Source of the DNA: an uncultured Bacteroidia bacterium
Lineage (GTDB): Bacteria; Bacteroidota; Bacteroidia; Bacteroidales; UBA932
NCBI GenBank assembly: GCA_902769525.1
Contig: CACXPG010000001.1
Location: 186,001-250,000 of the forward strand
Reading direction: 5' to 3'
DNA length: 64,000 nt
Numbering within the stretch: the first letter of the stretch is position 1; every line of letters begins with the position of its first letter. Positions 1 through 64,000 of the stretch are shown here, piece by piece. The notes under the pieces were generated by a model. It was not told the origin of the DNA, ran no database searches, and saw only the letters and a list, made by a program, of their open reading frames with translations. The translations under genes were made by a program, and so were the position numbers.

Positions 1-1
1 T

Positions 2-2167
2 AAGGTTGTATGGCAAAGCGGAGACGAGATTGTAGTGATAGACGGCAATTCTTATATCGGAGTTTATTCCACCACCAGCACCACCTCTCACGCAGAATTT
101 ACGTTTGAGAGTGGAAGCGAGGCCAAGGATCCGGACTACAGGGCCATGTATCCGGTTGCTTTCTTCAATTCCGGATATCCGGCCATTCCGGCGACACAGA
201 ATTATGTGGAAGGTAACATTTCGGGCTCTCCGATGTATGCGGAAAGTTCCACCGAAAACCTTGCCTTCAAGAATATCTGCGGAATCATCCGCCTGAACAT
301 AAGCACCACCGTGAGCGGGAAGAAGGTCCGCAAGATTATTCTGGGCGCAGACCAGGGTATGAGCGGAACAGTTGTCAATGCCGCAACGCTCGTTGCTGAC
401 GGCTATGTCGCCGCAGTTTCCGGCACTGAGGGAATAGTACTGGACTGCGGAGAAAGCGGGGTTGAGATAGGCAGTACGGCCAAGCCTTTCCATATCGCAG
501 TGCCACAGAACAACTACTCGTCGCTGAGCATTACGGTCATCACAACAGACGGAGAGGCCCAGACCCGCACAGCCAACAAAGACATTGCCGTAACCAGAAG
601 CCGCATCACAGACATTACCCTGGGCTTCAACGATATGAAAGCACTGGTCGGTCTGGTTCACCACTGGCCTTTCAACGGCAATGCCAACGATATTGTGGGC
701 GGAATCAACGCAACCGTAGATGGAGCCACGCTGACAACAGACCGTTTCGGAAACGAGAACAGTGCCTATTCTTTCGACGGCAACGACAAGATGATTGCTC
801 CACACGCCGCCGATTTCGGGAAAACATCCTTTACAGCCAACCTCTGGGTAAACAGCACACAGACCTCCGGCCTTGGAAACCTTATGAGAACCGACGGAGG
901 TTTCTACGACGGATGGATGCTTCGTTTCAATGGAGGCAGAATTGAGATTTGGGAAGGCAGAAGCATCAGTACCGGATATGTCTCCAGCACGTCTTTCGCA
1001 GATGGTTCTTGGCATATGGTAACCTTTGTCAGGGATGTGGAGAACAGGGTCGGAAAACTGTATGTGGACGGCGTTTATGTCGGCGGCTACAATATGCACG
1101 CGACAACCACAAACGATGTCACAAACGAACTGAGATTCGGAACCTACGGCGGCGGTGAATACTACAGAGGCATGATGGATGACGCCCGCTTGTATGACAA
1201 AGCCCTCACAGATGCGGAAATATTGGAGTTATACTATATCGACGACCCTTATACTGACCTCAGCGCAACGGCTACGGCTAACACGTATATCGTAAGCGCT
1301 GCCGGCAAATACAAGTTCAAGGCTACCGTTAAGGGCAACGGCGGCCTGGATCCGATAACCGGCACTACGGCCACCACTATCAACCCTTCAGACATAGCAG
1401 GAGTCAAGGTCCTCTGGGAACTGTATGGCCAGGGCCGGGCAGTCAAGCACGACGGAACCAATTATGACATAAGCTATTCTGACGGTTACGTAAAATTCTC
1501 CACACCAGACATATTCACCCCTGGAGATGTCTGTGTGGCAGTCTATGACGCGTCGGACAACATTCTCTGGAGCTGGGTGATCTGGGCAACACCTGAACCT
1601 GGAACCATGACGCACAACAGCAAAACCTTCATGGACCGCAATCTCGGCGCCATAGATGTAGGCAACTGCATGAGGGGTTTCCTCTATCAGTGGGGACGTA
1701 AAGATGCATTCTCAGCTGCTGATGGCAACAGCTACAGCCCGTACACCTATGTACCTGCCGCATCAACAGTGTTTGACAAGGTTCGAGGCTCGCATCAGTC
1801 TATGGAATATACCGTAAAACACCCAACCACATGGATCGGATACGCAGACGACAATACCTGGATGAGTGAAAACCTCGCGACAAAGCCTTGGCGCGTCGAT
1901 GTCAAGACAATTTATGACCCTTGTCCGGCCGGATGGAGGATTCCTGTCAAGGAAGACATAAGCGGCATCACAGATCTGCCCGCTACCGGGATACATCACG
2001 ATGACAGCGCAAACAATGACTTTGGTAACCCGTGGACAGGTTATTACTGGACGGCATCAACAGACGAGGGTAACGATGACAGAGCCTATGCCTTCTGCAA
2101 TGATGGCCGTAATATTATGCATTGGGGACAAGGAGAAGGCTACGCCATCCGTCCGGTAAAGGAATAG
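2..2167 (+). CDS. LamG/FISUMP-domain surface protein (5' end outside window)
   Basis: The reading frame is open back to base 2, through VWQSGDEIVV, the Trp-x-x-GD strand typical of fimbrillin-like Bacteroidetes surface proteins. The GTG at 35 is therefore not the real start and the gene is truncated by the window. Numbered from base 35, about residues 1-200 are a beta-rich fimbrillin-like region, about 205-400 are a LamG/concanavalin-like domain (from HHWPFNGNA to a second conserved stretch near YDKALTDAEI), about 410-520 an immunoglobulin-like linker, and about 523-710 a Fibrobacter succinogenes major paralogous (FISUMP) domain with NLGA, YQWGR, PCPAGWRIP, YYWTAS and a closing AIRPVKE. Such proteins are usually cell-surface lipoproteins that bind glycans or act as adhesins; the ligand is unknown. 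It is followed after 43 bp by a kelch-AraC regulator on the same strand, possibly its regulator. Confidence 0.85.
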   Translation, partial: KVVWQSGDEIVVIDGNSYIGVYSTTSTTSHAEFTFESGSEAKDPDYRAMYPVAFFNSGYPAIPATQNYVEGNISGSPMYAESSTENLAFKNICGIIRLNISTTVSGKKVRKIILGADQGMSGTVVNAATLVADGYVAAVSGTEGIVLDCGESGVEIGSTAKPFHIAVPQNNYSSLSITVITTDGEAQTRTANKDIAVTRSRITDITLGFNDMKALVGLVHHWPFNGNANDIVGGINATVDGATLTTDRFGNENSAYSFDGNDKMIAPHAADFGKTSFTANLWVNSTQTSGLGNLMRTDGGFYDGWMLRFNGGRIEIWEGRSISTGYVSSTSFADGSWHMVTFVRDVENRVGKLYVDGVYVGGYNMHATTTNDVTNELRFGTYGGGEYYRGMMDDARLYDKALTDAEILELYYIDDPYTDLSATATANTYIVSAAGKYKFKATVKGNGGLDPITGTTATTINPSDIAGVKVLWELYGQGRAVKHDGTNYDISYSDGYVKFSTPDIFTPGDVCVAVYDASDNILWSWVIWATPEPGTMTHNSKTFMDRNLGAIDVGNCMRGFLYQWGRKDAFSAADGNSYSPYTYVPAASTVFDKVRGSHQSMEYTVKHPTTWIGYADDNTWMSENLATKPWRVDVKTIYDPCPAGWRIPVKEDISGITDLPATGIHHDDSANNDFGNPWTGYYWTASTDEGNDDRAYAFCNDGRNIMHWGQGEGYAIRPVKE

Positions 2168-2210
2168 TAATTATTGCTACCTTTGGTTTCAGGACAGTCT
2201 GAAGAACGCT

Positions 2211-3902
2211 ATGAGACCCTGGATAACGTTTGCAATATCACTTCTGGCAGCCGCCTGCACTCAGACCAAGGTGTTTGAGCAGGAGGCTGTTGAAGTTGGC
2301 GGAGAGAGGTTTCTCAAGATGGAGGCCGAGAGGCTTCCCGACCTCAACCAGCCCCGCGGCGGACACTGTATCGTCAACCGGAACGGGGAGATAACCGTTC
2401 TCGGCGGGCATACAGACGGCTTCATCTTGCTCAAGACGGCCGAGTACCTCAAGGACGGAAAATGGGTTGAGGTGCCGATGCTCTATCCTCACGATTTCGG
2501 ATTTTCAGTAAAGCTCCCGGACGGAAGGATAATGATTGGAGGCGGCTGCGCGGAAAACTTCGGCATCGGGCAAAGCTGGGGAACGGAAATCTATGACCCC
2601 AAGACCCACTCCTTCGAACCATCCGGAGTTCTGGACCGCAAGAGGACAGGGTGCTCCGCGATTGCCTTCCCGGACGGAAGAGTCCTGGTTACAGGCAACT
2701 GGTACGCCGACGACGATATGGAAATTTACGAGTCGGGAAAGGGCTTTTCTTTCAAGAAGCCGGTTTCTGTCCAAAGGGGAAGTCCACTGATATTGCAGAC
2801 AGACTCGTCTGGGGCCATTGTGCTTTCATATCTGGGCAACAGGGGCGACACCTGCCAGATGATCGCTGACCGCCTGGACGGAGAAGCTTTCCAGATACCG
2901 CTGCTGAACGAGTGGAGCATTTTTCCGCCACTGAGCTTTTACGACTCCAGGATTTCTTCCATCGGCGATTACACCTATCTGATACCGGCAAAAAGAAAGA
3001 TTGACGGAAGGTTCGGAATTCTAAAGATTTCCGGAGAACAGTTCTCGCTGCTGAATATGGAAAAGCCGCTGCCTGAAAAGGGAATTGAAGGAGATTCCTT
3101 GGCCTGGGGACCGAAAATCCAGGTAAACCGCCAGACAAGAAAGGCTTATCTTACAGGATATGACCTTAAGAGAAACTTCTATGTCGCCGAGATTGACTAT
3201 GACGCGACTCTTGATGGCGGAAAGGCAAGCAGTATCTTGTATTATTCCGATATCCTGAAGGATTTCTCTCTGAATGACGAGAGCTGGGATCTTTTGGGAG
3301 ACGGCAGAATCGTTTTGGCCGGAGGTTGTTTCTTCGGAGAATCCGGGGAAGCTCTCGTGACAGACAACTTCAAGACAAACAGCTGCGTTTTTGCCTTCAG
3401 CACAAAACCTGCGGAAAGCACAAGCTATCCTTGGCTCTGGTTTGCCTGCGGAGCCTTTGTTGTTATCGGGTGCATTTTCCTGGCCTACAGGCTATTGTCC
3501 AAGAAGCCGGAAGAAGGGGCAGATATAGACACATCCGAGGCGGCAAAAAAATCAAGGCAGGAACTCCAGGAGCAGATTTCCAGAATCATCGAGGAGAAGC
3601 AGCTCTTCAAGAAAAAAGACATACGCATCAGCGATATAGCATCGGAGCTTGCCACCAACAGGACCTATGTAAGTCTGATTGTCAACAGTTCTCTGGGAAC
3701 CAGTTTCTCCGACCTGATAAACAGCTACCGCATAGAACACGCCAAGAAACTTATGGCGGAACATCCTGAAATGTCCCACTCGGACGTGGCGGAAGAGTCC
3801 GGATTCTCATCCAGGACATCCTTCCTGCGTACATTCAAGGCAAAGACCGGAATGAGTCCTACCGAGTGGAAGCAGTCTCTCCGGCAGGACGGCCAGTCTT
3901 AA
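2211..3902 (+). CDS. Kelch-propeller / transmembrane / AraC-HTH one-component regulator
   Basis: A membrane-spanning regulator. A hydrophobic N-terminal signal ends in AAAC (Cys16, a weak lipobox). About residues 40-390 contain repeated DGR/GG-type strands (for example LPDGRIMIGGG, FPDGRVLVTG, LGDGRIVLAGG) typical of kelch/galactose-oxidase-like propellers. One transmembrane helix follows (about 406-428), then a basic linker and a C-terminal AraC-type double HTH (about 465-560; ISDIASELATNRTYVS and SDVAEESGFSSRTSFLRTF). The architecture suggests a periplasmic sensor coupled directly to cytoplasmic DNA binding, as in Bacteroidetes hybrid regulators but without a kinase. The signal sensed is unknown. 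The stop codon overlaps the stop of the convergent barrel gene by 4 bp. Confidence 0.85.
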   Translation: MRPWITFAISLLAAACTQTKVFEQEAVEVGGERFLKMEAERLPDLNQPRGGHCIVNRNGEITVLGGHTDGFILLKTAEYLKDGKWVEVPMLYPHDFGFSVKLPDGRIMIGGGCAENFGIGQSWGTEIYDPKTHSFEPSGVLDRKRTGCSAIAFPDGRVLVTGNWYADDDMEIYESGKGFSFKKPVSVQRGSPLILQTDSSGAIVLSYLGNRGDTCQMIADRLDGEAFQIPLLNEWSIFPPLSFYDSRISSIGDYTYLIPAKRKIDGRFGILKISGEQFSLLNMEKPLPEKGIEGDSLAWGPKIQVNRQTRKAYLTGYDLKRNFYVAEIDYDATLDGGKASSILYYSDILKDFSLNDESWDLLGDGRIVLAGGCFFGESGEALVTDNFKTNSCVFAFSTKPAESTSYPWLWFACGAFVVIGCIFLAYRLLSKKPEEGADIDTSEAAKKSRQELQEQISRIIEEKQLFKKKDIRISDIASELATNRTYVSLIVNSSLGTSFSDLINSYRIEHAKKLMAEHPEMSHSDVAEESGFSSRTSFLRTFKAKTGMSPTEWKQSLRQDGQS

Positions 3903-6900
3903 TCGAAACTGATTCCCAGAAGCAGCGTGCAGTAGTTCTTGCTGCCCTTGCCGTCGTATGTGGCAGGAGTGGCGTTGCTGAAGTCACCAGGCTTGTTGGT
4001 TCTTGCATAGCGCACTCCGATGTACATCGGGAATCCGATCCTCAGGAGATGGCATTGAAGCATCACGTCCGCGCCAAAGGAATAGCGGCTTTCCCACTGG
4101 TAGTGAGCTCCTGTATAGAAGCCCATCATTCCGCCCCTTCTGCGATAGAAATCAACCCTGGCATAATCGAAGAACGGTATTATCTGCAACTGCTTGAGAT
4201 AGGCCAGAGGACCTATGGATACATCGCCGAGATAAATTGGAATCGCATAGTCTGCGGTTGCCAATAAATAGTTCCTTCCGTAGAAATCCTCGGTGAATCC
4301 TCTTGGAAGGTCCAGATGGTTGTCCAGCCAGTATCTCTTGCCCTCCACGTTCTGCCTCTGGAATCCGGCAGAAAGCCTCAGGCCCTGGTTGAACGTCAGG
4401 CCTGGCAGATAACCGTAGGCAATAGCGGAGAACTCGGAACCGAATCTGCTGCCGCCGTTAGGACTGACAGACGATGCCACCCTTCCGCCTATTCCCCAGC
4501 GAGGGAAAACCTGGGACTCGGCAGCCTCCTGCATCTTGTAGGCTCCAAGTGAGAAATTCAGCTGATGCCTGTCTATCTGACGGAGGATATATGTGGTTTC
4601 AGGTTCATCCTCATCGTCTCCGGCTGCGGCCGAAGGTTCAGGCTCATCCATATCCAGAACCAGCTGGTCGTTGCGGAAGCTCCATCCGGCCAGAGGCGTG
4701 ATTCCAGAATTCCATCCCGTTCCTTCCCAGGAGATAGGAACATATGCATAAAGGGAAGTCCTGAGGGAGAAGCGGTCTTTCTTGTACATTATCCTGTCGT
4801 TGAAATGTATGTTCCCTTCAAAGACAGGATACCATCCGCTCCAGGTGAAGGAAGCGTGTCCGGAATGAAGCCTCTTGGACACCCCCTGGAATCCGTGCCT
4901 GTGCTGATAGGCGTATCCAGCCGACGCCCTCAAAGTACCCAGCGTGTTCTGGGAATAGAGATTCACGCCCGGCAGTGCCTCTTCGTAGAACTCTTCAAAA
5001 TCCCCTTCTGTCACCCCGGAGAACTCCGCATATACCGGAGCCCAGGAATGCAGGCGGAAAAGATGGCCGGTCTTGCTGTAATTCTCCTCAGTGAATGATT
5101 CCGGAGTAAAATGCTTCACGTTCTTGCCGTATTTCTCGTTGTACTGTCTGGAAAGTTCCCCGGCCAGAGGGTTCTTGAACTCCATGCCTTCAGGAACAGG
5201 CAAATCGAGAAGCCTGTCGCAGTGCAGGAAAGCTCCCTTGTCCTTGGAATCCTTGGAAAGGAACAGTTTTCCGGACTCGGCGATGCTGAACGAGCACACG
5301 TCTTCAGAGGTGGAAGCCATAGAAACCTCGCCCGTAGAGGCGTCGAGCCTGCAGATTACAGGGCAGCCGAACATATCCGACAGGAAATACACTCCGCCTT
5401 CATGGCACTGAAGGTCCTTTACAAGATGGCTTGTCTGATATACGCCGTATGTCTTGCCGGAAGAAATCTTTCCTATCTCTATCCTGCCCTCGCCTTCAGG
5501 CAATTCCTTAAGTGCGGAATACCAGATATCGCTACCGGAAGAAGTTATGGAATTGATCTGCCCCTCAACCTTGACCCTGAGACCGTCAAAAGGAGCTTTA
5601 TCGTCCAGGAAAGCCAGAGACCTGACGGTGCTTGAATGATGGTCCGTTCCATATTCAACCGCGCAAAGAAGAGGTCGGGATTCATAACTGACCACAAACG
5701 GAAGATGGAGCGAATTAGGATCTGCGGTATATTCTTCCTCAGCGACTCCGGTGTTCAGGTCATAGCCGTAAATGGAATAGCTGGAGTGCTGTTTCCATCT
5801 CGGGTCATAGTTCGACTCGCAGGTCCAGAGCCTGTTTCCGTAGAAGAAGAACCTCTCGGCCCCTTCAAAATAAGGCCTGATATATTTCTCTTTCCATCCG
5901 GAGGCGTAAGACTGCTCTCCGGCACCTGGTTCCCTGGTAAGGAGAACCATCGCTCCAGGGCTTCCGGTACCGCTGACAACGGCTACCAGAGAGTCCTTTC
6001 CCACAACGGTCACGTTGGTGTATTCGGTAAAGTAGCCCCTGGTTTCTCCCGTCCTTTTAATCGGATCGAAGACAAGCCTCTGGGACGTATTGCCCAAAGA
6101 GTCCTCCAGCTTTTCGAGATATTCCTCAAGGACGTCATTTTCGTTCAGGGTAAGGAAAGCCTGCAGAAGACTGTCCTTGACATACTCGCGGTGAGTCTTG
6201 CCGGTATATTCCTTGAAGGCGGAAGCCACCACGTTGGCGCTCATGAAATGACTGGTCTCGTAGTTGAGGATCTTGTGTGCCAGGTCCACGTCTCCGCTAT
6301 GATGACGGGCCATCGCGTTTATCATATAGCCCACACTGTATTTATCTGGAGAATATGCCTTTACACTGCCGAAGCGGAAACGGTCCCAGCTGCGGTTCTT
6401 GCCGTAGAAGTATTCTGATGCGTCTCCGTCTTCAGGAACTATGCACTTGAGGATTTCGCAAAGGAAGAAACCGCTGCGTCCCCTTCCTCCGCTGCTCATC
6501 TGGGTCTCGGCCACCACTGCGTCTCCCTCCAGGAACCATCTGGAAGGATATATGGCAGAAGCCGCTCCCACAACCTGGTCTCCCAGGCCCCAGGAAAGGA
6601 CTTTAAAAATTCCCCTGTTGAAATGGGCTATCTGCCAGGCGTGCCTTCCCTCGTGCGTCGCCAGGGACACGTCCCAAGGCTCGGTTGAAATCAGGTTCAC
6701 CGGCGGCTGGGCGAAGAAATCGATCTGGCGCGGGGCCCAGACGGTCACGCCGTTACTCTCGGCATTGTACGGGTGAAGCACCATCGGAAATCTCTTCGGC
6801 AAGCCGTAATTATAATTTACAGAATTGGCGAACATCCCATGGAAAGACTCCATGTGTTTAAGATATCCTGCGGCATTCACGGCTTCCCCTTCCGGATAGA

Positions 6901-7048
6901 TGATCTCAAAATTCTTGCTCTTCATCTTTTTCCACTTGACGGAAGTTTTTTCAGAGCCTATATCATAATATTGAGCCAGTGCTGTCGCCGAGCAAAAAAG
7001 AAAAAGCGTAGCTGCTAAAAACAGAGTCTTTGTTACGTTTTTGTTCAT
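3899..7048 (-). CDS. Outer-membrane barrel protein with HExxH metallopeptidase-like N-terminal domain
   Basis: A large envelope protein. I start it at the ATG at 7048 because a Bacteroidetes -7 box (TAAATTTG, minus strand) lies at 7066-7073, downstream of the longer possible start at 7084, and because this start gives a clean signal peptide ending at ALAQ. The N-terminal quarter contains THEGRHAWQ, a zinc HExxH motif at about residues 142-146, followed by WFLEGDAVVAET, where the Glu could be the third ligand of a gluzincin. The middle (about 330-650) resembles a TolB/DPP-like beta-propeller. The C-terminal third has alternating aromatic strands ending LLLGISFD, as expected for an outer-membrane beta-barrel. 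Catalysis is inferred; no substrate is evident. Confidence 0.8.
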   Translation of the reverse strand: MNKNVTKTLFLAATLFLFCSATALAQYYDIGSEKTSVKWKKMKSKNFEIIYPEGEAVNAAGYLKHMESFHGMFANSVNYNYGLPKRFPMVLHPYNAESNGVTVWAPRQIDFFAQPPVNLISTEPWDVSLATHEGRHAWQIAHFNRGIFKVLSWGLGDQVVGAASAIYPSRWFLEGDAVVAETQMSSGGRGRSGFFLCEILKCIVPEDGDASEYFYGKNRSWDRFRFGSVKAYSPDKYSVGYMINAMARHHSGDVDLAHKILNYETSHFMSANVVASAFKEYTGKTHREYVKDSLLQAFLTLNENDVLEEYLEKLEDSLGNTSQRLVFDPIKRTGETRGYFTEYTNVTVVGKDSLVAVVSGTGSPGAMVLLTREPGAGEQSYASGWKEKYIRPYFEGAERFFFYGNRLWTCESNYDPRWKQHSSYSIYGYDLNTGVAEEEYTADPNSLHLPFVVSYESRPLLCAVEYGTDHHSSTVRSLAFLDDKAPFDGLRVKVEGQINSITSSGSDIWYSALKELPEGEGRIEIGKISSGKTYGVYQTSHLVKDLQCHEGGVYFLSDMFGCPVICRLDASTGEVSMASTSEDVCSFSIAESGKLFLSKDSKDKGAFLHCDRLLDLPVPEGMEFKNPLAGELSRQYNEKYGKNVKHFTPESFTEENYSKTGHLFRLHSWAPVYAEFSGVTEGDFEEFYEEALPGVNLYSQNTLGTLRASAGYAYQHRHGFQGVSKRLHSGHASFTWSGWYPVFEGNIHFNDRIMYKKDRFSLRTSLYAYVPISWEGTGWNSGITPLAGWSFRNDQLVLDMDEPEPSAAAGDDEDEPETTYILRQIDRHQLNFSLGAYKMQEAAESQVFPRWGIGGRVASSVSPNGGSRFGSEFSAIAYGYLPGLTFNQGLRLSAGFQRQNVEGKRYWLDNHLDLPRGFTEDFYGRNYLLATADYAIPIYLGDVSIGPLAYLKQLQIIPFFDYARVDFYRRRGGMMGFYTGAHYQWESRYSFGADVMLQCHLLRIGFPMYIGVRYARTNKPGDFSNATPATYDGKGSKNYCTLLLGISFD

Positions 7049-7065
7049 AGGAAAATATTTTGCTT

Positions 7066-7097
7066 CAAATTTAGCGATTTTCATTTTTATAACTCAA
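7066..7097 (-). promoter_or_regulatory. Bacteroidetes-type promoter of the HExxH barrel gene
   Basis: On the minus strand a TTG (7095-7097) is followed by 21 bp and then TAAATTTG (7066-7073), matching the Bacteroidetes TTG-N19/21-TAnnTTTG consensus. The predicted transcript start, near 7059, leaves a short leader before the ATG at 7048. Confidence 0.6.
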
Positions 7098-7120
7098 CGA
7101 TTAAGATTAAATTTGTTGTG

Positions 7121-8809
7121 ATGAACATCGCGATGTCTATATTCAAGCTTCTGGGCTCTCTTGCCTTATTCCTGTTCGGAATGAGCATGATGAGTGAAAA
7201 CCTGCAGAAAGTTGCGGGAGACAAGCTCAGGGGATTTCTGGCAATGATGACCTCCAACGCATTCAAGAGGGTGCTCACGGGTCTTACGGTTACCGCCTGC
7301 ATCCAGTCTTCTGCGGCGACCACTCTTATGGTGGTAAGTTTCGTCAACGCCGGACTTCTTACCCTGGCCCAGAGTATCGGAGTCATTATGGGCGCCAATA
7401 TCGGCACCACGGTATCCGCCTGGCTGTTCGCCCTTGTGGGATTCTCCGGAGGAGTGGCCACCGTGGCCGTTCCGCTTATTGCAGTGGGCTTTGTCATCAC
7501 GATGGGAAAGAGCAAAAAGCGCAAGAGCCTGGGTATGATGGTGATGGGCTTCGCGATAATGTTCCTCGGACTGAGCATGGTTCAGACTTCCGTAGATCCG
7601 GCCATCCTGGAGAAGGTCAAGGAACTTATCAACGGATGGAGCAGGTTCGGATTCTGGAGCGTTCTGATATGCGTGCTCATAGGAACGCTGGTCACCATAA
7701 TGCTCCAGTCATCAGCCGCCACTATGGCCCTTACGCTGATGATGTGCTCCAACGGACTGAACTTTGAACTGGGTGCCGCCCTGGTGCTCGGAGAAAACAT
7801 AGGAACCACCCTTACCGCAAACATGGCGGCATCCGTAGCAAATATCTCCGCCAGGAGAGCTGCTGCCGGACACGCCTTCTTCAACCTGTTCGGAGTGCTG
7901 TGGGTTCTGATTCTCTACCATCCGTTCCTGTGGCTGGTATCCAAGGTGATTATGGCTGTCGGCCTGGACAATCCGCTTGTAACGGGAGCCTCCACGTTCT
8001 CCATCCTTTGCTCCATCGCGATGGTTCACACCCTGTTCAACGTCAGCAACACCTGCATCCTGGTAGGCTTCACCAACAAGATAGTCAAGTTCGTGACCAG
8101 AATCCTGCCGGGCAAGCCGGAGGACGAGGAGTACAGGCTGCAGTACATCCACGGCGGACCGCTTTCCACCGCAGAGCTTTCTCTGGAGCAGGCCAAGAGC
8201 GAGATTCTCCACTTTGTGAAGATATGCCGCGAGCAGTACGAGCTGGCCCGCCAGAGCATCTCGGAAACCGATCCGGACAAGTTCGACGAACTCTACCACA
8301 AGCTGGAGCACTACGAGCAGATTACGGACAAGATAGAGTTCGAGATTGCCAAGTACCTGAACGAAGTCTCCGAGTGGGATCTCTCGGAAGAGTCCGCCCG
8401 CAGAATCCAGGCGATGTTCAAGGTCATCAGCGAACTGGAAAGCATCGGCGACAGCGGCTTCAACTTTGGCAGAATCCTCCAGAGACGCAACATCCACAAC
8501 GCCACCTTCGACGAGGATATGGTCACCCGCCTGGGCTTTATGATGGACCTTATCTTCAAGGGATTCGACGTTATGGAGAAAAACCTGGAACTCGGCTACA
8601 CCGGCATTTCAGACATCTCCAACGCCCAGGACGTGGAGCAGGAAATCAACGAGTACCGCAACAACCTCAAGGAAGAGCATCTGCTCAACCTGGAGAACAA
8701 CACCTACAGTTATCTCACCGGCACCTACTACGTGGATATGATCAACGAGTTCGAGCACGTGGGAGACTTTATGATCAACATCTCCGAAGCCATCATCGAG
8801 ATCAAATAG
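7121..8809 (+). CDS. Na+/phosphate symporter family protein with PhoU-like tail
   Basis: An inner-membrane transporter of the Na/Pi cotransporter (NptA/PNaS) family. Two homologous membrane halves each carry the QSSA signature (IQSSAATT near residue 66; LQSSAATM near 195), and about eight hydrophobic segments fill residues 1-320. Residues about 345-560 are a soluble helical PhoU-like domain rich in Glu and Asp. It is likely to couple sodium to inorganic phosphate uptake or efflux. ATG 7121 follows a GTG at 7118. A TAAATTTG -7-like box at 7108-7115 lies so close that translation may start at 7121 on an almost leaderless message or at ATG 7133. Divergent from the barrel gene. Confidence 0.93.
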   Translation: MNIAMSIFKLLGSLALFLFGMSMMSENLQKVAGDKLRGFLAMMTSNAFKRVLTGLTVTACIQSSAATTLMVVSFVNAGLLTLAQSIGVIMGANIGTTVSAWLFALVGFSGGVATVAVPLIAVGFVITMGKSKKRKSLGMMVMGFAIMFLGLSMVQTSVDPAILEKVKELINGWSRFGFWSVLICVLIGTLVTIMLQSSAATMALTLMMCSNGLNFELGAALVLGENIGTTLTANMAASVANISARRAAAGHAFFNLFGVLWVLILYHPFLWLVSKVIMAVGLDNPLVTGASTFSILCSIAMVHTLFNVSNTCILVGFTNKIVKFVTRILPGKPEDEEYRLQYIHGGPLSTAELSLEQAKSEILHFVKICREQYELARQSISETDPDKFDELYHKLEHYEQITDKIEFEIAKYLNEVSEWDLSEESARRIQAMFKVISELESIGDSGFNFGRILQRRNIHNATFDEDMVTRLGFMMDLIFKGFDVMEKNLELGYTGISDISNAQDVEQEINEYRNNLKEEHLLNLENNTYSYLTGTYYVDMINEFEHVGDFMINISEAIIEIK

Positions 8810-8836
8810 CCGCCTCGGCGGAAACGATACATAAAA

Positions 8837-8867
8837 CGGGGGACTGCCTTGGCAATCCCCCGCTTTT
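8837..8867. terminator. Bidirectional intrinsic terminator
   Basis: The arms CGGGGGA / TCCCCCG enclose an inner stem TGCC/GGCA, with an A-rich left flank and a T-rich right flank. It sits between the convergent Na/Pi symporter and DUF5106 genes and can serve both. Confidence 0.85.
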
Positions 8868-8885
8868 CTTTTACAAGAGTCTCTG

Positions 8886-9896
8886 TTATTCCTGAACCTT
8901 TACGTAGTGTTCGGCGATGCCCTCAAGCACCCTCAGGCAATGAGGCACGGAAGCGTCCTTGAGAATGACATTCTTCTCAGAATCCAGAAGATATATGCTC
9001 GGCGACGCCCTCAGCGTGTAGATAGTTCCCTGATCAAGCTCTCCCGCAGGATCGTAGGCATAAATCCAGCTTGAAGGGAAATCCGCCTTTCTCTCGTCCC
9101 ACAGAGCAGTCTTCCCGCCAGGAGAAACGGCGAGAACTTTCATCACTCCCATTCCCGTGAGATTGAGTATCGGGTCAGCGGTTTTCATCACCTCAAGAGC
9201 CTGGCGGCAGTTCGGGCAGTCAGGATCGTTGAAGAAAACCAGAAGATATTCAGAATTGATGTTATGCATCGTGGACTGGCGGCCTCCAGATGTGGCATAG
9301 CGGAAATCTGCGGCCTGGGTACCGACACGGTTCTTGACGCAGATATCTTTCTGCCACCTGAAAGAATCCTTCACGTTCTGCGGAATCACCTTGCAGCGCT
9401 CGATGCCGTCCAGGACAGGAAGGTAAAGCTCATCGTCCAGAAACGGAGAGTGGGCGTCGAAAAGCATCTTCTCCCCGTCCTGCATAATCTGGCTGAAGAA
9501 CATCGGATAGCCGTCCTCGGCCAGAGCCACGGCCCTGTCCACAAGCTTTGCCATTGAATGCTTGGCAATGGTGTCGTCCACAACAGATATCGCCGATACA
9601 TAGCCCTGGAAAGCCTCGTCAAAAATCTGCGGGCTCACCCCGAGAATGTTTGAAGTGTCCGGCTTGAGGCGCAGAAGGCGGTCCTGGCTGAGGAACTCGT
9701 CCCAGTAATGCCTGGCCGTATATTCAGCAGAGAGCTTTCTGTCGGAAGCCATAGCCACCGGCACCTTTACAGACGGAAATATGTTTGTCTGGTAAGGAGA
9801 CTTGTCCTTGCCGGAATTCTTGCAAGCAGATAAAACAAAAAAGCCCGCAACTGTCACGAAAAACAGAGCAAGGGCAACACTGAAAACACGCTTCAT
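8886..9896 (-). CDS. DUF5106/thioredoxin-like lipoprotein
   Basis: An envelope lipoprotein: the signal ends in the lipobox LSAC (Cys25). Residues about 50-200 match the DUF5106 type of helical region found ahead of thioredoxin folds in Bacteroidetes. The C-terminal half is thioredoxin-like, with DPDCPNCRQAL near residue 227 (active-site CPNC) and the SPSIYLLDSE cis-Pro region. It probably works as a periplasmic thiol-disulfide oxidoreductase. The ending, with ILKD and a short helix, is the usual TlpA-like close. The gene lies downstream of tRNA-Gln on the same strand with a 17-bp gap, so some read-through from the tRNA promoter is possible. Confidence 0.85.
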   Translation of the reverse strand: MKRVFSVALALFFVTVAGFFVLSACKNSGKDKSPYQTNIFPSVKVPVAMASDRKLSAEYTARHYWDEFLSQDRLLRLKPDTSNILGVSPQIFDEAFQGYVSAISVVDDTIAKHSMAKLVDRAVALAEDGYPMFFSQIMQDGEKMLFDAHSPFLDDELYLPVLDGIERCKVIPQNVKDSFRWQKDICVKNRVGTQAADFRYATSGGRQSTMHNINSEYLLVFFNDPDCPNCRQALEVMKTADPILNLTGMGVMKVLAVSPGGKTALWDERKADFPSSWIYAYDPAGELDQGTIYTLRASPSIYLLDSEKNVILKDASVPHCLRVLEGIAEHYVKVQE

Positions 9897-9913
9897 AAAA
9901 CTACATTAATAGG

Positions 9914-9984
9914 TTGAGATACCAGGATTCGAACCTGGACAAACAGAACCAAAATCTGTTGTGCTACCATTACACCATATCTCA
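9914..9984 (-). tRNA. tRNA-Gln (anticodon TTG)
   Basis: A minus-strand cloverleaf of 71 nt. A perfect 7-bp acceptor stem TGAGATA/TATCTCA, anticodon loop TTTTGGT in stem ACAGA/TCTGT giving anticodon TTG, and a T-arm with GGTTCGAATCC. The discriminator is A and CCA is not encoded. It is the only tRNA I can find in the window. Confidence 0.95.
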
Positions 9985-9994
9985 ATGCGGGTTG

Positions 9995-10002
9995 CAAAAG
10001 TA
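9995..10002 (-). promoter_or_regulatory. -7 box for tRNA-Gln
   Basis: The minus strand reads TACTTTTG, a perfect TAnnTTTG, 11 bp upstream of the tRNA 5' end. This is the spacing expected for a Bacteroidetes housekeeping promoter driving a stable RNA. Confidence 0.6.
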
Positions 10003-10060
10003 ATAAAACTCCGCAAACCGTACAAGAAACGGCATTAGCGTTTGCGCTTGCAGGAGAACA

Positions 10061-10552
10061 TTAGCGTTTGCGTTTGCGGGAAAAGAAGTCCGTCATGATC
10101 TTTGAGCACTCCTTGTCCAGGACTCCGCCGTCAACCCTGGTCTTCGGGTGATACAGACTCGGCGAAAACATAGACGCTCCTCTCTTGGGGTCGGCACATC
10201 CATAGACAACCCTTCCGATCTGGGCCCAGTTCAAGGCGGCGGCGCACATAGGGCAAGGCTCCACCGTCACATACAGGGTACATTTGTCCAGATACTTTCC
10301 GCCCATGTAGGACGAGGCGCTGGTGATGGCCTGCATTTCCGCGTGGGCTGTAGGGTCCTTCAGAGTTTCCGTCAGGTTGTGCGCCCTGGCTATGATCCTT
10401 CCTGTTGACGTTACCTTCTTCCCCTTCACCTTTGCGTCGTTAGCCACAATCACGCACCCGACCGGAACCTCGCCTTCCTCGGCAGCCGCTTCAGCCTCCT
10501 TCAGGGCCTGAATCATGAAATCCACGTCTATTTTCAGCTGTTCTATATCCAT
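10061..10552 (-). CDS. tadA: tRNA-specific adenosine deaminase
   Basis: A zinc-dependent cytidine-deaminase-fold enzyme that converts A34 to inosine in tRNA-Arg(ACG), a cytoplasmic and usually essential step of decoding. The catalytic signature is complete: HAE at residues 70-72 (zinc ligand His and proton-shuttle Glu) and PCPMC at 99-103 (two zinc-ligand Cys). The length of 163 aa is normal, with a slightly expanded loop at residues 38-50 and a basic C-terminus (RKRKR). It is preceded by a 515-bp non-coding region shared with the divergent groES. Confidence 0.93.
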   Translation of the reverse strand: MDIEQLKIDVDFMIQALKEAEAAAEEGEVPVGCVIVANDAKVKGKKVTSTGRIIARAHNLTETLKDPTAHAEMQAITSASSYMGGKYLDKCTLYVTVEPCPMCAAALNWAQIGRVVYGCADPKRGASMFSPSLYHPKTRVDGGVLDKECSKIMTDFFSRKRKR

Positions 10553-10807
10553 ACCCTATAATCAAGTGATGCCGTTTCAAATAATACCGAATTGAAAAAA
10601 GCCTTTCAAAAGATGCCGTTTCAAATAAGCTACTTTGAAAAACGCCCTTTCAAGTAATACCTTTTCAAATGATGTTGCAAGTTACAAAATATCTGTCAAA
10701 ACAAGCGTGCCCCGCAACCGGCTGATAAAGAGCATTTTCCTCGATTGTCTATGCCGTTTTTGCCATACAGTCAAATACATATCACGCTGTATTTCAAGCA
10801 TATAAGC

Positions 10808-10912
10808 GGCACGGCCCAAAGACCGCCCTTACTGATTTAAAAACCGCTGTGACTGGGCCAAAAGCCGCCGTTACTGATTTAAAAACCGCTGCTCCTGATC
10901 TGAACACCGCGT
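10808..10912. repeat. 21-bp tandem array upstream of groESL
   Basis: Five consecutive 21-bp units begin at 10808, 10829, 10850, 10871 and 10892. Units 2 and 4 are identical, reading TTACTGATTT then AAAAACCGCTG; the others are degenerate but keep ACTG or CTG near the start and ACCGC near the end. 21 bp is two helical turns, so the units face the same side of DNA, which suits co-operative protein binding. Confidence 0.75.
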
Positions 10913-10970
10913 GACAGCCCTAACGGTGCTTTTAAAGACCAAAATGCGACAAAATGTCAGTTATTTGAGG

Positions 10971-10985
10971 TGGCACACGCTTTGC
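10971..10985 (+). promoter_or_regulatory. Sigma-54-like -24/-12 promoter of groESL
   Basis: TGGCAC, 5 bp, TTGC matches the RpoN consensus exactly, with GG and GC at the required 10-bp spacing. The predicted start near 10997 gives a leader of about 70 nt to the groES ATG at 11068. The 21-bp array lies about 60-190 bp upstream, where enhancer-binding activators act. Confidence 0.6.
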
Positions 10986-11067
10986 CTATTTCCCTACTGC
11001 CTGTCCAGACAACGGGCAGACGAAACGGAAATAATATCAAACAAAAAATATTAAAACACACATAACT

Positions 11068-11343
11068 ATGAATATCAGACCATTAGCAGACAGAGTACTG
11101 ATCGAGCCTAAAGAGGCTGAGAAAAAGACTGCCAGCGGAATCATCATCCCTGACAACGCAAAGGAAAAACCACAGGAAGGAACCGTAATAGCAGCGGGTC
11201 CTGGCAAGAAGGACGAGCCTATGGAGCTCAAGGTCGGCGACGTTGTCCTCTACGGAAAATATGCCGGCACCGAGGTTAACGCCCCTGACGGAAAAACCTA
11301 TATGATTATGCGCCAGAGCGATGTTCTCGCAGTAATCGGCTAA
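11068..11343 (+). CDS. groES: Co-chaperonin GroES
   Basis: A 91-aa heptameric lid of the GroEL folding chamber. It begins with the canonical [13 protein letters not shown]. The mobile-loop region (about residues 17-34, [18 protein letters not shown]) is intact, as is the C-terminal [11 protein letters not shown] region. It is followed after 97 bp by groEL, with which it is surely co-transcribed. Control appears unusual: a sigma-54-like site and tandem array upstream rather than a standard -7 box. Confidence 0.98.
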
Positions 11344-11428
11344 GCAGCATCACAAATACTTCTGAAAACGGGATTGCCTGAAAGATTTTCGCAGACCGTG
11401 AGTAAGAACAGATATCAAGAATAAATAA

Positions 11429-13072
<1,644 letters not shown>

Positions 13073-13077
13073 GCGAA

Positions 13078-13196
13078 GGGCTATGGTCCTCTATAAGGCG
13101 CTGAGTTTCAACGCCACAGAAAAAGCACCCCTGGGAATTCCAGGGGTGCTTTTTGCATATCGCTGAGAAAGAACAAGATACAAAGCACCATAGCCC
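13078..13196. repeat. REPIN-like element (variant A') containing a terminator
   Basis: The perfect 10-bp arms GGGCTATGGT (13078-13087) and ACCATAGCCC (13187-13196) enclose 119 bp with a central hairpin. Its length and layout match the 120-bp GGCGATGGT/ACCATCGCC elements around RAYT1, and its right half is homologous to 48574-48652: both have TTTCAACG, AAAAAGCACCCC, then 33 bp from the hairpin to ACCATAGCCCC. Confidence 0.75.
13120..13154. terminator. Intrinsic terminator after groEL
   Basis: AGCACCCCTGG and CCAGGGGTGCT pair around a GAATT loop, with A5 on the left and T5 on the right. It lies 48 bp after the groEL stop. Confidence 0.9.
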
Positions 13197-13238
13197 CGCC
13201 ATCCCCCATCGCGATAAAGGAAATTTGCCTGCATCCTC

Positions 13239-13268
13239 TTGATGTGTTTTCAGTATTTATTATATTTG
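13239..13268 (+). promoter_or_regulatory. Promoter of the DUF21-CBS gene
   Basis: TTG (13239-13241), 19 bp, then TATATTTG (13261-13268): a full Bacteroidetes consensus. It overlaps the longest possible reading frame (ATG 13244), which argues for the start at 13319. Confidence 0.75.
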
Positions 13269-13318
13269 CACCGCTAACCAATACTTTTAGATACTTGGAA
13301 CCTCCCAGTACAATACTA

Positions 13319-14398
13319 ATGCTGCTAGTCAGCGCTCCGGATGAAGTCCCCCCTTCGGGTGGATTGCTGGAAAACATCCTCATAGGAATATTCATTCTTC
13401 TGCTGCTTTTCTGCTCAGCGATGATGAGCGGAAGCGAAGCCGCGTTCTTTTCGCTGAGCCCGAAAGAAACCCAGAGGCTCAAGGACGGGGAAGACTCTTC
13501 CAGCCGCAGAGTGATGAAACTTCTCGCCGCGCCAAACAGGCTGCTGGGGACCATCCTCCAGGCAAACAACATCGTGAACATCCTGCTGGTTCTGCTCAGC
13601 TCGCTGCTTATATCCAGGCTGTTTGACTTTTCCGGCCATCCGGTCCTGGAATTTATCGTGTGCACGGTTGTGGTGACGTTCATACTGGTACTGTTCGGCG
13701 AGGCTATGCCTAAGCTCATCGGCACACAGTTTCCGGTACGCTTCGCCCGCTTCACGAGCCTGCCGCTTTCCATCCTCAAGCATACCACCGTTCCGATTGA
13801 CAAGGTGATGGACAAGATCGTCGAGAAGAAAAAGCACAACAAGACCCTCAGCGAAGAAGAAGAGGAAGACGCGTACGAGATGCTTCGCGGAGCCGTGGAG
13901 ATGACCATGACAGAAGACGCCACTCAGAAAAAGCTCCTGAAGAAGATCCTTACCCTGCCAACCAAGACCGTATCGCAGATAATGATGCCGAGAGTTGATG
14001 TAGAAACCATCAGCATGGATATGGACAACGACGAGGTCATCCGCGTGGCCAACGAATGCGGCTACTCCAGGCTTCCTGTGTACAAAGACAACTTCGAGGA
14101 TATCCGGGGCTTCCTGTACATCAAAGACATGCTGCCTTACATAATGAGCCGCAGCAAGAAGTTCGACTGGAGAAAGCACATCCGCCAGGCCTACTTCGTC
14201 CCGGGCTCAATGAAGATCAACGACCTGCTCGAGGAACTTCGGCAGAGAAAGCTTCACCTGGCAATCGTCGTAGACGAATACGGCGGAATGGACGGCATCG
14301 TGACAATGGAAGACATACTTGAAGAAATCGTGGGCGAGATCTCCGACGAAAGCGACACCGCGGAAGACACCCCAGCACAGACCCCTAAAACAGAATAA
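13319..14398 (+). CDS. DUF21/CBS-domain membrane protein, CNNM/CorC (GldE-like), lacking CorC_HlyC
   Basis: An inner-membrane protein of the CNNM/CorC group, related to gliding protein GldE and to magnesium/cobalt exporters. About residues 15-150 are a DUF21 membrane domain (FCSAMMSGSEAAFFSLSP and later hydrophobic helices; LFGEAMPKLIG). Two CBS repeats follow, MMPRVDVETI...LPVYKDNFEDIRGF and VDEYGGMDGIVTMEDILEEIVGEI. The protein stops right after the second CBS with an acidic tail, so the CorC_HlyC C-terminal domain usual in the family is absent. The start at 13319 is chosen because a promoter covers 13239-13268. Located 19 bp before the phosphopantetheinyl transferase gene, probably co-transcribed. 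Confidence 0.85.
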   Translation: MLLVSAPDEVPPSGGLLENILIGIFILLLLFCSAMMSGSEAAFFSLSPKETQRLKDGEDSSSRRVMKLLAAPNRLLGTILQANNIVNILLVLLSSLLISRLFDFSGHPVLEFIVCTVVVTFILVLFGEAMPKLIGTQFPVRFARFTSLPLSILKHTTVPIDKVMDKIVEKKKHNKTLSEEEEEDAYEMLRGAVEMTMTEDATQKKLLKKILTLPTKTVSQIMMPRVDVETISMDMDNDEVIRVANECGYSRLPVYKDNFEDIRGFLYIKDMLPYIMSRSKKFDWRKHIRQAYFVPGSMKINDLLEELRQRKLHLAIVVDEYGGMDGIVTMEDILEEIVGEISDESDTAEDTPAQTPKTE

Positions 14399-14417
14399 TA
14401 AATAAAAACATAGACAT

Positions 14418-15152
14418 ATGGGATTATATCTTAGAAAGGACTTGAAGGGTGGCGGCACAATCGCCGTCTGGGAAATAACAGAGACCGAAAAAGAACTCCT
14501 GAACATCCTCGCGCAGGACGAGGAGGACCGCGACCAGGAGCTTGAAGAAATCTCCCTCTACAAGAGCGAACAAGCCAGGCGCGAAAAGCTTTCCGTACTG
14601 TGCCTGGTCCAGGAACTGTTCAGGGAACCGTCTCCCGAGTTCCCGGTTGGCCCCGTACACATCGGCCACCACGAGAACGGAAGCCCATACATCGAGAACG
14701 ACAGCACCCGAATCAGCATAACCCACACCAACCGCTTCTCGGCAGTGATTATCCATCCGTCAGAAGAAGTGGGCATAGATATCGAGAGCATCCAGCGCGA
14801 CTTCACGGCCGTGGAGAAAAGGGCCCTCAACGATGACGAGAGAGAAGACCTTGTCGAGAAAGACGAAAGCGACCCGGAGCAGATGGAAGAGCGCAACACC
14901 CAGCTCGCCATCTACTGGTGCGCCAAGGAAGCCCTCTACAAGCGCATGGACAGAACCCACGTGGACTTTTCCAAAGACATGGAAGTTGACCGCTTTTCCG
15001 TCCGCGACGAAGGCGAGATAGACGTGGTGTTCAAGTATCCGAAAAACGAGCACATCCTGGACGAAGACGGCAACGAGCAGAACGAAGAAGAAGAATTCGA
15101 GATGCAGTACGAAGTCTTCGAAGACCACGTCATGGTCTGGATGGTCGGCTAA
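14418..15152 (+). CDS. 4'-phosphopantetheinyl transferase superfamily protein
   Basis: Transfers the phosphopantetheine arm of CoA to carrier proteins. The Sfp-type signatures are present: VGIDIES (about residues 117-123; Mg-binding Asp and Glu) and IYWCAKEALYKRM (about 169-181; the WxxKEA motif). The length of 244 aa matches the two-domain Sfp type rather than the short AcpS type. The C-terminal part is unusually acidic, with runs of Glu and Asp. It follows the DUF21-CBS gene by 19 bp. The carrier-protein substrate cannot be told from the context; fatty-acid ACP or a biosynthetic pathway elsewhere are both possible. Confidence 0.88.
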   Translation: MGLYLRKDLKGGGTIAVWEITETEKELLNILAQDEEDRDQELEEISLYKSEQARREKLSVLCLVQELFREPSPEFPVGPVHIGHHENGSPYIENDSTRISITHTNRFSAVIIHPSEEVGIDIESIQRDFTAVEKRALNDDEREDLVEKDESDPEQMEERNTQLAIYWCAKEALYKRMDRTHVDFSKDMEVDRFSVRDEGEIDVVFKYPKNEHILDEDGNEQNEEEEFEMQYEVFEDHVMVWMVG

Positions 15153-15160
15153 AGGCTCTT

Positions 15161-15280
15161 TCGGCGATGGTGTGCTGTAAGTGACTGACTCCCAGCATAT
15201 CCCAAAATAAGACCTCTTTAAAAGAATCTCATATTTCAGGGCCTCTTGTGTATCAATGAGTTACAGCACACCATCGCCGA
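15161..15280. repeat. REPIN A copy 1 (120 bp)
   Basis: Perfect 20-bp inverted arms lie at 15161-15180 (TCGGCGATGGTGTGCTGTAA) and 15261-15280. The centre contains a weaker AATAAGA/TCTCATATT hairpin. It lies immediately 3' of RAYT1 and 8 bp after the preceding stop codon. Confidence 0.9.
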
Positions 15281-15296
15281 GAACAACACCAGCGGA

Positions 15297-15977
15297 CTAC
15301 AAGGCCTCATCGCTGAAAACACCCTCTAGCCACTGAGGAGGACCTTCTCTTTCATAGGACTTTTTAAGAATACTTTTGTAGTCCACCTCTTTCAAAAGAG
15401 CTTGCTTCAAATTCTCTACAGATCCGAACATCGAGATAATATATTCCGAATCAATAGTGATATGAGTTTTCCAAACCCATGGCCTGAGCGTTAAGGATCG
15501 CAATGACGAATACTTATATCCAAATGCTGTCTTGCAAAGTTTTGCCTTGACCGGATTGTTGGCATTGTACAGAATCTTATCGCGGATAGCTTCTCTATAA
15601 GGAAGTTGTGATGCCTTTATGCTAGAGTCTTCCAGCAGAGGTCCTCTTCTGCTGTACTTCAGATTATACCATCCACAATACTTTCTGCAGACAAAAGTCT
15701 TGAACCCCATTACATCCGGCGAATAGGCCACAAGATGAAAATGATTTGACATACAGACCACTATGATTATCCGCGTCCCGTCAAACCGCTTTCTGGCATC
15801 TTCCATTACCGTCAGCAACTTCTTGAAATCCGACTGCCGGTAGAACAGCCTTCCCCCATCCACAGTCCGGGCATAAAGATGATAAAATCCTGGTTTGTTA
15901 ACTTGATTTCGCTTTTCGTGACTTCTCTTAAGAAAAGCTGCTGGCTGAATGCTTCCCTTCATATCCATCCCCTCCAT
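15297..15977 (-). CDS. REP-associated tyrosine transposase 1 (RAYT, Y1/HUH family)
   Basis: A single-domain HUH nuclease of the IS200/REP-associated clade. CMSNHFHLV supplies the metal-binding HxH (His79, His81 from ATG 15977). ILYNANNPVKAKL near residues 135-147 matches the RAYT YxxxNPxxAxL motif, with Tyr137 the likely catalytic nucleophile. It is followed by YKYSSLRS. The longer reading frame starts inside a REPIN (16091), so I prefer the ATG at 15977; 15968 and 15962 are also possible. RAYTs are normally single-copy, immobile genes that move REP sequences. Here a 120-bp REPIN stands 16 bp after the stop and another 80 bp before the start. Confidence 0.9.
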   Translation of the reverse strand: MEGMDMKGSIQPAAFLKRSHEKRNQVNKPGFYHLYARTVDGGRLFYRQSDFKKLLTVMEDARKRFDGTRIIIVVCMSNHFHLVAYSPDVMGFKTFVCRKYCGWYNLKYSRRGPLLEDSSIKASQLPYREAIRDKILYNANNPVKAKLCKTAFGYKYSSLRSLTLRPWVWKTHITIDSEYIISMFGSVENLKQALLKEVDYKSILKKSYEREGPPQWLEGVFSDEAL

Positions 15978-16056
15978 AGTTTTTACAAATATAGTATGAT
16001 TCAGCCTATTGTCAAGATAGAAAACTGTAATCTTTCCCACAGAAGCGAGAGTCGTT

Positions 16057-16176
16057 TCGGCGATGGTGCGCTGTAAGTTGCTGACTATCAAGAATCCCTA
16101 AAACAAGACCTCTTTTAAAGAAACTCTTATTTCAGGAGTTGCTGTGTATCAACGAGTTAGAAGACACCATCGCCGA
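16057..16176. repeat. REPIN A copy 2 (120 bp)
   Basis: Arms TCGGCGATGGTG (16057-16068) and CACCATCGCCGA (16165-16176) are perfect inverted repeats. The element is exactly 120 bp, like copies 1 and 3. The interior shares ACAAGACCTCTTT and CTCTTATTTCAGG with copy 1. It lies upstream of RAYT1. Confidence 0.9.
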
Positions 16177-16232
16177 GGACTACGCCTTTCAAAAAAAATC
16201 TCTAACTTTAACCTGATTTTAACAATTGTGTT

Positions 16233-17813
16233 ATGAAAAAGGTTCTTTTATTCTCAGTGATGGTTTCTTGTATGGTTTTGCTGGCCGGGGCTGCGTTCGG
16301 GCAGGGTGATGGAAGGCAGATGGTGGTGAACGACAGGCAGGGAGTGGATGTGACGGGAGAGAACTGCTTTGCGATTATCGCGGGCAAGGGCACAACCGTT
16401 GACGGCAGTGTGCTGTTCGGCCACAACGAGGATGATTCCGGAGAGCAGATGCTCAACGTGTATATTGTTCCAGCTGGTGTTCAGCCGGCTACGACAGACG
16501 GCGGAGCAAAGATTCCGGCTTCCATCACCAACGGTTTCATCGCCAACAAAAATTCAAAGAAAGGAGAAAAGTTCCGTCAGAAAGTCAACGGCAAGTTCTT
16601 CTGGGTGGAATTCCCTGGAATGAGCGTCGCTGATGCCGCCATGAACCAGTGGGGTGTGGCCATCGCCTCAGACGGCTGCAACTCCCGTGAAGACAAAGAC
16701 GACTTTACGGAAGACGGCATCCTCTACGATGTGCGCATAGATGTGGCCAAGTATGCCCGCAGCGCGAGAGAAGCCGTGAAGATTATCGGTGAAGCAGTAG
16801 AGCAGTACGGATACAAGGGAAGCGGAAGGACATATTCTGTCGCTGACCCTAACGAAGGATGGATAGTAGCCGTGGTCAAGGGACGCCACTGGGTAGCCCA
16901 GAGGGTTCCGGACGATAAGGTTATGGCGATTCCGAACTACTACACGATTACCTACGTGGATTTGACTGATACCGAGAACTTCATGGGAAGTCCTGACATC
17001 ATAGACTATGCCATCAGCCGCGGCTGGTACGACCCGCATTCCCGCCAGGAGTTCAACTTCCGCCTGGCATACGCCGACCCGGCAACCATCAACCGCCCGG
17101 GAAACATCAATCGCCACAAGGCGGTAATCGATTACATCACGGACAAGACCTATGACTACGATCCTTATTCCGTTCAGCCGATGTTCACTCCAGCCAAGAA
17201 AATCTCCTTGAATGACATGATGGCTATGCTCTCCATCCACAACGAACGGGAAAAGCAAAAGATTGTCGAGGGAGCGCCTCAGGTGCCGGCAAGAGGACAT
17301 GTCGATCCTAGCCACGTTCCTGGAGTCTGCACAAACGTCACCATCGTTTCAACCATCTTCCAGCTCCGCAGCTGGATGCCTAGAGAGACTGGCTGCATAA
17401 TGTGGATGTGCCCTGGAAGACCTTGCGCCGAAGTTTATGTTCCTTGGTATCTGGGAATGACAAAATCCCCGGCCGGATGGTCTAGGTTCGACGACTGGCA
17501 GGAGGCCGAGCAGCATCACTTCACAGATGTCAATGACAAGGAGAAAAACTATCCAGAGCATCCTTACTGGTTCTTTACTCATCGATGGAATCAGCTGAAC
17601 TCTAACTACATCTATTGGATCAACGGCGTCCAGGAAAACAAGTGGCAGATGCAGTACGACATCTTCAAGAAAAAATCTGACCTTGAAGAAAGCCTTCCTA
17701 GCCTTAAGAAATCCAAGAACCGCAAGCAGGTAGAGCAGATGCTCAACGACTTCACGGCAGATATCTACAAAGAGATTTTTTCCCAGAAATCCATCAAGCC
17801 GGAGAGGAACTAA
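16233..17813 (+). CDS. C69-family dipeptidase, secreted
   Basis: An N-terminal-nucleophile hydrolase of peptidase family C69 (formerly U34), which cleaves dipeptides. A signal peptide ends near AFGQ (residue 24). The family's N-terminal signature is recognisable in ENCFAIIAGKGTTVDGSVL with FGHNEDDSG: Cys at about residue 47 would become the nucleophile after processing. GWIVAVVKGRHWVAQRVPDDKVMAIPNYYTI is also typical of the family. Its 526 aa is usual for Bacteroidetes members. It likely acts in the periplasm or at the surface in peptide catabolism. It follows a REPIN and appears monocistronic. Confidence 0.9.
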   Translation: MKKVLLFSVMVSCMVLLAGAAFGQGDGRQMVVNDRQGVDVTGENCFAIIAGKGTTVDGSVLFGHNEDDSGEQMLNVYIVPAGVQPATTDGGAKIPASITNGFIANKNSKKGEKFRQKVNGKFFWVEFPGMSVADAAMNQWGVAIASDGCNSREDKDDFTEDGILYDVRIDVAKYARSAREAVKIIGEAVEQYGYKGSGRTYSVADPNEGWIVAVVKGRHWVAQRVPDDKVMAIPNYYTITYVDLTDTENFMGSPDIIDYAISRGWYDPHSRQEFNFRLAYADPATINRPGNINRHKAVIDYITDKTYDYDPYSVQPMFTPAKKISLNDMMAMLSIHNEREKQKIVEGAPQVPARGHVDPSHVPGVCTNVTIVSTIFQLRSWMPRETGCIMWMCPGRPCAEVYVPWYLGMTKSPAGWSRFDDWQEAEQHHFTDVNDKEKNYPEHPYWFFTHRWNQLNSNYIYWINGVQENKWQMQYDIFKKKSDLEESLPSLKKSKNRKQVEQMLNDFTADIYKEIFSQKSIKPERN

Positions 17814-17880
17814 GCTGCAGCTAGTCCAACCACCAACACCAGCAATCAGCCAGGCGGCAAAAGCATTTTAAACGGCAAAG

Positions 17881-18774
17881 ATGAAGCAACTTACACTGTA
17901 CCCAGGGGCCAAGATCAACATAGGCCTGTATGTCTTCGAGAAGCGGGAAGATGGCTTCCACGAGATAGAAAGCATTTTCTACCCCGTCGGCCCCGACAAC
18001 AGTAACCTCGAGCCGGACAAGCTGACGGTTTCCGTGTGTGAGAACCAGAACGAAGAGACACTTTTCTACACGGAAAACTACTCCGAGAAAGTCCGTATGA
18101 TCGAGTGCGGGTTGGATTATCCCGGAACGCCTCAGGACAACATCTGCGTCAAGGCATACGAGCTTCTGGATGCTGACTATCAGCTTCCTCCGGCAGTAAT
18201 CGTCCTCGAGAAGCACCTTCCCGTCGGAGCCGGCCTGGGTGGCGGAAGTAGCGACGGAGTCTGCACCCTCAAGGCCCTGAACGAGCTCTGCAACCTGAAC
18301 CTTACACAAGAGCAGCTGACCTCATACGCAGAGAAGCTCGGCAGCGACTGCCCGTTCTTCGTCCAGAACGAACCCCGGCTTGTCACCGGCCGCGGCGAAA
18401 TCCTCACTCCGCTGGAGGAGCCTGCGTGTACCGCTTTAAAGAACATCTCTGAAAAATACCGCGTAGGTATAACCTTCTCCCCGGACTGCTTCGTTTCAAC
18501 CAAGAAAGCCTACTCCATAGTCCCAAAGAGGAAGAAGAACGGCCTCGGCGATGAGGAAGATGAACGTCCTTACATCCCTATTACTGAAGCCATAACAATC
18601 CCTGTGGAGAAGTGGCAAGGAAGAATCGTCAACGACTTCGAGGCACCGGTCTTCAAGGAATTCCCTCAGCTTGAGAAAGTGAAAGCATCTCTGAAAGAAA
18701 CCGGAGCCGTCTATGTATCAATGACAGGCAGCGGCTCCGCAATCTTCGGACTGTTTCCCAACAAAGAGGTCTGA
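17881..18774 (+). CDS. ispE: 4-diphosphocytidyl-2-C-methyl-D-erythritol kinase
   Basis: Phosphorylates the 2-OH of CDP-methylerythritol in the non-mevalonate (MEP) isoprenoid pathway; cytoplasmic. It is a GHMP kinase: YPGAKINIGLYV at the N-terminus (substrate motif with Lys), PVGAGLGGGSSDG at about residues 113-125 (ATP loop) and MTGSGSAIFGLF near the C-terminus (third motif). The 297-aa length is slightly long because of an insertion around residue 215 (KRKKNGLGDEEDE). It lies 67 bp after the C69 dipeptidase gene on the same strand, with no evident functional link. Confidence 0.95.
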   Translation: MKQLTLYPGAKINIGLYVFEKREDGFHEIESIFYPVGPDNSNLEPDKLTVSVCENQNEETLFYTENYSEKVRMIECGLDYPGTPQDNICVKAYELLDADYQLPPAVIVLEKHLPVGAGLGGGSSDGVCTLKALNELCNLNLTQEQLTSYAEKLGSDCPFFVQNEPRLVTGRGEILTPLEEPACTALKNISEKYRVGITFSPDCFVSTKKAYSIVPKRKKNGLGDEEDERPYIPITEAITIPVEKWQGRIVNDFEAPVFKEFPQLEKVKASLKETGAVYVSMTGSGSAIFGLFPNKEV

Positions 18775-18776
18775 AG

Positions 18777-18792
18777 GGTCTAAAGGGCTATG
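18777..18792. repeat. Half REP (variant A' arm)
   Basis: GGGCTATGGT appears directly after the ispE stop, identical to the left arm of the 13078 element. No matching right arm was found within 150 bp, so this looks like a decayed or truncated copy. Confidence 0.5.
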
Positions 18793-18814
18793 GTACGCCA
18801 CAAGCGGCTGATAA

Positions 18815-19069
18815 TCAGCCATTCTTCTTACTGCGCCCCTCTTTCAAACCCCTCAAGAATGATTCTGGATCAAAGTTCTCAATGTCTTTGCTTAACTCTC
18901 CTTCCACAAGCGCCGCTCTCAAAGCCTCAAGTTTGGCCTCATCTTCTTCAAGACGACGAAGAGCTGCACGGACTACTTCACTGACGTTATTATAACGCCC
19001 TGTCGCTATTCTGGATTTTATGAATTCCTCATAGTGCTGTCCCAAAGCAACGGTTACTGTTCTTCCCAT
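18815..19069 (-). CDS. ParD-family antitoxin, orphan
   Basis: An 84-aa ribbon-helix-helix antitoxin. The N-terminal MGRTVTVALGQHYEEFIKS is the RHH strand and helix; RYNNVSEVVRAALRRLEEDEAKLEALRAAL is the family signature; the acidic C-terminus (DIENFDPESFLRGLKEG) is the part that would wrap ParE. ParE normally follows within a few bases, but only 40 bp separate this stop from the ispE stop. The toxin is therefore missing. A half REP repeat occupies the place where parE would be, suggesting deletion. The protein may still repress its own promoter. Confidence 0.85.
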   Translation of the reverse strand: MGRTVTVALGQHYEEFIKSRIATGRYNNVSEVVRAALRRLEEDEAKLEALRAALVEGELSKDIENFDPESFLRGLKEGRSKKNG

Positions 19070-19233
19070 ATTGGTTTACTCTTTACAGCACAAATGTAAG
19101 AATATTTCTTACAAATACGAATATTTTGTTCTCACAGTCGACACCCAAGTCCGCTAAATGAGCACCTTAATGTGCAAGTGACAACAGTTCCAAGATGGGC
19201 TATTTGGCACAATAGCAAAAAGGTGGCGACTGT

Positions 19234-19353
19234 TCGGCGATGGTGGCTTGCAATTAGCTGATATTCAGAGCACCCTGGAATAAGAGGTTTCGTTTTAGAT
19301 GTCTTATTTAGGGAGGGGTTGATAGTCAACGACTTACGGAACACCATCGCCGA
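19234..19353. repeat. REPIN A copy 3 (120 bp)
   Basis: Arms TCGGCGATGGTG and the imperfectly matched ACACCATCGCCGA bound exactly 120 bp. The internal hairpin AATAAGA/TCTTATT, flanked by CCCT and AGGG, is the clearest of the three copies. This copy has no transposase next to it, about 3.3 kb from RAYT1. Confidence 0.88.
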
Positions 19354-19518
19354 ACCGAAGCAGGGGGAGGTAGCCGGGAAAGATGGGGAACGAGGAAGAT
19401 GGGAGGGGCGAGGTGATGGGGATGAGGGCTGATAGCCGAGGGTGGTGGAGAAGGCGGGGGTTAGGTGGGGCGTGGAGGATGTGAGTTAGGCGGAGGAGGT
19501 GGATATGAGGGGGATGGG

Positions 19519-19566
19519 GATGGGAGCGTGACGGGATGGGAGCGTGACGGGATGGGAGCGTGACGG
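19519..19566. repeat. Three perfect 16-bp tandem repeats in G-rich tract
   Basis: GATGGGAGCGTGACGG is repeated at 19519, 19535 and 19551 without mismatch, inside a G-run-rich sequence with G-quadruplex potential. Confidence 0.9.
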
Positions 19567-19679
19567 GGTGAGGAGGGCAGGAGTTGGCAGGGCAAGGGGG
19601 ATGACGAGAGGGAGAGAGGGATGAAGGCAGGGGTGAGGTGAGATGGGACTGGAGGAAGGAGGGATGGGGAAGGCGGGGG

Positions 19680-21194
19680 TTAGTCCCAGCAGTCGACGTC
19701 CAGGTCTGGCATCTGGGTGCGGTGGAAGGCGGGGTCTTTGCCCTGCTTTTTCTGTTTGCGGTAGTCTTTGAGAAGGCGGAAGGCATATTTGCCGAGCTGG
19801 ATTATCGCGAAGATGTTAACCAGAGTCAGAAGGCCCATGCAGATGTCGCCGACTGTCCAGACATTGTCAAGGGAAGCGCATACTCCAACGAATACCACCA
19901 GGCCGCCGGACAGGGCCCTGAACGTCCACAGTATCCAGCGGTGACGGTCTTTGGTGAGGAACCTGATGTTGGCTTCTCCGTAGTAGTAGTTTCCGATTAT
20001 GCTGGAGAAGGCGAAAAGGAATATCGCGATGGCGATAAAGACTGTTCCGAAGCGGCCGATTTCGTTTTCCAGGGCGGCCTGGGTTAGGGCGATTCCGTTG
20101 AGGTCTCCGGATGCGTGGGTTCCGCTGAAAAGGATGATGAAGGCGGTGCAGCTGCAGACCACTAGGGTGTCCACGAAGACTCCAAGGGCCTGCATAAGAC
20201 CCTGCTTTACCGGGTGGGAGACGTCTGCCGTGGCGGCCACGTTAGGGGCGGATCCTTCTCCGGCCTCGTTGGAGAAAAGGCCGCGTTTGATTCCGATCAT
20301 CATCGTGGCGCCCAGTCCACCGCCGGCTACCTGGTCAAACCCGAAGGCGTTTTCAAAGATGAGCGAGAACACGGACGGGATAAGGTCTATGTGGCGGACA
20401 AGGACGAACAGCGCCAGGGCGAGGTAAGCCAGCGCCATTACCGGAACCAGCACGCTGCTGACCTTGGCGATACGCTTTATGCCCCCGAAGACTACCATAA
20501 ACGAAAGCCCCGCCAGGAGAGCTCCCACGAGGACTTTGGCGGCGGGGACCGTCACTCCCAGAATGCTTATCTGATATGGCATAGCACTGTCCAGGTTGCA
20601 GGCCACGACAATTGCGTCGCCGATGGTGTTGCTCTGGATGGAGTTGTAGCTAAGACCGAAGGTAACCGTAAGCAGAACCGCGAACAGTGCGGCCAGGAAC
20701 GGATTCTTCAATCCCCGGCGGATATAGTATGCCGGTCCGCCGATGTAGCCGCCTTCGGACCGCTGCTTGAAAAGCTGGGCGAGTGTCGCTTCCACAAAGG
20801 CCGTGGCGGCTCCTATGAGCGCGATAACCCACATCCAGAAAATCGCTCCCGGGCCGCCGACGGCTATAGCTATGGCAACACCGGCAAGGTTACCGGTTCC
20901 AACGCTGGAGGCCAGCGATACGGCAAAGGCCTGGAAGGACGATATCTTCCTCTTGTTGCCGGCTACGGCGCGGGCCCTGTCTATATCGCGATATCCGCTC
21001 TTGCGACTTCCGCCCAAAAGACGGAACATCTCCCCTATCATCCTGAACTGGACTCCCCGTGTACGAAGGGTGAACCAGACTGCACACCCAAGCAGCACAG
21101 CTACCAGGATGTATGTCCAGAGGAAATCGTTGAAACTGCCCATAGCTTCTTTCAACGAGAACATCAGACAGGCTAATAAGGTTTTCAGCAACAT
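19680..21194 (-). CDS. Sodium:alanine symporter family protein (AGCS)
   Basis: An inner-membrane amino-acid:cation symporter of the AGCS/AlsT family, likely importing alanine or glycine with Na+. About ten to eleven hydrophobic helices. Family motifs include FQAFAVSLASSVGTGNLAGVAIAIAVGGPGAIFWMW near residue 90, GGYIGGPAYYIRRGL, and GLFSNEAGEGSAPNVAATADVSHPVKQGL near 310. At 504 aa it is slightly longer than the family norm. The start may instead be the internal Met11 (MFSLKEAMG). Last gene of the tyrS-rbfA-lolE-lipoprotein run, 27 bp after the lipoprotein gene. Confidence 0.93.
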   Translation of the reverse strand: MLLKTLLACLMFSLKEAMGSFNDFLWTYILVAVLLGCAVWFTLRTRGVQFRMIGEMFRLLGGSRKSGYRDIDRARAVAGNKRKISSFQAFAVSLASSVGTGNLAGVAIAIAVGGPGAIFWMWVIALIGAATAFVEATLAQLFKQRSEGGYIGGPAYYIRRGLKNPFLAALFAVLLTVTFGLSYNSIQSNTIGDAIVVACNLDSAMPYQISILGVTVPAAKVLVGALLAGLSFMVVFGGIKRIAKVSSVLVPVMALAYLALALFVLVRHIDLIPSVFSLIFENAFGFDQVAGGGLGATMMIGIKRGLFSNEAGEGSAPNVAATADVSHPVKQGLMQALGVFVDTLVVCSCTAFIILFSGTHASGDLNGIALTQAALENEIGRFGTVFIAIAIFLFAFSSIIGNYYYGEANIRFLTKDRHRWILWTFRALSGGLVVFVGVCASLDNVWTVGDICMGLLTLVNIFAIIQLGKYAFRLLKDYRKQKKQGKDPAFHRTQMPDLDVDCWD

Positions 21195-21221
21195 CTGATT
21201 TGTTTATAGCGGTTAGCTATG

Positions 21222-21758
21222 CTATTTCTGTTGTGCCTCGTGCTCGGCGACAGCTTTCTTCTTGTCCTCCTTTGAGGAAGCGACATCGTCTATGAGCCAC
21301 TGTCCATCGCGGAGAATCAGGCTGAGGGTGCGGAACTCGGTTCCTTCCATACCGTCAGCGACATCCTTGCAGTCAAGGGCGGCTTCTGCCTTAATGTGGG
21401 TAGGGTCCTGGATCTTGAATTCAGCCAGGTCCGTCAGGCTGATAGACCTCAATTCCTGAACACTGCCCAGTTCCCAGAGAGCGTCTCCGTCAGAAAAATC
21501 ATTGAGTTTCTGGCAGGTTTCATAATAATCCGGAGTGAAAATGTCCTTGGACCAGAACTTTTCGCCGGACATGTCCATAAACCGTCCGTTGACAAAGTCA
21601 AACAGGGCAAGCGTGTCTATAACCACGGCTTCTGGCTGAACTTCTGTTTGCTGGGTGCCGGCTGCGTTTTCGCTGGAGTCTGCTGGCTCGTTCTGGGCTG
21701 AGTTCTTGCATCCGAATGCAAAGGCAGCCACGATCATCAAGGCAAAAATCTTTTTCAT
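21222..21758 (-). CDS. Small lipoprotein, DUF3828-like
   Basis: 178 aa. The signal ends in a lipobox-like FGC (Cys17), followed by a low-complexity linker rich in Glu, Ser and Ala. The folded part (about residues 45-165), with FVNGRF, FTPDYYETCQKL, a central DPTHIKAEAALDC strand and a closing LILRDGQWLIDDV, resembles the DUF3828/NTF2-like lipoproteins of Bacteroidetes. That assignment is tentative and the function is unknown. It lies 7 bp downstream of the LolE-like gene and is surely co-transcribed. Confidence 0.7.
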   Translation of the reverse strand: MKKIFALMIVAAFAFGCKNSAQNEPADSSENAAGTQQTEVQPEAVVIDTLALFDFVNGRFMDMSGEKFWSKDIFTPDYYETCQKLNDFSDGDALWELGSVQELRSISLTDLAEFKIQDPTHIKAEAALDCKDVADGMEGTEFRTLSLILRDGQWLIDDVASSKEDKKKAVAEHEAQQK

Positions 21759-21765
21759 AATAATA

Positions 21766-23004
21766 TCATTTATTGTTTGCTTTTATACTTCTTGCAGGAA
21801 TATAGGCCATTATATAGCCTATGACTGCTACGCTCAAAAGCGTCAGCAGCACATCGGAGAGCTTCACCACAACCGGATAGTGATTTATGACAAAGTTTCC
21901 CGGCAGCGGTATCAGATGGAACTGGTGCTGAATCCAGCAAAGTATCAGTCCCACGACTATCCCGATCACGGCTCCTTCCATGCAGATCAGCCATCCGTGA
22001 AGGACAAAGCTGCGCCTGATGGTGCCGGTAGTCATTCCCAGGGCCTTGTAGGTCTCGATGTCTTCCTTCTTTTCTATTATCAGCATGGAAAGGCTGGCCA
22101 GTATGTTCACCGATATGACTATCACCACAAACAGCAATATCATATAGATGGCGAACTTCTCCGCCCGCATCATCTTGTAGATGGTCTCGTTCTGCTGGTA
22201 GCGGTCCTTGACGGTGTAGTCGTCGCCGAGATTCTTCCTGAGCTCGTTAATGACAGACTTCTTCACAGACCTGGCGGAGGACTCCCCGTCTATGAATATC
22301 TCGATTCTGGAGCATTCTTTCTCGCCGTACTCCATCAGGGAGCGGGCTATGTCCTGGGGAATGAAGATGGTTCCACGGTCGTCGGCGGAAGACATTGAGA
22401 TTATGCCCGCAGGACGGATTTCTTCGCTCATCAGGCTGCTCTGGGGCATCATCAGCGATATGTCCTCTGTCCTGGACGGCAGGTATATCTCCAGCGGAGT
22501 CGAGAACTGCGGACGGAGCATCAGCGAAGCGGCCAGGGTTTCTTCCACCACGGCCCGCGGAACATCGCCGAACGAAACGGCAAGCTCCCCTTCCACAAGG
22601 TTGTTCTCAAACCGCTTGAGGCTGAAGTACGACGTGTCCACGCCCTTGATCTTGGCAATCGACTGCACAACGTCGTACTGGACGTAAACGGTCTCTTCCA
22701 GCACATAGAAAGACTGCACGTGTTCCCCAGCGGCACTCAAACCGGACAGGCCGGTGACTATCCGGCTGTCCTTGGACACGTCTATCGTCTTGCCTTTGGC
22801 GGGCTCGATGACATAATCCGGTATGTAGCTGTTGTATGCAGACTCGACGATCTGGTCGAATCCGTTATAGACGGAGAGTATGACTATCAGGGCCATGCAT
22901 CCGATTCCTATAGCCACTGCGCTCACAATGGATATGATGTTTATCACATTGCGGTGAGCCTTTGAGAAAAGGTATCGCCTGGCTATGAACGACGGAAGGT
23001 GCAT
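21766..23004 (-). CDS. LolC/LolE-type ABC transporter permease (FtsX family)
   Basis: A 412-aa inner-membrane permease of the MacB/LolE class, probably involved in releasing lipoproteins to the outer membrane. It has the canonical N-terminus FIARRYLFSKAHRNVINIISIVSAVAIGIGCMALI (first TM), a periplasmic MacB_PCD-like domain of about 230 aa, and three C-terminal TMs (about 275-300, 325-350, 375-400) in an FtsX domain, with EKKEDIETYKALGMT, the cytoplasmic coupling helix of the family. The LolD-type ATPase is not nearby. It overlaps no gene but starts just 1 bp after rbfA stops, an arrangement consistent with one operon. Confidence 0.9.
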   Translation of the reverse strand: MHLPSFIARRYLFSKAHRNVINIISIVSAVAIGIGCMALIVILSVYNGFDQIVESAYNSYIPDYVIEPAKGKTIDVSKDSRIVTGLSGLSAAGEHVQSFYVLEETVYVQYDVVQSIAKIKGVDTSYFSLKRFENNLVEGELAVSFGDVPRAVVEETLAASLMLRPQFSTPLEIYLPSRTEDISLMMPQSSLMSEEIRPAGIISMSSADDRGTIFIPQDIARSLMEYGEKECSRIEIFIDGESSARSVKKSVINELRKNLGDDYTVKDRYQQNETIYKMMRAEKFAIYMILLFVVIVISVNILASLSMLIIEKKEDIETYKALGMTTGTIRRSFVLHGWLICMEGAVIGIVVGLILCWIQHQFHLIPLPGNFVINHYPVVVKLSDVLLTLLSVAVIGYIMAYIPARSIKANNK

Positions 23005-23005
23005 G

Positions 23006-23389
23006 TTATTCTTCTCCGGTTTCTTCTGAAGACGGCTTTACAGGATCACGGGCAAGCACATCGTCTATGTGCTGGGCATAGTCCAGCGTGGTGTCTTCAA
23101 AGAACGCCAGCTCCGGCACTATCCTAAGCTGCTTTGCCACCACTCTTCCAAGGTCTCCGCGAATGGCTTTCGCCTTGTCCTGGAGGGTCTGCATCACATC
23201 GGCCCGCTTCTCGGACGGGAAGCAGCTTATGAACACCTTCGCGTAAGAGAGGTCAGGGCTCATCCTCACCTCGCTGACCGTTACCAGCGCTCCGCCGAAA
23301 AACGCCATTCCCTTGGAGCGTATTATCTCGGCCAGATGCCTCTGCACCTCGCGCTGCACTTTCTGCACTCGTTTGCTGACCTCTTCCAT
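23006..23389 (-). CDS. rbfA: 30S ribosome-binding factor A
   Basis: A 127-aa KH-fold maturation factor for the 16S rRNA 5' helix. N-terminal RVQKVQREVQRHLAEIIRSKG, central VTVSEVRMSPDLSYAKVFIS (the family signature) and the basic-hydrophobic RIVPELAFFEDTTLDYAQHIDDVL near the C-terminus are all in place. It lies between tyrS (3 bp upstream) and the LolE-like permease. Confidence 0.95.
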   Translation of the reverse strand: MEEVSKRVQKVQREVQRHLAEIIRSKGMAFFGGALVTVSEVRMSPDLSYAKVFISCFPSEKRADVMQTLQDKAKAIRGDLGRVVAKQLRIVPELAFFEDTTLDYAQHIDDVLARDPVKPSSEETGEE

Positions 23390-23392
23390 AAA

Positions 23393-24682
23393 CTATTCGA
23401 ATTTAAGGATGTAGTAATTCTTCTTGCCTTTCTGGACCAGCACATACTTGCCGTTTACCAGATGGTTCTCACAGAGGGTTCCGTTGATGTCGGTGAACTT
23501 CTCCTTGTCTATGCTCAGGCCGTTTGCCTGGATCATCTTCCTGGCCTCGCCCTTGGACGGGAACACCTGGGTGTCCACTGCCAGAAGGTCCAGAATCGGA
23601 GCCGAGAGCTTGTCCTTCGGCAGGGAGAACTGAGGCACTCCGTCAAACACTGCCAGGAAGGTTCTCTCGTCCAGGTTCTGGAGAGCTTCCCTGGTTGCCT
23701 TGCCGAAGAGGATGTTGGATGCGTCCACGGCCTTGTTGTACTCGGCCTCGCCGTGTACCATTGTGGTGACTTCCTTTGCCAGAATCTTCTGCAGTACCCT
23801 TCTTCCCGGGTCTTCTCTCTGCTCGGCGATGGCGGCGTCTATCACGTCCTTCGGCAGCATCGTGAATATCTTGACATACCTCTCTGCATCTTCATCGCTG
23901 ACATTCAGCCAGAACTGGTAGAATGCGTAAGGGCTTGTGAGTTCTGCGCTCAGCCATACGTTTCCTTTCTCTGTCTTTCCGAACTTGGTTCCGTCCGCCT
24001 TCTTTATCAGCGGGCAGGTCATCGCAAAGGCTTCCTTTCCAAGGATTCTGCGGATAAGCTCGCTTCCCGTGGTGATGTTTCCCCACTGGTCGCTTCCTCC
24101 AAGCTGCAGCACGCACCCCTTGTGCTCGTACAGCCACAGGAAGTCATATCCCTGCAGCAGCTGGTAGCTGAACTCGGTGAAAGACATTCCTTCCCTGGAC
24201 TCCGTGCTCAGTCTTTTCTTCACGGAATCCTTTGCCATCATATAGTTTACGGTGATGTGCTTTCCGATATCGCGGATGAAGTTGATGAACGTATAGTCTT
24301 TCATCCAGTCGTAGTTGTTCACCAGTTCCGCCTTGTTCGGCGCATCGCTGTCAAAATCCAGAAACCTTCCCAGCTGTGCCTTGATGCACTCCACGTTATG
24401 CCTGAGCGTCTCCTCATCCAGCAGGTTTCTCTCGGCAGACTTCATAGACGGGTCACCGATCATTCCTGTCGCTCCTCCAACCAGTGCTATCGGCTTATGG
24501 CCGCACTGCTGAAAGTGCTTGAGTATCATCACGCTAACCAGGTGGCCAATATGCAGGCTGTCTGCCGTCGGGTCTATTCCCACATAAGCGGCCTGAGGGC
24601 CTTCCATCAGTTTTTCTTCTGTCCCGGGCATAATGTCCTGGATCATTCCTCTCCATTTGAGTTCTTCTACAAAATTCTTCAT
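23393..24682 (-). CDS. tyrS: Tyrosyl-tRNA synthetase
   Basis: A class I aminoacyl-tRNA synthetase charging tRNA-Tyr. Signature HIGHLVSVM (about residues 42-50), tyrosine-pocket [24 protein letters not shown] near 200 and the KMSKS equivalent [12 protein letters not shown] near 230. A C-terminal S4-like RNA-binding domain follows ([22 protein letters not shown]). The length of 429 aa is standard. It is the first gene of a tight five-gene operon. A TAATTTTG -7 box lies 41 bp upstream. Confidence 0.97.
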
Positions 24683-24722
24683 ATCAAAGATTCAGATATA
24701 TTCACGTAAAACTATAATCGTA

Positions 24723-24730
24723 CAAAATTA
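24723..24730 (-). promoter_or_regulatory. -7 box for tyrS operon
   Basis: The minus strand reads TAATTTTG, a perfect TAnnTTTG, upstream of tyrS and back to back with the promoter of the TlpA-like gene. Confidence 0.55.
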
Positions 24731-24769
24731 GGAAAAATCGCGGACATACTCCTGTTTACAGGATTTCAT

Positions 24770-24777
24770 TATCTTTG
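24770..24777 (+). promoter_or_regulatory. -7 box for TlpA-like lipoprotein
   Basis: TATCTTTG, a perfect TAnnTTTG, ends 45 bp before ATG 24823. It overlaps the earlier in-frame ATG 24775 and so rules that start out. Confidence 0.65.
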
Positions 24778-24822
24778 AACACCACAACAGATATCCTTGA
24801 ACATCACAACAGACTTCAGATT

Positions 24823-25818
24823 ATGAAAAAACTCGTCCTTTGCCTTGCCGCGGCCATTGCTTTCTGCGCCTGCGATTCCGGAGAAACCGTCATCACCGGC
24901 AACATTTCCGATCCTGTCAATATAGTTTACCTTGTCAACATAAAGGGAGACACCATAGACGCCTCCGAGGTCACCGGCGGGGCTTTCTCCCTGACCTGCC
25001 CTTTCAACCCTTACACCGGCGTTTCCATCCTGCGGGGTGAAGGCTACGACCCTATCTGCCTGATTCCGGACTCCTGGAAAATCACCGTCTCCGTAAAAGA
25101 CGACAACATTTCAACCGAGGGCAGCCCTCTCTCCTATGAGCTCCAGAACCTCCAGCAGTGGGCTTTAAGCACCTTCATGGATTCTTACGGCGACAGCACC
25201 GCCCTCAAGGCCATCGCCGATCATTGCCGCAGTGTCTATCTCGAGCACAAAGAAGACGCTCTCGGCCTCCAGGCCCTGAGCCTTATGACTCCTGCCATCT
25301 CTCCAGAGGATTTCCTTTCCCTCTACAGCGAGGGTGGTTCCATCATCAAATCTGACCCTCACCTGACCGGCCAGTACGAGCATCTGGTCAGCACTGCCGA
25401 CACATTGGCTTCTTCCGTCATCTGTCTTTTTGACGACGGCACCTTCCGGACCTCAACCGGCTCATTCTCTGATTTTGTCGGCAACGGCAGCTACACCCTC
25501 ATTGATTTCTGGGCTTCCTGGTGCGGTCCTTGCCGCAAGGAGACTCCTAATGTGGTTGCCGCCTACAACAAGTACCGCAGCAAAGGCCTCATTGTTCTTG
25601 GCATTCCTGTCAACGATGCCCTCAACGACACCAAGGCTGCCTTGAAAGAACTCCACATCCACTATCCTCAGCTCCTTGACCCTGCCCAGATCTTTGCTGA
25701 AAGATTCGACATCAACGGCATCCCTACCATCATCCTCTTCGACCCCCAGGGCAACATCATCGCCAACGACATCCGTGGCCCTGAGATTGAAGATGCGTTA
25801 AGTAAGATTAAGTTTTAG
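24823..25818 (+). CDS. TlpA-like thiol-disulfide oxidoreductase lipoprotein
   Basis: A secreted, probably lipid-anchored redox protein (N-terminus MKKLVLCLAAAIAFCACDSG). About residues 20-110 match the DUF4369-type beta domain common ahead of thioredoxin folds in Bacteroidetes. The C-terminal half is an AhpC/TSA-Redoxin fold with FWASWCGPCRKETPN (active-site WCGPC near residue 231) and INGIPTIILFDPQG (cis-Pro). The ATG at 24823 is preferred because the -7 box at 24770-24777 covers the earlier one. Its last 110 bp (including the stop and 4 bases beyond) recur almost exactly 1.4 kb downstream, on the far side of a DUF1016 gene. Confidence 0.9.
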   Translation: MKKLVLCLAAAIAFCACDSGETVITGNISDPVNIVYLVNIKGDTIDASEVTGGAFSLTCPFNPYTGVSILRGEGYDPICLIPDSWKITVSVKDDNISTEGSPLSYELQNLQQWALSTFMDSYGDSTALKAIADHCRSVYLEHKEDALGLQALSLMTPAISPEDFLSLYSEGGSIIKSDPHLTGQYEHLVSTADTLASSVICLFDDGTFRTSTGSFSDFVGNGSYTLIDFWASWCGPCRKETPNVVAAYNKYRSKGLIVLGIPVNDALNDTKAALKELHIHYPQLLDPAQIFAERFDINGIPTIILFDPQGNIIANDIRGPEIEDALSKIKF

Positions 25819-25822
25819 CTCA
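25713..25822. repeat. 110-bp direct repeat, left copy (gene 3' end in use)
   Basis: Spans the last 35 codons of the TlpA-like gene, its stop and 4 bp more. It matches 27101-27210 at 107 of 110 positions. The differences (25716, 25803, 25809) are AAC/AAT, AGT/AGC and ATT/ATA: all are synonymous in the gene's frame. Confidence 0.95.
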
Positions 25823-25826
25823 GCGA

Positions 25827-26987
25827 TTATATCTTTTTCTCTTTCTGCAACCGAAAAAACTCTTTCTGTTGCTCAATCTCTCGCCTAAGTTCTTCTGAGG
25901 TTGGCATATAAGTAAGGTATTTGGCTGCAAAAAGTTGTTCATTCCCGTTCAAAACAGAATAGTGGGCTACATCATCATCTGTGTCAGAGCACAGTAATAT
26001 TCCAATTGTAGGATTGTGCCCTTCCTTGCATACGAGTTCATCATATAGTTTGACATACATATCCATTTGTCCCACATCTTGATACCTAAGTTTCTTTGTC
26101 TTGAGATCTATGAGAACAAAGCATTGTAATATATAGTTGTAGAACACTAAATCTATATAATAGTCTTCTTTTTCTGTATGTATGTGCTTTTGCCGGTCCA
26201 CGAAAGCAAAGCCTTTGCCCAGTTCCATCAAAAAGGGAATAAGATGATCTATAATGCTCTGTTCCAAGCTGCTTTCAGTGTAATCAGCATTATTCTTGAA
26301 TCCTAAGAACTCAGCGATTACCGGATTCTTCAGGTACTCCAGCTTGTCTTGCAGGGGTTTGGTAAGTTTAATCATCTCTTTATGAACAGTAGCTTTGTCC
26401 TGTGATTTGAGCAATCTATTGTAATACTGGGATGAAATGTTGCGCTGAAGGGTTCTTGTGCTCCACATTTCTTTGGCGGCTTCCTGTTCATACCAAACCC
26501 TGGCTTCTTCATCAGATACTTGAAGAATAATGCGATAATGTGTCCATGTTAGAGTTACTGGATATTTCCCGATCAATGATTGGAAAATGTTTCTGTCATT
26601 ATTATCCTTTGTTAGAGATTTTCCATGCAATGGTTGGAGAATGATATTCAAATCAACTTTTCCGGATTTTCTACTCACTGCGTAGAAAATGTCTGGATAT
26701 GTGTTGAAGAAAGCAATAAAATGGTAAAGATTGGCTGTTTGAAATCCATCCCCATATTTGTTCACCAAAGATAATGAGAGGTTCTTTATTATTCGCTTCC
26801 CATACTCTGCCCTTTTAAACTTCAGCACCTCCTGCTGAATACGCATTCCCAGCAGCCAGTTCCGCTTGATGAGAGTCTCATTTACCGCTCTGTATGCATA
26901 CTGTTGCGACTGTTCTATAATCAAAGACGCATCTTGCAGCAACCCTTTGTCAAGCAGATAGTCTTTCTCCTCCTTTTTCCTTCCCAT
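25827..26987 (-). CDS. DUF1016 (YhcG-type) PD-(D/E)XK nuclease family protein
   Basis: A 386-aa protein of the DUF1016/YhcG family. The N-terminal half (about residues 15-180) is the DUF1016_N helical, HTH-like region, with NWLLGMRIQQEVLK, YGKRIIKNLSLSLVNKYGDGF and LTWTHYRIIL. The C-terminal half is a PD-(D/E)XK nuclease fold with EDYYIDLVFYN, 5 residues, CFVLIDLKTKKL (Asp then the D-x-K core) and GQMDMYVKLYDE. Family members occur widely as scattered accessory genes and are linked to nucleic-acid processing and defence, but the target here is unknown. The gene is AT-rich compared with its neighbours, faces the TlpA-like gene tail to tail and is bracketed by the 110-bp repeats, all signs of transfer. 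Confidence 0.92.
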   Translation of the reverse strand: MGRKKEEKDYLLDKGLLQDASLIIEQSQQYAYRAVNETLIKRNWLLGMRIQQEVLKFKRAEYGKRIIKNLSLSLVNKYGDGFQTANLYHFIAFFNTYPDIFYAVSRKSGKVDLNIILQPLHGKSLTKDNNDRNIFQSLIGKYPVTLTWTHYRIILQVSDEEARVWYEQEAAKEMWSTRTLQRNISSQYYNRLLKSQDKATVHKEMIKLTKPLQDKLEYLKNPVIAEFLGFKNNADYTESSLEQSIIDHLIPFLMELGKGFAFVDRQKHIHTEKEDYYIDLVFYNYILQCFVLIDLKTKKLRYQDVGQMDMYVKLYDELVCKEGHNPTIGILLCSDTDDDVAHYSVLNGNEQLFAAKYLTYMPTSEELRREIEQQKEFFRLQKEKKI

Positions 26988-27100
26988 AGCCTTCTTTGTT
27001 CACATCTCTCCGCAAAGAAAGCACCTCCTGAAGAAAAGAGGATGCCAAGCGGTAAAATTGACTCTGTCCGCCCCAAATAATTTACGCTGACGAAATGAAA

Positions 27101-27210
27101 CAATGGCATCCCTACCATCATCCTCTTCGACCCCCAGGGCAACATCATCGCCAACGACATCCGTGGCCCTGAGATTGAAGATGCGTTAAGCAAGATAAAG
27201 TTTTAGCTCA
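27101..27210. repeat. 110-bp direct repeat, right copy (displaced old gene end)
   Basis: A second copy of the TlpA-like gene's 3' end, with stop codon. The sequence before 27101 has no similarity to the gene, so the repeat begins sharply at a codon boundary. Its last 3 bases are the stop codon of the convergent membrane-protein gene, so this copy occupies what looks like the ancestral junction. Confidence 0.93.
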
Positions 27211-27750
27211 CTCAGAGTCTCTTACCATCAAGTATATACTCAGCACAAACAGCCCTACACAGCCCAGTAAGGCCCCCGCTCCGATTCGCATGACCACATC
27301 CCCATAATCACAGGAATACCCTGAATCTAAAACGAGACCTGCTATGATTGTTCCTATACTCACAAAAAACAAGTATACGGACAAAAGAAGAAGAAAACAG
27401 TAAAACTGAATTAAAGGAGTCCATACCTCTTGCTTTGCTTCTGCCGGTGCGTCTATCTTTTTCTCCGGCGTGTCAAACACTCTTTCTATCTCCTTTTTCA
27501 GCGATTCTTTTTCCTTGTTTTTTCTTATGGTTTCTCGTGCAAAACGATTCGCCATATCTATTGGCATAATCATCAGGAACACTCCTGCAAACAGCTTGAG
27601 ATAGTTGCCCCTAAATCCTTCTTCCAGCCCTAACGCAACTCCCATTACTGTTAATGCCGACCCTATAATAAGAGACAGACCTCCAATGAAATTCTTGAGC
27701 TTTATTCCCAAGAACTTCTCATCCCAAACACTTTCTTCTTTGTCTGCCAT
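27208..27750 (-). CDS. Uncharacterised membrane protein with four predicted TMs
   Basis: 180 aa, not recognised. Hydrophobic helices lie at about residues 22-45, 50-66, 112-136 and 148-173. Between the second and third is a charged, probably cytoplasmic, linker (KNKEKESLKKEIERVFDTPEKK). No catalytic motif is visible. Composition is AT-richer than the tyrS operon. It starts 11 bp before the end of the next minus-strand gene upstream, so the pair may be co-transcribed. Confidence 0.6.
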   Translation of the reverse strand: MADKEESVWDEKFLGIKLKNFIGGLSLIIGSALTVMGVALGLEEGFRGNYLKLFAGVFLMIMPIDMANRFARETIRKNKEKESLKKEIERVFDTPEKKIDAPAEAKQEVWTPLIQFYCFLLLLSVYLFFVSIGTIIAGLVLDSGYSCDYGDVVMRIGAGALLGCVGLFVLSIYLMVRDSE

Positions 27751-27761
27751 AGAAAGACTGA

Positions 27762-28118
27762 TTATTCCGATTTATAGCGATAGACATCTGCTACCACTCT
27801 GTAAATAGTGGAATGTCTGTCTGGCGTATTCAGCACCACAATACCTACAACATCTCCTCCCATCTTCATCGCTTCAGACCTCAACCTTGACATACAAGCA
27901 TCATATGTACCCCTTCTGTCTGCAGTAAATCCTGTATCATCTATCGTTATCGACCCTATTCTCTCTATATTCTCTGGCAAAGTCTGATTGACATTGTATA
28001 CCTTAACTGATGTTGTTGGCGGGAGTTTAACATCTGCTACTGCTCTTACACTCAATCCGCAACCATTTAAGACAAAAAGCAAAACAATGCTAACAAACAA
28101 TAAAACAACTCTTTTCAT
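27762..28118 (-). CDS. Small lipoprotein of unknown function
   Basis: 118 aa from ATG 28118. A strong signal peptide is followed by lipobox LNGC (Cys20). The remainder has an alternating beta/alpha pattern with ERIGSITIDDTGF and SEAMKMGGDVVGIVVLNTPD, faintly like the YbjQ/RcsF type of fold in which a Gly-Gly-Asp turn precedes a strand; that comparison is weak. The reading frame extends 65 codons upstream, but a -7 box (TAACTTTG at 28140-28147) falls inside that extension and supports the shorter start. Confidence 0.65.
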   Translation of the reverse strand: MKRVVLLFVSIVLLFVLNGCGLSVRAVADVKLPPTTSVKVYNVNQTLPENIERIGSITIDDTGFTADRRGTYDACMSRLRSEAMKMGGDVVGIVVLNTPDRHSTIYRVVADVYRYKSE

Positions 28119-28484
28119 AATAATCGGTCTATTTCTTACCAAAGTTAGTGTATTTTGCCTGAAACAACCTTTGTCTGCCCCCAGATAAATAGCAAAATCA
28201 GCACAAAAATCCAGGATTGTAAAAAAAACAATAAAACAAACTTGTAGAAATGGACCAAAATAAAGACAAATAAATTTGTTAAATTTGGATGTTCTCCAGC
28301 AAGCAAGGAGCATAATGATGAAAAGTACATTTTCAACCTGTTGCTGAGGATTATCACAGTCAGTCTTGAAACAAATAAAATAGTTAAGAGTTTACCAAAA
28401 TTGAAGTTTGAATGAGGTTATGAAAAAGTTCAATCAGGCAATCAGAGAAAACACTAACTATGAAAAGAAATAAAACTATAAACT
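28119..28484. other. AT-rich intergenic region
   Basis: 366 bp between divergent small genes. It contains the minus-strand -7 box TAACTTTG (28140-28147) for the lipoprotein gene and two plus-strand TAAATTTG boxes (28271-28278 and 28280-28287), which are about 200 bp from the plus-strand gene. I see no RNA gene or credible small ORF. Confidence 0.5.
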
Positions 28485-28925
28485 ATGGAATACTACGAAA
28501 AAAGCGTTAGCCCAGCAAAGAAAATCTTGAACATTTGTTCCTATGTTTTGAACGCTATTCTTATTATCTATTTGATAGTCTCTTTGTCTAAGGCACCTTC
28601 CGTTGATAGGAATAGTGCTGAGTTTAAAGAAAAAGTAGCCGCAGTGATTATTGAAAAGGAAAGCACCGAGTTGCCTTTAAGAGCACAAGAGTTTGGTGCT
28701 GACAAGATTTCAATAGACAGCCTTGTCTTCACAGGCGATGAGAGTGGCTATCTCGTTTGTAAAGTAGAGGAAACGGATAAATATGGGATTTATAGTTATG
28801 GTGAAGAGCCAAAACCATCAATAAAGACAATATATGTTGAGGTAGAGAATATCAAGGCGAATAAACGCGGGGTTCGTTGGTATACAAATTGGCAGAAGGC
28901 ATTCCTAACATCATTGTTAAAATAA
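28485..28925 (+). CDS. Uncharacterised single-pass membrane protein
   Basis: 146 aa, not recognised. A hydrophobic helix at about residues 15-34 (NICSYVLNAILIIYLIVSLS) is followed by a soluble domain of about 110 aa with mixed strands (DKISIDSLVFTGDES, LVCKVEETDKYGIYSYGEEP, IKTIYVEVENI). It is AT-rich and sits alone between divergent or convergent neighbours at the left edge of the radical SAM/ParB island. It could be an accessory gene of that island, but it is on the other strand. Confidence 0.5.
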   Translation: MEYYEKSVSPAKKILNICSYVLNAILIIYLIVSLSKAPSVDRNSAEFKEKVAAVIIEKESTELPLRAQEFGADKISIDSLVFTGDESGYLVCKVEETDKYGIYSYGEEPKPSIKTIYVEVENIKANKRGVRWYTNWQKAFLTSLLK

Positions 28926-29089
28926 TCTAAACCGATAACCGGAATCAATAATCCCGCATTTCTTTTGAACGGAATATCAAAAATGATGGCATATATAAAA
29001 CAAACTATTTCCCAACGTCAGAAGGTGGCCTGTTTCTCACCGAACAAAGGGGACTTCTTTCATCGGAATTTCCAATACACCTACATAGA

Positions 29090-29776
29090 CTATCCATAGA
29101 CAGTAATATTTTTCAAGATGGCGGCAATCTCTGGCTCATCCCCCAATAAGGCAGTTAAAAACTGACGTATATTAGGCAATCTCCTTTTTGCCGTTGATTC
29201 TGATAGAAAGGAGATCTCTTTAAAAAGTGAGATTGGACCTTGCTGAGATTTTTTTATAATCTTCTGAAAGAAACGATTGCGAAGAATTGTTCTTCGAAGA
29301 AGCTCTTTTTCATCGAATGCCTCTAATTGAGGGTATATAATCCCTAAACAAGTGAGATAATACTGGCTATAATACGTATTAACTAGACCCAATTCTATAG
29401 CTGTCTTAGCGTGATTCTCTCCATATTTCCTCAAAGCACCATCTTTTCTCTCTTTTCCGTCATTGAGCAATGCACGCCCGACCTCAATATTTGAGAGGCC
29501 GTTGTTATCAACATCTGAGAGCACTTTACAAATACCTGTTGTCGCATCGGCGAAAGAGCTATACTGTACAACATCTTGGTAAGTAATGTAGCTAGTTGAA
29601 ACGTTGTTAATAATATAATGAATAAACTGAGTCAATGGACTCTTAATCAGAGATTTCACGTAAGAGACGATGAGGTCTGTGTCCATCTTGTAGTTGCGGA
29701 TGAACAACTTTTCGTTTATCTCGTTCTCGAAACTCTTAGAAAAGAATGTTGACAGAAGCTGAGCCGTATCGTTCAT
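29090..29776 (-). CDS. Unknown protein, last gene of radical SAM/ParB/helicase operon
   Basis: 228 aa, family not recognised. Predicted largely helical. It contains KERKDGALRKYGENHAKTAIELGLV near residue 110, which reads like a helix-turn-helix stretch, and a basic C-terminal segment (ESTAKRRLPNIRQFLTALLGD) that could be a second winged helix; DNA binding is therefore plausible but unproven. Its start overlaps the stop of the ParB-like gene by 4 bp (ATGA), so translation is coupled. It may be the effector or the DNA-recognition subunit of the set. A cluster-specific gene of unknown function such as this is the most likely novel component. Confidence 0.65.
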   Translation of the reverse strand: MNDTAQLLSTFFSKSFENEINEKLFIRNYKMDTDLIVSYVKSLIKSPLTQFIHYIINNVSTSYITYQDVVQYSSFADATTGICKVLSDVDNNGLSNIEVGRALLNDGKERKDGALRKYGENHAKTAIELGLVNTYYSQYYLTCLGIIYPQLEAFDEKELLRRTILRNRFFQKIIKKSQQGPISLFKEISFLSESTAKRRLPNIRQFLTALLGDEPEIAAILKNITVYG

Positions 29777-30762
29777 TTGATTTTATCGTAAATGCTCTCA
29801 AGCCTTTTAAATATCTTTTTGATGGTAAATCCAGCTTTACCCTTTATTTCATCATTACTCTCATTCAAGGTCTTTTCAAACTCTGGAGCATTAATGAGTT
29901 CACGGAACTTCTCCAGTTTTTTTATAAGATCATTGATTTGACCAGAATCTTGAAGAACATCGTAGGCATCACTTACGGTGATTTCCTTTTTCTTGATTCG
30001 CTCTACGGTCTTTTTGGCTGTCTTAGACTGGGAGGCCAGAATCTCGCCAAGCTTTCTCATTTCCATTGCTTGAGTGATTTGGCCTGACCGAACAGCTTCA
30101 ACTACTACTTTATCAAGTTCTTTGTCGGCCTCTCTATACTTCTTAACAGCCCGGTTCTTAAGATACTCTTCCCAATAACTCCACTTTTCAGGCATAAGTT
30201 CATTATTCTCTAACATAAACTCATACACTTTGATATAATTTTGAGCGACACCTGCCGTTATGCCCAACTCTTTTGCCATTGCTTCAACAGGATACCTGGT
30301 TTCTTGCTTTCTCCTATATAAGTAACCGGCCTGCTCGAAAGGGCTCCAATCTTTACGACCAACTATATGATACTGACCCAAAAGAGTAAAAATGGCAGAA
30401 TCATCAATGTCGGCCGGCAAAATGGTACACTTAACTTTTCCCCAACGAACAGGATCAACCCTACAGAGTAATCTATATGCAGCCAGACGACTATTGCCCT
30501 CCAGAACAACGAAGTCGCCATCTCTTACAATAAGAGGATCTATCAAGCCGCCATTCTCCTCTATCGAGAGTTTCAGCTGCTTAACATGCTCCATATTTGT
30601 CATTAACTCTTCTATCTCCTGTTGTGAAGGAGTCTCAGTTTGGGAGCGCAGAACGCTATATACTCGAGGGTTGTCGACATAAAACTTCAAATCGGCTTGA
30701 TTCAACTCATCAATCCGAACGTCGAATACTTTTTTCCCAATAGTTAATGTGTCTACTGTCAT
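29773..30762 (-). CDS. ParB/Srx-fold protein B of the six-gene operon
   Basis: 329 aa. The N-terminal ParB/sulfiredoxin-like domain has ENGGLIDPLIV (residues 69-79) and VVLEGNSRLAAYRLL (86-100), the phosphate-binding core of the fold. It is followed by HIVGRKDWSPFEQAGYLYRRK and a ParB-type HTH (AMAKELGITAGVAQNYIKVYEF, about 170-192). A Lys/Glu-rich helical C-terminus follows. In this fold the nucleotide (CTP or ATP) and DNA are bound; relatives serve in plasmid partition and in DNA-modification systems. It shares the H-x-V-G-x-[RK]-D-W-x-P motif with the other ParB-like protein in the operon, so the two are paralogues. It lies 11 bp after the helicase gene. Confidence 0.85.
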   Translation of the reverse strand: MTVDTLTIGKKVFDVRIDELNQADLKFYVDNPRVYSVLRSQTETPSQQEIEELMTNMEHVKQLKLSIEENGGLIDPLIVRDGDFVVLEGNSRLAAYRLLCRVDPVRWGKVKCTILPADIDDSAIFTLLGQYHIVGRKDWSPFEQAGYLYRRKQETRYPVEAMAKELGITAGVAQNYIKVYEFMLENNELMPEKWSYWEEYLKNRAVKKYREADKELDKVVVEAVRSGQITQAMEMRKLGEILASQSKTAKKTVERIKKKEITVSDAYDVLQDSGQINDLIKKLEKFRELINAPEFEKTLNESNDEIKGKAGFTIKKIFKRLESIYDKIK

Positions 30763-30773
30763 ATGCTTGGGCT

Positions 30774-32246
30774 TTATTCGTTTATATTGAGAATGTTCTT
30801 CACAAGATCACCAAAACTGTAATCCATATTCTGTTGATAATTAGACAATTTATAATCCCCCTGAGCAAGAAATGCAGCATTCTGTTTAGCTTGAAGAAGG
30901 ACATCAATCCATTTGTCAATGCTGTCTTCTATCATGAGATTATAAATGTTGCAGTCTTTCGTTTGCGAAATCCTATGAATTCTGTCTTGGGCCTGAAGGT
31001 AGTCATCAAGATTGAATCCACGGTCATAGAACACCACGTTATTGGCAACAGTCAAGGTCAAACCTTCTTTAGCGGATTGAGGCGTGGCAAATAGAACGTT
31101 ACTATCACCACGTTTGAAGATATCTACTGAACGATTACGGTCATCGATACTCATACGACCATGAATCTTTGTTGGCTTCAGGTCTTTATACTTTTTGTAG
31201 AAGTAATCGACATTTTCAATGAAAGAACTCCAAACAATAACCTTCTCCCCACGGGCAATAATTTCTTCCAAAAGTTTGTCCAAAGCCTGCTCTTTACCAG
31301 AGAAACTCGCGTAAAAGTCATCAATAAGGCGAGGATTTGAAGCAATCTGTACGAGTCTAAGTAAGCGCTTTAAAGAAGCTTCCGATTCGTCTAAAATAGT
31401 AGTATCTCCCCTCTGAACCAGAATCTGAAGATCATTACGAACCGACTCATACATTTCAAATTGACGCTTTTCAAAATCGCACCAAATTGACATGTATTTC
31501 TTTTGCGGCAGAGAGATTATGCCGCTGTCCTTTGTCTCTCTAACTGTGAATGCCTTAATCTTATCAAAGATTTCAGCAACGGAAGATTCAAAGACATCTC
31601 TTTTAAGTTGATTCTCAGACAAATCATTCGTTAAGTCAGTACGCTGCTTGAATGCCTTGAAATCGCAGCCCAAACTCATGCCAAAATCCAGGAAATAAAT
31701 CTGAGCCCAAATATCATACGGACGATTAGCCACGGGAGTTCCGGTCATTATTGTACGAATCTTGAATAGTGGCGCCAGATCAAAAAAAGCTTGAGTTAGT
31801 TTAGATTCCGGATTCTTAATCTTTGTTGATTCATCAACAATGACAGCAGTATTTCGAGCTTTTAAGAACAATGTCAATCTTTCTTGCTCTGTAGTGAATA
31901 TTTCAAAATTCGCGAGTAGCACTCTCGCGGGGCTGTTCAATACTAGGTAGTTATCCTTTTTGTTTGAAGAAAGAATCTTTGGCTGTAGATGAGTATGTGT
32001 ATGGAACTCATTAAACCAGTTATGGACCAATTGTTTCTTGGTCACAACCATTACTGTATCTACATCCTTTTTTTCCAGCCAATAGAGAAGGAGGTCTATC
32101 GCTATCTTGGTTTTACCTAATCCTTGCTCATGGAAAATAGCAGAATACGGCAAATCTTTCAGAGCCTCCACCGCTTCATGTTGATACGGGAATGCATCAA
32201 AAATGGCTGAATAATTAGCGACTGTCTGATGAATGATCTTACCCAT
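30774..32246 (-). CDS. SNF2-family helicase/translocase
   Basis: 490 aa, a compact superfamily 2 DNA translocase. Motif I is HEQGLGKTKIA (Gly42-Thr46), motif II VIVDESTKIKNP (Asp138-Glu139), motif III TGTPVANRPYDIWAQIYFLD. The C-terminal RecA lobe carries KVIVWSSF, HGRMSIDDR and motif V/VI FATPQSAKEGLTLTVANNVVFYDRGFN and QAQDRIHRISQTKD. It has no additional recognition domain, which suggests that the ParB-like or nuclease partners give specificity. Small SNF2 proteins of this kind occur in phages next to VRR-NUC nucleases and in Dpd/DISARM-like systems. Its start overlaps the nuclease stop by 1 bp. Confidence 0.93.
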   Translation of the reverse strand: MGKIIHQTVANYSAIFDAFPYQHEAVEALKDLPYSAIFHEQGLGKTKIAIDLLLYWLEKKDVDTVMVVTKKQLVHNWFNEFHTHTHLQPKILSSNKKDNYLVLNSPARVLLANFEIFTTEQERLTLFLKARNTAVIVDESTKIKNPESKLTQAFFDLAPLFKIRTIMTGTPVANRPYDIWAQIYFLDFGMSLGCDFKAFKQRTDLTNDLSENQLKRDVFESSVAEIFDKIKAFTVRETKDSGIISLPQKKYMSIWCDFEKRQFEMYESVRNDLQILVQRGDTTILDESEASLKRLLRLVQIASNPRLIDDFYASFSGKEQALDKLLEEIIARGEKVIVWSSFIENVDYFYKKYKDLKPTKIHGRMSIDDRNRSVDIFKRGDSNVLFATPQSAKEGLTLTVANNVVFYDRGFNLDDYLQAQDRIHRISQTKDCNIYNLMIEDSIDKWIDVLLQAKQNAAFLAQGDYKLSNYQQNMDYSFGDLVKNILNINE

Positions 32247-32668
32247 TACTTAATGTCTTTATAAACGCCCATTTCATTAAGTATCAAGACTCTTACATGC
32301 ATATTATTATTGACCTGCATATTACGCATAAGATTCGCAAAGGATGGAGAAATACGCCACGACCCAGATAGGATCAATAAAGACTCTCCACGAAATCTCT
32401 GGCACTCGCTTAAATATGATAAATATTGTTCTAAACTATGAGGCCGATTAAAATCATCGTCAGTCTTTGCTTCACCAATTATTAGAAGGTCGTTATGGCA
32501 ATAATACAAATCAGGACGGAAGTTATTGATAACATGTGGCGGAGTTTCTTTTTCATATGGAGAATCTACAAATACATGGATATACTCGCATTCCGGGAGT
32601 ATTGAACGTACGTACCCCTGAATGCTTATTACATAATCCATATGAGCAGCAGATTCCGCCATTTTCAT
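32246..32668 (-). CDS. Small PD-(D/E)XK nuclease-like protein
   Basis: 140 aa. A minimal PD-(D/E)XK signature is directly visible: FRPDLYYCHNDLLIIGEAKTDDDF, with Asp53 (RPD), then Glu66 and Lys68 (E-A-K) on adjacent strands, and SLEQYLSYLSEC as the following helix with a conserved-type Gln. Such restriction-endonuclease-like folds cut DNA with Mg2+. It sits between the SNF2 helicase and a ParB-like gene, overlapping each by 1 bp, so these three are translationally coupled. The start could be Met3 (32662). No DNA-recognition domain is attached, so targeting probably comes from a partner. Confidence 0.8.
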   Translation of the reverse strand: MKMAESAAHMDYVISIQGYVRSILPECEYIHVFVDSPYEKETPPHVINNFRPDLYYCHNDLLIIGEAKTDDDFNRPHSLEQYLSYLSECQRFRGESLLILSGSWRISPSFANLMRNMQVNNNMHVRVLILNEMGVYKDIK

Positions 32669-33678
32669 TACTCCGCGTTAAGATCATCAAGCATCATTTC
32701 CAGCTCCGAAAAGATGTCAATTAACAGAGTCATTTTATCTTCGTACTCCTTCGTCTCCTTCTTTTTAAGACTCTTGGATTCTGCATATGATATGTTACGT
32801 AATTTTGACAAGAAAGCACTTCCTAACTCGTCGTAACTGACCGCGGATAAGTCAACAGTAGAGTTTACAGTGATGTTCAGCTTCTTAATAGCATTGGTCA
32901 AATTGGTCTTCAGGAACTCCTTCTTGGCCTCCGGCTCTTTCAAGACTTGTGGAAGCTGACGAACATTTTGAGCTTTGTCAACATTCCCGTTTATAACCCA
33001 TAAAGCAAAATCTTTAGGCTCATATTTGGCAAACAACAACGCATCCAAAACCGGTTTGTTCTTATACTCGGCGAATTTGGAGAACTCGCGAATATCAACA
33101 TCTACGCCCATTTCCTTTGCTTGCGGAATGTAATACTTCTGCATGGTATCATAGGCTTCAATGAGCTTCAAGATCTCACTCCTTTTTCCTCCACAATATG
33201 AAATAATTGTTGACATTGGAAGCTTCTCCTCAAAGCAAAGGTGATAGAGATACTTAGCTTTGGAGTATGGATCCCAATCACGAGGGCCTACCATATGAGA
33301 CTGAAGACGAATTGAGTGAATCTCCTCCTCGGTTAAGTTTTCATAAACAATGGCGCGTATCTTCTTCCATAACCCACTAGGGTCTTTTGAGTCAAAATCC
33401 CTATATATCTGAAGGCGAGTATTTCCCTCGATCACTAAATACTTATCATCGGATATCTGGTTAACAATTATTGGATTAATAATACCCTTATTAACCCTGA
33501 TCGATTCTTTCAACGACAGGAAAGAAGTAGAACTATCTGATGCGCTACTGTTTAATGCAAGAGCAATAGCTTCAGCAGTGATGTTATCACCATACATCTC
33601 CAGGAACATTTTTATCCTTGGATTGTTGTGGTCGAGCTCAATTGAGTAAATGTCTAACTCTTGGTACGTTGAGGTCAT
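32668..33678 (-). CDS. ParB/Srx-fold protein A of the six-gene operon
   Basis: 336 aa. ParB/sulfiredoxin-like N-terminus with VNKGIINPIIV (62-72) and VIEGNTRLQIYRDF (82-95), then HMVGPRDWDPYSKAKYLYHLC, shared in pattern with the second ParB-like protein 2 kb away, and a helical segment (MSTIISYCGGKRSEILKLIEAYDTM) at the HTH position. The C-terminal half is helical with a Lys/Glu-rich region (about 300-320). It lies 34 bp after the radical SAM gene. Binding DNA and nucleotide is expected from the fold; whether it cuts DNA, as some family members do, cannot be seen. Confidence 0.85.
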   Translation of the reverse strand: MTSTYQELDIYSIELDHNNPRIKMFLEMYGDNITAEAIALALNSSASDSSTSFLSLKESIRVNKGIINPIIVNQISDDKYLVIEGNTRLQIYRDFDSKDPSGLWKKIRAIVYENLTEEEIHSIRLQSHMVGPRDWDPYSKAKYLYHLCFEEKLPMSTIISYCGGKRSEILKLIEAYDTMQKYYIPQAKEMGVDVDIREFSKFAEYKNKPVLDALLFAKYEPKDFALWVINGNVDKAQNVRQLPQVLKEPEAKKEFLKTNLTNAIKKLNITVNSTVDLSAVSYDELGSAFLSKLRNISYAESKSLKKKETKEYEDKMTLLIDIFSELEMMLDDLNAE

Positions 33679-33712
33679 ATTCTGAAGTTTTTTAATTATT
33701 CATCGGTTCATC

Positions 33713-34987
33713 TCATTCCCATAGAGAGGGGTCTACAAGAGATGTGTATTTAACTTTATCAAATAGGTCTTCCAATATGTCTCTCCTTTCAGAATACTTA
33801 TTTAGAAAAGCTTCGTATGTCCGTAGAGCCATACACTTGTGCTCAGGATTGGGGACATAAAACTGATTTCTATCAATAAACTCGTGAAAGGACATCTTTT
33901 TGTAGAACTGAGGTTGGTTGCACCATCGGGCAATTTGGGTATAAATATTCCCTAAAGGATGCTTTTTATAATCTTCATGACGCATCACATACCCTAAACA
34001 GCCATAACTCATAAGAATCTTGATTCTCCAGAACAACTGGCAGATATCTTCAAATACCTTCTCATCGCTCGTGGGCGTTAACTCAAAACCACAGAAAAGG
34101 TAGAACTTTGTTGTCTTATGAGGGCAATATTTTTTCCAAATCTTAAGCTTTTTTACTATGATATCACGGTCAGACCAGTGATCAAATGCGAATATCATAT
34201 CTCCGTGATAGCGCGCCATCCCAAGCAGTTGGGCCCTTTCCTTGTCAATCAAACGGATATCTAAGCCCTGACGGAACTGAAAGGGTTTTTTAGTGGCAAT
34301 CAACTCATTCAGTTTTTGCCTTACAAAACCAAGCGGCGCGGCAAAGAAATTATCATCCCAGAGGTAGATATAGGGACGGCGGTCATCAACAAAGTCTGAT
34401 AATTCCGAATGAGGATAAACGCGATTCTCAAGTTTGTTCACGCAGAACGAGCAATGGCGAAAGCAACCGCGAGTTAGGAACCCTATTGAGTAGTCGAGAT
34501 AATCCTTATAATAAACACGGCTTCTGCCTTTGGCGATCTGTTCTTCCATATATGACTTATACAAGTCATAGTCGGGCATTTGCCTCTTCATGTCTAGCCC
34601 TTTCAGACGAGGGTCTTTCTCTAGTTGATAAAAATCTTTTGATCTTTTCCTTAAGAACTTCTCTAAATCTTGCTCGGTTGCATACCAACCTGTACCACCG
34701 CAGGAAAACAAATCATGTCTTTTAACAGACGACGATTTCATATAATCCACATAGAATTGCGGAAGAGGAGTGAAAGTAAAAACTTTAGATAAATAGATAT
34801 GATCAAACGGAGAAATATCAGCATTGTTATCAGTAATCAACCTATAGGAGATCCCATGATCGCGCAAATAACCGGCAATTTTCAATAGGGCCAGATTAGG
34901 ATGCCTGGTCTCATTCGAAATCATGTCGGCATCAACTAAGCCATATAGTAACTCTCTTTTAGGCTTCATTGTAGGCAACACATCCAT
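33713..34987 (-). CDS. Radical SAM protein, first gene of six-gene operon
   Basis: 424 aa. The [4Fe-4S]-binding motif CFRHCSFC (Cys175, Cys179, Cys182) shows a radical SAM enzyme. The N-terminal about 90 residues (HPNLALLKIAGYLRDHGISYRLI, FDHIYLSKVFTFTP) resemble the degenerate B12-binding-like Rossmann domain of a radical SAM group seen in phages and integrative elements. IYLWDDNFFA and FQFRQGLDIRL are usual barrel motifs. Substrate unknown; possibilities include a nucleotide or DNA base, or a protein. No SPASM-type Cys-rich tail is evident. A palindrome overlapping a -7 box lies 16-52 bp upstream. Confidence 0.88.
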   Translation of the reverse strand: MDVLPTMKPKRELLYGLVDADMISNETRHPNLALLKIAGYLRDHGISYRLITDNNADISPFDHIYLSKVFTFTPLPQFYVDYMKSSSVKRHDLFSCGGTGWYATEQDLEKFLRKRSKDFYQLEKDPRLKGLDMKRQMPDYDLYKSYMEEQIAKGRSRVYYKDYLDYSIGFLTRGCFRHCSFCVNKLENRVYPHSELSDFVDDRRPYIYLWDDNFFAAPLGFVRQKLNELIATKKPFQFRQGLDIRLIDKERAQLLGMARYHGDMIFAFDHWSDRDIIVKKLKIWKKYCPHKTTKFYLFCGFELTPTSDEKVFEDICQLFWRIKILMSYGCLGYVMRHEDYKKHPLGNIYTQIARWCNQPQFYKKMSFHEFIDRNQFYVPNPEHKCMALRTYEAFLNKYSERRDILEDLFDKVKYTSLVDPSLWE

Positions 34988-35002
34988 TCAAGGATGATAC
35001 TG

Positions 35003-35036
35003 ATTTGTCTAAGGATTAGTGCTTATTTAGACAAAT
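35003..35036. promoter_or_regulatory. Inverted repeat over the promoter of the six-gene operon
   Basis: Perfect 10-bp arms ATTTGTCTAA (35003-35012) and TTAGACAAAT (35027-35036) with a 14-bp spacer. The outer arm overlaps the minus-strand -7 box at 35032-35039 and the inner arm lies at the predicted transcript start, an ideal repressor site. No dedicated repressor gene is visible next to it. Confidence 0.6.
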
Positions 35037-35039
35037 TTA
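35032..35039 (-). promoter_or_regulatory. -7 box for the six-gene operon
   Basis: The minus strand reads TAAATTTG, a perfect TAnnTTTG, giving a start near 35025 and a leader of about 38 nt to the radical SAM ATG. No TTG at the standard distance was seen. Confidence 0.6.
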
Positions 35040-35733
35040 AACAAAATCGATTAGATCTTAAAAATAAAAGTATTTTAACTATCACACAGAAAAATCCGGA
35101 ACAAACTGACCTCCTTAGTATTTTTTAAAGTGACCCTTTAATATGAGAACATCACAACAGCCTCATTAACCCATCTTTCTAGATTGTTTTGGGGTATAAG
35201 GAATGGATTATGTACCTATCAATTATATCCGACTGACCTGCTGTCCGTGGGCGAAATATATTCTCAAACCAATATTCAGAAAGGAAATAATCTCTCTGAA
35301 AATCAAGAGGAACAGTATCTCCACAAATACAAAGCACATCCGCTTCCGACAAAGAAATGTCATTGCGATTTCCAAAATTAGCCAATACAATTCCAGGATT
35401 CGCCTAAATTATTCCAGGATTCGCCAAAAGAAATCCAAAAACAGACAAAAATTCCAGAAACATACAAAATCACACATTCCTAAAAGGCAAAAACAGCGGT
35501 GGAGCACCTAAAACTCGTTGGAAAAAGTGCGAAGTCTGCGACTAAATTGCTATGATTCAGTCGCTTAATGAAAACTCCTTAATTCAGCCTTTCCATATTG
35601 CAATGACTCGTCAAGATTTTGAGGATTTTGAGAAAAATACCGTTTTAAATTTTGAGGAAATTGAGAAAAACTTCAAATAAAATTTTGAGGAGGCCGAAAT
35701 ATCCGCTATATTCGCATTGCTAGAATAAAAGAT
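35040..35733. other. AT-rich non-coding region with gene remnant and short repeats
   Basis: About 700 bp. It holds a degenerate phosphoesterase fragment (35179-35397), a decayed array of about 21-bp units beginning ATTCCAGGATTCGCC (clearest at 35390 and 35411), and several ATTTTGAGGA-like boxes at 35616-35690 ahead of the DUF4143 ATPase. It looks like decayed or inserted DNA rather than a functional gene. Confidence 0.6.
35179..35397 (-). pseudogene. Remnant of a calcineurin-like phosphoesterase
   Basis: The minus-strand frame reads NPGIVLANFGNRNDISLSEADVL then CICGDTVPLDFQRDYFLSEYWFENIF. EADVLCICGDTVPL with the S-x-x-WF segment is characteristic of Bacteroidetes metallophosphoesterases (GD motif). 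The preceding D-x-H metal motif is absent (ANFG), an in-frame stop lies just upstream, and the protein stops about 20 residues after the WF segment, before the GNHD motif. I therefore call it a decayed fragment. Confidence 0.55.
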
Positions 35734-37077
35734 ATGGAACCTGAAAGACTCTTCAAACGCAAGATTTATGACCGCCTTCTTCAGTGGAAGGAAAGCAGTA
35801 ATGGGAAGACCGCTCTCCTCATTGAGGGAGCTCGCCGGATCGGTAAGTCTACCATTGTGAAAGCGTTCGCCCAAAACGAATACGAATCATTCATCTTTAT
35901 TGACTTCACTAAGTGCTCCCAAGAGGTGAAGAACCTGTTTAACGATGTCTCTGATCTTAACTACATCTTTCTCAGGTTACAACTCGCTTATGGGGTACAA
36001 CTTGTGGAACGCAAGTCCCTTATCGTATTCGACGAAGTGCAGTTCCAGCCCCTTGCTCGACAGGCAATCAAGTCGTTTGTAGAAGACCATCGATACGATT
36101 ACATTGAAACCGGCTCGCTAATCTCCATCCGCAAAAACACGGAAAACATTCTCATCCCTAGTGAGGAGGAACGAATCAGCATGTATCCCATGGACTATGA
36201 AGAGTTTCGCTGGGCTCTGGGAGATACCGCCACCATCCCGCTACTTCGTTCCGTTTGGGAACATCCCCAGCCGTTGAAGGAGGTGCATCGCAAACTCATG
36301 CGCGACTTCCGGCTCTATATGCTTGTGGGGGGAATGCCCCAGGCCGTAGATGCCTATATTGAGTCCAACAACTTCGAGGTTGTAGATCATGCAAAACGCT
36401 TAATTCTTGACCTATATGACGAAGATTTCGGTAAGATCGACCCGACAGGAAAAGCCGCAAGAATCTTCGCGGCCATACCGGCTCAGCTCAATAGCAATGC
36501 TTCTCGCTACCAGATATCCAATGTCATCCCCGGAGCCCATGCGGAAGACTTCGTTGAACTCATTTCTGAAATGGAGAAATCCAGGACCGTCAATATCTCG
36601 CATCACAGCGATGACCCGAATGTGGGCCTAGGCAGTACCGAAGCTCTGATGCAGTACAAAATGTTTGTTGGTGACACCGGCCTTTTCGTGACACTTGCCT
36701 TCCGAGATAAAGCGTTCACCGAGAACATCATTTATGAGCGTTTGCTTAGCGATAAGTTGGCGGCCAACCTGGGCTACCTTTACGAGAACATCGTTGCTCA
36801 GATGCTCACGGCCTCTGGAAACAAACTGTTCTATCACGTCTGGCCCACGAAGAGTGGCAAGCACAACTACGAGGTTGACTTCCTACTGTCCCGGGGCACG
36901 AAGATTACGCCCATTGAGGTAAAATCTTCTTCCTACAAAACGCATGTGTCGCTAGATGCTTTCTGTAAGAAATACTCTTCTCGCATAACAAATGATCGAT
37001 ACCTGATTTATACAAAGGATTATGCACACGAAGAGTCGGTCAAGTATATACCAGCCTATTTAACATTGTTTCTTTAA
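35734..37077 (+). CDS. ATP-binding protein, AAA_14/DUF4143 family
   Basis: 447 aa. The Walker A motif EGARRIGKST (residues 31-40) and Walker B-like SLIVFDEVQFQP (about 93-104) are intact. MYPMDYEEFRWALGD is the middle signature of these ATPases, and the C-terminal third is a DUF4143 domain ending in an endonuclease-like fold (YEVDFLLSRGTKITPIEVKSS, with D, E and K in PD-(D/E)XK-like order). Such genes are very common, lineage-scattered accessory genes of Bacteroidetes with unknown physiological function. Composition is closer to the genomic average than that of the island to its left. It reads away from the island. Confidence 0.9.
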   Translation: MEPERLFKRKIYDRLLQWKESSNGKTALLIEGARRIGKSTIVKAFAQNEYESFIFIDFTKCSQEVKNLFNDVSDLNYIFLRLQLAYGVQLVERKSLIVFDEVQFQPLARQAIKSFVEDHRYDYIETGSLISIRKNTENILIPSEEERISMYPMDYEEFRWALGDTATIPLLRSVWEHPQPLKEVHRKLMRDFRLYMLVGGMPQAVDAYIESNNFEVVDHAKRLILDLYDEDFGKIDPTGKAARIFAAIPAQLNSNASRYQISNVIPGAHAEDFVELISEMEKSRTVNISHHSDDPNVGLGSTEALMQYKMFVGDTGLFVTLAFRDKAFTENIIYERLLSDKLAANLGYLYENIVAQMLTASGNKLFYHVWPTKSGKHNYEVDFLLSRGTKITPIEVKSSSYKTHVSLDAFCKKYSSRITNDRYLIYTKDYAHEESVKYIPAYLTLFL

Positions 37078-37303
37078 GAGAACGCTTTCTGTTCTCTTTA
37101 TTGCGCTGATGAAGTAACATTAAGTCGAGAACCCCTCAGTAGTTAGAACACGATAATATTCTCAATTTAGCCATGTCGAAGGCCTAGGAACGAAATAGAA
37201 GGTATAGTGGTCCCATGAAAATGGACCATGGGTTTCCAAATAATACCTGATGCTGAAATCGTGCTAAAAAATGTACGATTTCATGGAAAAGATCGCTGAG
37301 GAA

Positions 37304-37609
37304 CTACTCGTTTATGGCTTCCAGGTAGAAGGAGAAAGGGCGGAAGCCGTCGTTGCAGCTGATCATGGCGCTCATGGGGTTTTTCATCCAGCCGTCAAAG
37401 AAGTTGCCCTGGCCGTTGGCAAGGGATTCAACAAAGGGTTTCATGGAATCCCAGGCAGAAGGGCATAACCCATCCGGTCGCTGAGCATTTTCAGATATCC
37501 ATTGCTGGCCTTGCCGGATGTCGCAGGCATGCTCGATGGGATTCTCATATTTTGCCATCAGGTCCGGATAGGTTGTCTGGCGGACGGCTGTGATTTTGAC
37601 TTTGTTCAT
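37304..37609 (-). CDS. TIGR04076 family protein
   Basis: 101 aa. Resembles the TIGR04076 family of small, Cys-containing proteins: NKVKITAVRQTTYPDLMAKYE at the start, then ACDIRQGQQWI, PDGLCPSAWDSMKPFVESLANG and a C-terminal strand with CNDGFRPFSFYLEAI. Function unknown; members sometimes lie next to radical SAM or redox genes, but nothing here supports a link. The start at 37609 gives the canonical N-terminal strand. A 28-nt stem-loop (GAAATCGT/ACGATTTC, 37255-37282) follows the stop on this strand. Confidence 0.75.
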   Translation of the reverse strand: MNKVKITAVRQTTYPDLMAKYENPIEHACDIRQGQQWISENAQRPDGLCPSAWDSMKPFVESLANGQGNFFDGWMKNPMSAMISCNDGFRPFSFYLEAINE

Positions 37610-37634
37610 GCGTGGGATTATAGCGTAAAGATAG

Positions 37635-37677
37635 AAATACGGCTCAATTCCCCGCGGAGTTGAGCCGTATTTTTTTA
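37635..37677. terminator. Intrinsic terminator
   Basis: AAATACGGCTCAA (37635-37647) pairs with TTGAGCCGTATTT, followed by T7 on the plus strand and a shorter T-run on the minus strand. It sits 15 bp after the stop of the outer-membrane barrel gene (minus strand), which it most likely ends. Confidence 0.8.
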
Positions 37678-37691
37678 ATCAGACCGTTCTG

Positions 37692-38240
37692 TTAGAAGGC
37701 ATAAGCCAGACCAACAGTGAATGCGTTTCTGTGGTTCTTGATATCTGTATCAGCAGCCTTGAGAACGCCCCAGTCATATCCAGCCCTGAGTTCAAAATGC
37801 TCAGCGAACCTTACACCGGCCATTGCGCCGAGCTGAAGGTCAAAGCGCTTGAAAGCACCATCCTCGAAAGGATCGTCAGAACCTCCTACTCCACATACAA
37901 CGCTTGGACCTGCTCCAACAAAGATGGTAGCAGCGTCTGCTACTTCAAATGAGTAGTTTACGTGAACAGGAACCCTGAAGTAGTATATATCTGTAGAGAT
38001 ATCGTGAGCCTTGAACTTGATGTAATCGAAAAGAAGACCAGGTTCAATTGAAAGGCCGATATCGCTGATAGGAGCCTCATAAAGACCGCCAACATAGAAA
38101 CCGTTGCCGTCATAAGAAGCAGTAAGATGACTTTCGCTGAATGAAATTTTGCTGTTCAGATAGCCTGCGCTGATCTTGAACTGTGCAGAAGCACTGTAAC
38201 CGATAAACAGCAGTGCTGCCAAAACTAATAATTTCTTCAT
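37692..38240 (-). CDS. Small outer-membrane beta-barrel protein
   Basis: 182 aa. The signal peptide ends SASAQ (residue 19). Alternating aromatic strands with short turns (KISAGYLNSKISFS, GFYVGGLYEAPI, GLSIEPGLLFDYI, FRVPVHVNYSF, FELRAGYDWGVL) and the C-terminal strand NAFTVGLAYAF indicate an 8-stranded outer-membrane barrel of the PorT/OmpA-beta-like type common in Bacteroidetes. Function is probably structural or porin-like. It lies 15 bp after the GlsB-type gene and shares its direction. Confidence 0.85.
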   Translation of the reverse strand: MKKLLVLAALLFIGYSASAQFKISAGYLNSKISFSESHLTASYDGNGFYVGGLYEAPISDIGLSIEPGLLFDYIKFKAHDISTDIYYFRVPVHVNYSFEVADAATIFVGAGPSVVCGVGGSDDPFEDGAFKRFDLQLGAMAGVRFAEHFELRAGYDWGVLKAADTDIKNHRNAFTVGLAYAF

Positions 38241-38255
38241 AAAACTGATGTTAAA

Positions 38256-38513
38256 TTACTTAAATGCTTTCTTTACAAAATTCCAGATGGCCAGGAGGAT
38301 TACAGCACCTATAACAGCGCTTACAATCTGTCCATACCACTGAGCCCAGAAAGGACTGGTGGCGCCAAGTTTGCCAAGCAGCCAGCCACCGACAAAACCG
38401 CCGGCAAGACCGATAAGAATGTTCCAGATAAGACCGCCTTTGTCTTTGGATACGAAGAAGCCGGAAAGCCAGCCTGCTACTGCTCCGATTAGCAATGTGA
38501 TAATAATGTTCAT
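38256..38513 (-). CDS. GlsB/YeaQ/YmgE-family stress membrane protein
   Basis: 85 aa with three hydrophobic helices rich in glycine: ITLLIGAVAGWLSGFF, GLIWNILIGLAGGFVGGWLLGKLG and a C-terminal AVIGAVILLAIWNFV. This is the transglycosylase-associated (GlsB/YeaQ/YmgE) family, small inner-membrane proteins often induced by envelope stress. Molecular role unknown. Confidence 0.92.
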   Translation of the reverse strand: MNIIITLLIGAVAGWLSGFFVSKDKGGLIWNILIGLAGGFVGGWLLGKLGATSPFWAQWYGQIVSAVIGAVILLAIWNFVKKAFK

Positions 38514-38567
38514 GGTACTAGTTTTTAAAACGTGATAAACAAAGATACGGAAATTCCCGGTCTCTTC

Positions 38568-39935
38568 CTATTCAGTAATCACGATTTTGATAACCAGCGG
38601 GCATTCAATGGCTGACATCTCCAAAACAGGATCCTTCTCGGAAGGGAAAGTCTTGACCTCCCTGGATGCTATATTGTAATGTGTTCCGACAAGAGCTGCC
38701 TTAGGGACATAGGTGCGGAGAATGATAACCCTGTTGTTTTCGTTACTGTAGGCCATCAGCACCTTGCTGCCAGGGCCGGTAATGATACCATGTACCATCT
38801 TCTTTCTTGGAGTAGCCTCAATCTCGGATTCTTTGTATCCAAGCTTTTCAAGGGCTGAGGTAAGGTCATACTCATAGGTCTTTCTGGTAATGGATCCGTC
38901 TGGGTTTTCCTGGATGAAATCAGAAACCTTCAGGTTGAGGGTAACCGTATCCCTATAACGGCTGTACCATACCATCTCTACAGGGAATACTGAACGGCCA
39001 CCGTAACGGTCAAACGCGTGAACCTTGCCCTTTACTGTAAGGGTGTTGAACTTGGTGGTGTCCATAAGAGCCTGCCATTCAGGCTTGGAAGTGTCCGGAA
39101 GGAACTTTACATAAGCTGAATCGCGATGAGGCTCAAAGATAACAATAGAGTCTGCCTTTGAGTTGCCCTCCCATACGAATGAAGATATGTATTTGGTAGA
39201 GTATGTGCGGGTGTCGTTCTTGTCCTTTTCGTTAACATACAGGCGACGGTCAAAAGAAACGGCGATAGATCCAAGAGACACCTCCCAAGTGCTCACGGTT
39301 TCCTCAGGGTCGGAGCCAGGAACGACTGTTGTCTTGACGTCTCCGTGGGTAACGTTGCCGCGGATGAAGCTCCACTTGGTAAGTCCCTCTTCAGGAGTAG
39401 GCATCATCACCAGGCTGAAAGGAGTTGAGCTAACATACTGGATCTTCTCCTCTTTGTCCTTGTAGCCGCCTACGAGAGAGAAAATGTCATCCTCGATCAT
39501 GTTACGGGTCTCTGTGCTCTTCATCCTTATGAAGTACTGGCCCTCCATATCCTCTTTTGCCTCGTTCTGGGTAACGCCCATCGAGTCAATCTTGAAGTTG
39601 GTGGACTCGGTAATGTAGGAAGCCATTGTCTCTGGAGTGTAGATGAACCTCTTGGCAGACATGTTGTCAAGAACAACCATATCCTGGGTAAACGGAATTC
39701 CGGAAGGGTTTACACGGAAAATCACCGCATAAGGAAGTCCCTTTGACACTGTGTCGTGCTGAGCATAGCTCACAAAACCGAAAACCTGGTCGCTGATCTT
39801 CAGGCCTGTTACGGCATCCTTGAGGTCATCGATATTGTTTTCAATTTCGGTTGTGTCCTTGTCGTAGATTTCTGTTTTATCGCATCCTGCCATCACGAAT
39901 AAAGAGATGGCAATAAGCAGAAGATACTTTTTCAT
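38568..39935 (-). CDS. Large Bacteroidetes lipoprotein of unknown function
   Basis: 455 aa. The signal peptide ends with lipobox MAGC (Cys18). A short coiled-coil-like segment follows (TTEIENNIDDLKDAVTGLK, about 28-46). The rest is beta-rich with repeated strand patterns and no recognised catalytic motif (for example VDSLIVFEPHRD-like strands and ALVGTHYNIASREVKTFPSE). Surface-exposed lipoproteins of this style are common in the phylum. It precedes the GlsB gene by 54 bp and follows the 164-aa secreted protein by 25 bp, so the three could be co-transcribed. Confidence 0.75.
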   Translation of the reverse strand: MKKYLLLIAISLFVMAGCDKTEIYDKDTTEIENNIDDLKDAVTGLKISDQVFGFVSYAQHDTVSKGLPYAVIFRVNPSGIPFTQDMVVLDNMSAKRFIYTPETMASYITESTNFKIDSMGVTQNEAKEDMEGQYFIRMKSTETRNMIEDDIFSLVGGYKDKEEKIQYVSSTPFSLVMMPTPEEGLTKWSFIRGNVTHGDVKTTVVPGSDPEETVSTWEVSLGSIAVSFDRRLYVNEKDKNDTRTYSTKYISSFVWEGNSKADSIVIFEPHRDSAYVKFLPDTSKPEWQALMDTTKFNTLTVKGKVHAFDRYGGRSVFPVEMVWYSRYRDTVTLNLKVSDFIQENPDGSITRKTYEYDLTSALEKLGYKESEIEATPRKKMVHGIITGPGSKVLMAYSNENNRVIILRTYVPKAALVGTHYNIASREVKTFPSEKDPVLEMSAIECPLVIKIVITE

Positions 39936-39960
39936 AGACTCTGTATTATTTAATTGTTAA

Positions 39961-40425
39961 TTATTCCATTACTGGCACGCTTCTTCCGGCTTTCTTGAAA
40001 AGATCCTTGTAGAAGCTGTTTTCTATCACCTTACGGATGCAGGTGTTGGTTGCCTTGTAACCATTGAACATGGTAGCGTCGGCTTTGATCTTATCTCCCT
40101 TCCAGAGAACATTTGAGTCCTTGTCCAGTACGGAAGGAGTCATCCAGGTACGAGGGCTGTTGAAAACCACCTTCTTCCTGGTCTCGACGCGAAGAATGAA
40201 ATCAGCCTCTTCTGCAGTCTCCACTGCTGTCCACTGGCCGGCATTTGAGAATTCACGAATAACGTCAGCCACTTCGTCTGCAGGAATAGGATGTTCATTG
40301 TCGTTGACAATCTGCACAAACACTTTGTTGCCGGCGGCAACGGCTTCTGACAGGGAAGTCTGGGCAAAAGCACTGGTTCCGGCGAAACCAAGCACTGCCA
40401 TTAATGAAAGTACGAATTTTCTCAT
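39961..40425 (-). CDS. Small secreted protein of unknown function
   Basis: 154 aa from ATG 40425. The signal peptide ends AFAQ (residue 22). The mature part, with SLSEAVAAGNKVFVQIVNDNEHPIPADEVADVIREF, GQWTAVETAEEADFILRVETR and WTMPSVLDKDSNVLW-type strands, resembles the alpha/beta fold of small periplasmic proteins in which an LxVE strand follows an EEADF turn. Family not identified. The longer frame to 40455 has no signal peptide at its start and is rejected. It shares a 163-bp divergent control region with the TPR-AraC gene. Confidence 0.7.
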   Translation of the reverse strand: MRKFVLSLMAVLGFAGTSAFAQTSLSEAVAAGNKVFVQIVNDNEHPIPADEVADVIREFSNAGQWTAVETAEEADFILRVETRKKVVFNSPRTWMTPSVLDKDSNVLWKGDKIKADATMFNGYKATNTCIRKVIENSFYKDLFKKAGRSVPVME

Positions 40426-40588
40426 TTTACAGGATTTGTTATTAATAAATGACAAAAGTATCGATTCTGACTTTTGTGCTTGGCCAAAAGACGCGACGGT
40501 TTCTTGTGGTTATGCGACAAAACGTGTCATTTTGGTCTATTTGTCAAAAAATGACGCCGTTTTGGTCGGGGTTGAGTAAATTTGCAAT
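40426..40588. promoter_or_regulatory. Divergent control region with repeated TGTCA/GGTC boxes
   Basis: 163 bp. TGTCATTTTGGTC (40525-40537) and GACGCCGTTTTGGTC (40553-40567) are in the same orientation and share TTTTGGTC; a GACA-AAACG-TGTC inverted repeat covers 40516-40528. The reverse complement GACCAAAATG also occurs upstream of groES at 10937-10946. TAAATTTG at 40577-40584 is a perfect -7 box but ends only 4 bp before ATG 40589, so the message would be almost leaderless. Confidence 0.5.
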
Positions 40589-42292
40589 ATGAATCTTCTA
40601 AAAGCAATTAGACATATTTTTATCTTCTCTGGCACCGCTCTGGCTTGCCTTTGCTGCAGCCCTGACAAGGCGGATTCGAATAAAGTCTCCGGGAATAGCG
40701 ACCCTCAGGCTATTTCCGAAGAATACATAAGAAACCTGGGCAAGACAGATATAGACGGGGCCATGTACAAAGTAACAGAAGGTGCTTCAAAGGGAATTTT
40801 CACGCCTCTGGAGGCAAATCTGCTTAGGGCAAAGCTCTTTTACCAATATTCCGAGGACTATGACCAGGCCCTGCAATGGTGCCAGGAAGCCCTTATGACC
40901 AAAGAAGCCCAGGAAGACAGTCTCAAAAGGCTGGAAGTGCTCCGGAATATCCAGACCATAACCCAGACCAAGAAAGACTATCCGGCAATGCTCTCGGCCT
41001 GCAGGCAAGGTCAGGATCTGGCCAGAAGCCTTGGTCTTGAACTGGACGGACTGGCTTTTGATTATGCCGTAGGAAGGTGCATGTACTACACAGGACAGCA
41101 GGAAGAAGGGCTGAGGGTTATGGAAGAATCCGTGGAAAAGGCCCTGAAGATGGTTAAAACCCAGAGTGAATACGGCCACTGGATTACGTGCATAGGAAAT
41201 CTGACCAACACCTATGTAGGAGCGGAAAACTGGCAGAAAGCCGTCCAGAAATGCGACCAGCAGCAAAAGGTTCTTCAGGAAATGGCTCTGAAGTTTCCTC
41301 AAGACGACTTTTCAACGAACTGGGGAGACCGTGTGCTGTTCTACTCAAGAATCAACAAGGCTATCTCGCTTTGGGAACTTGGGCAGGCAAAACAGGCAGA
41401 GAACCTGTTTTCACAGGCCCTGAAGCAAGATTACGCTTCAACCTCTGACGGAGTGTTCCGCCAAAGCGGCTATTACGCAAAGACCGGGAGACCGGACAAG
41501 GTTACCGAGTGTCTGGAACTGTCCCCTTACTCAGGTAAGGATACCGTAGACAGAAGATATGTTTCCAGGCTGTCGAGACTGGAAGAAGCATACAGAATAG
41601 CCAAGGACTCCACGAACGCGAACCTTCTGGCTGAAAGAATCGCCGGCCTGAACAGGCAGATTGAGGAAATCGAAAGCAGGACCGTTGCTGCAGATGTCGA
41701 AGGTTACAAGTCCAGAAACTACAAGTTCAAGATCAATGACCTCTCTGCCACCCTGAAAACCAACAACATCATCCTGATAGCCCTCTCTGCCCTGATTCTT
41801 ATTCTGCTGATAGCAGGAACAGCACAGTACATCAACAAATACAGAAGACGCAAGACAATAAATACCATACTGTCAGAGAATATCAAGATCAAGAAGGAAA
41901 TAGAGACCCTTCGTTCCCTGATAGCCGTCCAGAATCCGAAAACCGAGGACAAAGACAGGCAGGTGTCTTCTCTTGTCAACATTTTCAAGGAAAAACAGTT
42001 CTTTCTCAACAAGATGATGTCAATTTCCATGGCAGCCGGACTTTTGGGCTGTTCACAGCGCGAACTCAGGCGTATGATTGAAGCAATCGAACCCGGGATG
42101 ACCTTCCCTCGCTTTATCAGCAGCCTGAGAATCGACTATGCCAAATCGCTGATGGAAAAAGAACCGGCGCTGCCTGTTTCGGAGATAGCGGACCAGTCCG
42201 GCTTCTACAGCACAAGAACATTCCAGCGCACTTTCCTCGCCACTACGGGCCAGACTCCTAGTGATTATCGCTCAAAGCGGAAAAATGACTAA
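40589..42292 (+). CDS. TPR / transmembrane / AraC-HTH regulator
   Basis: 567 aa. The N-terminal signal ends in a Cys cluster (ALACLCCSP), then about 350 residues of helical TPR-like repeats (for example LLRAKLFYQYSEDYDQALQWCQEAL and LAFDYAVGRCMYYTGQQEEGLRVMEESV). A transmembrane helix (about 388-410; IILIALSALILILLIAGTA) and a coiled-coil lead to a C-terminal AraC HTH, degenerate in its first helix (FPRFISSLRIDYAKSLM, VSEIADQSGFYSTRTFQRTF). This is the TPR variant of the membrane AraC regulators of Bacteroidetes, sensing an unknown periplasmic signal. Likely targets are the divergent lipoprotein genes or the S37 peptidase gene behind it. Confidence 0.88.
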   Translation: MNLLKAIRHIFIFSGTALACLCCSPDKADSNKVSGNSDPQAISEEYIRNLGKTDIDGAMYKVTEGASKGIFTPLEANLLRAKLFYQYSEDYDQALQWCQEALMTKEAQEDSLKRLEVLRNIQTITQTKKDYPAMLSACRQGQDLARSLGLELDGLAFDYAVGRCMYYTGQQEEGLRVMEESVEKALKMVKTQSEYGHWITCIGNLTNTYVGAENWQKAVQKCDQQQKVLQEMALKFPQDDFSTNWGDRVLFYSRINKAISLWELGQAKQAENLFSQALKQDYASTSDGVFRQSGYYAKTGRPDKVTECLELSPYSGKDTVDRRYVSRLSRLEEAYRIAKDSTNANLLAERIAGLNRQIEEIESRTVAADVEGYKSRNYKFKINDLSATLKTNNIILIALSALILILLIAGTAQYINKYRRRKTINTILSENIKIKKEIETLRSLIAVQNPKTEDKDRQVSSLVNIFKEKQFFLNKMMSISMAAGLLGCSQRELRRMIEAIEPGMTFPRFISSLRIDYAKSLMEKEPALPVSEIADQSGFYSTRTFQRTFLATTGQTPSDYRSKRKND

Positions 42293-42297
42293 ATTTG
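42290..42297 (+). promoter_or_regulatory. -7 box for S37 peptidase gene
   Basis: TAAATTTG, a perfect TAnnTTTG, overlapping the end of the TPR-AraC gene. It puts the transcript start near 42304 and supports translation from ATG 42338 rather than 42305. Confidence 0.6.
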
Positions 42298-42337
42298 TTC
42301 TGTTTTGACAGTATTATCGCGATTAAAACCATTCGAC

Positions 42338-43780
42338 ATGAAGATAAGGACTTTGAGAAAAACTTTTGCTGTGGCATTTGCCTCAGCGATGATGTTGTTT
42401 GTCTGCTGCGGGAGCGCATTTGCCCAGAATGAGGATAGCCTCAGATATCTGGCGGGGCCGAGATTCGCCTCTTCCAATGTGGACTCCCTGGTGCTGGACG
42501 ACTTTGCCTGGTGCAACAGGTATGTGATGCCCGACCAGCAGTGGGCAAGATTTACGGACATAGAGAGAATTCCTGTGGCAAAGCAGCCGCAGGGCCATCT
42601 GAAGGCTAAATACAAGATGTTCATCACCCAGCCGATAGACCACAAGCATCCGGAGAAGGGACTGTTCAGGCAGAGGGTGATTGTGGGATTTGCAAAATTT
42701 CAGGCCCCTACCGTGATCATCACCGAAGGATATACCGCCAAGTACGGAACCAACCCAAGATATGACGAGGAGCTGGCGTACCTGCTGCAGTGCAACTTCG
42801 TGCTGGTGGAGCACAGGTATTTCAACGAGAGCGTGCCTTTCATGCAGGATGACTCCACGATTACCTGGGAAAAACTCAACTGGGACTATATGACCGCTGA
42901 GCAGGAAGCCGCAGACCTTCACGAGGTGAGGAAGGCCCTCAGCCATATCTTCTACGGGAAATGGGTAGCCACCGGCATCAGCAAGGGAGGCCAGAACTGC
43001 ATGTGCTACACGATGTTCTACCCTAAGGACGTGGACGTGTCCGTTCCGTATGTGGGACCGGTTGCAAGAGCCCAGGAAGACGGAAGGCACGAGCCTTTCC
43101 TCAGGGATTCCACCGGAACCGCCGAGGACAGGGCCATCATCTTCAACTTCCAGAACGAGATACTCAAGAGAAGAGACGTTATGGAGAAAAAACTCGCCGA
43201 GTGGAGCGAAAAGAGCAAGATTTCCTACAATATCACCATTCCTGAAGTCCTGGACTACTGCGTGCTGGAGTTCCCGTTCGCCTTCTGGCAGTGGGGAAGG
43301 AAAACTTCCACCATTCCTGCCGTTACGGAATCTGACGACGTGCTGTTCAGGTACTTCGTTGACGCCGTCGGGCCAGACTACTTCCAGAGCTGGGACGACA
43401 ACGCCCCGTTCTTCGTCCAGGCCGCCAAGGAACTCGGCTACTACGGATATGACACCAAGCCGTTCAAGGGCCTGCTGAAGATTAAGTCCGCAAAGGGATA
43501 TCTGAGAAAGATCTTCCTGCCGGGCGGAAAGAAGTTCAAGTTCGACAAGACTCTCTACAAGAAGCTCACGAACTTTGTGGCCACGACAGACAACAAGATG
43601 ATGTTCATCTACGGCGAATGGGACCCTTGGTCTTCCGTAAGGCCGCTCAGCCCAGGCCACGACAACATCAAGTTCTTCATCGCTCCGGGCGGAAGCCACA
43701 GGGCCAGGATCTCCAACCTCCCGCCTCAGATGAGGGACGAGGCCATCAAGACCCTCAAGGAGTGGCTTGGGATGAAGTAG
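42338..43780 (+). CDS. S37-family peptidase (PS-10 / tripeptidyl aminopeptidase type), secreted
   Basis: 480 aa from ATG 42338. The signal peptide ends AFAQ. Serine alpha/beta-hydrolase of peptidase family S37: nucleophile elbow GISKGGQN (Ser near residue 212), PTVIITEGYTAKY, NFVLVEHRYFNESVP (the family's characteristic strand) and FIYGEWDPWSSVRP with a late APGGSHRARI that should carry the catalytic Asp and His. Acts outside the cytoplasm, removing N-terminal oligopeptides. Two in-frame starts exist; the -7 box at 42290-42297 favours the later one. Confidence 0.92.
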   Translation: MKIRTLRKTFAVAFASAMMLFVCCGSAFAQNEDSLRYLAGPRFASSNVDSLVLDDFAWCNRYVMPDQQWARFTDIERIPVAKQPQGHLKAKYKMFITQPIDHKHPEKGLFRQRVIVGFAKFQAPTVIITEGYTAKYGTNPRYDEELAYLLQCNFVLVEHRYFNESVPFMQDDSTITWEKLNWDYMTAEQEAADLHEVRKALSHIFYGKWVATGISKGGQNCMCYTMFYPKDVDVSVPYVGPVARAQEDGRHEPFLRDSTGTAEDRAIIFNFQNEILKRRDVMEKKLAEWSEKSKISYNITIPEVLDYCVLEFPFAFWQWGRKTSTIPAVTESDDVLFRYFVDAVGPDYFQSWDDNAPFFVQAAKELGYYGYDTKPFKGLLKIKSAKGYLRKIFLPGGKKFKFDKTLYKKLTNFVATTDNKMMFIYGEWDPWSSVRPLSPGHDNIKFFIAPGGSHRARISNLPPQMRDEAIKTLKEWLGMK

Positions 43781-43792
43781 CAGCATTTAGAA

Positions 43793-44740
43793 ATGCTTGG
43801 CTTCCTTTTCAAAGACATAGAACTCTCTGATTCGTCCTGGGTCAGGGAGCTGTTTTCCGTCCCCGACTTCAACTCGGAAGACTACAACTTCACCTACCAG
43901 TATCTGTGGAGGAACATTTTCAAGAGCAAGATTGCCAGGATCGGAGACCTCGCTCTGGTACAGTACAATATGGAAGGGCGCAGAAGCTACCTTATGCCCG
44001 TCGGCCGCGCGGAAGACAGCCAGGTTGCTGACCTTCTGAACTCGATGCTCGGCGATGAATCCCTTCTGGGCGAGGAAGGCAAGCTCGTCTTCTACGGTGT
44101 GCTGCCTTCCCAGCTGGACTTTCTGGAAAGGCATTTCAGCGGAAGATTCACGGCGGAACAGTTCCGTATGGGAGCAGACTACATCTACGATGCCGAATCG
44201 CTGAGAACCCTCCGCGGCAAGAAATACCAGGCCAAGCGCAACTTCGCCAACGGCTTCAGAAGGCTCTACAACTGGACGTTCGAGCCTATCACTGAAGAAA
44301 ACCTTGCCGAGTGCCGCCAGATGAACGACGAATGGTGCCGAAGGAACGGCTGCGGAGAAAACTTCTGGAAGGCAAGCGAGTTCTGCGCAGTGAGAATCTC
44401 CCTCGACAACTACCGCGCCCTGGGGCTCGACGGCGGGCTCCTGAGGGTTGACGGAAATGTCGTGGCTTTCACGATCGGAGAAAGGGCAAGTTCCGACACC
44501 CTGCTGGTACACATAGAAAAAGCCCTCACTGAATATCGCGGAGCATACCAGGCCATGAGCCAGGAGTTCCTCAGCTATATGGACAAGACGCTGCGGGAGA
44601 GGGAAAACATTCCGGACGGAACACCCGCCTTCACCCTGGTAAACCGCGAAGACGACTCCGGAGACGAGAACCTCCGCAAAGCCAAACTGGAATATCACCC
44701 AATCGAGATAAAAGAAAAATACCTGGTCTCCCTTAAATAA
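43793..44740 (+). CDS. DUF2156 / phosphatidylglycerol lysyltransferase-like GNAT protein
   Basis: 315 aa. Resembles the DUF2156 family, two GNAT-like halves related to the C-terminal domain of MprF: FNFTYQYLWRNIF at the N-terminus, DYIYDAESLRTLRGKKYQAKRNFANGFRRLY in the middle (the typical YD..L..L.G.....R..I motif) and AFTIGERASSDTLLVHIEKALTEYRGAYQAMSQEF in the second half. Probably an aminoacyl- or acyltransferase acting on an envelope component. It follows the S37 peptidase gene by 12 bp and overlaps the convergent AAA ATPase gene by 8 bp. Confidence 0.88.
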   Translation: MLGFLFKDIELSDSSWVRELFSVPDFNSEDYNFTYQYLWRNIFKSKIARIGDLALVQYNMEGRRSYLMPVGRAEDSQVADLLNSMLGDESLLGEEGKLVFYGVLPSQLDFLERHFSGRFTAEQFRMGADYIYDAESLRTLRGKKYQAKRNFANGFRRLYNWTFEPITEENLAECRQMNDEWCRRNGCGENFWKASEFCAVRISLDNYRALGLDGGLLRVDGNVVAFTIGERASSDTLLVHIEKALTEYRGAYQAMSQEFLSYMDKTLRERENIPDGTPAFTLVNREDDSGDENLRKAKLEYHPIEIKEKYLVSLK

Positions 44741-45860
44741 TGCCCTTGTACTTTAGCCAAAGTGCAAAGAATTTGTCATAAGGAGAATACGCGCCCTTTT
44801 CGTATGTTATGAAATCTCTGTCCAGAAGACCTTTTATGGCTGAGGAAACACTGCTTGCTGAAGGGAGTTTATGCCTTTTCAAGAATCGGATTCCCGTAAC
44901 TTCCTTTGCACTTCCGTCCCTGGCAATAGCCAAGAATACATCTTCTTGTTTATCCGGCATTTGATACAGCAAGGCCTCGTATGTGTCTGAAGACAATTTC
45001 AAAATGAACTCAATGGCTTCGTCAACCATTGAAACGGTACAGGTTCCACCGTTTTCAGTTCTGGAAAACAGTATGTTCAAGATCCGGTGCATATAGCTGG
45101 TGACACCTGAAAACCTCTCATAAATATCCGAAACAACGTTCCTTTCCAGGTGTTTTCCGTTCTCTTCAAATTTCTTTGCCGCAAAATCTGTATAGACTTT
45201 CAGGTCAAGGGGATGAAGATTGATAATTGTCACCGACTGGTAGAACGGTCTGGACGGAGATGTGAAGATGCCGTTCATAAGATGCCTCTGTGAGCCGGAA
45301 AAGATGAAATGAGCGTTTGTGCATCGCTGGACGTATGTCCTTAGGGTTGCTTCTATAGTCTGGTCTGAGTATTTTGTGATTTGCTGGAATTCATCTATAG
45401 CCACAAGGCAAGGCTTGTCTGCTTTGTTGAAGTATTCAAAAATCTCGTCAAGAGTTATTGACGGATTCTCCAGGGTTCCAAGACCTACACCCCAAACCGG
45501 ATTTCCGTTGTTGTCAAATGTTATCTCGGATCTCAGCGATGAAAGAATGTCCAAAAACTTTTTCCAGACAGGCTTTCCCTTTGGCCTAAGTTCATCCACT
45601 ACAGCCTTCCCCAGCAGATTCACAAAGTCGCTGAGATTCTTGGTTGCATAAATATCCACAACAAAACAATGATAGTTTTTCTTAATTTCCTTGTTGTCAA
45701 AAACGTGGTATATCAAGTCTGTTTTGCCGAGCCTGCGGGGAGAAATCAGTGCAATATTATTCTCGTTGAGCAACAAGTTTTGCATTATCTCGGTTTCTTC
45801 CTTGCGGTCACAAAAATATTGTTTCCCGGCATAACCATTTGTCACAAAAGGATTTCTCAT
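44733..45860 (-). CDS. AAA ATPase, archaeal-type ATPase family (PF01637-like)
   Basis: 375 aa from ATG 45860, which matches the family N-terminus MRNPFVTNGYAGKQYFCDRKEE. The Walker A segment is ISPRRLGKTDLI (residues 39-50) and Walker B PCLVAIDEFQQI. TNAHFIFSGSQRHLMNGIF is the sensor region and the C-terminus (KEVTGIRFLKRHKLPSASSVSSAIKGLLDRDFI) is a winged helix. An accessory-type gene of unknown function. Nested palindromes directly upstream suggest autoregulation. The reading frame extends to 45899, but that would overlap more of the control region. Confidence 0.88.
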   Translation of the reverse strand: MRNPFVTNGYAGKQYFCDRKEETEIMQNLLLNENNIALISPRRLGKTDLIYHVFDNKEIKKNYHCFVVDIYATKNLSDFVNLLGKAVVDELRPKGKPVWKKFLDILSSLRSEITFDNNGNPVWGVGLGTLENPSITLDEIFEYFNKADKPCLVAIDEFQQITKYSDQTIEATLRTYVQRCTNAHFIFSGSQRHLMNGIFTSPSRPFYQSVTIINLHPLDLKVYTDFAAKKFEENGKHLERNVVSDIYERFSGVTSYMHRILNILFSRTENGGTCTVSMVDEAIEFILKLSSDTYEALLYQMPDKQEDVFLAIARDGSAKEVTGIRFLKRHKLPSASSVSSAIKGLLDRDFITYEKGAYSPYDKFFALWLKYKGII

Positions 45861-45911
45861 ATATCTTCCATTTTCCGCAAATGTATAAAAAATTCTCATT
45901 ACTAAAAAATA

Positions 45912-45958
45912 ATTATCATAAAATGATTATCACTTTTTGATAATCATAAAATGATAAT
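45912..45958. promoter_or_regulatory. Two near-identical palindromes upstream of the AAA ATPase gene
   Basis: ATTATCATAAAATGATTAT (45912-45930) and ATAATCATAAAATGATAAT (45940-45958) are each imperfect palindromes, spaced 28 bp start to start. They are placed between the AAA ATPase gene and the divergent secreted-protein gene, as expected for an operator pair. Confidence 0.6.
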
Positions 45959-46014
45959 GTCTTTTGAGAGACAGGCCCGGTGTTGAAGGAGTTTACGGAA
46001 TCTGTTCAAAACAT

Positions 46015-46022
46015 TATCTTTG
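46015..46022 (+). promoter_or_regulatory. -7 box for the 323-aa secreted protein
   Basis: TATCTTTG, a perfect TAnnTTTG, ends 24 bp before ATG 46047. Confidence 0.6.
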
Positions 46023-46046
46023 TTAATAGTATTGAACTGATATGAT

Positions 46047-47018
46047 ATGAAAAATTTATTGTTGGCGGTTGCCGTAGCGGGCCTGGCGCTTTTGCCGCAA
46101 GGCCTTTCCGCACAGAAGAAGGCGAAGATTGACAAGAGGGCGGGGTATATGGAAGTGCCGTGGTTCCAGACTCATAACGATGAAAGCGTTGCCCTGACCG
46201 GACACGAGTTCATTCAGAAAGTCCAGGATATGGGCTTCTGGGATATGGAGGAACAGACCGTTGCCCAGATTCTGGCCGGCAACGTGCCTTCCGCTCTGAA
46301 GAAGTTCCGCAAGATTACATACACAGTAACTATTCGCCATCGATATCAAAGTTATACTCTTGAAGGTTTCCCGGATGGCCCCGTGAAAAACGAAACGCAT
46401 AAGTATAAAGTTGAGATGTGGGTGCTCCCCGACTATCTGGCGGTGGGCAACGACCAGGATTTCGTACGTATGCCGATGGGGCCTCTGGCAGCCCAGAGAG
46501 TGGCCGACAGCCTGTACTGCAGCCTGCCGACGACTTTCCTTTCGGACAGGATAAACGAAGTGTCTGAAGGCAGAATCGAGATCTTCCCGTTCCGTCCGGT
46601 GGGAGACAGGAATATGAAACCGCTGTGCTTTGAAGACAGCAACAACGCCATCAACGCCCTGATGAGGTCAAAAGGGCTCAAATTCGGGCAGTTCGTCTCC
46701 GGACTGAAGAAAGACGTCGTCCTGACCACAAGACTCGAAAACGAGCCGGATTATTATCGCCACGTGGCAATCTACGGATGGTTTCACCCGGACGGACATC
46801 CTCAGCAGCCGCTGTTTATCCGCCACGGCAACTTCTACTCGGACTACAGCCACGGAATCCGCCTGATTTACCGCACCATCAAGATCGACGGAAAGGAATA
46901 CGACCTGAGAGCCGTTCTGGAAGACCCGTTCCTGTTCCGCCTGGTCAGCAAGGAAGACGTGCCGTTCAAGCGCGCCTCCTACGACTGGCAGAAGCCGTGG
47001 CATTTCAAAGGCAGGTAA
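46047..47018 (+). CDS. Secreted protein of unknown function
   Basis: 323 aa. The signal peptide ends at about SAQ (residue 23). It reads like an uncharacterised secreted hydrolase-like family: HNDESVALTGHEFIQKVQ, WVLPDYLAVGNDQDFVRMPM, YGWFHPDGHPQQPLFIRHGN and FYSDYSHGIRLIYRT, where conserved His, Asp and Tyr could form an active site. I know this Y-x-D-YSHGIRL pattern from uncharacterised bacterial proteins but cannot name a reaction. Transcribed away from the AAA ATPase gene and followed by 509 bp without a gene. Confidence 0.75.
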   Translation: MKNLLLAVAVAGLALLPQGLSAQKKAKIDKRAGYMEVPWFQTHNDESVALTGHEFIQKVQDMGFWDMEEQTVAQILAGNVPSALKKFRKITYTVTIRHRYQSYTLEGFPDGPVKNETHKYKVEMWVLPDYLAVGNDQDFVRMPMGPLAAQRVADSLYCSLPTTFLSDRINEVSEGRIEIFPFRPVGDRNMKPLCFEDSNNAINALMRSKGLKFGQFVSGLKKDVVLTTRLENEPDYYRHVAIYGWFHPDGHPQQPLFIRHGNFYSDYSHGIRLIYRTIKIDGKEYDLRAVLEDPFLFRLVSKEDVPFKRASYDWQKPWHFKGR

Positions 47019-47073
47019 GAAGAATCTTCAAAGGCAGATAAAACGTCTGATTCTCTAAAGTGTCCCCAAAAAT

Positions 47074-47160
47074 GCGCCTGACTTCTCTATTTCGGCGAGG
47101 TCGGGAGCAAAAATGCCCCAAAATGTTCCCAACCTCTCTTTTCTAGCGAGGTTAGGAGCA
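47074..47160. repeat. REP B pair, copy 1 (upstream of RAYT2)
   Basis: Two hairpin units in direct orientation, each ending GCGAGGT-n-n-GGAGCA, separated by AAAATGCCCCAAAATG. The second unit has stem AACCTC/GAGGTT. About 87 bp, repeated nearly identically at 48391-48478 on the other side of RAYT2. Confidence 0.9.
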
Positions 47161-47359
47161 ACATCCTTATTTTTAATTGGTTCTGATGTTTCAAAAAGAC
47201 AAATCTTTATTAAATTTGAAGTCCAGCAAGTAGTCTTTGCCTAAAAGGGCGGTCTAATGGGGAGGTGGACATATGTGAGAAGAGGAAAGTGTGTGAAATG
47301 GATGAAGGAAAGAGCGTGAAAACGGGTGTGGGAGAGAGAAGGGGTCGGATGGTAGGGAT

Positions 47360-47470
47360 GAGAGAGAAGAAGTTGGATGCGGCGGAGGGAGAAGAAGTTG
47401 GAAGAGGTGGAGGGAGAAGTAGTTGGAAGCGGCGGAGAGAGAAGAAGTTGGAAGAGGTGGAGGGAGAGAA
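47360..47470. repeat. 25-bp purine-rich tandem array
   Basis: Four units with a common AGTTGGA core at 47371, 47396, 47421 and 47446, exactly 25 bp apart; the rest is GAGA/GGAG-type purine sequence with single-base variation. Confidence 0.88.
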
Positions 47471-47527
47471 GAGGTTTGAGGGGTTGGGTTTGGAGATTTG
47501 AAGATGGACTTTTAAGGAGTAAAGACT

Positions 47528-48382
47528 ATGGAGAATTATTTTTGGCTTGTGTCTTCGGAACGTCTTAAAGACAAGCTGTGGTTTCGGGATGAGGAAGATT
47601 TCAAGGCTGGTATGAATTTGGTGGCGGTGGGGGCCGCTTTGAAAGAATGTGATGTGATGGCATTTGTTCTGATGTCAAACCACGTGCACTTTATCTTGGC
47701 TGGAGAAAGAGACTCCGCGATTCTTTTTCTAAACCGTCTTAAAACAAGATACTCGCGATACTTCCAGAAAAAATACGGGGTTTCCGCTCTTCTCAGGAAA
47801 AACTGCGTAGATTTCAGAAGTGTTCATATCGGTGACGAATCTTTCGAGAGGGCTTTGGCATATGTGCAGATGAACAGTGTTGCAGCAAATATATGTCTTC
47901 ACCCTTCTGCATACCCGTGGGGTACGGGAGACACTTTTTTCAGGCAGTACGCCCCTAAGGGCATAAGGGTAGGAGAGATGACGGCACGCTCCCTGGTCAG
48001 AACGCTTCACAGCAAAGTTCCTCTACCGGAAGAATATATCGTTGATGAAAAAGGGTTTATCAATCCATATTCGTATGTACACGTCAAGTTTGTCGAATCT
48101 GTCTTTCGCACACCTAACAGAATGAATTATTTCCTTCATGTCTCTTCCAAAGCCAAACATTTGAATGAAGGTCCTTCGTTTACCGATCAGCTACTGGTCA
48201 CCGCCATACATGACCTCTCGGTCTCTCTTTTCAAAAAGAGTGGTTTTTCAGAACTCGACGAGAAGCAGCGGGCAGAAATACTTAAACAACTGAAACGCCG
48301 TTTTTCCTCAGATCCGAATCAACTTTCAAGGGTTACGGGCCTTAAATACGAGACCGTTTGCAATCTTTTGGATATGCCTTGA
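47528..48382 (+). CDS. REP-associated tyrosine transposase 2 (RAYT)
   Basis: 284 aa, an HUH nuclease of the RAYT type but of a different clade from RAYT1. VLMSNHVHFIL gives HxH at His52 and His54. ALAYVQMNSVAANICLHPSAYPWGTG carries Tyr112 at the catalytic helix position and the Y-x-x-M-N-x-V-A-A pattern, followed by the PWSS-like PWGT. The C-terminal 90 residues (KRAEILKQLKRR, SRVTGLKYETVCNLL) look like a helix-turn-helix, absent in RAYT1. Direct-orientation REP B repeats stand on both sides (368 bp before, 8 bp after), different in sequence from the RAYT1 REPINs, as expected for an independent cognate pair. Confidence 0.88.
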   Translation: MENYFWLVSSERLKDKLWFRDEEDFKAGMNLVAVGAALKECDVMAFVLMSNHVHFILAGERDSAILFLNRLKTRYSRYFQKKYGVSALLRKNCVDFRSVHIGDESFERALAYVQMNSVAANICLHPSAYPWGTGDTFFRQYAPKGIRVGEMTARSLVRTLHSKVPLPEEYIVDEKGFINPYSYVHVKFVESVFRTPNRMNYFLHVSSKAKHLNEGPSFTDQLLVTAIHDLSVSLFKKSGFSELDEKQRAEILKQLKRRFSSDPNQLSRVTGLKYETVCNLLDMP

Positions 48383-48390
48383 CAATGAAT

Positions 48391-48478
48391 GCGCCCAACT
48401 TCTCTTTTTCGGCGAGGTTAGGAGCAAAAATGCCCCAAAATGTTCCCAACCTATCTTCCTCAGCGAGGTTAGGAGCAG
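48391..48478. repeat. REP B pair, copy 2 (downstream of RAYT2)
   Basis: The same two-unit structure as 47074-47160, in the same orientation, with few mismatches (for example CTCTTTTTCGGCGAGGTTAGGAGC). It begins 8 bp after the RAYT2 stop. Confidence 0.9.
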
Positions 48479-48573
48479 CGACGGGGAATAGAATGGTATA
48501 TGTGTGGGTTGTATAGACCCAGGGAGTCTTGCGTGGACCCTGGGCCGCAACGGTTTAATTTTCAACGATATAC

Positions 48574-48607
48574 AAAAAGCACCCCCTTGTTTCCAGGGAG
48601 TGCTTTT
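48574..48607. terminator. Intrinsic terminator of the C25/TonB operon
   Basis: AAAAAGCACCCCCT and AGGGAGTGCTTTT form a stem around TGTTTCC, with T-runs outside on both strands. It is 55 bp after the last stop of the minus-strand operon and is homologous to the terminator after groEL. Confidence 0.85.
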
Positions 48608-48655
48608 AGCATCTTGCTGAAGTTCAGCGCATTGCGGAGCACCATAGCCCCGTGC
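48608..48655. repeat. Decayed REPIN-like arm (variant A')
   Basis: ACCATAGCCCC occurs 33 bp after the terminator hairpin, exactly as in the groEL element at 13187. The left arm GGGCTATGGT is not recognisable here, so the element is half decayed. Confidence 0.6.
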
Positions 48656-48662
48656 CGCCCCG

Positions 48663-50936
48663 CTACTTCAGGCGGTTGATGGTCTGTTCAATCTCCGCAC
48701 GGAGTTCAGGCTCGAGGTCTGAGTTCTCGGCGAGGATCTTCTGGCAGCCATCGATGATCTCTTGCTTCCTGTAGGAATAGATGTACCATCCGAGGGCCTC
48801 AGCCATGTTAAGGCGGATTTCAAGGGAGTTGTCCTTGTCTGTGAGCATCTCCAGGAACTCAGGAATAGACTCGTGGAGGTTGCGGTTTCTGGTCATACGA
48901 ATGTCAGCAACTCTAACCTTATCCTTGCCGTTCTTGTCGAGGATGGACTCGACGGTCTTCAGGTATTTCTTTTCGCTTGAGTTTATAGAGGTTTCAACCT
49001 CCTTGACAACCTCATCATTGTTGAGGTATGTCATAGTCGGCTTAACTTTCTCAAACGCTTCCCTGAGAGCCTGGTGCTTTATGTTAAGGAAGTTGGTTGA
49101 GATGTTGTAGTTGACTCTCTTTGCCTCCGGATAGTTTACGAACACATCCAGCATGGTTTCAAACACTCTAGGGTCTCCGTTCCTTGAGCAAAGATCTGCT
49201 GCACGGCGCCTTACAACTTCATAGCGATCTTTCAGGCCGAGTTTGATGGCCTCTACAAAGGTGTCATTGTCCATGCGGGAGAGAAGAGTCAGGCACTCCA
49301 TTCTTACGGTTCCGAACTTGGAGTCTTTCATCTTCTCCAGAATCTCTGTTGAAGAAATCTGGTTCAGGTCTCTGAGCATGCGAAGAGCCACGTTCTGGAC
49401 TGCAGGATAAGGGCTGTCGAGCTGGCTTCTCCAGAAGGCGCCATTGTTGCGGTTGGCGGCGATAACGCCTCTGAATTCAGTGTCGGCCCCGCTGGCAAAG
49501 TGGAAGGTAGGGTCGCCGATAAGATGACCCTCCAAGGTAGGAACAAGGCGGTTGTACTCGCCGATCCTGGCTCCCAGGGAGATGATTCCCACGCACTCGT
49601 AGGTCCACTTGTCCTGGAGAACGTTCACGGTGTTGCCCTGGCAGACTATGGTTCTTCCGTTTCCGAAGATGTAGTAGCCGCTGATGTTGCCCTTGCGGTG
49701 GAACGATCCGTTGTAGCAGGCGTTGAACATCACGAAGTAAGGCTGAGGATTGAAGCCCTTGAGGTCTTTCAGGTCGATGATGATGAGCCTTCTGTCTTCC
49801 TTGGACTTCTCGGCGGCGGCCTTTCTCTCTTCTGGAGTAAAGTTCCGGATTCTCCACCACTCGTCGAAGAACTTAGGAGTTACGTGGAAGTCTTTGCAGA
49901 GAGTGTCCTGAAGTCTCTTGGCGTACTCGGTAACTTCCTCGTCGCTCATTCCGGCTTTCTTCCTCTTGGCGGTTTCCTTGCTCATGATGTCGTATGGGCC
50001 AGAATCCCAGCCCCAGCCGTGGCGGTACTTCTCCGCATAGTCCGTAGGGGTCTCCTTGTTCGGAATCTCGGAGATGTGCTGCTTGTCGATGCTTCCGTGC
50101 TCGTTGAAGAAGATTGCGTCAACTTCCGGCCTCTGGAGCTCGTCGAACAGGCGGTACTTCATATAGTCCTCGTGACGGAAATTCAGCTGCTTGAGGTTGC
50201 GGGAAGAGTTCTTTACAAACTGGAAGTTTTCCTCCAGGGTGATGCTCTCGTCCATCCAGGTGATCAGACAGTCACTGTTGTAGCCGTGGCCGGCGAAGGT
50301 CACGATGTTGTCCAGTGTGTTCTGCATCTTGTGGGCCTCCACGCATTTCTCAAGGAAGGTTGCGATTGCCTCATACTTGTCCCCGCCCAGTTCTGCCGGA
50401 TACTTGATCCTGGCGGAATAGTAGGTAGGATTAAGATGCTGGGCGCAGTCGGTCTTCAGGTTGTAGTAGAAGAAGTCCGTGTCCACGCTGTCTCTTCCGA
50501 GATACTCGAAGTCGAGGTTGAGGTCATCGTAGAAGCGGTCGCTTCCCACGCTGGACTCGTTGCGGTCAAACTTGTCCTCGTCCATCTTGAAGGCGGTGGT
50601 CATGTGCTGGGCGTTGCGCACCATTGCGACAGGAATGTCGCCGATGAGCACGATACCTTCCATGTTCTTTGCCTTCTTGTAGAGTTTCTTGAGCTCGTTC
50701 CTCAGCTGCATAGGGTTCTCCCAGTCGCCTCTGAGAATGTAAGTGGAAAGGCCGTCTGCCTGAGTTGCATCGCGATAATCATACACCTGTTTCTGGCAGG
50801 CGTTGAAGGTGGCGTTGTCGATGACGATAACGAAGGCGTTGCCCTTCTTTACGGTAGGCTTCTCGACCTTTATGTTCTGCCCCATCAGGGAAACGGTGAG
50901 GCAAACTGAAACTATTGCTAAAAATATCTTTTTCAT
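48663..50936 (-). CDS. C25 (gingipain-like) peptidase with HEAT-like repeats, second copy
   Basis: 757 aa. The signal peptide ends MGQ (about residue 20). The N-terminal two-thirds resemble caspase-fold peptidase family C25: LIGDIPVAMV, SDRFYDDLNLDFEYLG, the catalytic His in IFFNEHGS (near residue 279) and the catalytic Cys in VMFNACYNGSF (near 406). The C-terminal 250 residues are helical with repeated R-x-x-A-x-x-L-G/C-x-x-G-D units (RRRAADLCSRNGDPRVFE, RLNMAEALGW), a HEAT/ARM-type scaffold. No T9SS C-terminal domain is evident, so it is likely periplasmic or tethered by a partner. It is 10 bp downstream of a paralogue. Confidence 0.85.
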   Translation of the reverse strand: MKKIFLAIVSVCLTVSLMGQNIKVEKPTVKKGNAFVIVIDNATFNACQKQVYDYRDATQADGLSTYILRGDWENPMQLRNELKKLYKKAKNMEGIVLIGDIPVAMVRNAQHMTTAFKMDEDKFDRNESSVGSDRFYDDLNLDFEYLGRDSVDTDFFYYNLKTDCAQHLNPTYYSARIKYPAELGGDKYEAIATFLEKCVEAHKMQNTLDNIVTFAGHGYNSDCLITWMDESITLEENFQFVKNSSRNLKQLNFRHEDYMKYRLFDELQRPEVDAIFFNEHGSIDKQHISEIPNKETPTDYAEKYRHGWGWDSGPYDIMSKETAKRKKAGMSDEEVTEYAKRLQDTLCKDFHVTPKFFDEWWRIRNFTPEERKAAAEKSKEDRRLIIIDLKDLKGFNPQPYFVMFNACYNGSFHRKGNISGYYIFGNGRTIVCQGNTVNVLQDKWTYECVGIISLGARIGEYNRLVPTLEGHLIGDPTFHFASGADTEFRGVIAANRNNGAFWRSQLDSPYPAVQNVALRMLRDLNQISSTEILEKMKDSKFGTVRMECLTLLSRMDNDTFVEAIKLGLKDRYEVVRRRAADLCSRNGDPRVFETMLDVFVNYPEAKRVNYNISTNFLNIKHQALREAFEKVKPTMTYLNNDEVVKEVETSINSSEKKYLKTVESILDKNGKDKVRVADIRMTRNRNLHESIPEFLEMLTDKDNSLEIRLNMAEALGWYIYSYRKQEIIDGCQKILAENSDLEPELRAEIEQTINRLK

Positions 50937-50946
50937 ATCTGCCTCC

Positions 50947-53103
50947 TTATTTCTTTGATGTTAAACGGGTAACGGCGCCGGTCAGGGCAGGAATCATCTC
51001 CTTAGGAGTGTTGCTGTCCTTGAGAAGCTTGTTGCAGGAATCGATGATGTCCTGCTTGCGGTAAGAGAGTCTCCACCAGGCAAGGGATTCGGCCATAAGG
51101 GTGCGGATGAAAGTGTCATCCTCCGGATCTTCCATAACCTTCAGGCACTGGTCAAGGTTCTGGTGATAAGGACGGTTCCTCAGGAACTGGATGTAGGAAA
51201 CCCTGTAGCCGGACTTCTTGCTCTTGTCGGCAATGCTCTTGATGGACTCTGCTCCAGGATTCTCCTCGACAAGCTTCAGCAGGAATGCCCTGTCCTTGTC
51301 GGCATTGTAATAGTGGCGGTCCTGGAAGTAGTTGTTGATGGCGTCGGAAGCCTGGTTCTTGTCAAAGCAGAGCAGGGCCTGTGTACCCTGGAACACAACT
51401 CTTGTTGCGTGCACGTCGTTCACGTATGCGCCGACCAGATAAGGCAGGAACTGCTCGTCGCCGATCTGTCCCATGCGGGTGACGGCAATACGGCGGATGT
51501 ACTCGAAGCTGTCAGTTACGGCAAGCTTGAGAGCCTCGCGGTAGTTGTTGTCGGCGATTCTTTCCAGAAGCCTCAGGGAGTTGTACCTTACGATTGCGTA
51601 AGGAGACTCCTTGAACTTCTTCAGCAGAATGTCGGAAATGCCAGGATAATTGCCTTCGAACAGCTTTATCTCAGCCATGTTCTGAAGCTCAGGGTTAGGG
51701 TCGTTCAGACGGCCTGCCCAATAGTTGTTGTCCTTTATGGCGAGCACCTCGTTCAGGTTCTCGTCTGTCCTTTCGGCTGCGAAATGGAATGTAGGGTCGC
51801 CGATGATATGGCTCTCCAGGATGTTGATGTGCTGAGCCCAGAGACCTACCCTAACTCCGTTTCCGAGAAGGCCGAGAAGGTCGAACGCGCTCTTGTCCTG
51901 AAGAACGTTCACGCTGTTTGCGAAACCAACCACGCAGTTGCCTTTTGCCATTATGAACTTGCCGGCGATGAAGTCAGGATTGCGGTAGTCTCCGTTGTAG
52001 CAGGCGTCAAAGATGACCATCCTGGCGTTAGGGGCGATATCGTTGATCTCCTCGAGGATGATTCCTTCCTGAAGGTCAAGCAGGGAATCGGCGGCTATTG
52101 CCTTAGGGTCCTTGTAGTCTGCATACCAGGTGGAGTCAAGTCCCCACTCCTCGCAGATTTTCTTTGCGCGGTCCACATTCCTGCGGGCGATGGTGCGCAG
52201 ATAGTTGTGGAGATAGTCCGAAGGTTTCTGGTTTTCAGGAGCTCCGGAAAGATACATCCTGAACCAGTCTCCGTGCTCGTGGAACACCATAAAGTCCACA
52301 TCCGGACGGCGGAGTTCCTTGATCACGTAAGGCTTCATGTAGTCCTCCATGCTGTAGCGCAGATAGCGGGCCTCGCCTTCCTTCTTGAATACGTCCGGGA
52401 ACTGCTCGTTGACGATCTGCTGCTCGCCTCTCCAGGCCGTGATGGAATTGGAATATGATCCGTGGCCGGTGTAGGAAACAAACTGGTCGAACTTGTTGCC
52501 AGACTTGTGCTCCCTTACGGCTTTCTCCAGATAGGCGGCAATCTGCTTGCAGCCGCATCCGTTGCTCTTCTGGGCCTGGATTCTGCCGGAGTAGATGTCG
52601 CACTCGATGTAAGGAGTGCTGTCAGGAGCCAGTTCATAAAAGTGGTGCAGTCCCTTTGTGGAATCCGCGATCTTGTTGAACTTGAGGTCGAAGTCATCGT
52701 AGAAACGGTCTGAAGGCACGGCCACAACCTCGAGAGGGTTCTTTCTCTCGTCCATCTTGTAGGCAGATGTCATATACTGGGCCTTCATCACCATTGCAAT
52801 AGGTATATCGCCGATGAAAACAGTTCCTTCAAGGTTGTTCTCCCTGTAGAGTTTCTTGAGAATGTCCTTGACCTGCTCAGGGCTCTCCCAATCGGCGGAT
52901 ACGATGAATGTCGGAAGACCCTCGCTCTCGATTGTCTTCTTGTATTCGGCGATCTGCGGAGCGCACTTTTCAAGTGTGTGGTTGTCTACTATCACTGCAA
53001 ACGATGTCTTGCCCTTGACAGTTGGCGCCTCGATTGTCTGGGCGAAGGCTGTCAGGCAGCTGAACATCAGCACAAGTGCTATAGACATCAGTCTTTTTGT
53101 CAT
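50947..53103 (-). CDS. C25 (gingipain-like) peptidase with HEAT-like repeats, first copy
   Basis: 718 aa, clearly paralogous to the next gene. Signal peptide ends AFAQ. FIGDIPIAMVMKAQYMTSAYKMDE parallels LIGDIPVAMVRNAQHMTTAFKMDE of the second copy. Catalytic His in FMVFHEHGDW (near residue 273) and Cys in VIFDACYNGDY (near 367) are retained. C-terminal HEAT-like repeats include LRLLERIADNNYREAL and RRIAVTRMGQIGDE. Members with both His and Cys should be active proteases. The gene is 82 bp downstream of the DUF6850 gene, the only larger gap in this operon. Confidence 0.85.
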   Translation of the reverse strand: MTKRLMSIALVLMFSCLTAFAQTIEAPTVKGKTSFAVIVDNHTLEKCAPQIAEYKKTIESEGLPTFIVSADWESPEQVKDILKKLYRENNLEGTVFIGDIPIAMVMKAQYMTSAYKMDERKNPLEVVAVPSDRFYDDFDLKFNKIADSTKGLHHFYELAPDSTPYIECDIYSGRIQAQKSNGCGCKQIAAYLEKAVREHKSGNKFDQFVSYTGHGSYSNSITAWRGEQQIVNEQFPDVFKKEGEARYLRYSMEDYMKPYVIKELRRPDVDFMVFHEHGDWFRMYLSGAPENQKPSDYLHNYLRTIARRNVDRAKKICEEWGLDSTWYADYKDPKAIAADSLLDLQEGIILEEINDIAPNARMVIFDACYNGDYRNPDFIAGKFIMAKGNCVVGFANSVNVLQDKSAFDLLGLLGNGVRVGLWAQHINILESHIIGDPTFHFAAERTDENLNEVLAIKDNNYWAGRLNDPNPELQNMAEIKLFEGNYPGISDILLKKFKESPYAIVRYNSLRLLERIADNNYREALKLAVTDSFEYIRRIAVTRMGQIGDEQFLPYLVGAYVNDVHATRVVFQGTQALLCFDKNQASDAINNYFQDRHYYNADKDRAFLLKLVEENPGAESIKSIADKSKKSGYRVSYIQFLRNRPYHQNLDQCLKVMEDPEDDTFIRTLMAESLAWWRLSYRKQDIIDSCNKLLKDSNTPKEMIPALTGAVTRLTSKK

Positions 53104-53185
53104 TATGTTTCTCCTGTTTTAAACGTTAATAGTGAAAAAAGAGGGCCGGCCACAGGGGTCAGCCCTCCTTTTCAGGTTTGCGATA

Positions 53186-54838
53186 CTAGAAGGTAAGTCC
53201 CACCTTTACGGAAACCAGGTTCCTGCGTCCGAAGATGCTCTTCTCCTGGTCTGCTCCGTGATAAGGAGCAAGGAACGGGAACTTCTTGACTGCAGCTCCC
53301 CATGTGGTGTTGTCGCCGCTTGGCTTGAAGTTCTCATATCCGACAGAAACGAACAGAGAAGACAGGCTCTTGATGCCGCAGAAGCTGTAAGTGAGGTTGA
53401 ATCCCCACTTGGTGTAGTCTGAGCTCTGGTAGATGAAGTCCATCAGGGCAAAGTCTGTGAAGGCCTTGTTGTTTTCCTTTACTCCGCCGTAGTCAAACGT
53501 ACCCCTTGAGTTGTTGTTCACGCCGCCGTTAACGTTAACGGTGAAGACGTTCTTGGTATCAATAACCCAGTTGTAGGTTACGTCTGCGCCAAAGAACAGG
53601 TTGTTGATCTGCTTGTGGGTCTCAGGCACATAGTAAGTGAAGTTGTCCTTTACGCTCTTTGCGTTCAGGCCGAACTTCCAGGTGTAGGAGTCACCCTCGG
53701 CGATTATGTAGTCCAGGTTGAAAGTCTGAGTCCTCTTGTGGAACTTTGACCTCTCGAACATGGCGTCGGTGATGTAGCTCTGGATCTCGTAGGTGTTGTC
53801 GTAAGTCTGGAAGTACTCGATACCTCTCATGTCGTTGTTGTCAAAACGGTAGCGGAAGAATACGCGGTCCTTCTCTGTAGCGTTGTACTGAGCTGCAAAG
53901 TTGGCTCCCCATACGGTCTTCTTTACTGTACCGGACATCTGAGGCTTGGTGTAGTTGCACAGAACGTCCTCAACCCTGTACTGATAGTCTCCTGAAAGAA
54001 GCACCTTGAACTTCTCGTTCTTGAAGCTGTACTGGAGGCTTCCACCCAGAGAGTTGGCATTGTAGTTACGCAGTCTGTTGATACCTGCGAAAGATGCCAG
54101 AACGCCTTCGTTGAAGAAACCTGGAGCAACCATTTCCCAGCCCTTCTGGTCCTTGAGGTGGTTCACGTTCTCAGGAGATCCGTCCTCACGGTAGCTGGTG
54201 TAGTGGAACACTGCTCCCAGAGCATTGCTAGGATCAAACTCCCAAACGATTGAAGGCATAACATTCAGGTCGGAAACCCTGGTCAGAGGACGAGGGTCCA
54301 GCTGCTTGGCTGCGATAGCTGCCTTGTAGCCTCCTGCGATACCGATAATCAGATGGTTGTTGATCAGGCGAGGGAAACCAGCCTTGAATTTCATGTCGTA
54401 AGTCTGGTTCTTCCATTTGCTCACGTTCTCGTCAGCAACGAAGAAAGGCATGTCACGGGTAGGGTCTGCAAGGGTGGCGTTCCACTTGGCTCCGGAGATA
54501 TCATCTTTTGTATAGGTGAACTCTCCCCAGAGGTACATGTTGCCCACGTTCTTGTAGATACCGCCACCGTCGGTATGGAATACCAGGGAATTGATCTTCT
54601 CGCCGACCTGTTTAGGCTTGAAGTCTCCCTTCTTGTAGTCGTATCCGGCAAATGCGTTGGCCATAAGGGTAGGAGCGTCTACCATACCTCCGGCAGCATT
54701 TTCGGTGTTGCTAGTCCAGATGTTTTCCAGAGCCGCCCTTTCAATGGCTGCCTTGGTAGCTGTCTGAGCCATGGCCACATAACCGGCAAACAAAACCGGA
54801 ACCAGTATGGCCGCTATCTTGAATATCTTGTTCTTCAT
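53186..54838 (-). CDS. DUF6850-type outer-membrane beta-barrel protein
   Basis: About 550 aa from ATG 54838 (codon 4 of the frame). Signal peptide ends AMAQ. Alternating-residue strands (LWGEFTYTKDDISGAKWNATL, YDMKFKAGFPRL, LGAVFHYTSYREDGS, KVLLSGDYQYRVEDVL) continue to a C-terminal NLVSVKVGLTF, typical of a barrel. The pattern and gene context (TonB receptor plus DUF4876) fit the DUF6850 family. Probably an outer-membrane partner of the receptor system. It follows the DUF4876 gene by 22 bp. Confidence 0.85.
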   Translation of the reverse strand: MKNKIFKIAAILVPVLFAGYVAMAQTATKAAIERAALENIWTSNTENAAGGMVDAPTLMANAFAGYDYKKGDFKPKQVGEKINSLVFHTDGGGIYKNVGNMYLWGEFTYTKDDISGAKWNATLADPTRDMPFFVADENVSKWKNQTYDMKFKAGFPRLINNHLIIGIAGGYKAAIAAKQLDPRPLTRVSDLNVMPSIVWEFDPSNALGAVFHYTSYREDGSPENVNHLKDQKGWEMVAPGFFNEGVLASFAGINRLRNYNANSLGGSLQYSFKNEKFKVLLSGDYQYRVEDVLCNYTKPQMSGTVKKTVWGANFAAQYNATEKDRVFFRYRFDNNDMRGIEYFQTYDNTYEIQSYITDAMFERSKFHKRTQTFNLDYIIAEGDSYTWKFGLNAKSVKDNFTYYVPETHKQINNLFFGADVTYNWVIDTKNVFTVNVNGGVNNNSRGTFDYGGVKENNKAFTDFALMDFIYQSSDYTKWGFNLTYSFCGIKSLSSLFVSVGYENFKPSGDNTTWGAAVKKFPFLAPYHGADQEKSIFGRRNLVSVKVGLTF

Positions 54839-54860
54839 AACAATCATCTTTTACGCGTTA

Positions 54861-56135
54861 CTATTTGTACCAAGTCCATGATGGAACCTTTTCACCATTA
54901 CGGCGGATGACAGGCTTGTCATTGATCTGGAAGTCTTCGGTTGAGTTGTTGGTGTCCTGATACTTAGGAGTTCCGTCAGCTCTCTTCTCGACAACCTTTC
55001 TGGAAACTGTCTTTCCGCAGTATGTAGCCTCAACGGAAGTTCCGCCGGCATCCACGAAACCTGGGATTCTCTTCATATTCATGGCGTTCATGTTGGTCAG
55101 AAGCTCTACGCCGTCAAGAATCCAGTCTGCCGGAATCTTAGCGTACTTTGAAGTCTTTCCAACCTCGCTCTGATAATGAGTGGCATCCTTGTAATAATCC
55201 TCGTCCACGGTGGTTCCTTCAGGAGCCTTGAATACACAGAATGCTGCTCCGAATACAGAGGTAAGCCACTGCATGCTGTTCCAAGATGTATAAAAGATGC
55301 TGGTCAGGTTAGGAACATCCGGATTGTAGCGGGATGCGTTTCCTGTCCAGGTCTGGAAATCTGCCATTGAGTTGTCGTAGGAGTTTGGATTGTTGGTCGT
55401 ATGGTCTCTTGGCTCCTGCGCGACAACCACGCTCTCGCCAGGCATTACAGGATAATCTGTTCCAGTTCCAGGGAACTGCCAAACCATAAGGCTGTAAACG
55501 AAGTTTCCTTCTCCGTCCTCATCTGGCCATGTAGGAAGATTGGCGGTAGCGAGGTTAGGATGCAGCTGTGCAAAGCAGGTTCCGTCCAGATAGAAGACCT
55601 CGTCTGAGTTGTTGGTGAACTGGTAGGTCTGGTCCCTGAAATAGTATGGAGCTATTCCACAATAGTAAATTTCGCTGATACAGAAAGATCCGACCTTTGC
55701 AGGACGAACGACCAGGCGGTATTTCTCGTCTGTGTTTGCCTGTTCAGGGGTCACATCCTCGAAGACGGAGATGCTCGGAACGTTTCCGTTTATGAAGTAC
55801 TGGTAACCATCGTGGATTGCACGTCCGGTTACGCTTATGGAGTAAACACCTGGCTCAATGTCCACGGTTGCAATACTGTTTGCACCGGTAACTCCTCTGA
55901 AAACCTGTCCTGTCTTCACGTTGGTGAAAATTACGTCAACACCGGCGGTGGAGAAGTTAGGGTCAGGAGTAACCGTACCGCCCTTAGGGATGAAGCCCGT
56001 GGCTGCACAAACCTTGTAGGAGACGCTGATGGGCTCTATCTTCTTCGTGTCCTTGACGTCATCCATCATGTCGATACATGAGGAGAAAAGGAAAGCGAAG
56101 GTGGCTGCTAATAATATCGTATATATCTTTTTCAT
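54861..56135 (-). CDS. DUF4876 surface lipoprotein
   Basis: 424 aa from ATG 56135; the upstream codon is GTG and is rejected. Lipobox FSSC (about residue 20). An immunoglobulin-like beta domain (about 40-145, including FRGVTGANSIATVDIEPGVYSISVTGRA) precedes the DUF4876 core: SEIYYCGIAPYYFRDQTYQFTNNSDEVFYLDGTCFA. That stretch is diagnostic of these lipoproteins, which pair with TonB-dependent receptors. Likely a surface ligand-binding lipoprotein (SusD-like role by position, not by sequence). Its start lies 20 bp after the receptor stop. Confidence 0.87.
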   Translation of the reverse strand: MKKIYTILLAATFAFLFSSCIDMMDDVKDTKKIEPISVSYKVCAATGFIPKGGTVTPDPNFSTAGVDVIFTNVKTGQVFRGVTGANSIATVDIEPGVYSISVTGRAIHDGYQYFINGNVPSISVFEDVTPEQANTDEKYRLVVRPAKVGSFCISEIYYCGIAPYYFRDQTYQFTNNSDEVFYLDGTCFAQLHPNLATANLPTWPDEDGEGNFVYSLMVWQFPGTGTDYPVMPGESVVVAQEPRDHTTNNPNSYDNSMADFQTWTGNASRYNPDVPNLTSIFYTSWNSMQWLTSVFGAAFCVFKAPEGTTVDEDYYKDATHYQSEVGKTSKYAKIPADWILDGVELLTNMNAMNMKRIPGFVDAGGTSVEATYCGKTVSRKVVEKRADGTPKYQDTNNSTEDFQINDKPVIRRNGEKVPSWTWYK

Positions 56136-56154
56136 AATCACGATCTTCTAAAAG

Positions 56155-59034
56155 TTATTTAATACGTGCAGTCAACTGCAGTCCGAAGAAGAACACATTC
56201 GAGTTCCTTCGAACCTTGTCTCCAGGGCTCTTGACCAGAGACTGCAGAGGAGTACTTCTAAACATGTTGTTTGCGAAGAACGATACGTCGAAGTTCTTGA
56301 ACTGTTTTGTAACGTTCACGTTGATACAGAGAACTGGATTGTAAGCCGGCTCAATCTGCCTTCTGTTGTGAGCAATGGCACCGTTCTCCTCGTTGCGGAG
56401 GATAGGCAGCCATTTTGCATAATCAGGATTTGAAGGATTTGCCCATGCCGCGTCAAAGTCATGAACCTGTCCGTCTTCAATAGACAGATACTTCACAGGA
56501 ATGGTGTCGCAGGCAGCGTAGGTGTACCAGCTCTTCTGTCTCCAGTTAACGTTTGCAGTAAGGGATACAACGAAACCGATTTTAGGAATGTTGTGGGTAA
56601 TGATGAAGTTGGTGATCAGGTTCTGGTCTCTGCCGATACCTGAAGCGTCCTTGGAGCTGTAGATACCCATATTGGCCTCTTCGCTTCCATTCTTGTTGTA
56701 CCATACCCAGCCGTTTGACCAGCTCTTGTAGTCGTAGAACTCGCCGTTAACCAGGAAGGATGTGCGGATTGCGTTGATTCTTCCGAAGTCCAGGACGAAC
56801 TCAATACCCTTCTGCTCGTATGCGCGGTTGTTGCCAGGACGGGTGTACTCCAGGAATACCTTTCCGTTCTTGTCCAGAATCAGGTAAGGAAGTGACGAAC
56901 CGTCTCCAGGATATGGACCGGCCTTGTACTGCAGCCAGTTAACCCACTGATAGTCGTTCAGACCCCTTGAGAAGGTGTAGCCGTTATTGCTCTTGTCCTT
57001 GTAAGCGGTAACGGAGAGTTTAACCTTCTTGATCTTGAGGTCGAATCCAACCTCGGCCTTCTTCTGCTTTGCAAGCTCAAGGTCACGGTTCTTGATGTCA
57101 TATACGTGAGTTGTGATCAACTGGAACTTCTGGGCGTCAGGAACTGTAGTCTGAAGCGAGTTGTTGAAGTTGACCATGTCGAAGTATGCGTTGTCCGGAT
57201 AAACGTAAGCCATTGAAGGAGCAGTTACGCTGACTCCGTAGCCTCCTCTGATGCTGAATACACCAGGAACGATATCCAGGGATGCGTTGATTCTAGGAGA
57301 GAACGCGTCAGATACGTCCCAAACCTTGTCCCAGCGGACACCGGCTACTACCTTGAACTCTCCGCCGGCCCATACAGGAACGCGGAAGTCTTCCTGAGCG
57401 TAAACACCCAGCTTGTTCATGAAAGGAATATCCTTGTAAGGCCTCTCTCTCTGGGTAGCGAAGCGGTATGACACTGAACGATAAGGAGGATTGTCATAGT
57501 CGAACACTTTACCTTTACCCTTGTTGCCGTCGTTGTAGAAGTCGGCACCGAGGATGATGTGGTGGCTGGACTTTCCGATGTTTCCGGAGAAGTTGAGCAA
57601 CATCTTTGCGAAGGTGTTGAGTTCCTTTCCGTAAACGTTGTACTCGTAAGTATAGGAAGCCGGGGTTATCCAGCTCTTGTCGTTTGCGAGTTCGTCATTA
57701 GGACCGAACCAGGTCAGAACCTTTCCGGCATCGTCATAAATCAGAGTTCCAGGACGGCTGGAAAGAACGGAACCGTCGATCTTGCTGTAAGAGTAAGCGA
57801 CATCGGCGTTGGTTCCCTGATCCTTATAATAACTCCAGCGGTTGGTGTAGTTGAAGGATGCCGTATACTTTATGTTCTTGAACCATCCGGCGTTTATCTT
57901 GATTTCTCCGTTGTGGGTGATACGGATTCCCTTGTCCCTTCTGTTGCGGTACTCCCAGTCACTCTCGTCCTCAGGGTTAGGCTCTGCCTTTTCCTTTGTC
58001 CAAAGGTAGTTCAGGGATGTATTTGTGTAGAACTTGCCGCCGAAGAAAGTGTTTGAATAGGCGATTCTTCCGGTTGACCTGTGATACTTGTCGTAACCCT
58101 CTCTAGGATCTGCGACTGAACGTGCATAGTCAACACCGTAGTTGATGAAACCGTTGCCTTCTCCAAGGCTGAAGCCGTGGGTTGCGCCGATTGCATAAAC
58201 GTTAGGGTTGGTGTTGAACTTTATAGCAAGAGGCTCGACACCGCTCTTTGCGTTAACGATAACCGTACCGGCTGAAGCGTTGCCATACTCTACGGATGCG
58301 ATACCCTGGATAACCTCAACAGACTCTACGTTGTCTGTGGTGATGGTTCTAAGGTCGATACCGGATGTAGGGCTCTGTCCGCCTGAACCAGGAGCGGCAC
58401 CTCCGATAGCGGCAGACATTGTCTGCATGTTGGCGGCGTTGGAAACAGGAGCGCCGTCCATGATGATGGCGGTTCCCATTGCATTGCCTCCACGTACGGA
58501 GAGTGTTTTAACACCCTGAAGGTCTGGTTTGAAAGTGCTGGATGTAATGTCGGCACCAGGAAGCAGAACCATAACATCTGCAAGAGAACTTGCCTGGATG
58601 TGCTCGATAGCTGTCCTGTTGATCTTGGAAGCCGTTGCTGCACCGGTCTTTGAGGCCTCTGCCGTAACGGTCACATCATCCAGACGGAAGTCTGCAAGTC
58701 TCAGCTTGAAGTCGTAGACGCTCTTTGCAGCGGTTACGTTAACCTTCAAGTTCAAAGTCTCATAACCAAGAGAGGCAACTATGAATTCGTAGGTTGCCGG
58801 AGCTATGCCCTTGATGACATACTCTCCTCTCTCGTTGGCAACAGCGCTCATACCGGCGCTCGGTATCTGAACCGTAGCGTAAGGAATCGGCGCTGATGAT
58901 CCGTCGCTCACCTGCTCAGTGATGGTACCCTTGATGGTTACCAACCCTTGGCGCTGGGCCCAGGCGCTTCCGCAAAACAGAAGCAGAGCCAATGCCATCA
59001 GCAGGCTGCTTGCTTTAAATCTTGTTTCCTTCAT
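56155..59034 (-). CDS. TonB-dependent outer-membrane receptor with carboxypeptidase-regulatory-like domain
   Basis: 959 aa from ATG 59034; the longer frame to 59139 has no signal peptide at its start and crosses the promoter. Signal peptide ends AWAQ. About residues 28-115 are a CarboxypepD_reg/DUF4480-type beta-sandwich (VTIKGTITEQVSDGSSAPIPYATVQIP). The plug domain follows (about 125-260: VQASSLADVMVLLPGADITSS, VSVRGGNAMGTAIIMDGAPVS, VESVEVIQGIASVEYGNASAGTVIV). The 22-stranded barrel ends FFFGLQLTARIK. Imports an unknown substrate through TonB. First gene of a five-gene operon with DUF4876, DUF6850 and two C25 proteins, so its ligand may be a protein or peptide. Confidence 0.93.
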   Translation of the reverse strand: MKETRFKASSLLMALALLLFCGSAWAQRQGLVTIKGTITEQVSDGSSAPIPYATVQIPSAGMSAVANERGEYVIKGIAPATYEFIVASLGYETLNLKVNVTAAKSVYDFKLRLADFRLDDVTVTAEASKTGAATASKINRTAIEHIQASSLADVMVLLPGADITSSTFKPDLQGVKTLSVRGGNAMGTAIIMDGAPVSNAANMQTMSAAIGGAAPGSGGQSPTSGIDLRTITTDNVESVEVIQGIASVEYGNASAGTVIVNAKSGVEPLAIKFNTNPNVYAIGATHGFSLGEGNGFINYGVDYARSVADPREGYDKYHRSTGRIAYSNTFFGGKFYTNTSLNYLWTKEKAEPNPEDESDWEYRNRRDKGIRITHNGEIKINAGWFKNIKYTASFNYTNRWSYYKDQGTNADVAYSYSKIDGSVLSSRPGTLIYDDAGKVLTWFGPNDELANDKSWITPASYTYEYNVYGKELNTFAKMLLNFSGNIGKSSHHIILGADFYNDGNKGKGKVFDYDNPPYRSVSYRFATQRERPYKDIPFMNKLGVYAQEDFRVPVWAGGEFKVVAGVRWDKVWDVSDAFSPRINASLDIVPGVFSIRGGYGVSVTAPSMAYVYPDNAYFDMVNFNNSLQTTVPDAQKFQLITTHVYDIKNRDLELAKQKKAEVGFDLKIKKVKLSVTAYKDKSNNGYTFSRGLNDYQWVNWLQYKAGPYPGDGSSLPYLILDKNGKVFLEYTRPGNNRAYEQKGIEFVLDFGRINAIRTSFLVNGEFYDYKSWSNGWVWYNKNGSEEANMGIYSSKDASGIGRDQNLITNFIITHNIPKIGFVVSLTANVNWRQKSWYTYAACDTIPVKYLSIEDGQVHDFDAAWANPSNPDYAKWLPILRNEENGAIAHNRRQIEPAYNPVLCINVNVTKQFKNFDVSFFANNMFRSTPLQSLVKSPGDKVRRNSNVFFFGLQLTARIK

Positions 59035-59097
59035 AGAATTAAAATATTTGGTTTGTAGTTTGTTTGCCGCTTGTACGGGTATTTTACAAATAGTTTT

Positions 59098-59128
59098 CAA
59101 ATCTAATAACTTTTTCGCAAATAAACAA
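59098..59128 (-). promoter_or_regulatory. Promoter of the TonB receptor/C25 operon
   Basis: On the minus strand TTG (59126-59128), 20 bp, then TAGATTTG (59098-59105), matching the TTG-N19/20-TAnnTTTG consensus. Leader of about 57 nt to ATG 59034. Confidence 0.7.
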
Positions 59129-59249
59129 CACACCGGCACTTTGTTTCTTTTATATCGCTATTTATCAGAAAAATACACTACTAACAAATTTGTTACTATT
59201 TGTTATGTTTTTCGAAAATGGCAAAAAACGAGTCTCGTGGAAAAATGAT

Positions 59250-59257
59250 TAAATTTG
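59250..59257 (+). promoter_or_regulatory. -7 box for the aminotransferase gene
   Basis: TAAATTTG, a perfect TAnnTTTG, 20 bp before ATG 59278. It lies within the upstream extension of the reading frame and supports the later start. Confidence 0.55.
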
Positions 59258-59277
59258 TATTCACATACATCAGCGAC

Positions 59278-60459
59278 ATGGATCAGATCAAAATGGTGGA
59301 CCTTCTAGGTCAGCACAGCGCTATCAGGGAGGAAATTGACTCGGCGATAAAATCTGTAATAGATTCTTCCGCTTTCATAAAAGGAAAGCCGGTTGGGGAT
59401 TTTGAACAGAACCTTGCAAGATACCTTGGCGTAAAGCACGTGACTGGATGCGCCAACGGCACCGACGCCCTTCAGATTGCCCTGATGGCTCTCGGCCTGG
59501 AAACCGGAGATGAAGTGCTCGTCCCCGCTTTCACATACGTGGCCACTGCAGAGGTTATCGCCCTGCTGCACCTGGTACCGGTGATGTACGACGTGAACCC
59601 GAGAACGTTCAACACGGACTGCATATCCTTTGAAGGCATAGAAGACCTTGTTACCGCCAAAACCAGGGCCATCGTTCCCGTACACCTTTTCGGACAATGC
59701 TCGGATATGGATGCCGTCCTGGCTGTCGCCGAGAAATATAATCTGAAAGTTGTCGAAGACTGCGCCCAGGCTTTGGGATCGGACTTCAAGGGAGTGAAGG
59801 CGGGCCTTGCCGGAGACATCGGATGCACGTCTTTCTTCCCGACAAAGAACCTTGGCTGTATGGGAGACGGAGGGGCCCTGTTTACCAATGACGACGCCCT
59901 TGCAGAAAAGATAAGGATGATCGCCAACCACGGCCAGAAGGTCAAGTATCATCACGATGTCATTGGCTGCAACTCCCGTCTGGACACCATCCAGGCAGCT
60001 GTGCTGGACGTCAAGCTCAAGTATCTGGACCAGTACATCGCTTCCAGAAAGAAAGCCGCCAACATCTACACAAGACTTATAAAGGGATTTGACCCTCTGG
60101 AAAGGCTGGTATGCCCTCCGGCGGAGTCTGATTTCACAACCCACACCTATCACCAGTACACCGTTATAGTAAAGGACCGGGGCGGGGAGGAGAACACCAG
60201 AGACGGCCTGAAGGCCTTCCTGGCGGAAAAGGGCGTTCCTTCAATGATTTACTATCCGCTACCTCTTAGCGATCAGGCCGCCTTCAAGGGAATCGCGAAG
60301 AAAAGAGAGGATTTCAACCCAGATGCGGAAGACTCCCTCCACAACTCGGAGTATCTGGCGCAGCACGTTCTGAGCCTTCCGATGCACACCTGCCTGACGG
60401 AAGACCAGATCAGCTATATCGTTGAAGCAATAAAAGGCTATTTGTCTGCCAATTTGTGA
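59278..60459 (+). CDS. DegT/DnrJ/EryC1-family sugar aminotransferase
   Basis: 393 aa from ATG 59278 (MDQIKMVDLLGQH). A PLP-dependent transaminase acting on a nucleotide-linked keto sugar. TGCANGTDALQIALMALGLETGDEVLVPAFTYVATAEVI is the cofactor-phosphate and substrate region; VEDCAQALGS and TSFFPTKNLGCMGDGGALFT carry the aspartate and the Schiff-base Lys (near residue 191). Closest in style to WbpE/WlbC- and FdtB-type enzymes for 3-amino sugars. The exact sugar is not certain. Its 3' end overlaps the convergent FkbH-like gene by 22 bp. Begins a surface-polysaccharide region. Confidence 0.92.
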   Translation: MDQIKMVDLLGQHSAIREEIDSAIKSVIDSSAFIKGKPVGDFEQNLARYLGVKHVTGCANGTDALQIALMALGLETGDEVLVPAFTYVATAEVIALLHLVPVMYDVNPRTFNTDCISFEGIEDLVTAKTRAIVPVHLFGQCSDMDAVLAVAEKYNLKVVEDCAQALGSDFKGVKAGLAGDIGCTSFFPTKNLGCMGDGGALFTNDDALAEKIRMIANHGQKVKYHHDVIGCNSRLDTIQAAVLDVKLKYLDQYIASRKKAANIYTRLIKGFDPLERLVCPPAESDFTTHTYHQYTVIVKDRGGEENTRDGLKAFLAEKGVPSMIYYPLPLSDQAAFKGIAKKREDFNPDAEDSLHNSEYLAQHVLSLPMHTCLTEDQISYIVEAIKGYLSANL

Positions 60460-62306
60460 AACACTTTGGCCAGCAGTGGATAATACCAGGCCTTCCTGTT
60501 TATTGACGAGGTGTATTTTGCGCCGAGCTTTTTCAGATATCTTTTGAACGGAGATATTTCCCTGAACTTCACTCCGGTTACTTCCGCTATTATTTCACTC
60601 ACCCTCTGCGACATCCTGAAATAGACCTTGCGCTGGAAATGGTTGATGTTGTCTGTAAACGAGTCCTGGCCTTCTATGTAGTCTGTGATGTTGAGCAGAT
60701 GTATGCGGTTGTTGCCCTGGGCAAACTGCCGGATTGCATTGTTGAACTTTATATGTCTTTCTGCGCGGCCCAAATACGCAGGGGTGGTCTTTCCTTCATA
60801 AGGAACCTCGCTTCCAAGTATAAGGCAAAGGTGTGTCTTGGGAGAAATCTTGCCCATCAGCTTTTCAAGGTTCTCCACATATCTTTTCTCGTCTATCGGC
60901 CCGAGATATTCGTATTTTTGAGAGAATGCCTGAAGATATTCCTTCGTGTAGTGGTTCATGTAATTGAACAGCTCGCCGGAAACCAGGCCGTCCCAATTGG
61001 CCGGGTCCGTAAGGTCTCCCGTCCACTCTCCAAAAGCCACTTTCAAATCAGAACCCTTTCTCCTGTACACACCAAGATGAGGTTCCGGCAAGGTGCTGAG
61101 GAATATAAGATCAAGATCGCTGTCATACATGTGGCTTGAAAACATGTCCGGATCGTTGAAGATACATTCATCTGTCAGAAGCTTTTTGTCGCCTTCGTCC
61201 AGGAACGGGTGCAAAAGAAAGTTCTCAGAGTGGTTATGGTGCTCTATCTCGTTGTGTCTCAGGGCTCCAAGATATGTGTACTCTTCTATTACAGTGCCCT
61301 TGAAATTCAGGTATGACGATATTATGGACATATCGCAAGGGCCTTTGAAAAGAATCTTTGAAAGATGTGCCGCGGCCGGCTCTTCCTCCACTTTGCCTGT
61401 AGAGGCGGAAGCCCGGTTTATCCACGCCGGAGCGGGAACCTTTTCAAGTTTGGTGATCACTTCTCCCACGACCTCCAGTTCCGGAAATCCGAGTGTAGAA
61501 TAAACCCACTGCTCGACACCCTGCCCTATAGCCCGGCAGGAAAAAAGAAAATGCTCGGCGATGTTGTCCTTTATGGCAAAGAAGCCTACAATGCCATAAT
61601 CTCCGAACTTGTCTTTGACGGTGACATATCCGGTGTTGTATGCCTTGTTTTCCAGGATGGAAACAAGCTCTTCCCTTGAAATGCGCTTTTTGGTGTAGTT
61701 GAGCTGGTTTGTCCTGTGTATAAGCTCGTGGAGGCGGTCCGTCTGGGAAAGACAGTCTCTTTTTATCTCCACGACGGTTTGCGTGCTGTAAAGGAATTCC
61801 AGGTTGGAGGAAAACTCTCCGCGGCTCTTGACTTTTGTCTCCAGCACCTGATACTGCTTGAGCCTCTTGTGGGCAAGGTCTTTTTTCTCCTGTGAAAGAA
61901 CCCATTCCCCAAGCAGAGGAAGCACTTCTTGCGGGTCTGCGGCCATCAGTCCATCACAATAATGGAGCGCTTCGTTGCGATTTACAGGGTTGTCGTCCAG
62001 AAAAAGGACATTGACATTTCTCAGGCCCATATCCTTTATCATCGCCGATATCCTTTTCCCTTTCGGGGTCCAGTCTATCGACTTGAAAACAAAGAAGCCG
62101 TCCACGCCAAACTCCTTGAGTTTTTCTATGGTTACATCCTCATCGTTCTTGGAGCAGATGGAATTTACGATTCCGATGTCTGTCAACTGTTTGACCAGGC
62201 TTATGTTCGACTCCACGGCCGAAACCCCGCCTTCGCTCAAGGTTCCCCTCCAGAACGTGTCGTCCAGGTCCCACACCAACAGTTTGACTTTGCTGAAATC
62301 TATCAT
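60438..62306 (-). CDS. FkbH-like HAD phosphatase / acyl-transfer protein with SGNH-like C-terminus
   Basis: 622 aa. N-terminal HAD-IIIC domain with LLVWDLDDTFWRGTL (DxD nucleophile, residues about 13-15) and VLFLDDNPVNRNEA near 103, then an about 150-residue GNAT-like region (ELIHRTNQLNYTKKRISRE) as in FkbH proteins that load glyceryl groups on carrier proteins. The C-terminal part (about 325-560) contains GPCDMSIISSYLNF and HLCLILGSEVPYEG, reminiscent of an SGNH hydrolase and fitting the larger, two-part members found in polysaccharide loci. Likely installs or modifies a glyceryl/acyl substituent on a surface glycan. It is 10 bp after the pyruvyl transferase gene. Confidence 0.85.
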   Translation of the reverse strand: MIDFSKVKLLVWDLDDTFWRGTLSEGGVSAVESNISLVKQLTDIGIVNSICSKNDEDVTIEKLKEFGVDGFFVFKSIDWTPKGKRISAMIKDMGLRNVNVLFLDDNPVNRNEALHYCDGLMAADPQEVLPLLGEWVLSQEKKDLAHKRLKQYQVLETKVKSRGEFSSNLEFLYSTQTVVEIKRDCLSQTDRLHELIHRTNQLNYTKKRISREELVSILENKAYNTGYVTVKDKFGDYGIVGFFAIKDNIAEHFLFSCRAIGQGVEQWVYSTLGFPELEVVGEVITKLEKVPAPAWINRASASTGKVEEEPAAAHLSKILFKGPCDMSIISSYLNFKGTVIEEYTYLGALRHNEIEHHNHSENFLLHPFLDEGDKKLLTDECIFNDPDMFSSHMYDSDLDLIFLSTLPEPHLGVYRRKGSDLKVAFGEWTGDLTDPANWDGLVSGELFNYMNHYTKEYLQAFSQKYEYLGPIDEKRYVENLEKLMGKISPKTHLCLILGSEVPYEGKTTPAYLGRAERHIKFNNAIRQFAQGNNRIHLLNITDYIEGQDSFTDNINHFQRKVYFRMSQRVSEIIAEVTGVKFREISPFKRYLKKLGAKYTSSINRKAWYYPLLAKVFHKLADK

Positions 62307-62316
62307 ACGGAACTGG

Positions 62317-63303
62317 TTAAATGGTCTTGAACTGTTTCTTCCACTCGGCGATTGCAGCCTGGTCCATCTTCACGTCTGTGGCGAATTCGCTCCCAATGAG
62401 AGGTTCCAGGGCTTCCAGGTTGTTCTTGTCCACGCAGTTGAGGTTGTTGCTCTCGTTTATTCCCCTGGCCCTTTCGTCGATTGCTATTATTATCGATCTT
62501 TTCTTGTGCCTCATTGCATAGATTCCGCCGTGAAGCCTGGTACCCACATAATCTGCCTGATGAGTTTCCAGGAAATCGTGATAAGCCTGCCTTGATGCTT
62601 CCAGTATTTCTATACCGTCCGTGTTTGAAAACCGTTTGATATAGTTTTTGTCCATGAAAGCCTGCGGCCAGTAATAAACTTTGCTGTAGTTTCTTTTCAG
62701 AACGTCTATTATCAGCTGGTCCCTGTCGTCCTTGGGGTCGGTTTCAGACGGGGCGGTCAGGGTGAAGACCACTTCATCCGCCTTCCTGGAAGGAATCTGT
62801 GAACAGAATTCCGGTGTCAGCGCCCACATAGTGACACAGCCGGTATTAATCGCTTTAAGTCCGAGGCTTTCCACATATTGTTTGCTGCGTTCATCCCTTA
62901 CGCTGTGATAGAGGGAAGAAGAAAGCAGATGTCTGTACAGGTACCGGGTGTAAGCGTTTGTACGGCTTCCGGCACCGGCTCCCACGCCAACAAGGACGGC
63001 ACCTTTCAGGGGCTTGTAGTTGAACAGGTTGAGGTTCCACTGCGGATAATGGGTCAGAAGGTTTTTCACCATCATGTTTGACCCGCAGGCAAACTTGTAG
63101 GTGCAGTTGCCGTATCTTTTGACTGCAGAGGAGTTTCTCATAACAGCATACCAGTGGAACACCGGCAGATGAGAAGGTACAGTGTAGGTAAAAGAGGCTT
63201 CCTTTGTCAGAAAAGAAAGCTCCTTTCTTGCACATTCGGAGATTATCTCGTCTCCCAGGTTTCCCGTCCCTACAGCCGGGTCTATAAGTAGTATGCTGGA
63301 CAT
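62317..63303 (-). CDS. Polysaccharide pyruvyl transferase family protein
   Basis: 328 aa, GT-B-like CsaB/WcaK family. Signatures: GTGNLGDEIISECA near the N-terminus (glycine-rich nucleotide or PEP loop), YSVRDERSKQYVESLGL, and the family's conserved VGTRLHGGIYAMRHKKRSIIIAID near residue 255, with the R-L-H-G motif used in catalysis. Adds a ketal pyruvate from PEP to a sugar of the surface polysaccharide. It lies 7 bp after the GT32 gene. Confidence 0.9.
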   Translation of the reverse strand: MSSILLIDPAVGTGNLGDEIISECARKELSFLTKEASFTYTVPSHLPVFHWYAVMRNSSAVKRYGNCTYKFACGSNMMVKNLLTHYPQWNLNLFNYKPLKGAVLVGVGAGAGSRTNAYTRYLYRHLLSSSLYHSVRDERSKQYVESLGLKAINTGCVTMWALTPEFCSQIPSRKADEVVFTLTAPSETDPKDDRDQLIIDVLKRNYSKVYYWPQAFMDKNYIKRFSNTDGIEILEASRQAYHDFLETHQADYVGTRLHGGIYAMRHKKRSIIIAIDERARGINESNNLNCVDKNNLEALEPLIGSEFATDVKMDQAAIAEWKKQFKTI

Positions 63304-63310
63304 TGTCGCT

Positions 63311-64000
63311 TTATTTAAAAATTCTGCTTGCCTTGGAAACTGTTTTGGTCCCGAAAATCCTTCTGGCCATTCTCTTGACGAACTTCTTCCACCTTGCCTC
63401 CTGCGGAAGCCAGCTTGCCAGATACCAGTGTATGGAACGGGTGTTGGCCGTCTTTTTCAACCTTCCGGTTGCAACTTCAAGAGGATTGAAATACTCTGCC
63501 GGATAGAAATAGTTGCCGTCTATTTCTTCCACCGTGCCTTTGCCCTTCAAACCCTTGTCAAAGAACATCCTTGTCAGAAGAGGATTCATCGTGAAAGAAG
63601 AAACATTGCCGTCCTTGTCATAGAAAGGCAGGGCCGAATATTCTTCCAGAATCTCCTTGTAAAACGGGTTCTCTTTTTCAGAAGCAAGGCACAGCCCTCC
63701 TGCAAGAGACGGTTTTTCACCCTTGGTGCCATCTATTTCAAAAGCCCATACAGGTCCTTTCTCCAGAAGGTCACCGATAGGCTTTATCACCTCCACATCA
63801 ACGTCAAAATAAATGCCCCCGTACTTGTAAATCACCCAGAAACGCGCATAGTCGCTCACAAAGGCATATCGCTTTGCCTTGTACGCTTCTCTGGTATACT
63901 GGATGATGTTTACGTCAAAGTTGTCTTCGTTCCACTCTTTGATTTCATAGTCGGGAAGACATTTTTTCCAGCTGTCTATACACCTTACGGCAGACTCCGG
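63311..64000 (-). CDS. GT32-type glycosyltransferase (5' end outside window)
   Basis: At least 229 codons are open to the right edge; the frame continues upstream of the GTG at 63859 with SWKKCLPDYEIKEWNEDNFD, the typical N-terminal block of OCH1/capsular glycosyltransferases. VSDYARFWVIYKYGGIYFDVDVEVIKPI holds the DxD sugar-nucleotide motif. NPLLTRMFFD and SIHWYLASW (the final HxxxxSW-like motif) complete the GT32 signature. The real start lies beyond base 64000. The product transfers a hexose during surface-glycan synthesis. It is 7 bp before the pyruvyl transferase gene. Confidence 0.9.
   Translation of the reverse strand, partial: PESAVRCIDSWKKCLPDYEIKEWNEDNFDVNIIQYTREAYKAKRYAFVSDYARFWVIYKYGGIYFDVDVEVIKPIGDLLEKGPVWAFEIDGTKGEKPSLAGGLCLASEKENPFYKEILEEYSALPFYDKDGNVSSFTMNPLLTRMFFDKGLKGKGTVEEIDGNYFYPAEYFNPLEVATGRLKKTANTRSIHWYLASWLPQEARWKKFVKRMARRIFGTKTVSKASRIFK

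What the first reader, a model, noticed from the sequence alone, without database searches (positions are those of the whole stretch)
29090..34987. Six-gene operon: radical SAM, ParB-like, PD-(D/E)XK nuclease, SNF2 helicase, ParB-like, unknown
Seen: six minus-strand genes in AT-rich DNA, four of the five junctions overlapping by 1 or 4 bp or spaced 11 bp, the fifth 34 bp. Motifs are intact: CFRHCSFC; two EGN[ST]RL ParB cores; RPD...EAK; SNF2 motifs I-VI. Known: ParB/Srx proteins and SNF2 ATPases occur in 7-deazaguanine DNA modification (Dpd) and DISARM-like systems, and VRR-NUC/SNF2 pairs occur in phages. Inference: a mobile defence or DNA-modification module in which the radical SAM enzyme makes a modification, the ParB-like pair reads or licenses DNA, and nuclease plus translocase restrict. 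I do not recognise this combination as a named system; a prophage DNA-metabolism remnant is the main alternative.
Basis: partly seen in the sequence, partly recalled or inferred. Interest (0 to 1): 0.87.

Follow-up and report, generated by a model that had tools for sequence, protein, structure and literature searches.

The report
Radical-SAM / ParB restriction-like defence operon
A rare, mobile set of genes that looks like a new kind of bacterial immune system: one enzyme probably marks the cell's own DNA chemically and a four-protein machine probably attacks unmarked, foreign DNA.

Summary
The six genes are real and at the stated coordinates. The conserved unit is the inner four: ParB-like 1, small PD-(D/E)XK nuclease, SNF2 ATPase, ParB-like 2. 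They keep order and strand in all 22 loci counted (window, 8 genomes, 8 IMG/VR contigs, 5 plasmids), from six phyla by record title. Five genome samples (225-397 each) held no orthologue beyond the seed. In 20 of 22 loci a radical SAM (rSAM) enzyme is adjacent: 5 short-form, 15 long-form, the latter always with a GHKL/HSP90-like ATPase. In the other two (Saccharibacteria, no such rSAM found in the genome) a D12 DNA methyltransferase takes its place and is shared with the cassette in one 5.9-kb block. rSAM also occurs beside HerA/NurA-like or NERD-helicase genes and, in viral contigs, often near DNA methyltransferases. Best reading: a restriction-modification-like system with an exchangeable marking enzyme. 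The mark and anti-phage activity are undemonstrated. No family model or paper found names the combination. The sixth gene is accessory (2 of 22). The operon lies in a 13.5-kb segment missing from two same-genus genomes.

The parts
33713..34987 (-). Short-form radical SAM enzyme (424 aa): N-terminal Rossmann-like domain plus rSAM core with CxxxCxxC (CFRHCSFC); proposed DNA-marking enzyme
   Evidence: phrog_9298, E 2.6e-39; fold matches MiaB, MtaB, TokK; no Pfam match
32668..33678 (-). ParB-like protein 1 (336 aa), EGNTR motif; core cassette gene 1
   Evidence: ParB_N 8.1e-5, below curated cut-off; Noc structures, E 0.003-0.013
32246..32668 (-). Small PD-(D/E)XK nuclease (140 aa), ESxxH...PD...GEAK; core cassette gene 2
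   Evidence: (pLDDT 92.9); no family-library match
30774..32246 (-). Minimal SNF2-type ATPase/translocase (490 aa); core cassette gene 3
   Evidence: (SNF2-rel_dom 1e-28; Helicase_C 1.6e-19)
29773..30762 (-). ParB-like protein 2 (329 aa), EGNSR motif; core cassette gene 4
   Evidence: ParB_N 0.12, below cut-off; ParB structures, E 0.005
29090..29776 (-). Accessory protein of unknown function (228 aa); its one relative found (L013) carries a C-terminal peptidase S24 domain, so possibly a regulator
   Evidence: PF00717 in L013, E 9.8e-14; 37% identity
24740..38255 (.). Variable segment holding the operon; in two same-genus genomes the flanking matches are 0.7 and 0.1 kb apart instead of 13.5 kb
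   Evidence: a third genome was inconclusive

Best explanation
A mobile, restriction-modification-like defence system. Shown: a four-gene cassette (ParB-like 1, PD-(D/E)XK nuclease, SNF2 ATPase, ParB-like 2) stays together as a block and is coupled to one of several alternative neighbours: short rSAM, long rSAM with GHKL ATPase (with or without DGQHR), or a D12 DNA methyltransferase. Inferred: the rSAM enzyme marks host DNA at particular sites, most likely by adding a methyl or related group at a position that ordinary methyltransferases cannot reach. The two ParB-like proteins bind DNA as a nucleotide-gated, perhaps clamp-like, pair that checks for the mark. On unmarked DNA they recruit the SNF2 translocase and the small nuclease, which moves along and cuts it. 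The sixth gene product would be an accessory regulator.
For: Cassette order and strand kept in 22 of 22 loci counted, from Bacteroidota, Bacillota, Saccharimonadota, Thermodesulfobacteriota, Nitrospirota and Pseudomonadota by record title. In 72,556 plasmid records a ParB2 search (E 1e-5) and an SNF2 search (E 1e-60) return the same 7 records. A putative modification gene is adjacent in 22 of 22: rSAM in 20, D12 methyltransferase in 2. No rSAM of this family was found in the genomes of the two D12 loci. Their shared DNA (89%) is one 5.9-kb block holding cassette plus methyltransferase; only four short matches (50-128 bp) occur elsewhere in the fetched stretches. Two Rhizobium plasmids likewise share a 7.4-kb block from ParB1 into the GHKL gene, plus two short upstream matches at another spacing. 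In one cassette group of 8 (support 100/100; root drawn at the midpoint) all three partner types occur. Long rSAM also lies with NurA-like, HerA and GHKL genes in 4 loci, and short rSAM with a NERD-helicase in 1. In viral contigs the short rSAM lies within 5 kb of a ParB-N6/N4 methyltransferase cluster in 22 of 48 dereplicated loci, a C5-methyltransferase-like cluster in 11 and a MetK-like cluster in 6. The rSAM fold matches MiaB, MtaB and TokK; that the first two modify tRNA and TokK methylates is recalled. Variable position, rarity and, in four loci, defence-type neighbours.
Against: No modified base and no anti-phage effect has been shown. The methyltransferase exchange rests on one lineage (two related loci), and absence of rSAM there is from metagenome assemblies that may be incomplete. 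MiaB and MtaB modify tRNA, so the rSAM substrate could be RNA. The rSAM fold matches have TM 0.40-0.43 and rmsd about 11 A, so the reaction is not settled. Near the viral-contig rSAM genes there are also ordinary phage clusters (HNH in 7 of 48, small terminase in 6 of 48, large-terminase-like in 6 of 48). ParB_N matches are below the Pfam cut-off. Eight of 22 loci are viral-contig predictions and six of the eight genome loci are titled MAG, so four of the six phyla rest on metagenome binning. The SNF2 protein matches phage family phrog_62 (1.2e-95).
Confidence: 0.6

Rival explanations
1. Defence without DNA marking: the rSAM enzyme makes an antiviral small molecule or nucleotide (as viperins do) or modifies tRNA, and the ParB-SNF2-nuclease cassette recognises foreign DNA by structure or replication state.
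For: Prokaryotic viperins are anti-phage rSAM enzymes (passage read in PMC12926258); MiaB and MtaB are the top fold matches (their tRNA substrates recalled).
Against: No viperin is among the 50 rSAM fold matches listed; a DNA methyltransferase takes the place of rSAM in two loci; rSAM lies near DNA methyltransferase clusters in viral contigs.
Confidence: 0.15
2. Phage or plasmid DNA metabolism: a partition, recombination or replication module of mobile elements.
For: Eight IMG/VR contigs carry the cassette and seven plasmid records match ParB2 (six fetched, one of them a divergent variant); SNF2 matches phage family phrog_62 at 1.2e-95; an archaeal virus has rSAM beside a ParB-like gene and a phrog_62 helicase; L013 has a CHC2-primase-like gene about 5 kb beyond ParB2.
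Against: No ParB2 match in 50,697 phage records (E 1e-5); all 544 phage records with an SNF2 match are under 60% identity and the 12 listed under 30%; no ParA family among the six proteins; neither a nuclease nor an alternation between rSAM and DNA methyltransferase is expected of a partition module (inference).
Confidence: 0.1
3. Modification-dependent (type IV-like) attack: phages carry the rSAM-made mark and the bacterial cassette cuts marked DNA; the host rSAM gene would have another role.
For: Short rSAM is frequent in viral contigs (138 confirmed candidates, 80 kept), often near DNA methyltransferase clusters.
Against: The cassette is itself linked to rSAM or a D12 methyltransferase in 22 of 22 loci, which would be self-damaging if the mark were the target.
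Confidence: 0.08

Closest known systems
Dpd (7-deazaguanine DNA modification) system
   Same: Relatives of the window carry a DGQHR/DpdB-like protein (L008: DpdB model E 9.6e-12); the SNF2 protein resembles the DpdE core (8.6e-43)
   Different: No DpdA/TGT family among the six window proteins; rSAM instead; the window operon has no DpdB-like gene; paired ParB-like proteins and a separate small nuclease
Zorya ZorD and DISARM DrmD helicases
   Same: SNF2 core of the same broad type (ZorD 3e-46, DrmD 1.7e-16)
   Different: Only the motor core is shared; no other Zorya or DISARM model among the matches listed for the six proteins (for SNF2 25 of 30 matches were shown)
PD-Lambda-5 and candidate PDC-M38A
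   Same: ParB-like proteins match parts of these models (best E 2.3e-6 and 2.6e-11); the L005 methyltransferase matches PD-Lambda-5_B at 4.7e-11, far below MTase_II at 3e-84
   Different: No SNF2-nuclease cassette or rSAM in PD-Lambda-5 as I recall it; not checked in a call
DNA phosphorothioation (Dnd), DndB
   Same: DGQHR proteins of the relatives match DndB (PF14072: L008 0.0015 and L044 2.6e-5, both below cut-off; the large L044 protein 9.9e-15, above it)
   Different: No Dnd family among the six window proteins
Radical SAM enzymes MiaB, MtaB, TokK
   Same: Domain order and overall fold
   Different: 10-14% identity in the structural alignments; no invariant cysteine in the N-terminal domain, whereas MiaB uses three for a second cluster (recalled)

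Membership tests
Dpd system | DpdA tRNA-guanine-transglycosylase-like enzyme | tested here: not met
   No TGT family among the six window proteins; the rest of the genome was not searched for it
Dpd system | DpdB-like ATPase | tested here: not met
   None in the window stretch scanned; strong DGQHR match in 9 of 22 cassette loci
Zorya | ZorA/ZorB membrane motor with ZorC/D or ZorE (recalled) | tested here: not met
   Only the SNF2 core matches ZorD among the listed matches
DISARM | DrmA, DrmB and a DNA methyltransferase (recalled) | tested here: not met
   Only the helicase core matches DrmD
Dnd/Ssp phosphorothioation | DndC/SspD-type sulfur-transfer genes | tested here: not met
   No such family among the six proteins
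Prokaryotic viperin | Viperin-like rSAM sequence, fold and product | tested here: inconclusive
   No PADLOC family matched the rSAM protein; no viperin in the 50 fold matches listed; product not testable
ParABS partition | ParA ATPase next to ParB, and parS sites | tested here: inconclusive
   No ParA family among the six proteins; parS sites were not searched for
PD-(D/E)XK nuclease superfamily | Core fold with PD...(D/E)xK | tested here: met
   Motif in 15 of 15 aligned nucleases (15 of the 22 loci were aligned; one has AD for PD); confident model, XisH, YaeQ and resolvase among the matches; that XisH and YaeQ belong to the superfamily is recalled
Radical SAM superfamily | CxxxCxxC motif and rSAM core fold | tested here: met
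   Three cysteines invariant in 32 of 32 rows; best fold matches are rSAM enzymes
ParB/Srx superfamily | ParB N-terminal domain | tested here: inconclusive
   ParB_N 8.1e-5 and 0.12, both below the curated cut-off; profile matches to Noc and ParB structures, best E 0.003 and 0.005; not folded
Restriction-modification (functional class) | Modification enzyme protects DNA from its partner nuclease | not testable with these tools
   Genetic linkage only

The most novel reading that the evidence does not exclude
A previously undescribed class of restriction-modification in which a radical SAM enzyme installs an unknown carbon-linked base modification as the self mark, serviced by interchangeable restriction modules (ParB-nuclease-SNF2-ParB, NurA-like/HerA, NERD-helicase), and which phages counter by carrying their own rSAM gene.
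Probability: 0.42. Interest if true: 0.93.

Novelty: new variant of a known kind. Interest (0 to 1): 0.8.

Why it matters
If right, it predicts an undescribed DNA modification made by radical chemistry, in bacteria and in uncultured phages, and gives a genetic handle (cassette plus exchangeable partner) for finding it by mass spectrometry. It would also give paired ParB-like proteins a direct role as self/non-self readers in restriction, and offer a function for a family of phage rSAM genes that has none assigned.

Tried and rejected
Filing under Dpd, Zorya, DISARM, Dnd or PD-Lambda-5: rejected, only single domains match. A six-gene unit: rejected in favour of a four-gene core, since the sixth gene was found in 1 of the 21 other loci (L013). 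Widening by genome sampling with ParB2: five samples (395, 286, 397, 344 and 225 genomes; the 344 are from an order inside the phylum of the 395, so they may overlap) gave no further orthologue. Three weaker ParB matches (L028-L030) show no other cassette gene in the 3.5 kb held around each. Third relative for the empty site (L229) matched on one side only. A second window segment, about 38.5-42.3 kb, is also missing in both informative relatives, so the region is variable beyond the operon. Divergent variants L025 and L135 (nuclease scores 27 and 36, weak ParB scores) were scanned but left out of the 22. Plasmid record H2, nearly identical to H1 in match, was not fetched. In L011 the D12 profile hits a 99-aa ORF upstream of ParB1 (50 bits); it is too short to be the methyltransferase and was not counted as one. 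Nuclease scan of viral contigs added no new contig. P0006 had no match in phages. Novelty searches: (ten); listings were seen, passages of PMC10853773, PMC12839542 and PMC12926258 were read, no other paper was opened. None seen describes this combination; most subscription journals and bioRxiv preprints are not in that library.
Full report
OBSERVATION. The six ORFs, junctions and motifs are as described. GC is 0.36-0.40 across the operon against about 0.50 in most of the window. All six proteins were scanned against Pfam, PADLOC, NCBIfam and PHROGs. The rSAM protein matches only phrog_9298 (2.6e-39) at a useful level. The ParB-like proteins match ParB_N below the curated cut-off and several ParB-like or unnamed phage families (best phrog_3694, 6e-13 and 1.1e-15). 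The SNF2 protein is a bare motor, also close to phrog_62 (1.2e-95). The nuclease and the sixth protein match nothing significant.

THE CASSETTE. A genome-contig search with ParB-like 2 gave 8 loci, all with ParB1-nuclease-SNF2-ParB2 in that order. Viral-contig searches with ParB2 and ParB1 gave 8 distinct contigs, and a plasmid search 7 records, of which six were fetched. A uniform profile scan of the window and 23 loci finds the four genes in the same order and strand in 22; the other two (L025, L135) are divergent variants with weak ParB and nuclease scores. In plasmids, searches with ParB2 (E 1e-5) and SNF2 (E 1e-60) return the same 7 records. Phyla are by record title: six of the eight genome loci are titled MAG, and only Clostridium paridis and the Pseudomonadota plasmids are clearly from isolates, so four of the six phyla rest on metagenome binning. 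In 15 aligned nucleases (15 of the 22 loci) the positions E-S..H, D, GEAKT and Q are invariant. The nuclease model has pLDDT 92.9; the best matches are XisH-family proteins (2okf, E 1.4e-3, prob 1.00, TM 0.50), with YaeQ and a Holliday-junction resolvase lower. ParB-like 1 and 2 profiles reach Noc and ParB structures at best E 0.003 and 0.005.

THE PARTNER. Of the 22 loci, 5 have the short rSAM (window, L002, L003, L004, L013). Fifteen have the long rSAM, always with a GHKL/HSP90-like ATPase (profile match to HtpG, 6.9e-14) and in 9 also with a DGQHR protein near DpdB/DndB. Two (L005, L006) have a D12-class DNA methyltransferase (PF02086, 6.1e-50 in L005; L006 by similarity), convergent with ParB2. 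No rSAM of this family was found in the genomes of L005 and L006, which are metagenome assemblies. L005 and L006 share one 5.9-kb block at 89% identity, from before ParB1 to beyond the methyltransferase, and otherwise only four matches of 50-128 bp. The methyltransferase is not a common gene there: 7 of 145 genomes of the phylum match it, one being the query genome and six at 34-41% identity. A tree of the concatenated ParB1, SNF2 and ParB2 proteins (midpoint root) puts the window with L003, L004 and L013, and a group of 8 (support 100/100) holds all three partner types: short rSAM in 5, D12 in 2, long rSAM plus GHKL in L011. The window genome has no match to the GHKL profile at E 1e-5, so the window version is reduced.

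rSAM WITH OTHER MODULES. Twelve of 16 plasmid records with a long-rSAM match hold it at over 80% coverage, and all twelve are among the 13 records of the GHKL search. Seven of the twelve are the ParB2 records. The other five (Novosphingobium pNL1 twice, Agrobacterium S7/73, Rhizobium AB2/73 twice) have no ParB2 match; three of the five were fetched and each is annotated with a 769-786-aa DGQHR protein near the rSAM (one scanned, PF14072 9.9e-15). NurA-like, HerA, GHKL and rSAM genes occur together in L141, L144, L145 and L050; Marinitoga camini virus 1 has rSAM beside HerA and an exonuclease gene without a GHKL match. HerA is by match to 7f6d (2.5e-43) in L145 and by profile in the rest. The name NurA-like is recalled and rests on the Marinitoga annotation and a profile score of 79; the two tested in PADLOC (L145, L141) and the one tested in Pfam (L050) match no family. 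L049 has a short rSAM followed by a NERD-helicase.

rSAM IN VIRAL CONTIGS. The short-rSAM scan kept 80 of 138 confirmed candidates. In 70 of the 80 an rSAM ORF was called, 48 after dereplication; one of the 48 (L054) is the L013 cassette contig. Within 5 kb of rSAM: a ParB-N6/N4-methyltransferase cluster in 22 of 48 (median distance 14 bp), a C5-methyltransferase-like cluster in 11, SNF2-like in 8, an HNH cluster in 7, a cluster without family in 7, MetK-like in 6, small terminase in 6, large-terminase-like in 6, ThyX in 3. Cluster names come from single representatives; the C5 name is from a similar phage protein (L046) and the large-terminase name is by eye. So the neighbourhood is rich in DNA methylation genes but also holds ordinary phage genes.

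rSAM CHEMISTRY. The window rSAM model (pLDDT 89.7) has an N-terminal Rossmann-like domain and an rSAM core; the best PDB matches are MiaB (7.2e-7), MtaB (6.5e-6) and TokK (2.0e-4). TM-scores are 0.40-0.43 and rmsd about 11 A, so this places the architecture, not the reaction. Over 32 rows of both forms only the three rSAM cysteines are invariant cysteines. In the 8 short-form rows C330 and C356 are invariant too; they could be catalytic or bind something, which is inference. No N-terminal cysteine is invariant, which argues against a MiaB-type second cluster (recalled) and leaves a cobalamin-type or other rSAM reaction.

CONTEXT. In two same-genus genomes the matches flanking the operon's segment are 0.7 and 0.1 kb apart, where the window has 13.5 kb; a third genome was inconclusive, and a neighbouring segment is variable as well. 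Defence-type neighbours were seen among proteins I chose to scan: DUF1016/YhcG in the window, AbiH in L004, a Schlafen-g3 helicase in L002, AlbA_2 in L003. Integrase or recombinase genes lie near in L006, L018 and L019 and, as annotated, L021, L023 and L024. Five genome samples gave no orthologue beyond the seed (thresholds 1e-10, 1e-15, 1e-30, 1e-30, 1e-30).

MECHANISM. A modification-type enzyme next to the cassette in 22 of 22 loci, its replacement by a DNA methyltransferase in one lineage, and rSAM beside other motor or nuclease genes fit a marking enzyme plus a restriction machine. Shown: gene content, order, model folds, shared blocks. Inferred: DNA as substrate, host marking, reading of the mark by the ParB pair, translocation and cutting. 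The main weaknesses are that the methyltransferase exchange rests on one lineage and that no activity has been measured.

NOVELTY. No model matched in Pfam, PADLOC 2.0.0, NCBIfam or PHROGs names the combination. Ten full-text searches listed no paper that I could see describing it; three were read in passages. The individual folds are known; the combination and the rSAM-for-methyltransferase exchange were not found. I rate it a new variant of a known kind (restriction-modification-like) and keep the bolder reading in the section on the most novel reading.

Noticed in passing
window 25827-26987 (-): DUF1016/YhcG PD-(D/E)XK nuclease in the same variable segment (PADLOC PDC-S02, E 6.4e-125; Pfam)
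   Followed up: partly
window 35734-37077 (+): AAA_14/DUF4143 ATPase on the other side of the operon
   Followed up: no
window about 38530-42270: A second stretch without a match in both informative relatives
   Followed up: no
L013 13870-16567: Relative of the sixth gene product fused to a peptidase S24 (LexA/CI-type) domain, followed by a 514-aa protein without family
   Followed up: partly
L021 16935-20418; L022 17387-20908; L023 17279-20795: PIN-like domain protein plus a second GHKL ATPase next to the seven-gene set in rhizobial plasmids; also near the rSAM set in L043 and L044
   Followed up: partly
L044 6499-8859; L043 13183-15492: Large DGQHR protein (786 and 769 aa) with the rSAM set where no ParB cassette was found
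   Followed up: partly
L141, L144, L145, L050, L048: NurA-like and HerA genes beside long rSAM, with a GHKL match in all but L048
   Followed up: partly
L049 1485-7027: Gut phage scaffold with short rSAM (49% to the window), NERD-helicase and a 794-aa protein without family
   Followed up: partly
L046 6018-10932; L051-L130: Phage rSAM genes near ParB-methyltransferase, C5-methyltransferase-like, MetK-like and ThyX genes; possible undescribed phage DNA modification
   Followed up: partly
L047 6581-9846: Archaeal virus vir335: rSAM beside a phrog_62 DNA helicase and a ParB-like gene that overlaps it on the other strand as annotated
   Followed up: no
L030 585-2616: ParB-like gene (27% to ParB2) preceded by an ORF that looks D12-methyltransferase-like by eye; no family search run
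   Followed up: no
L025, L135: Divergent cassette (three ParB-like proteins in L025, two in L135; SNF2 at 35-36% identity) beside the DGQHR-rSAM-GHKL set
   Followed up: partly
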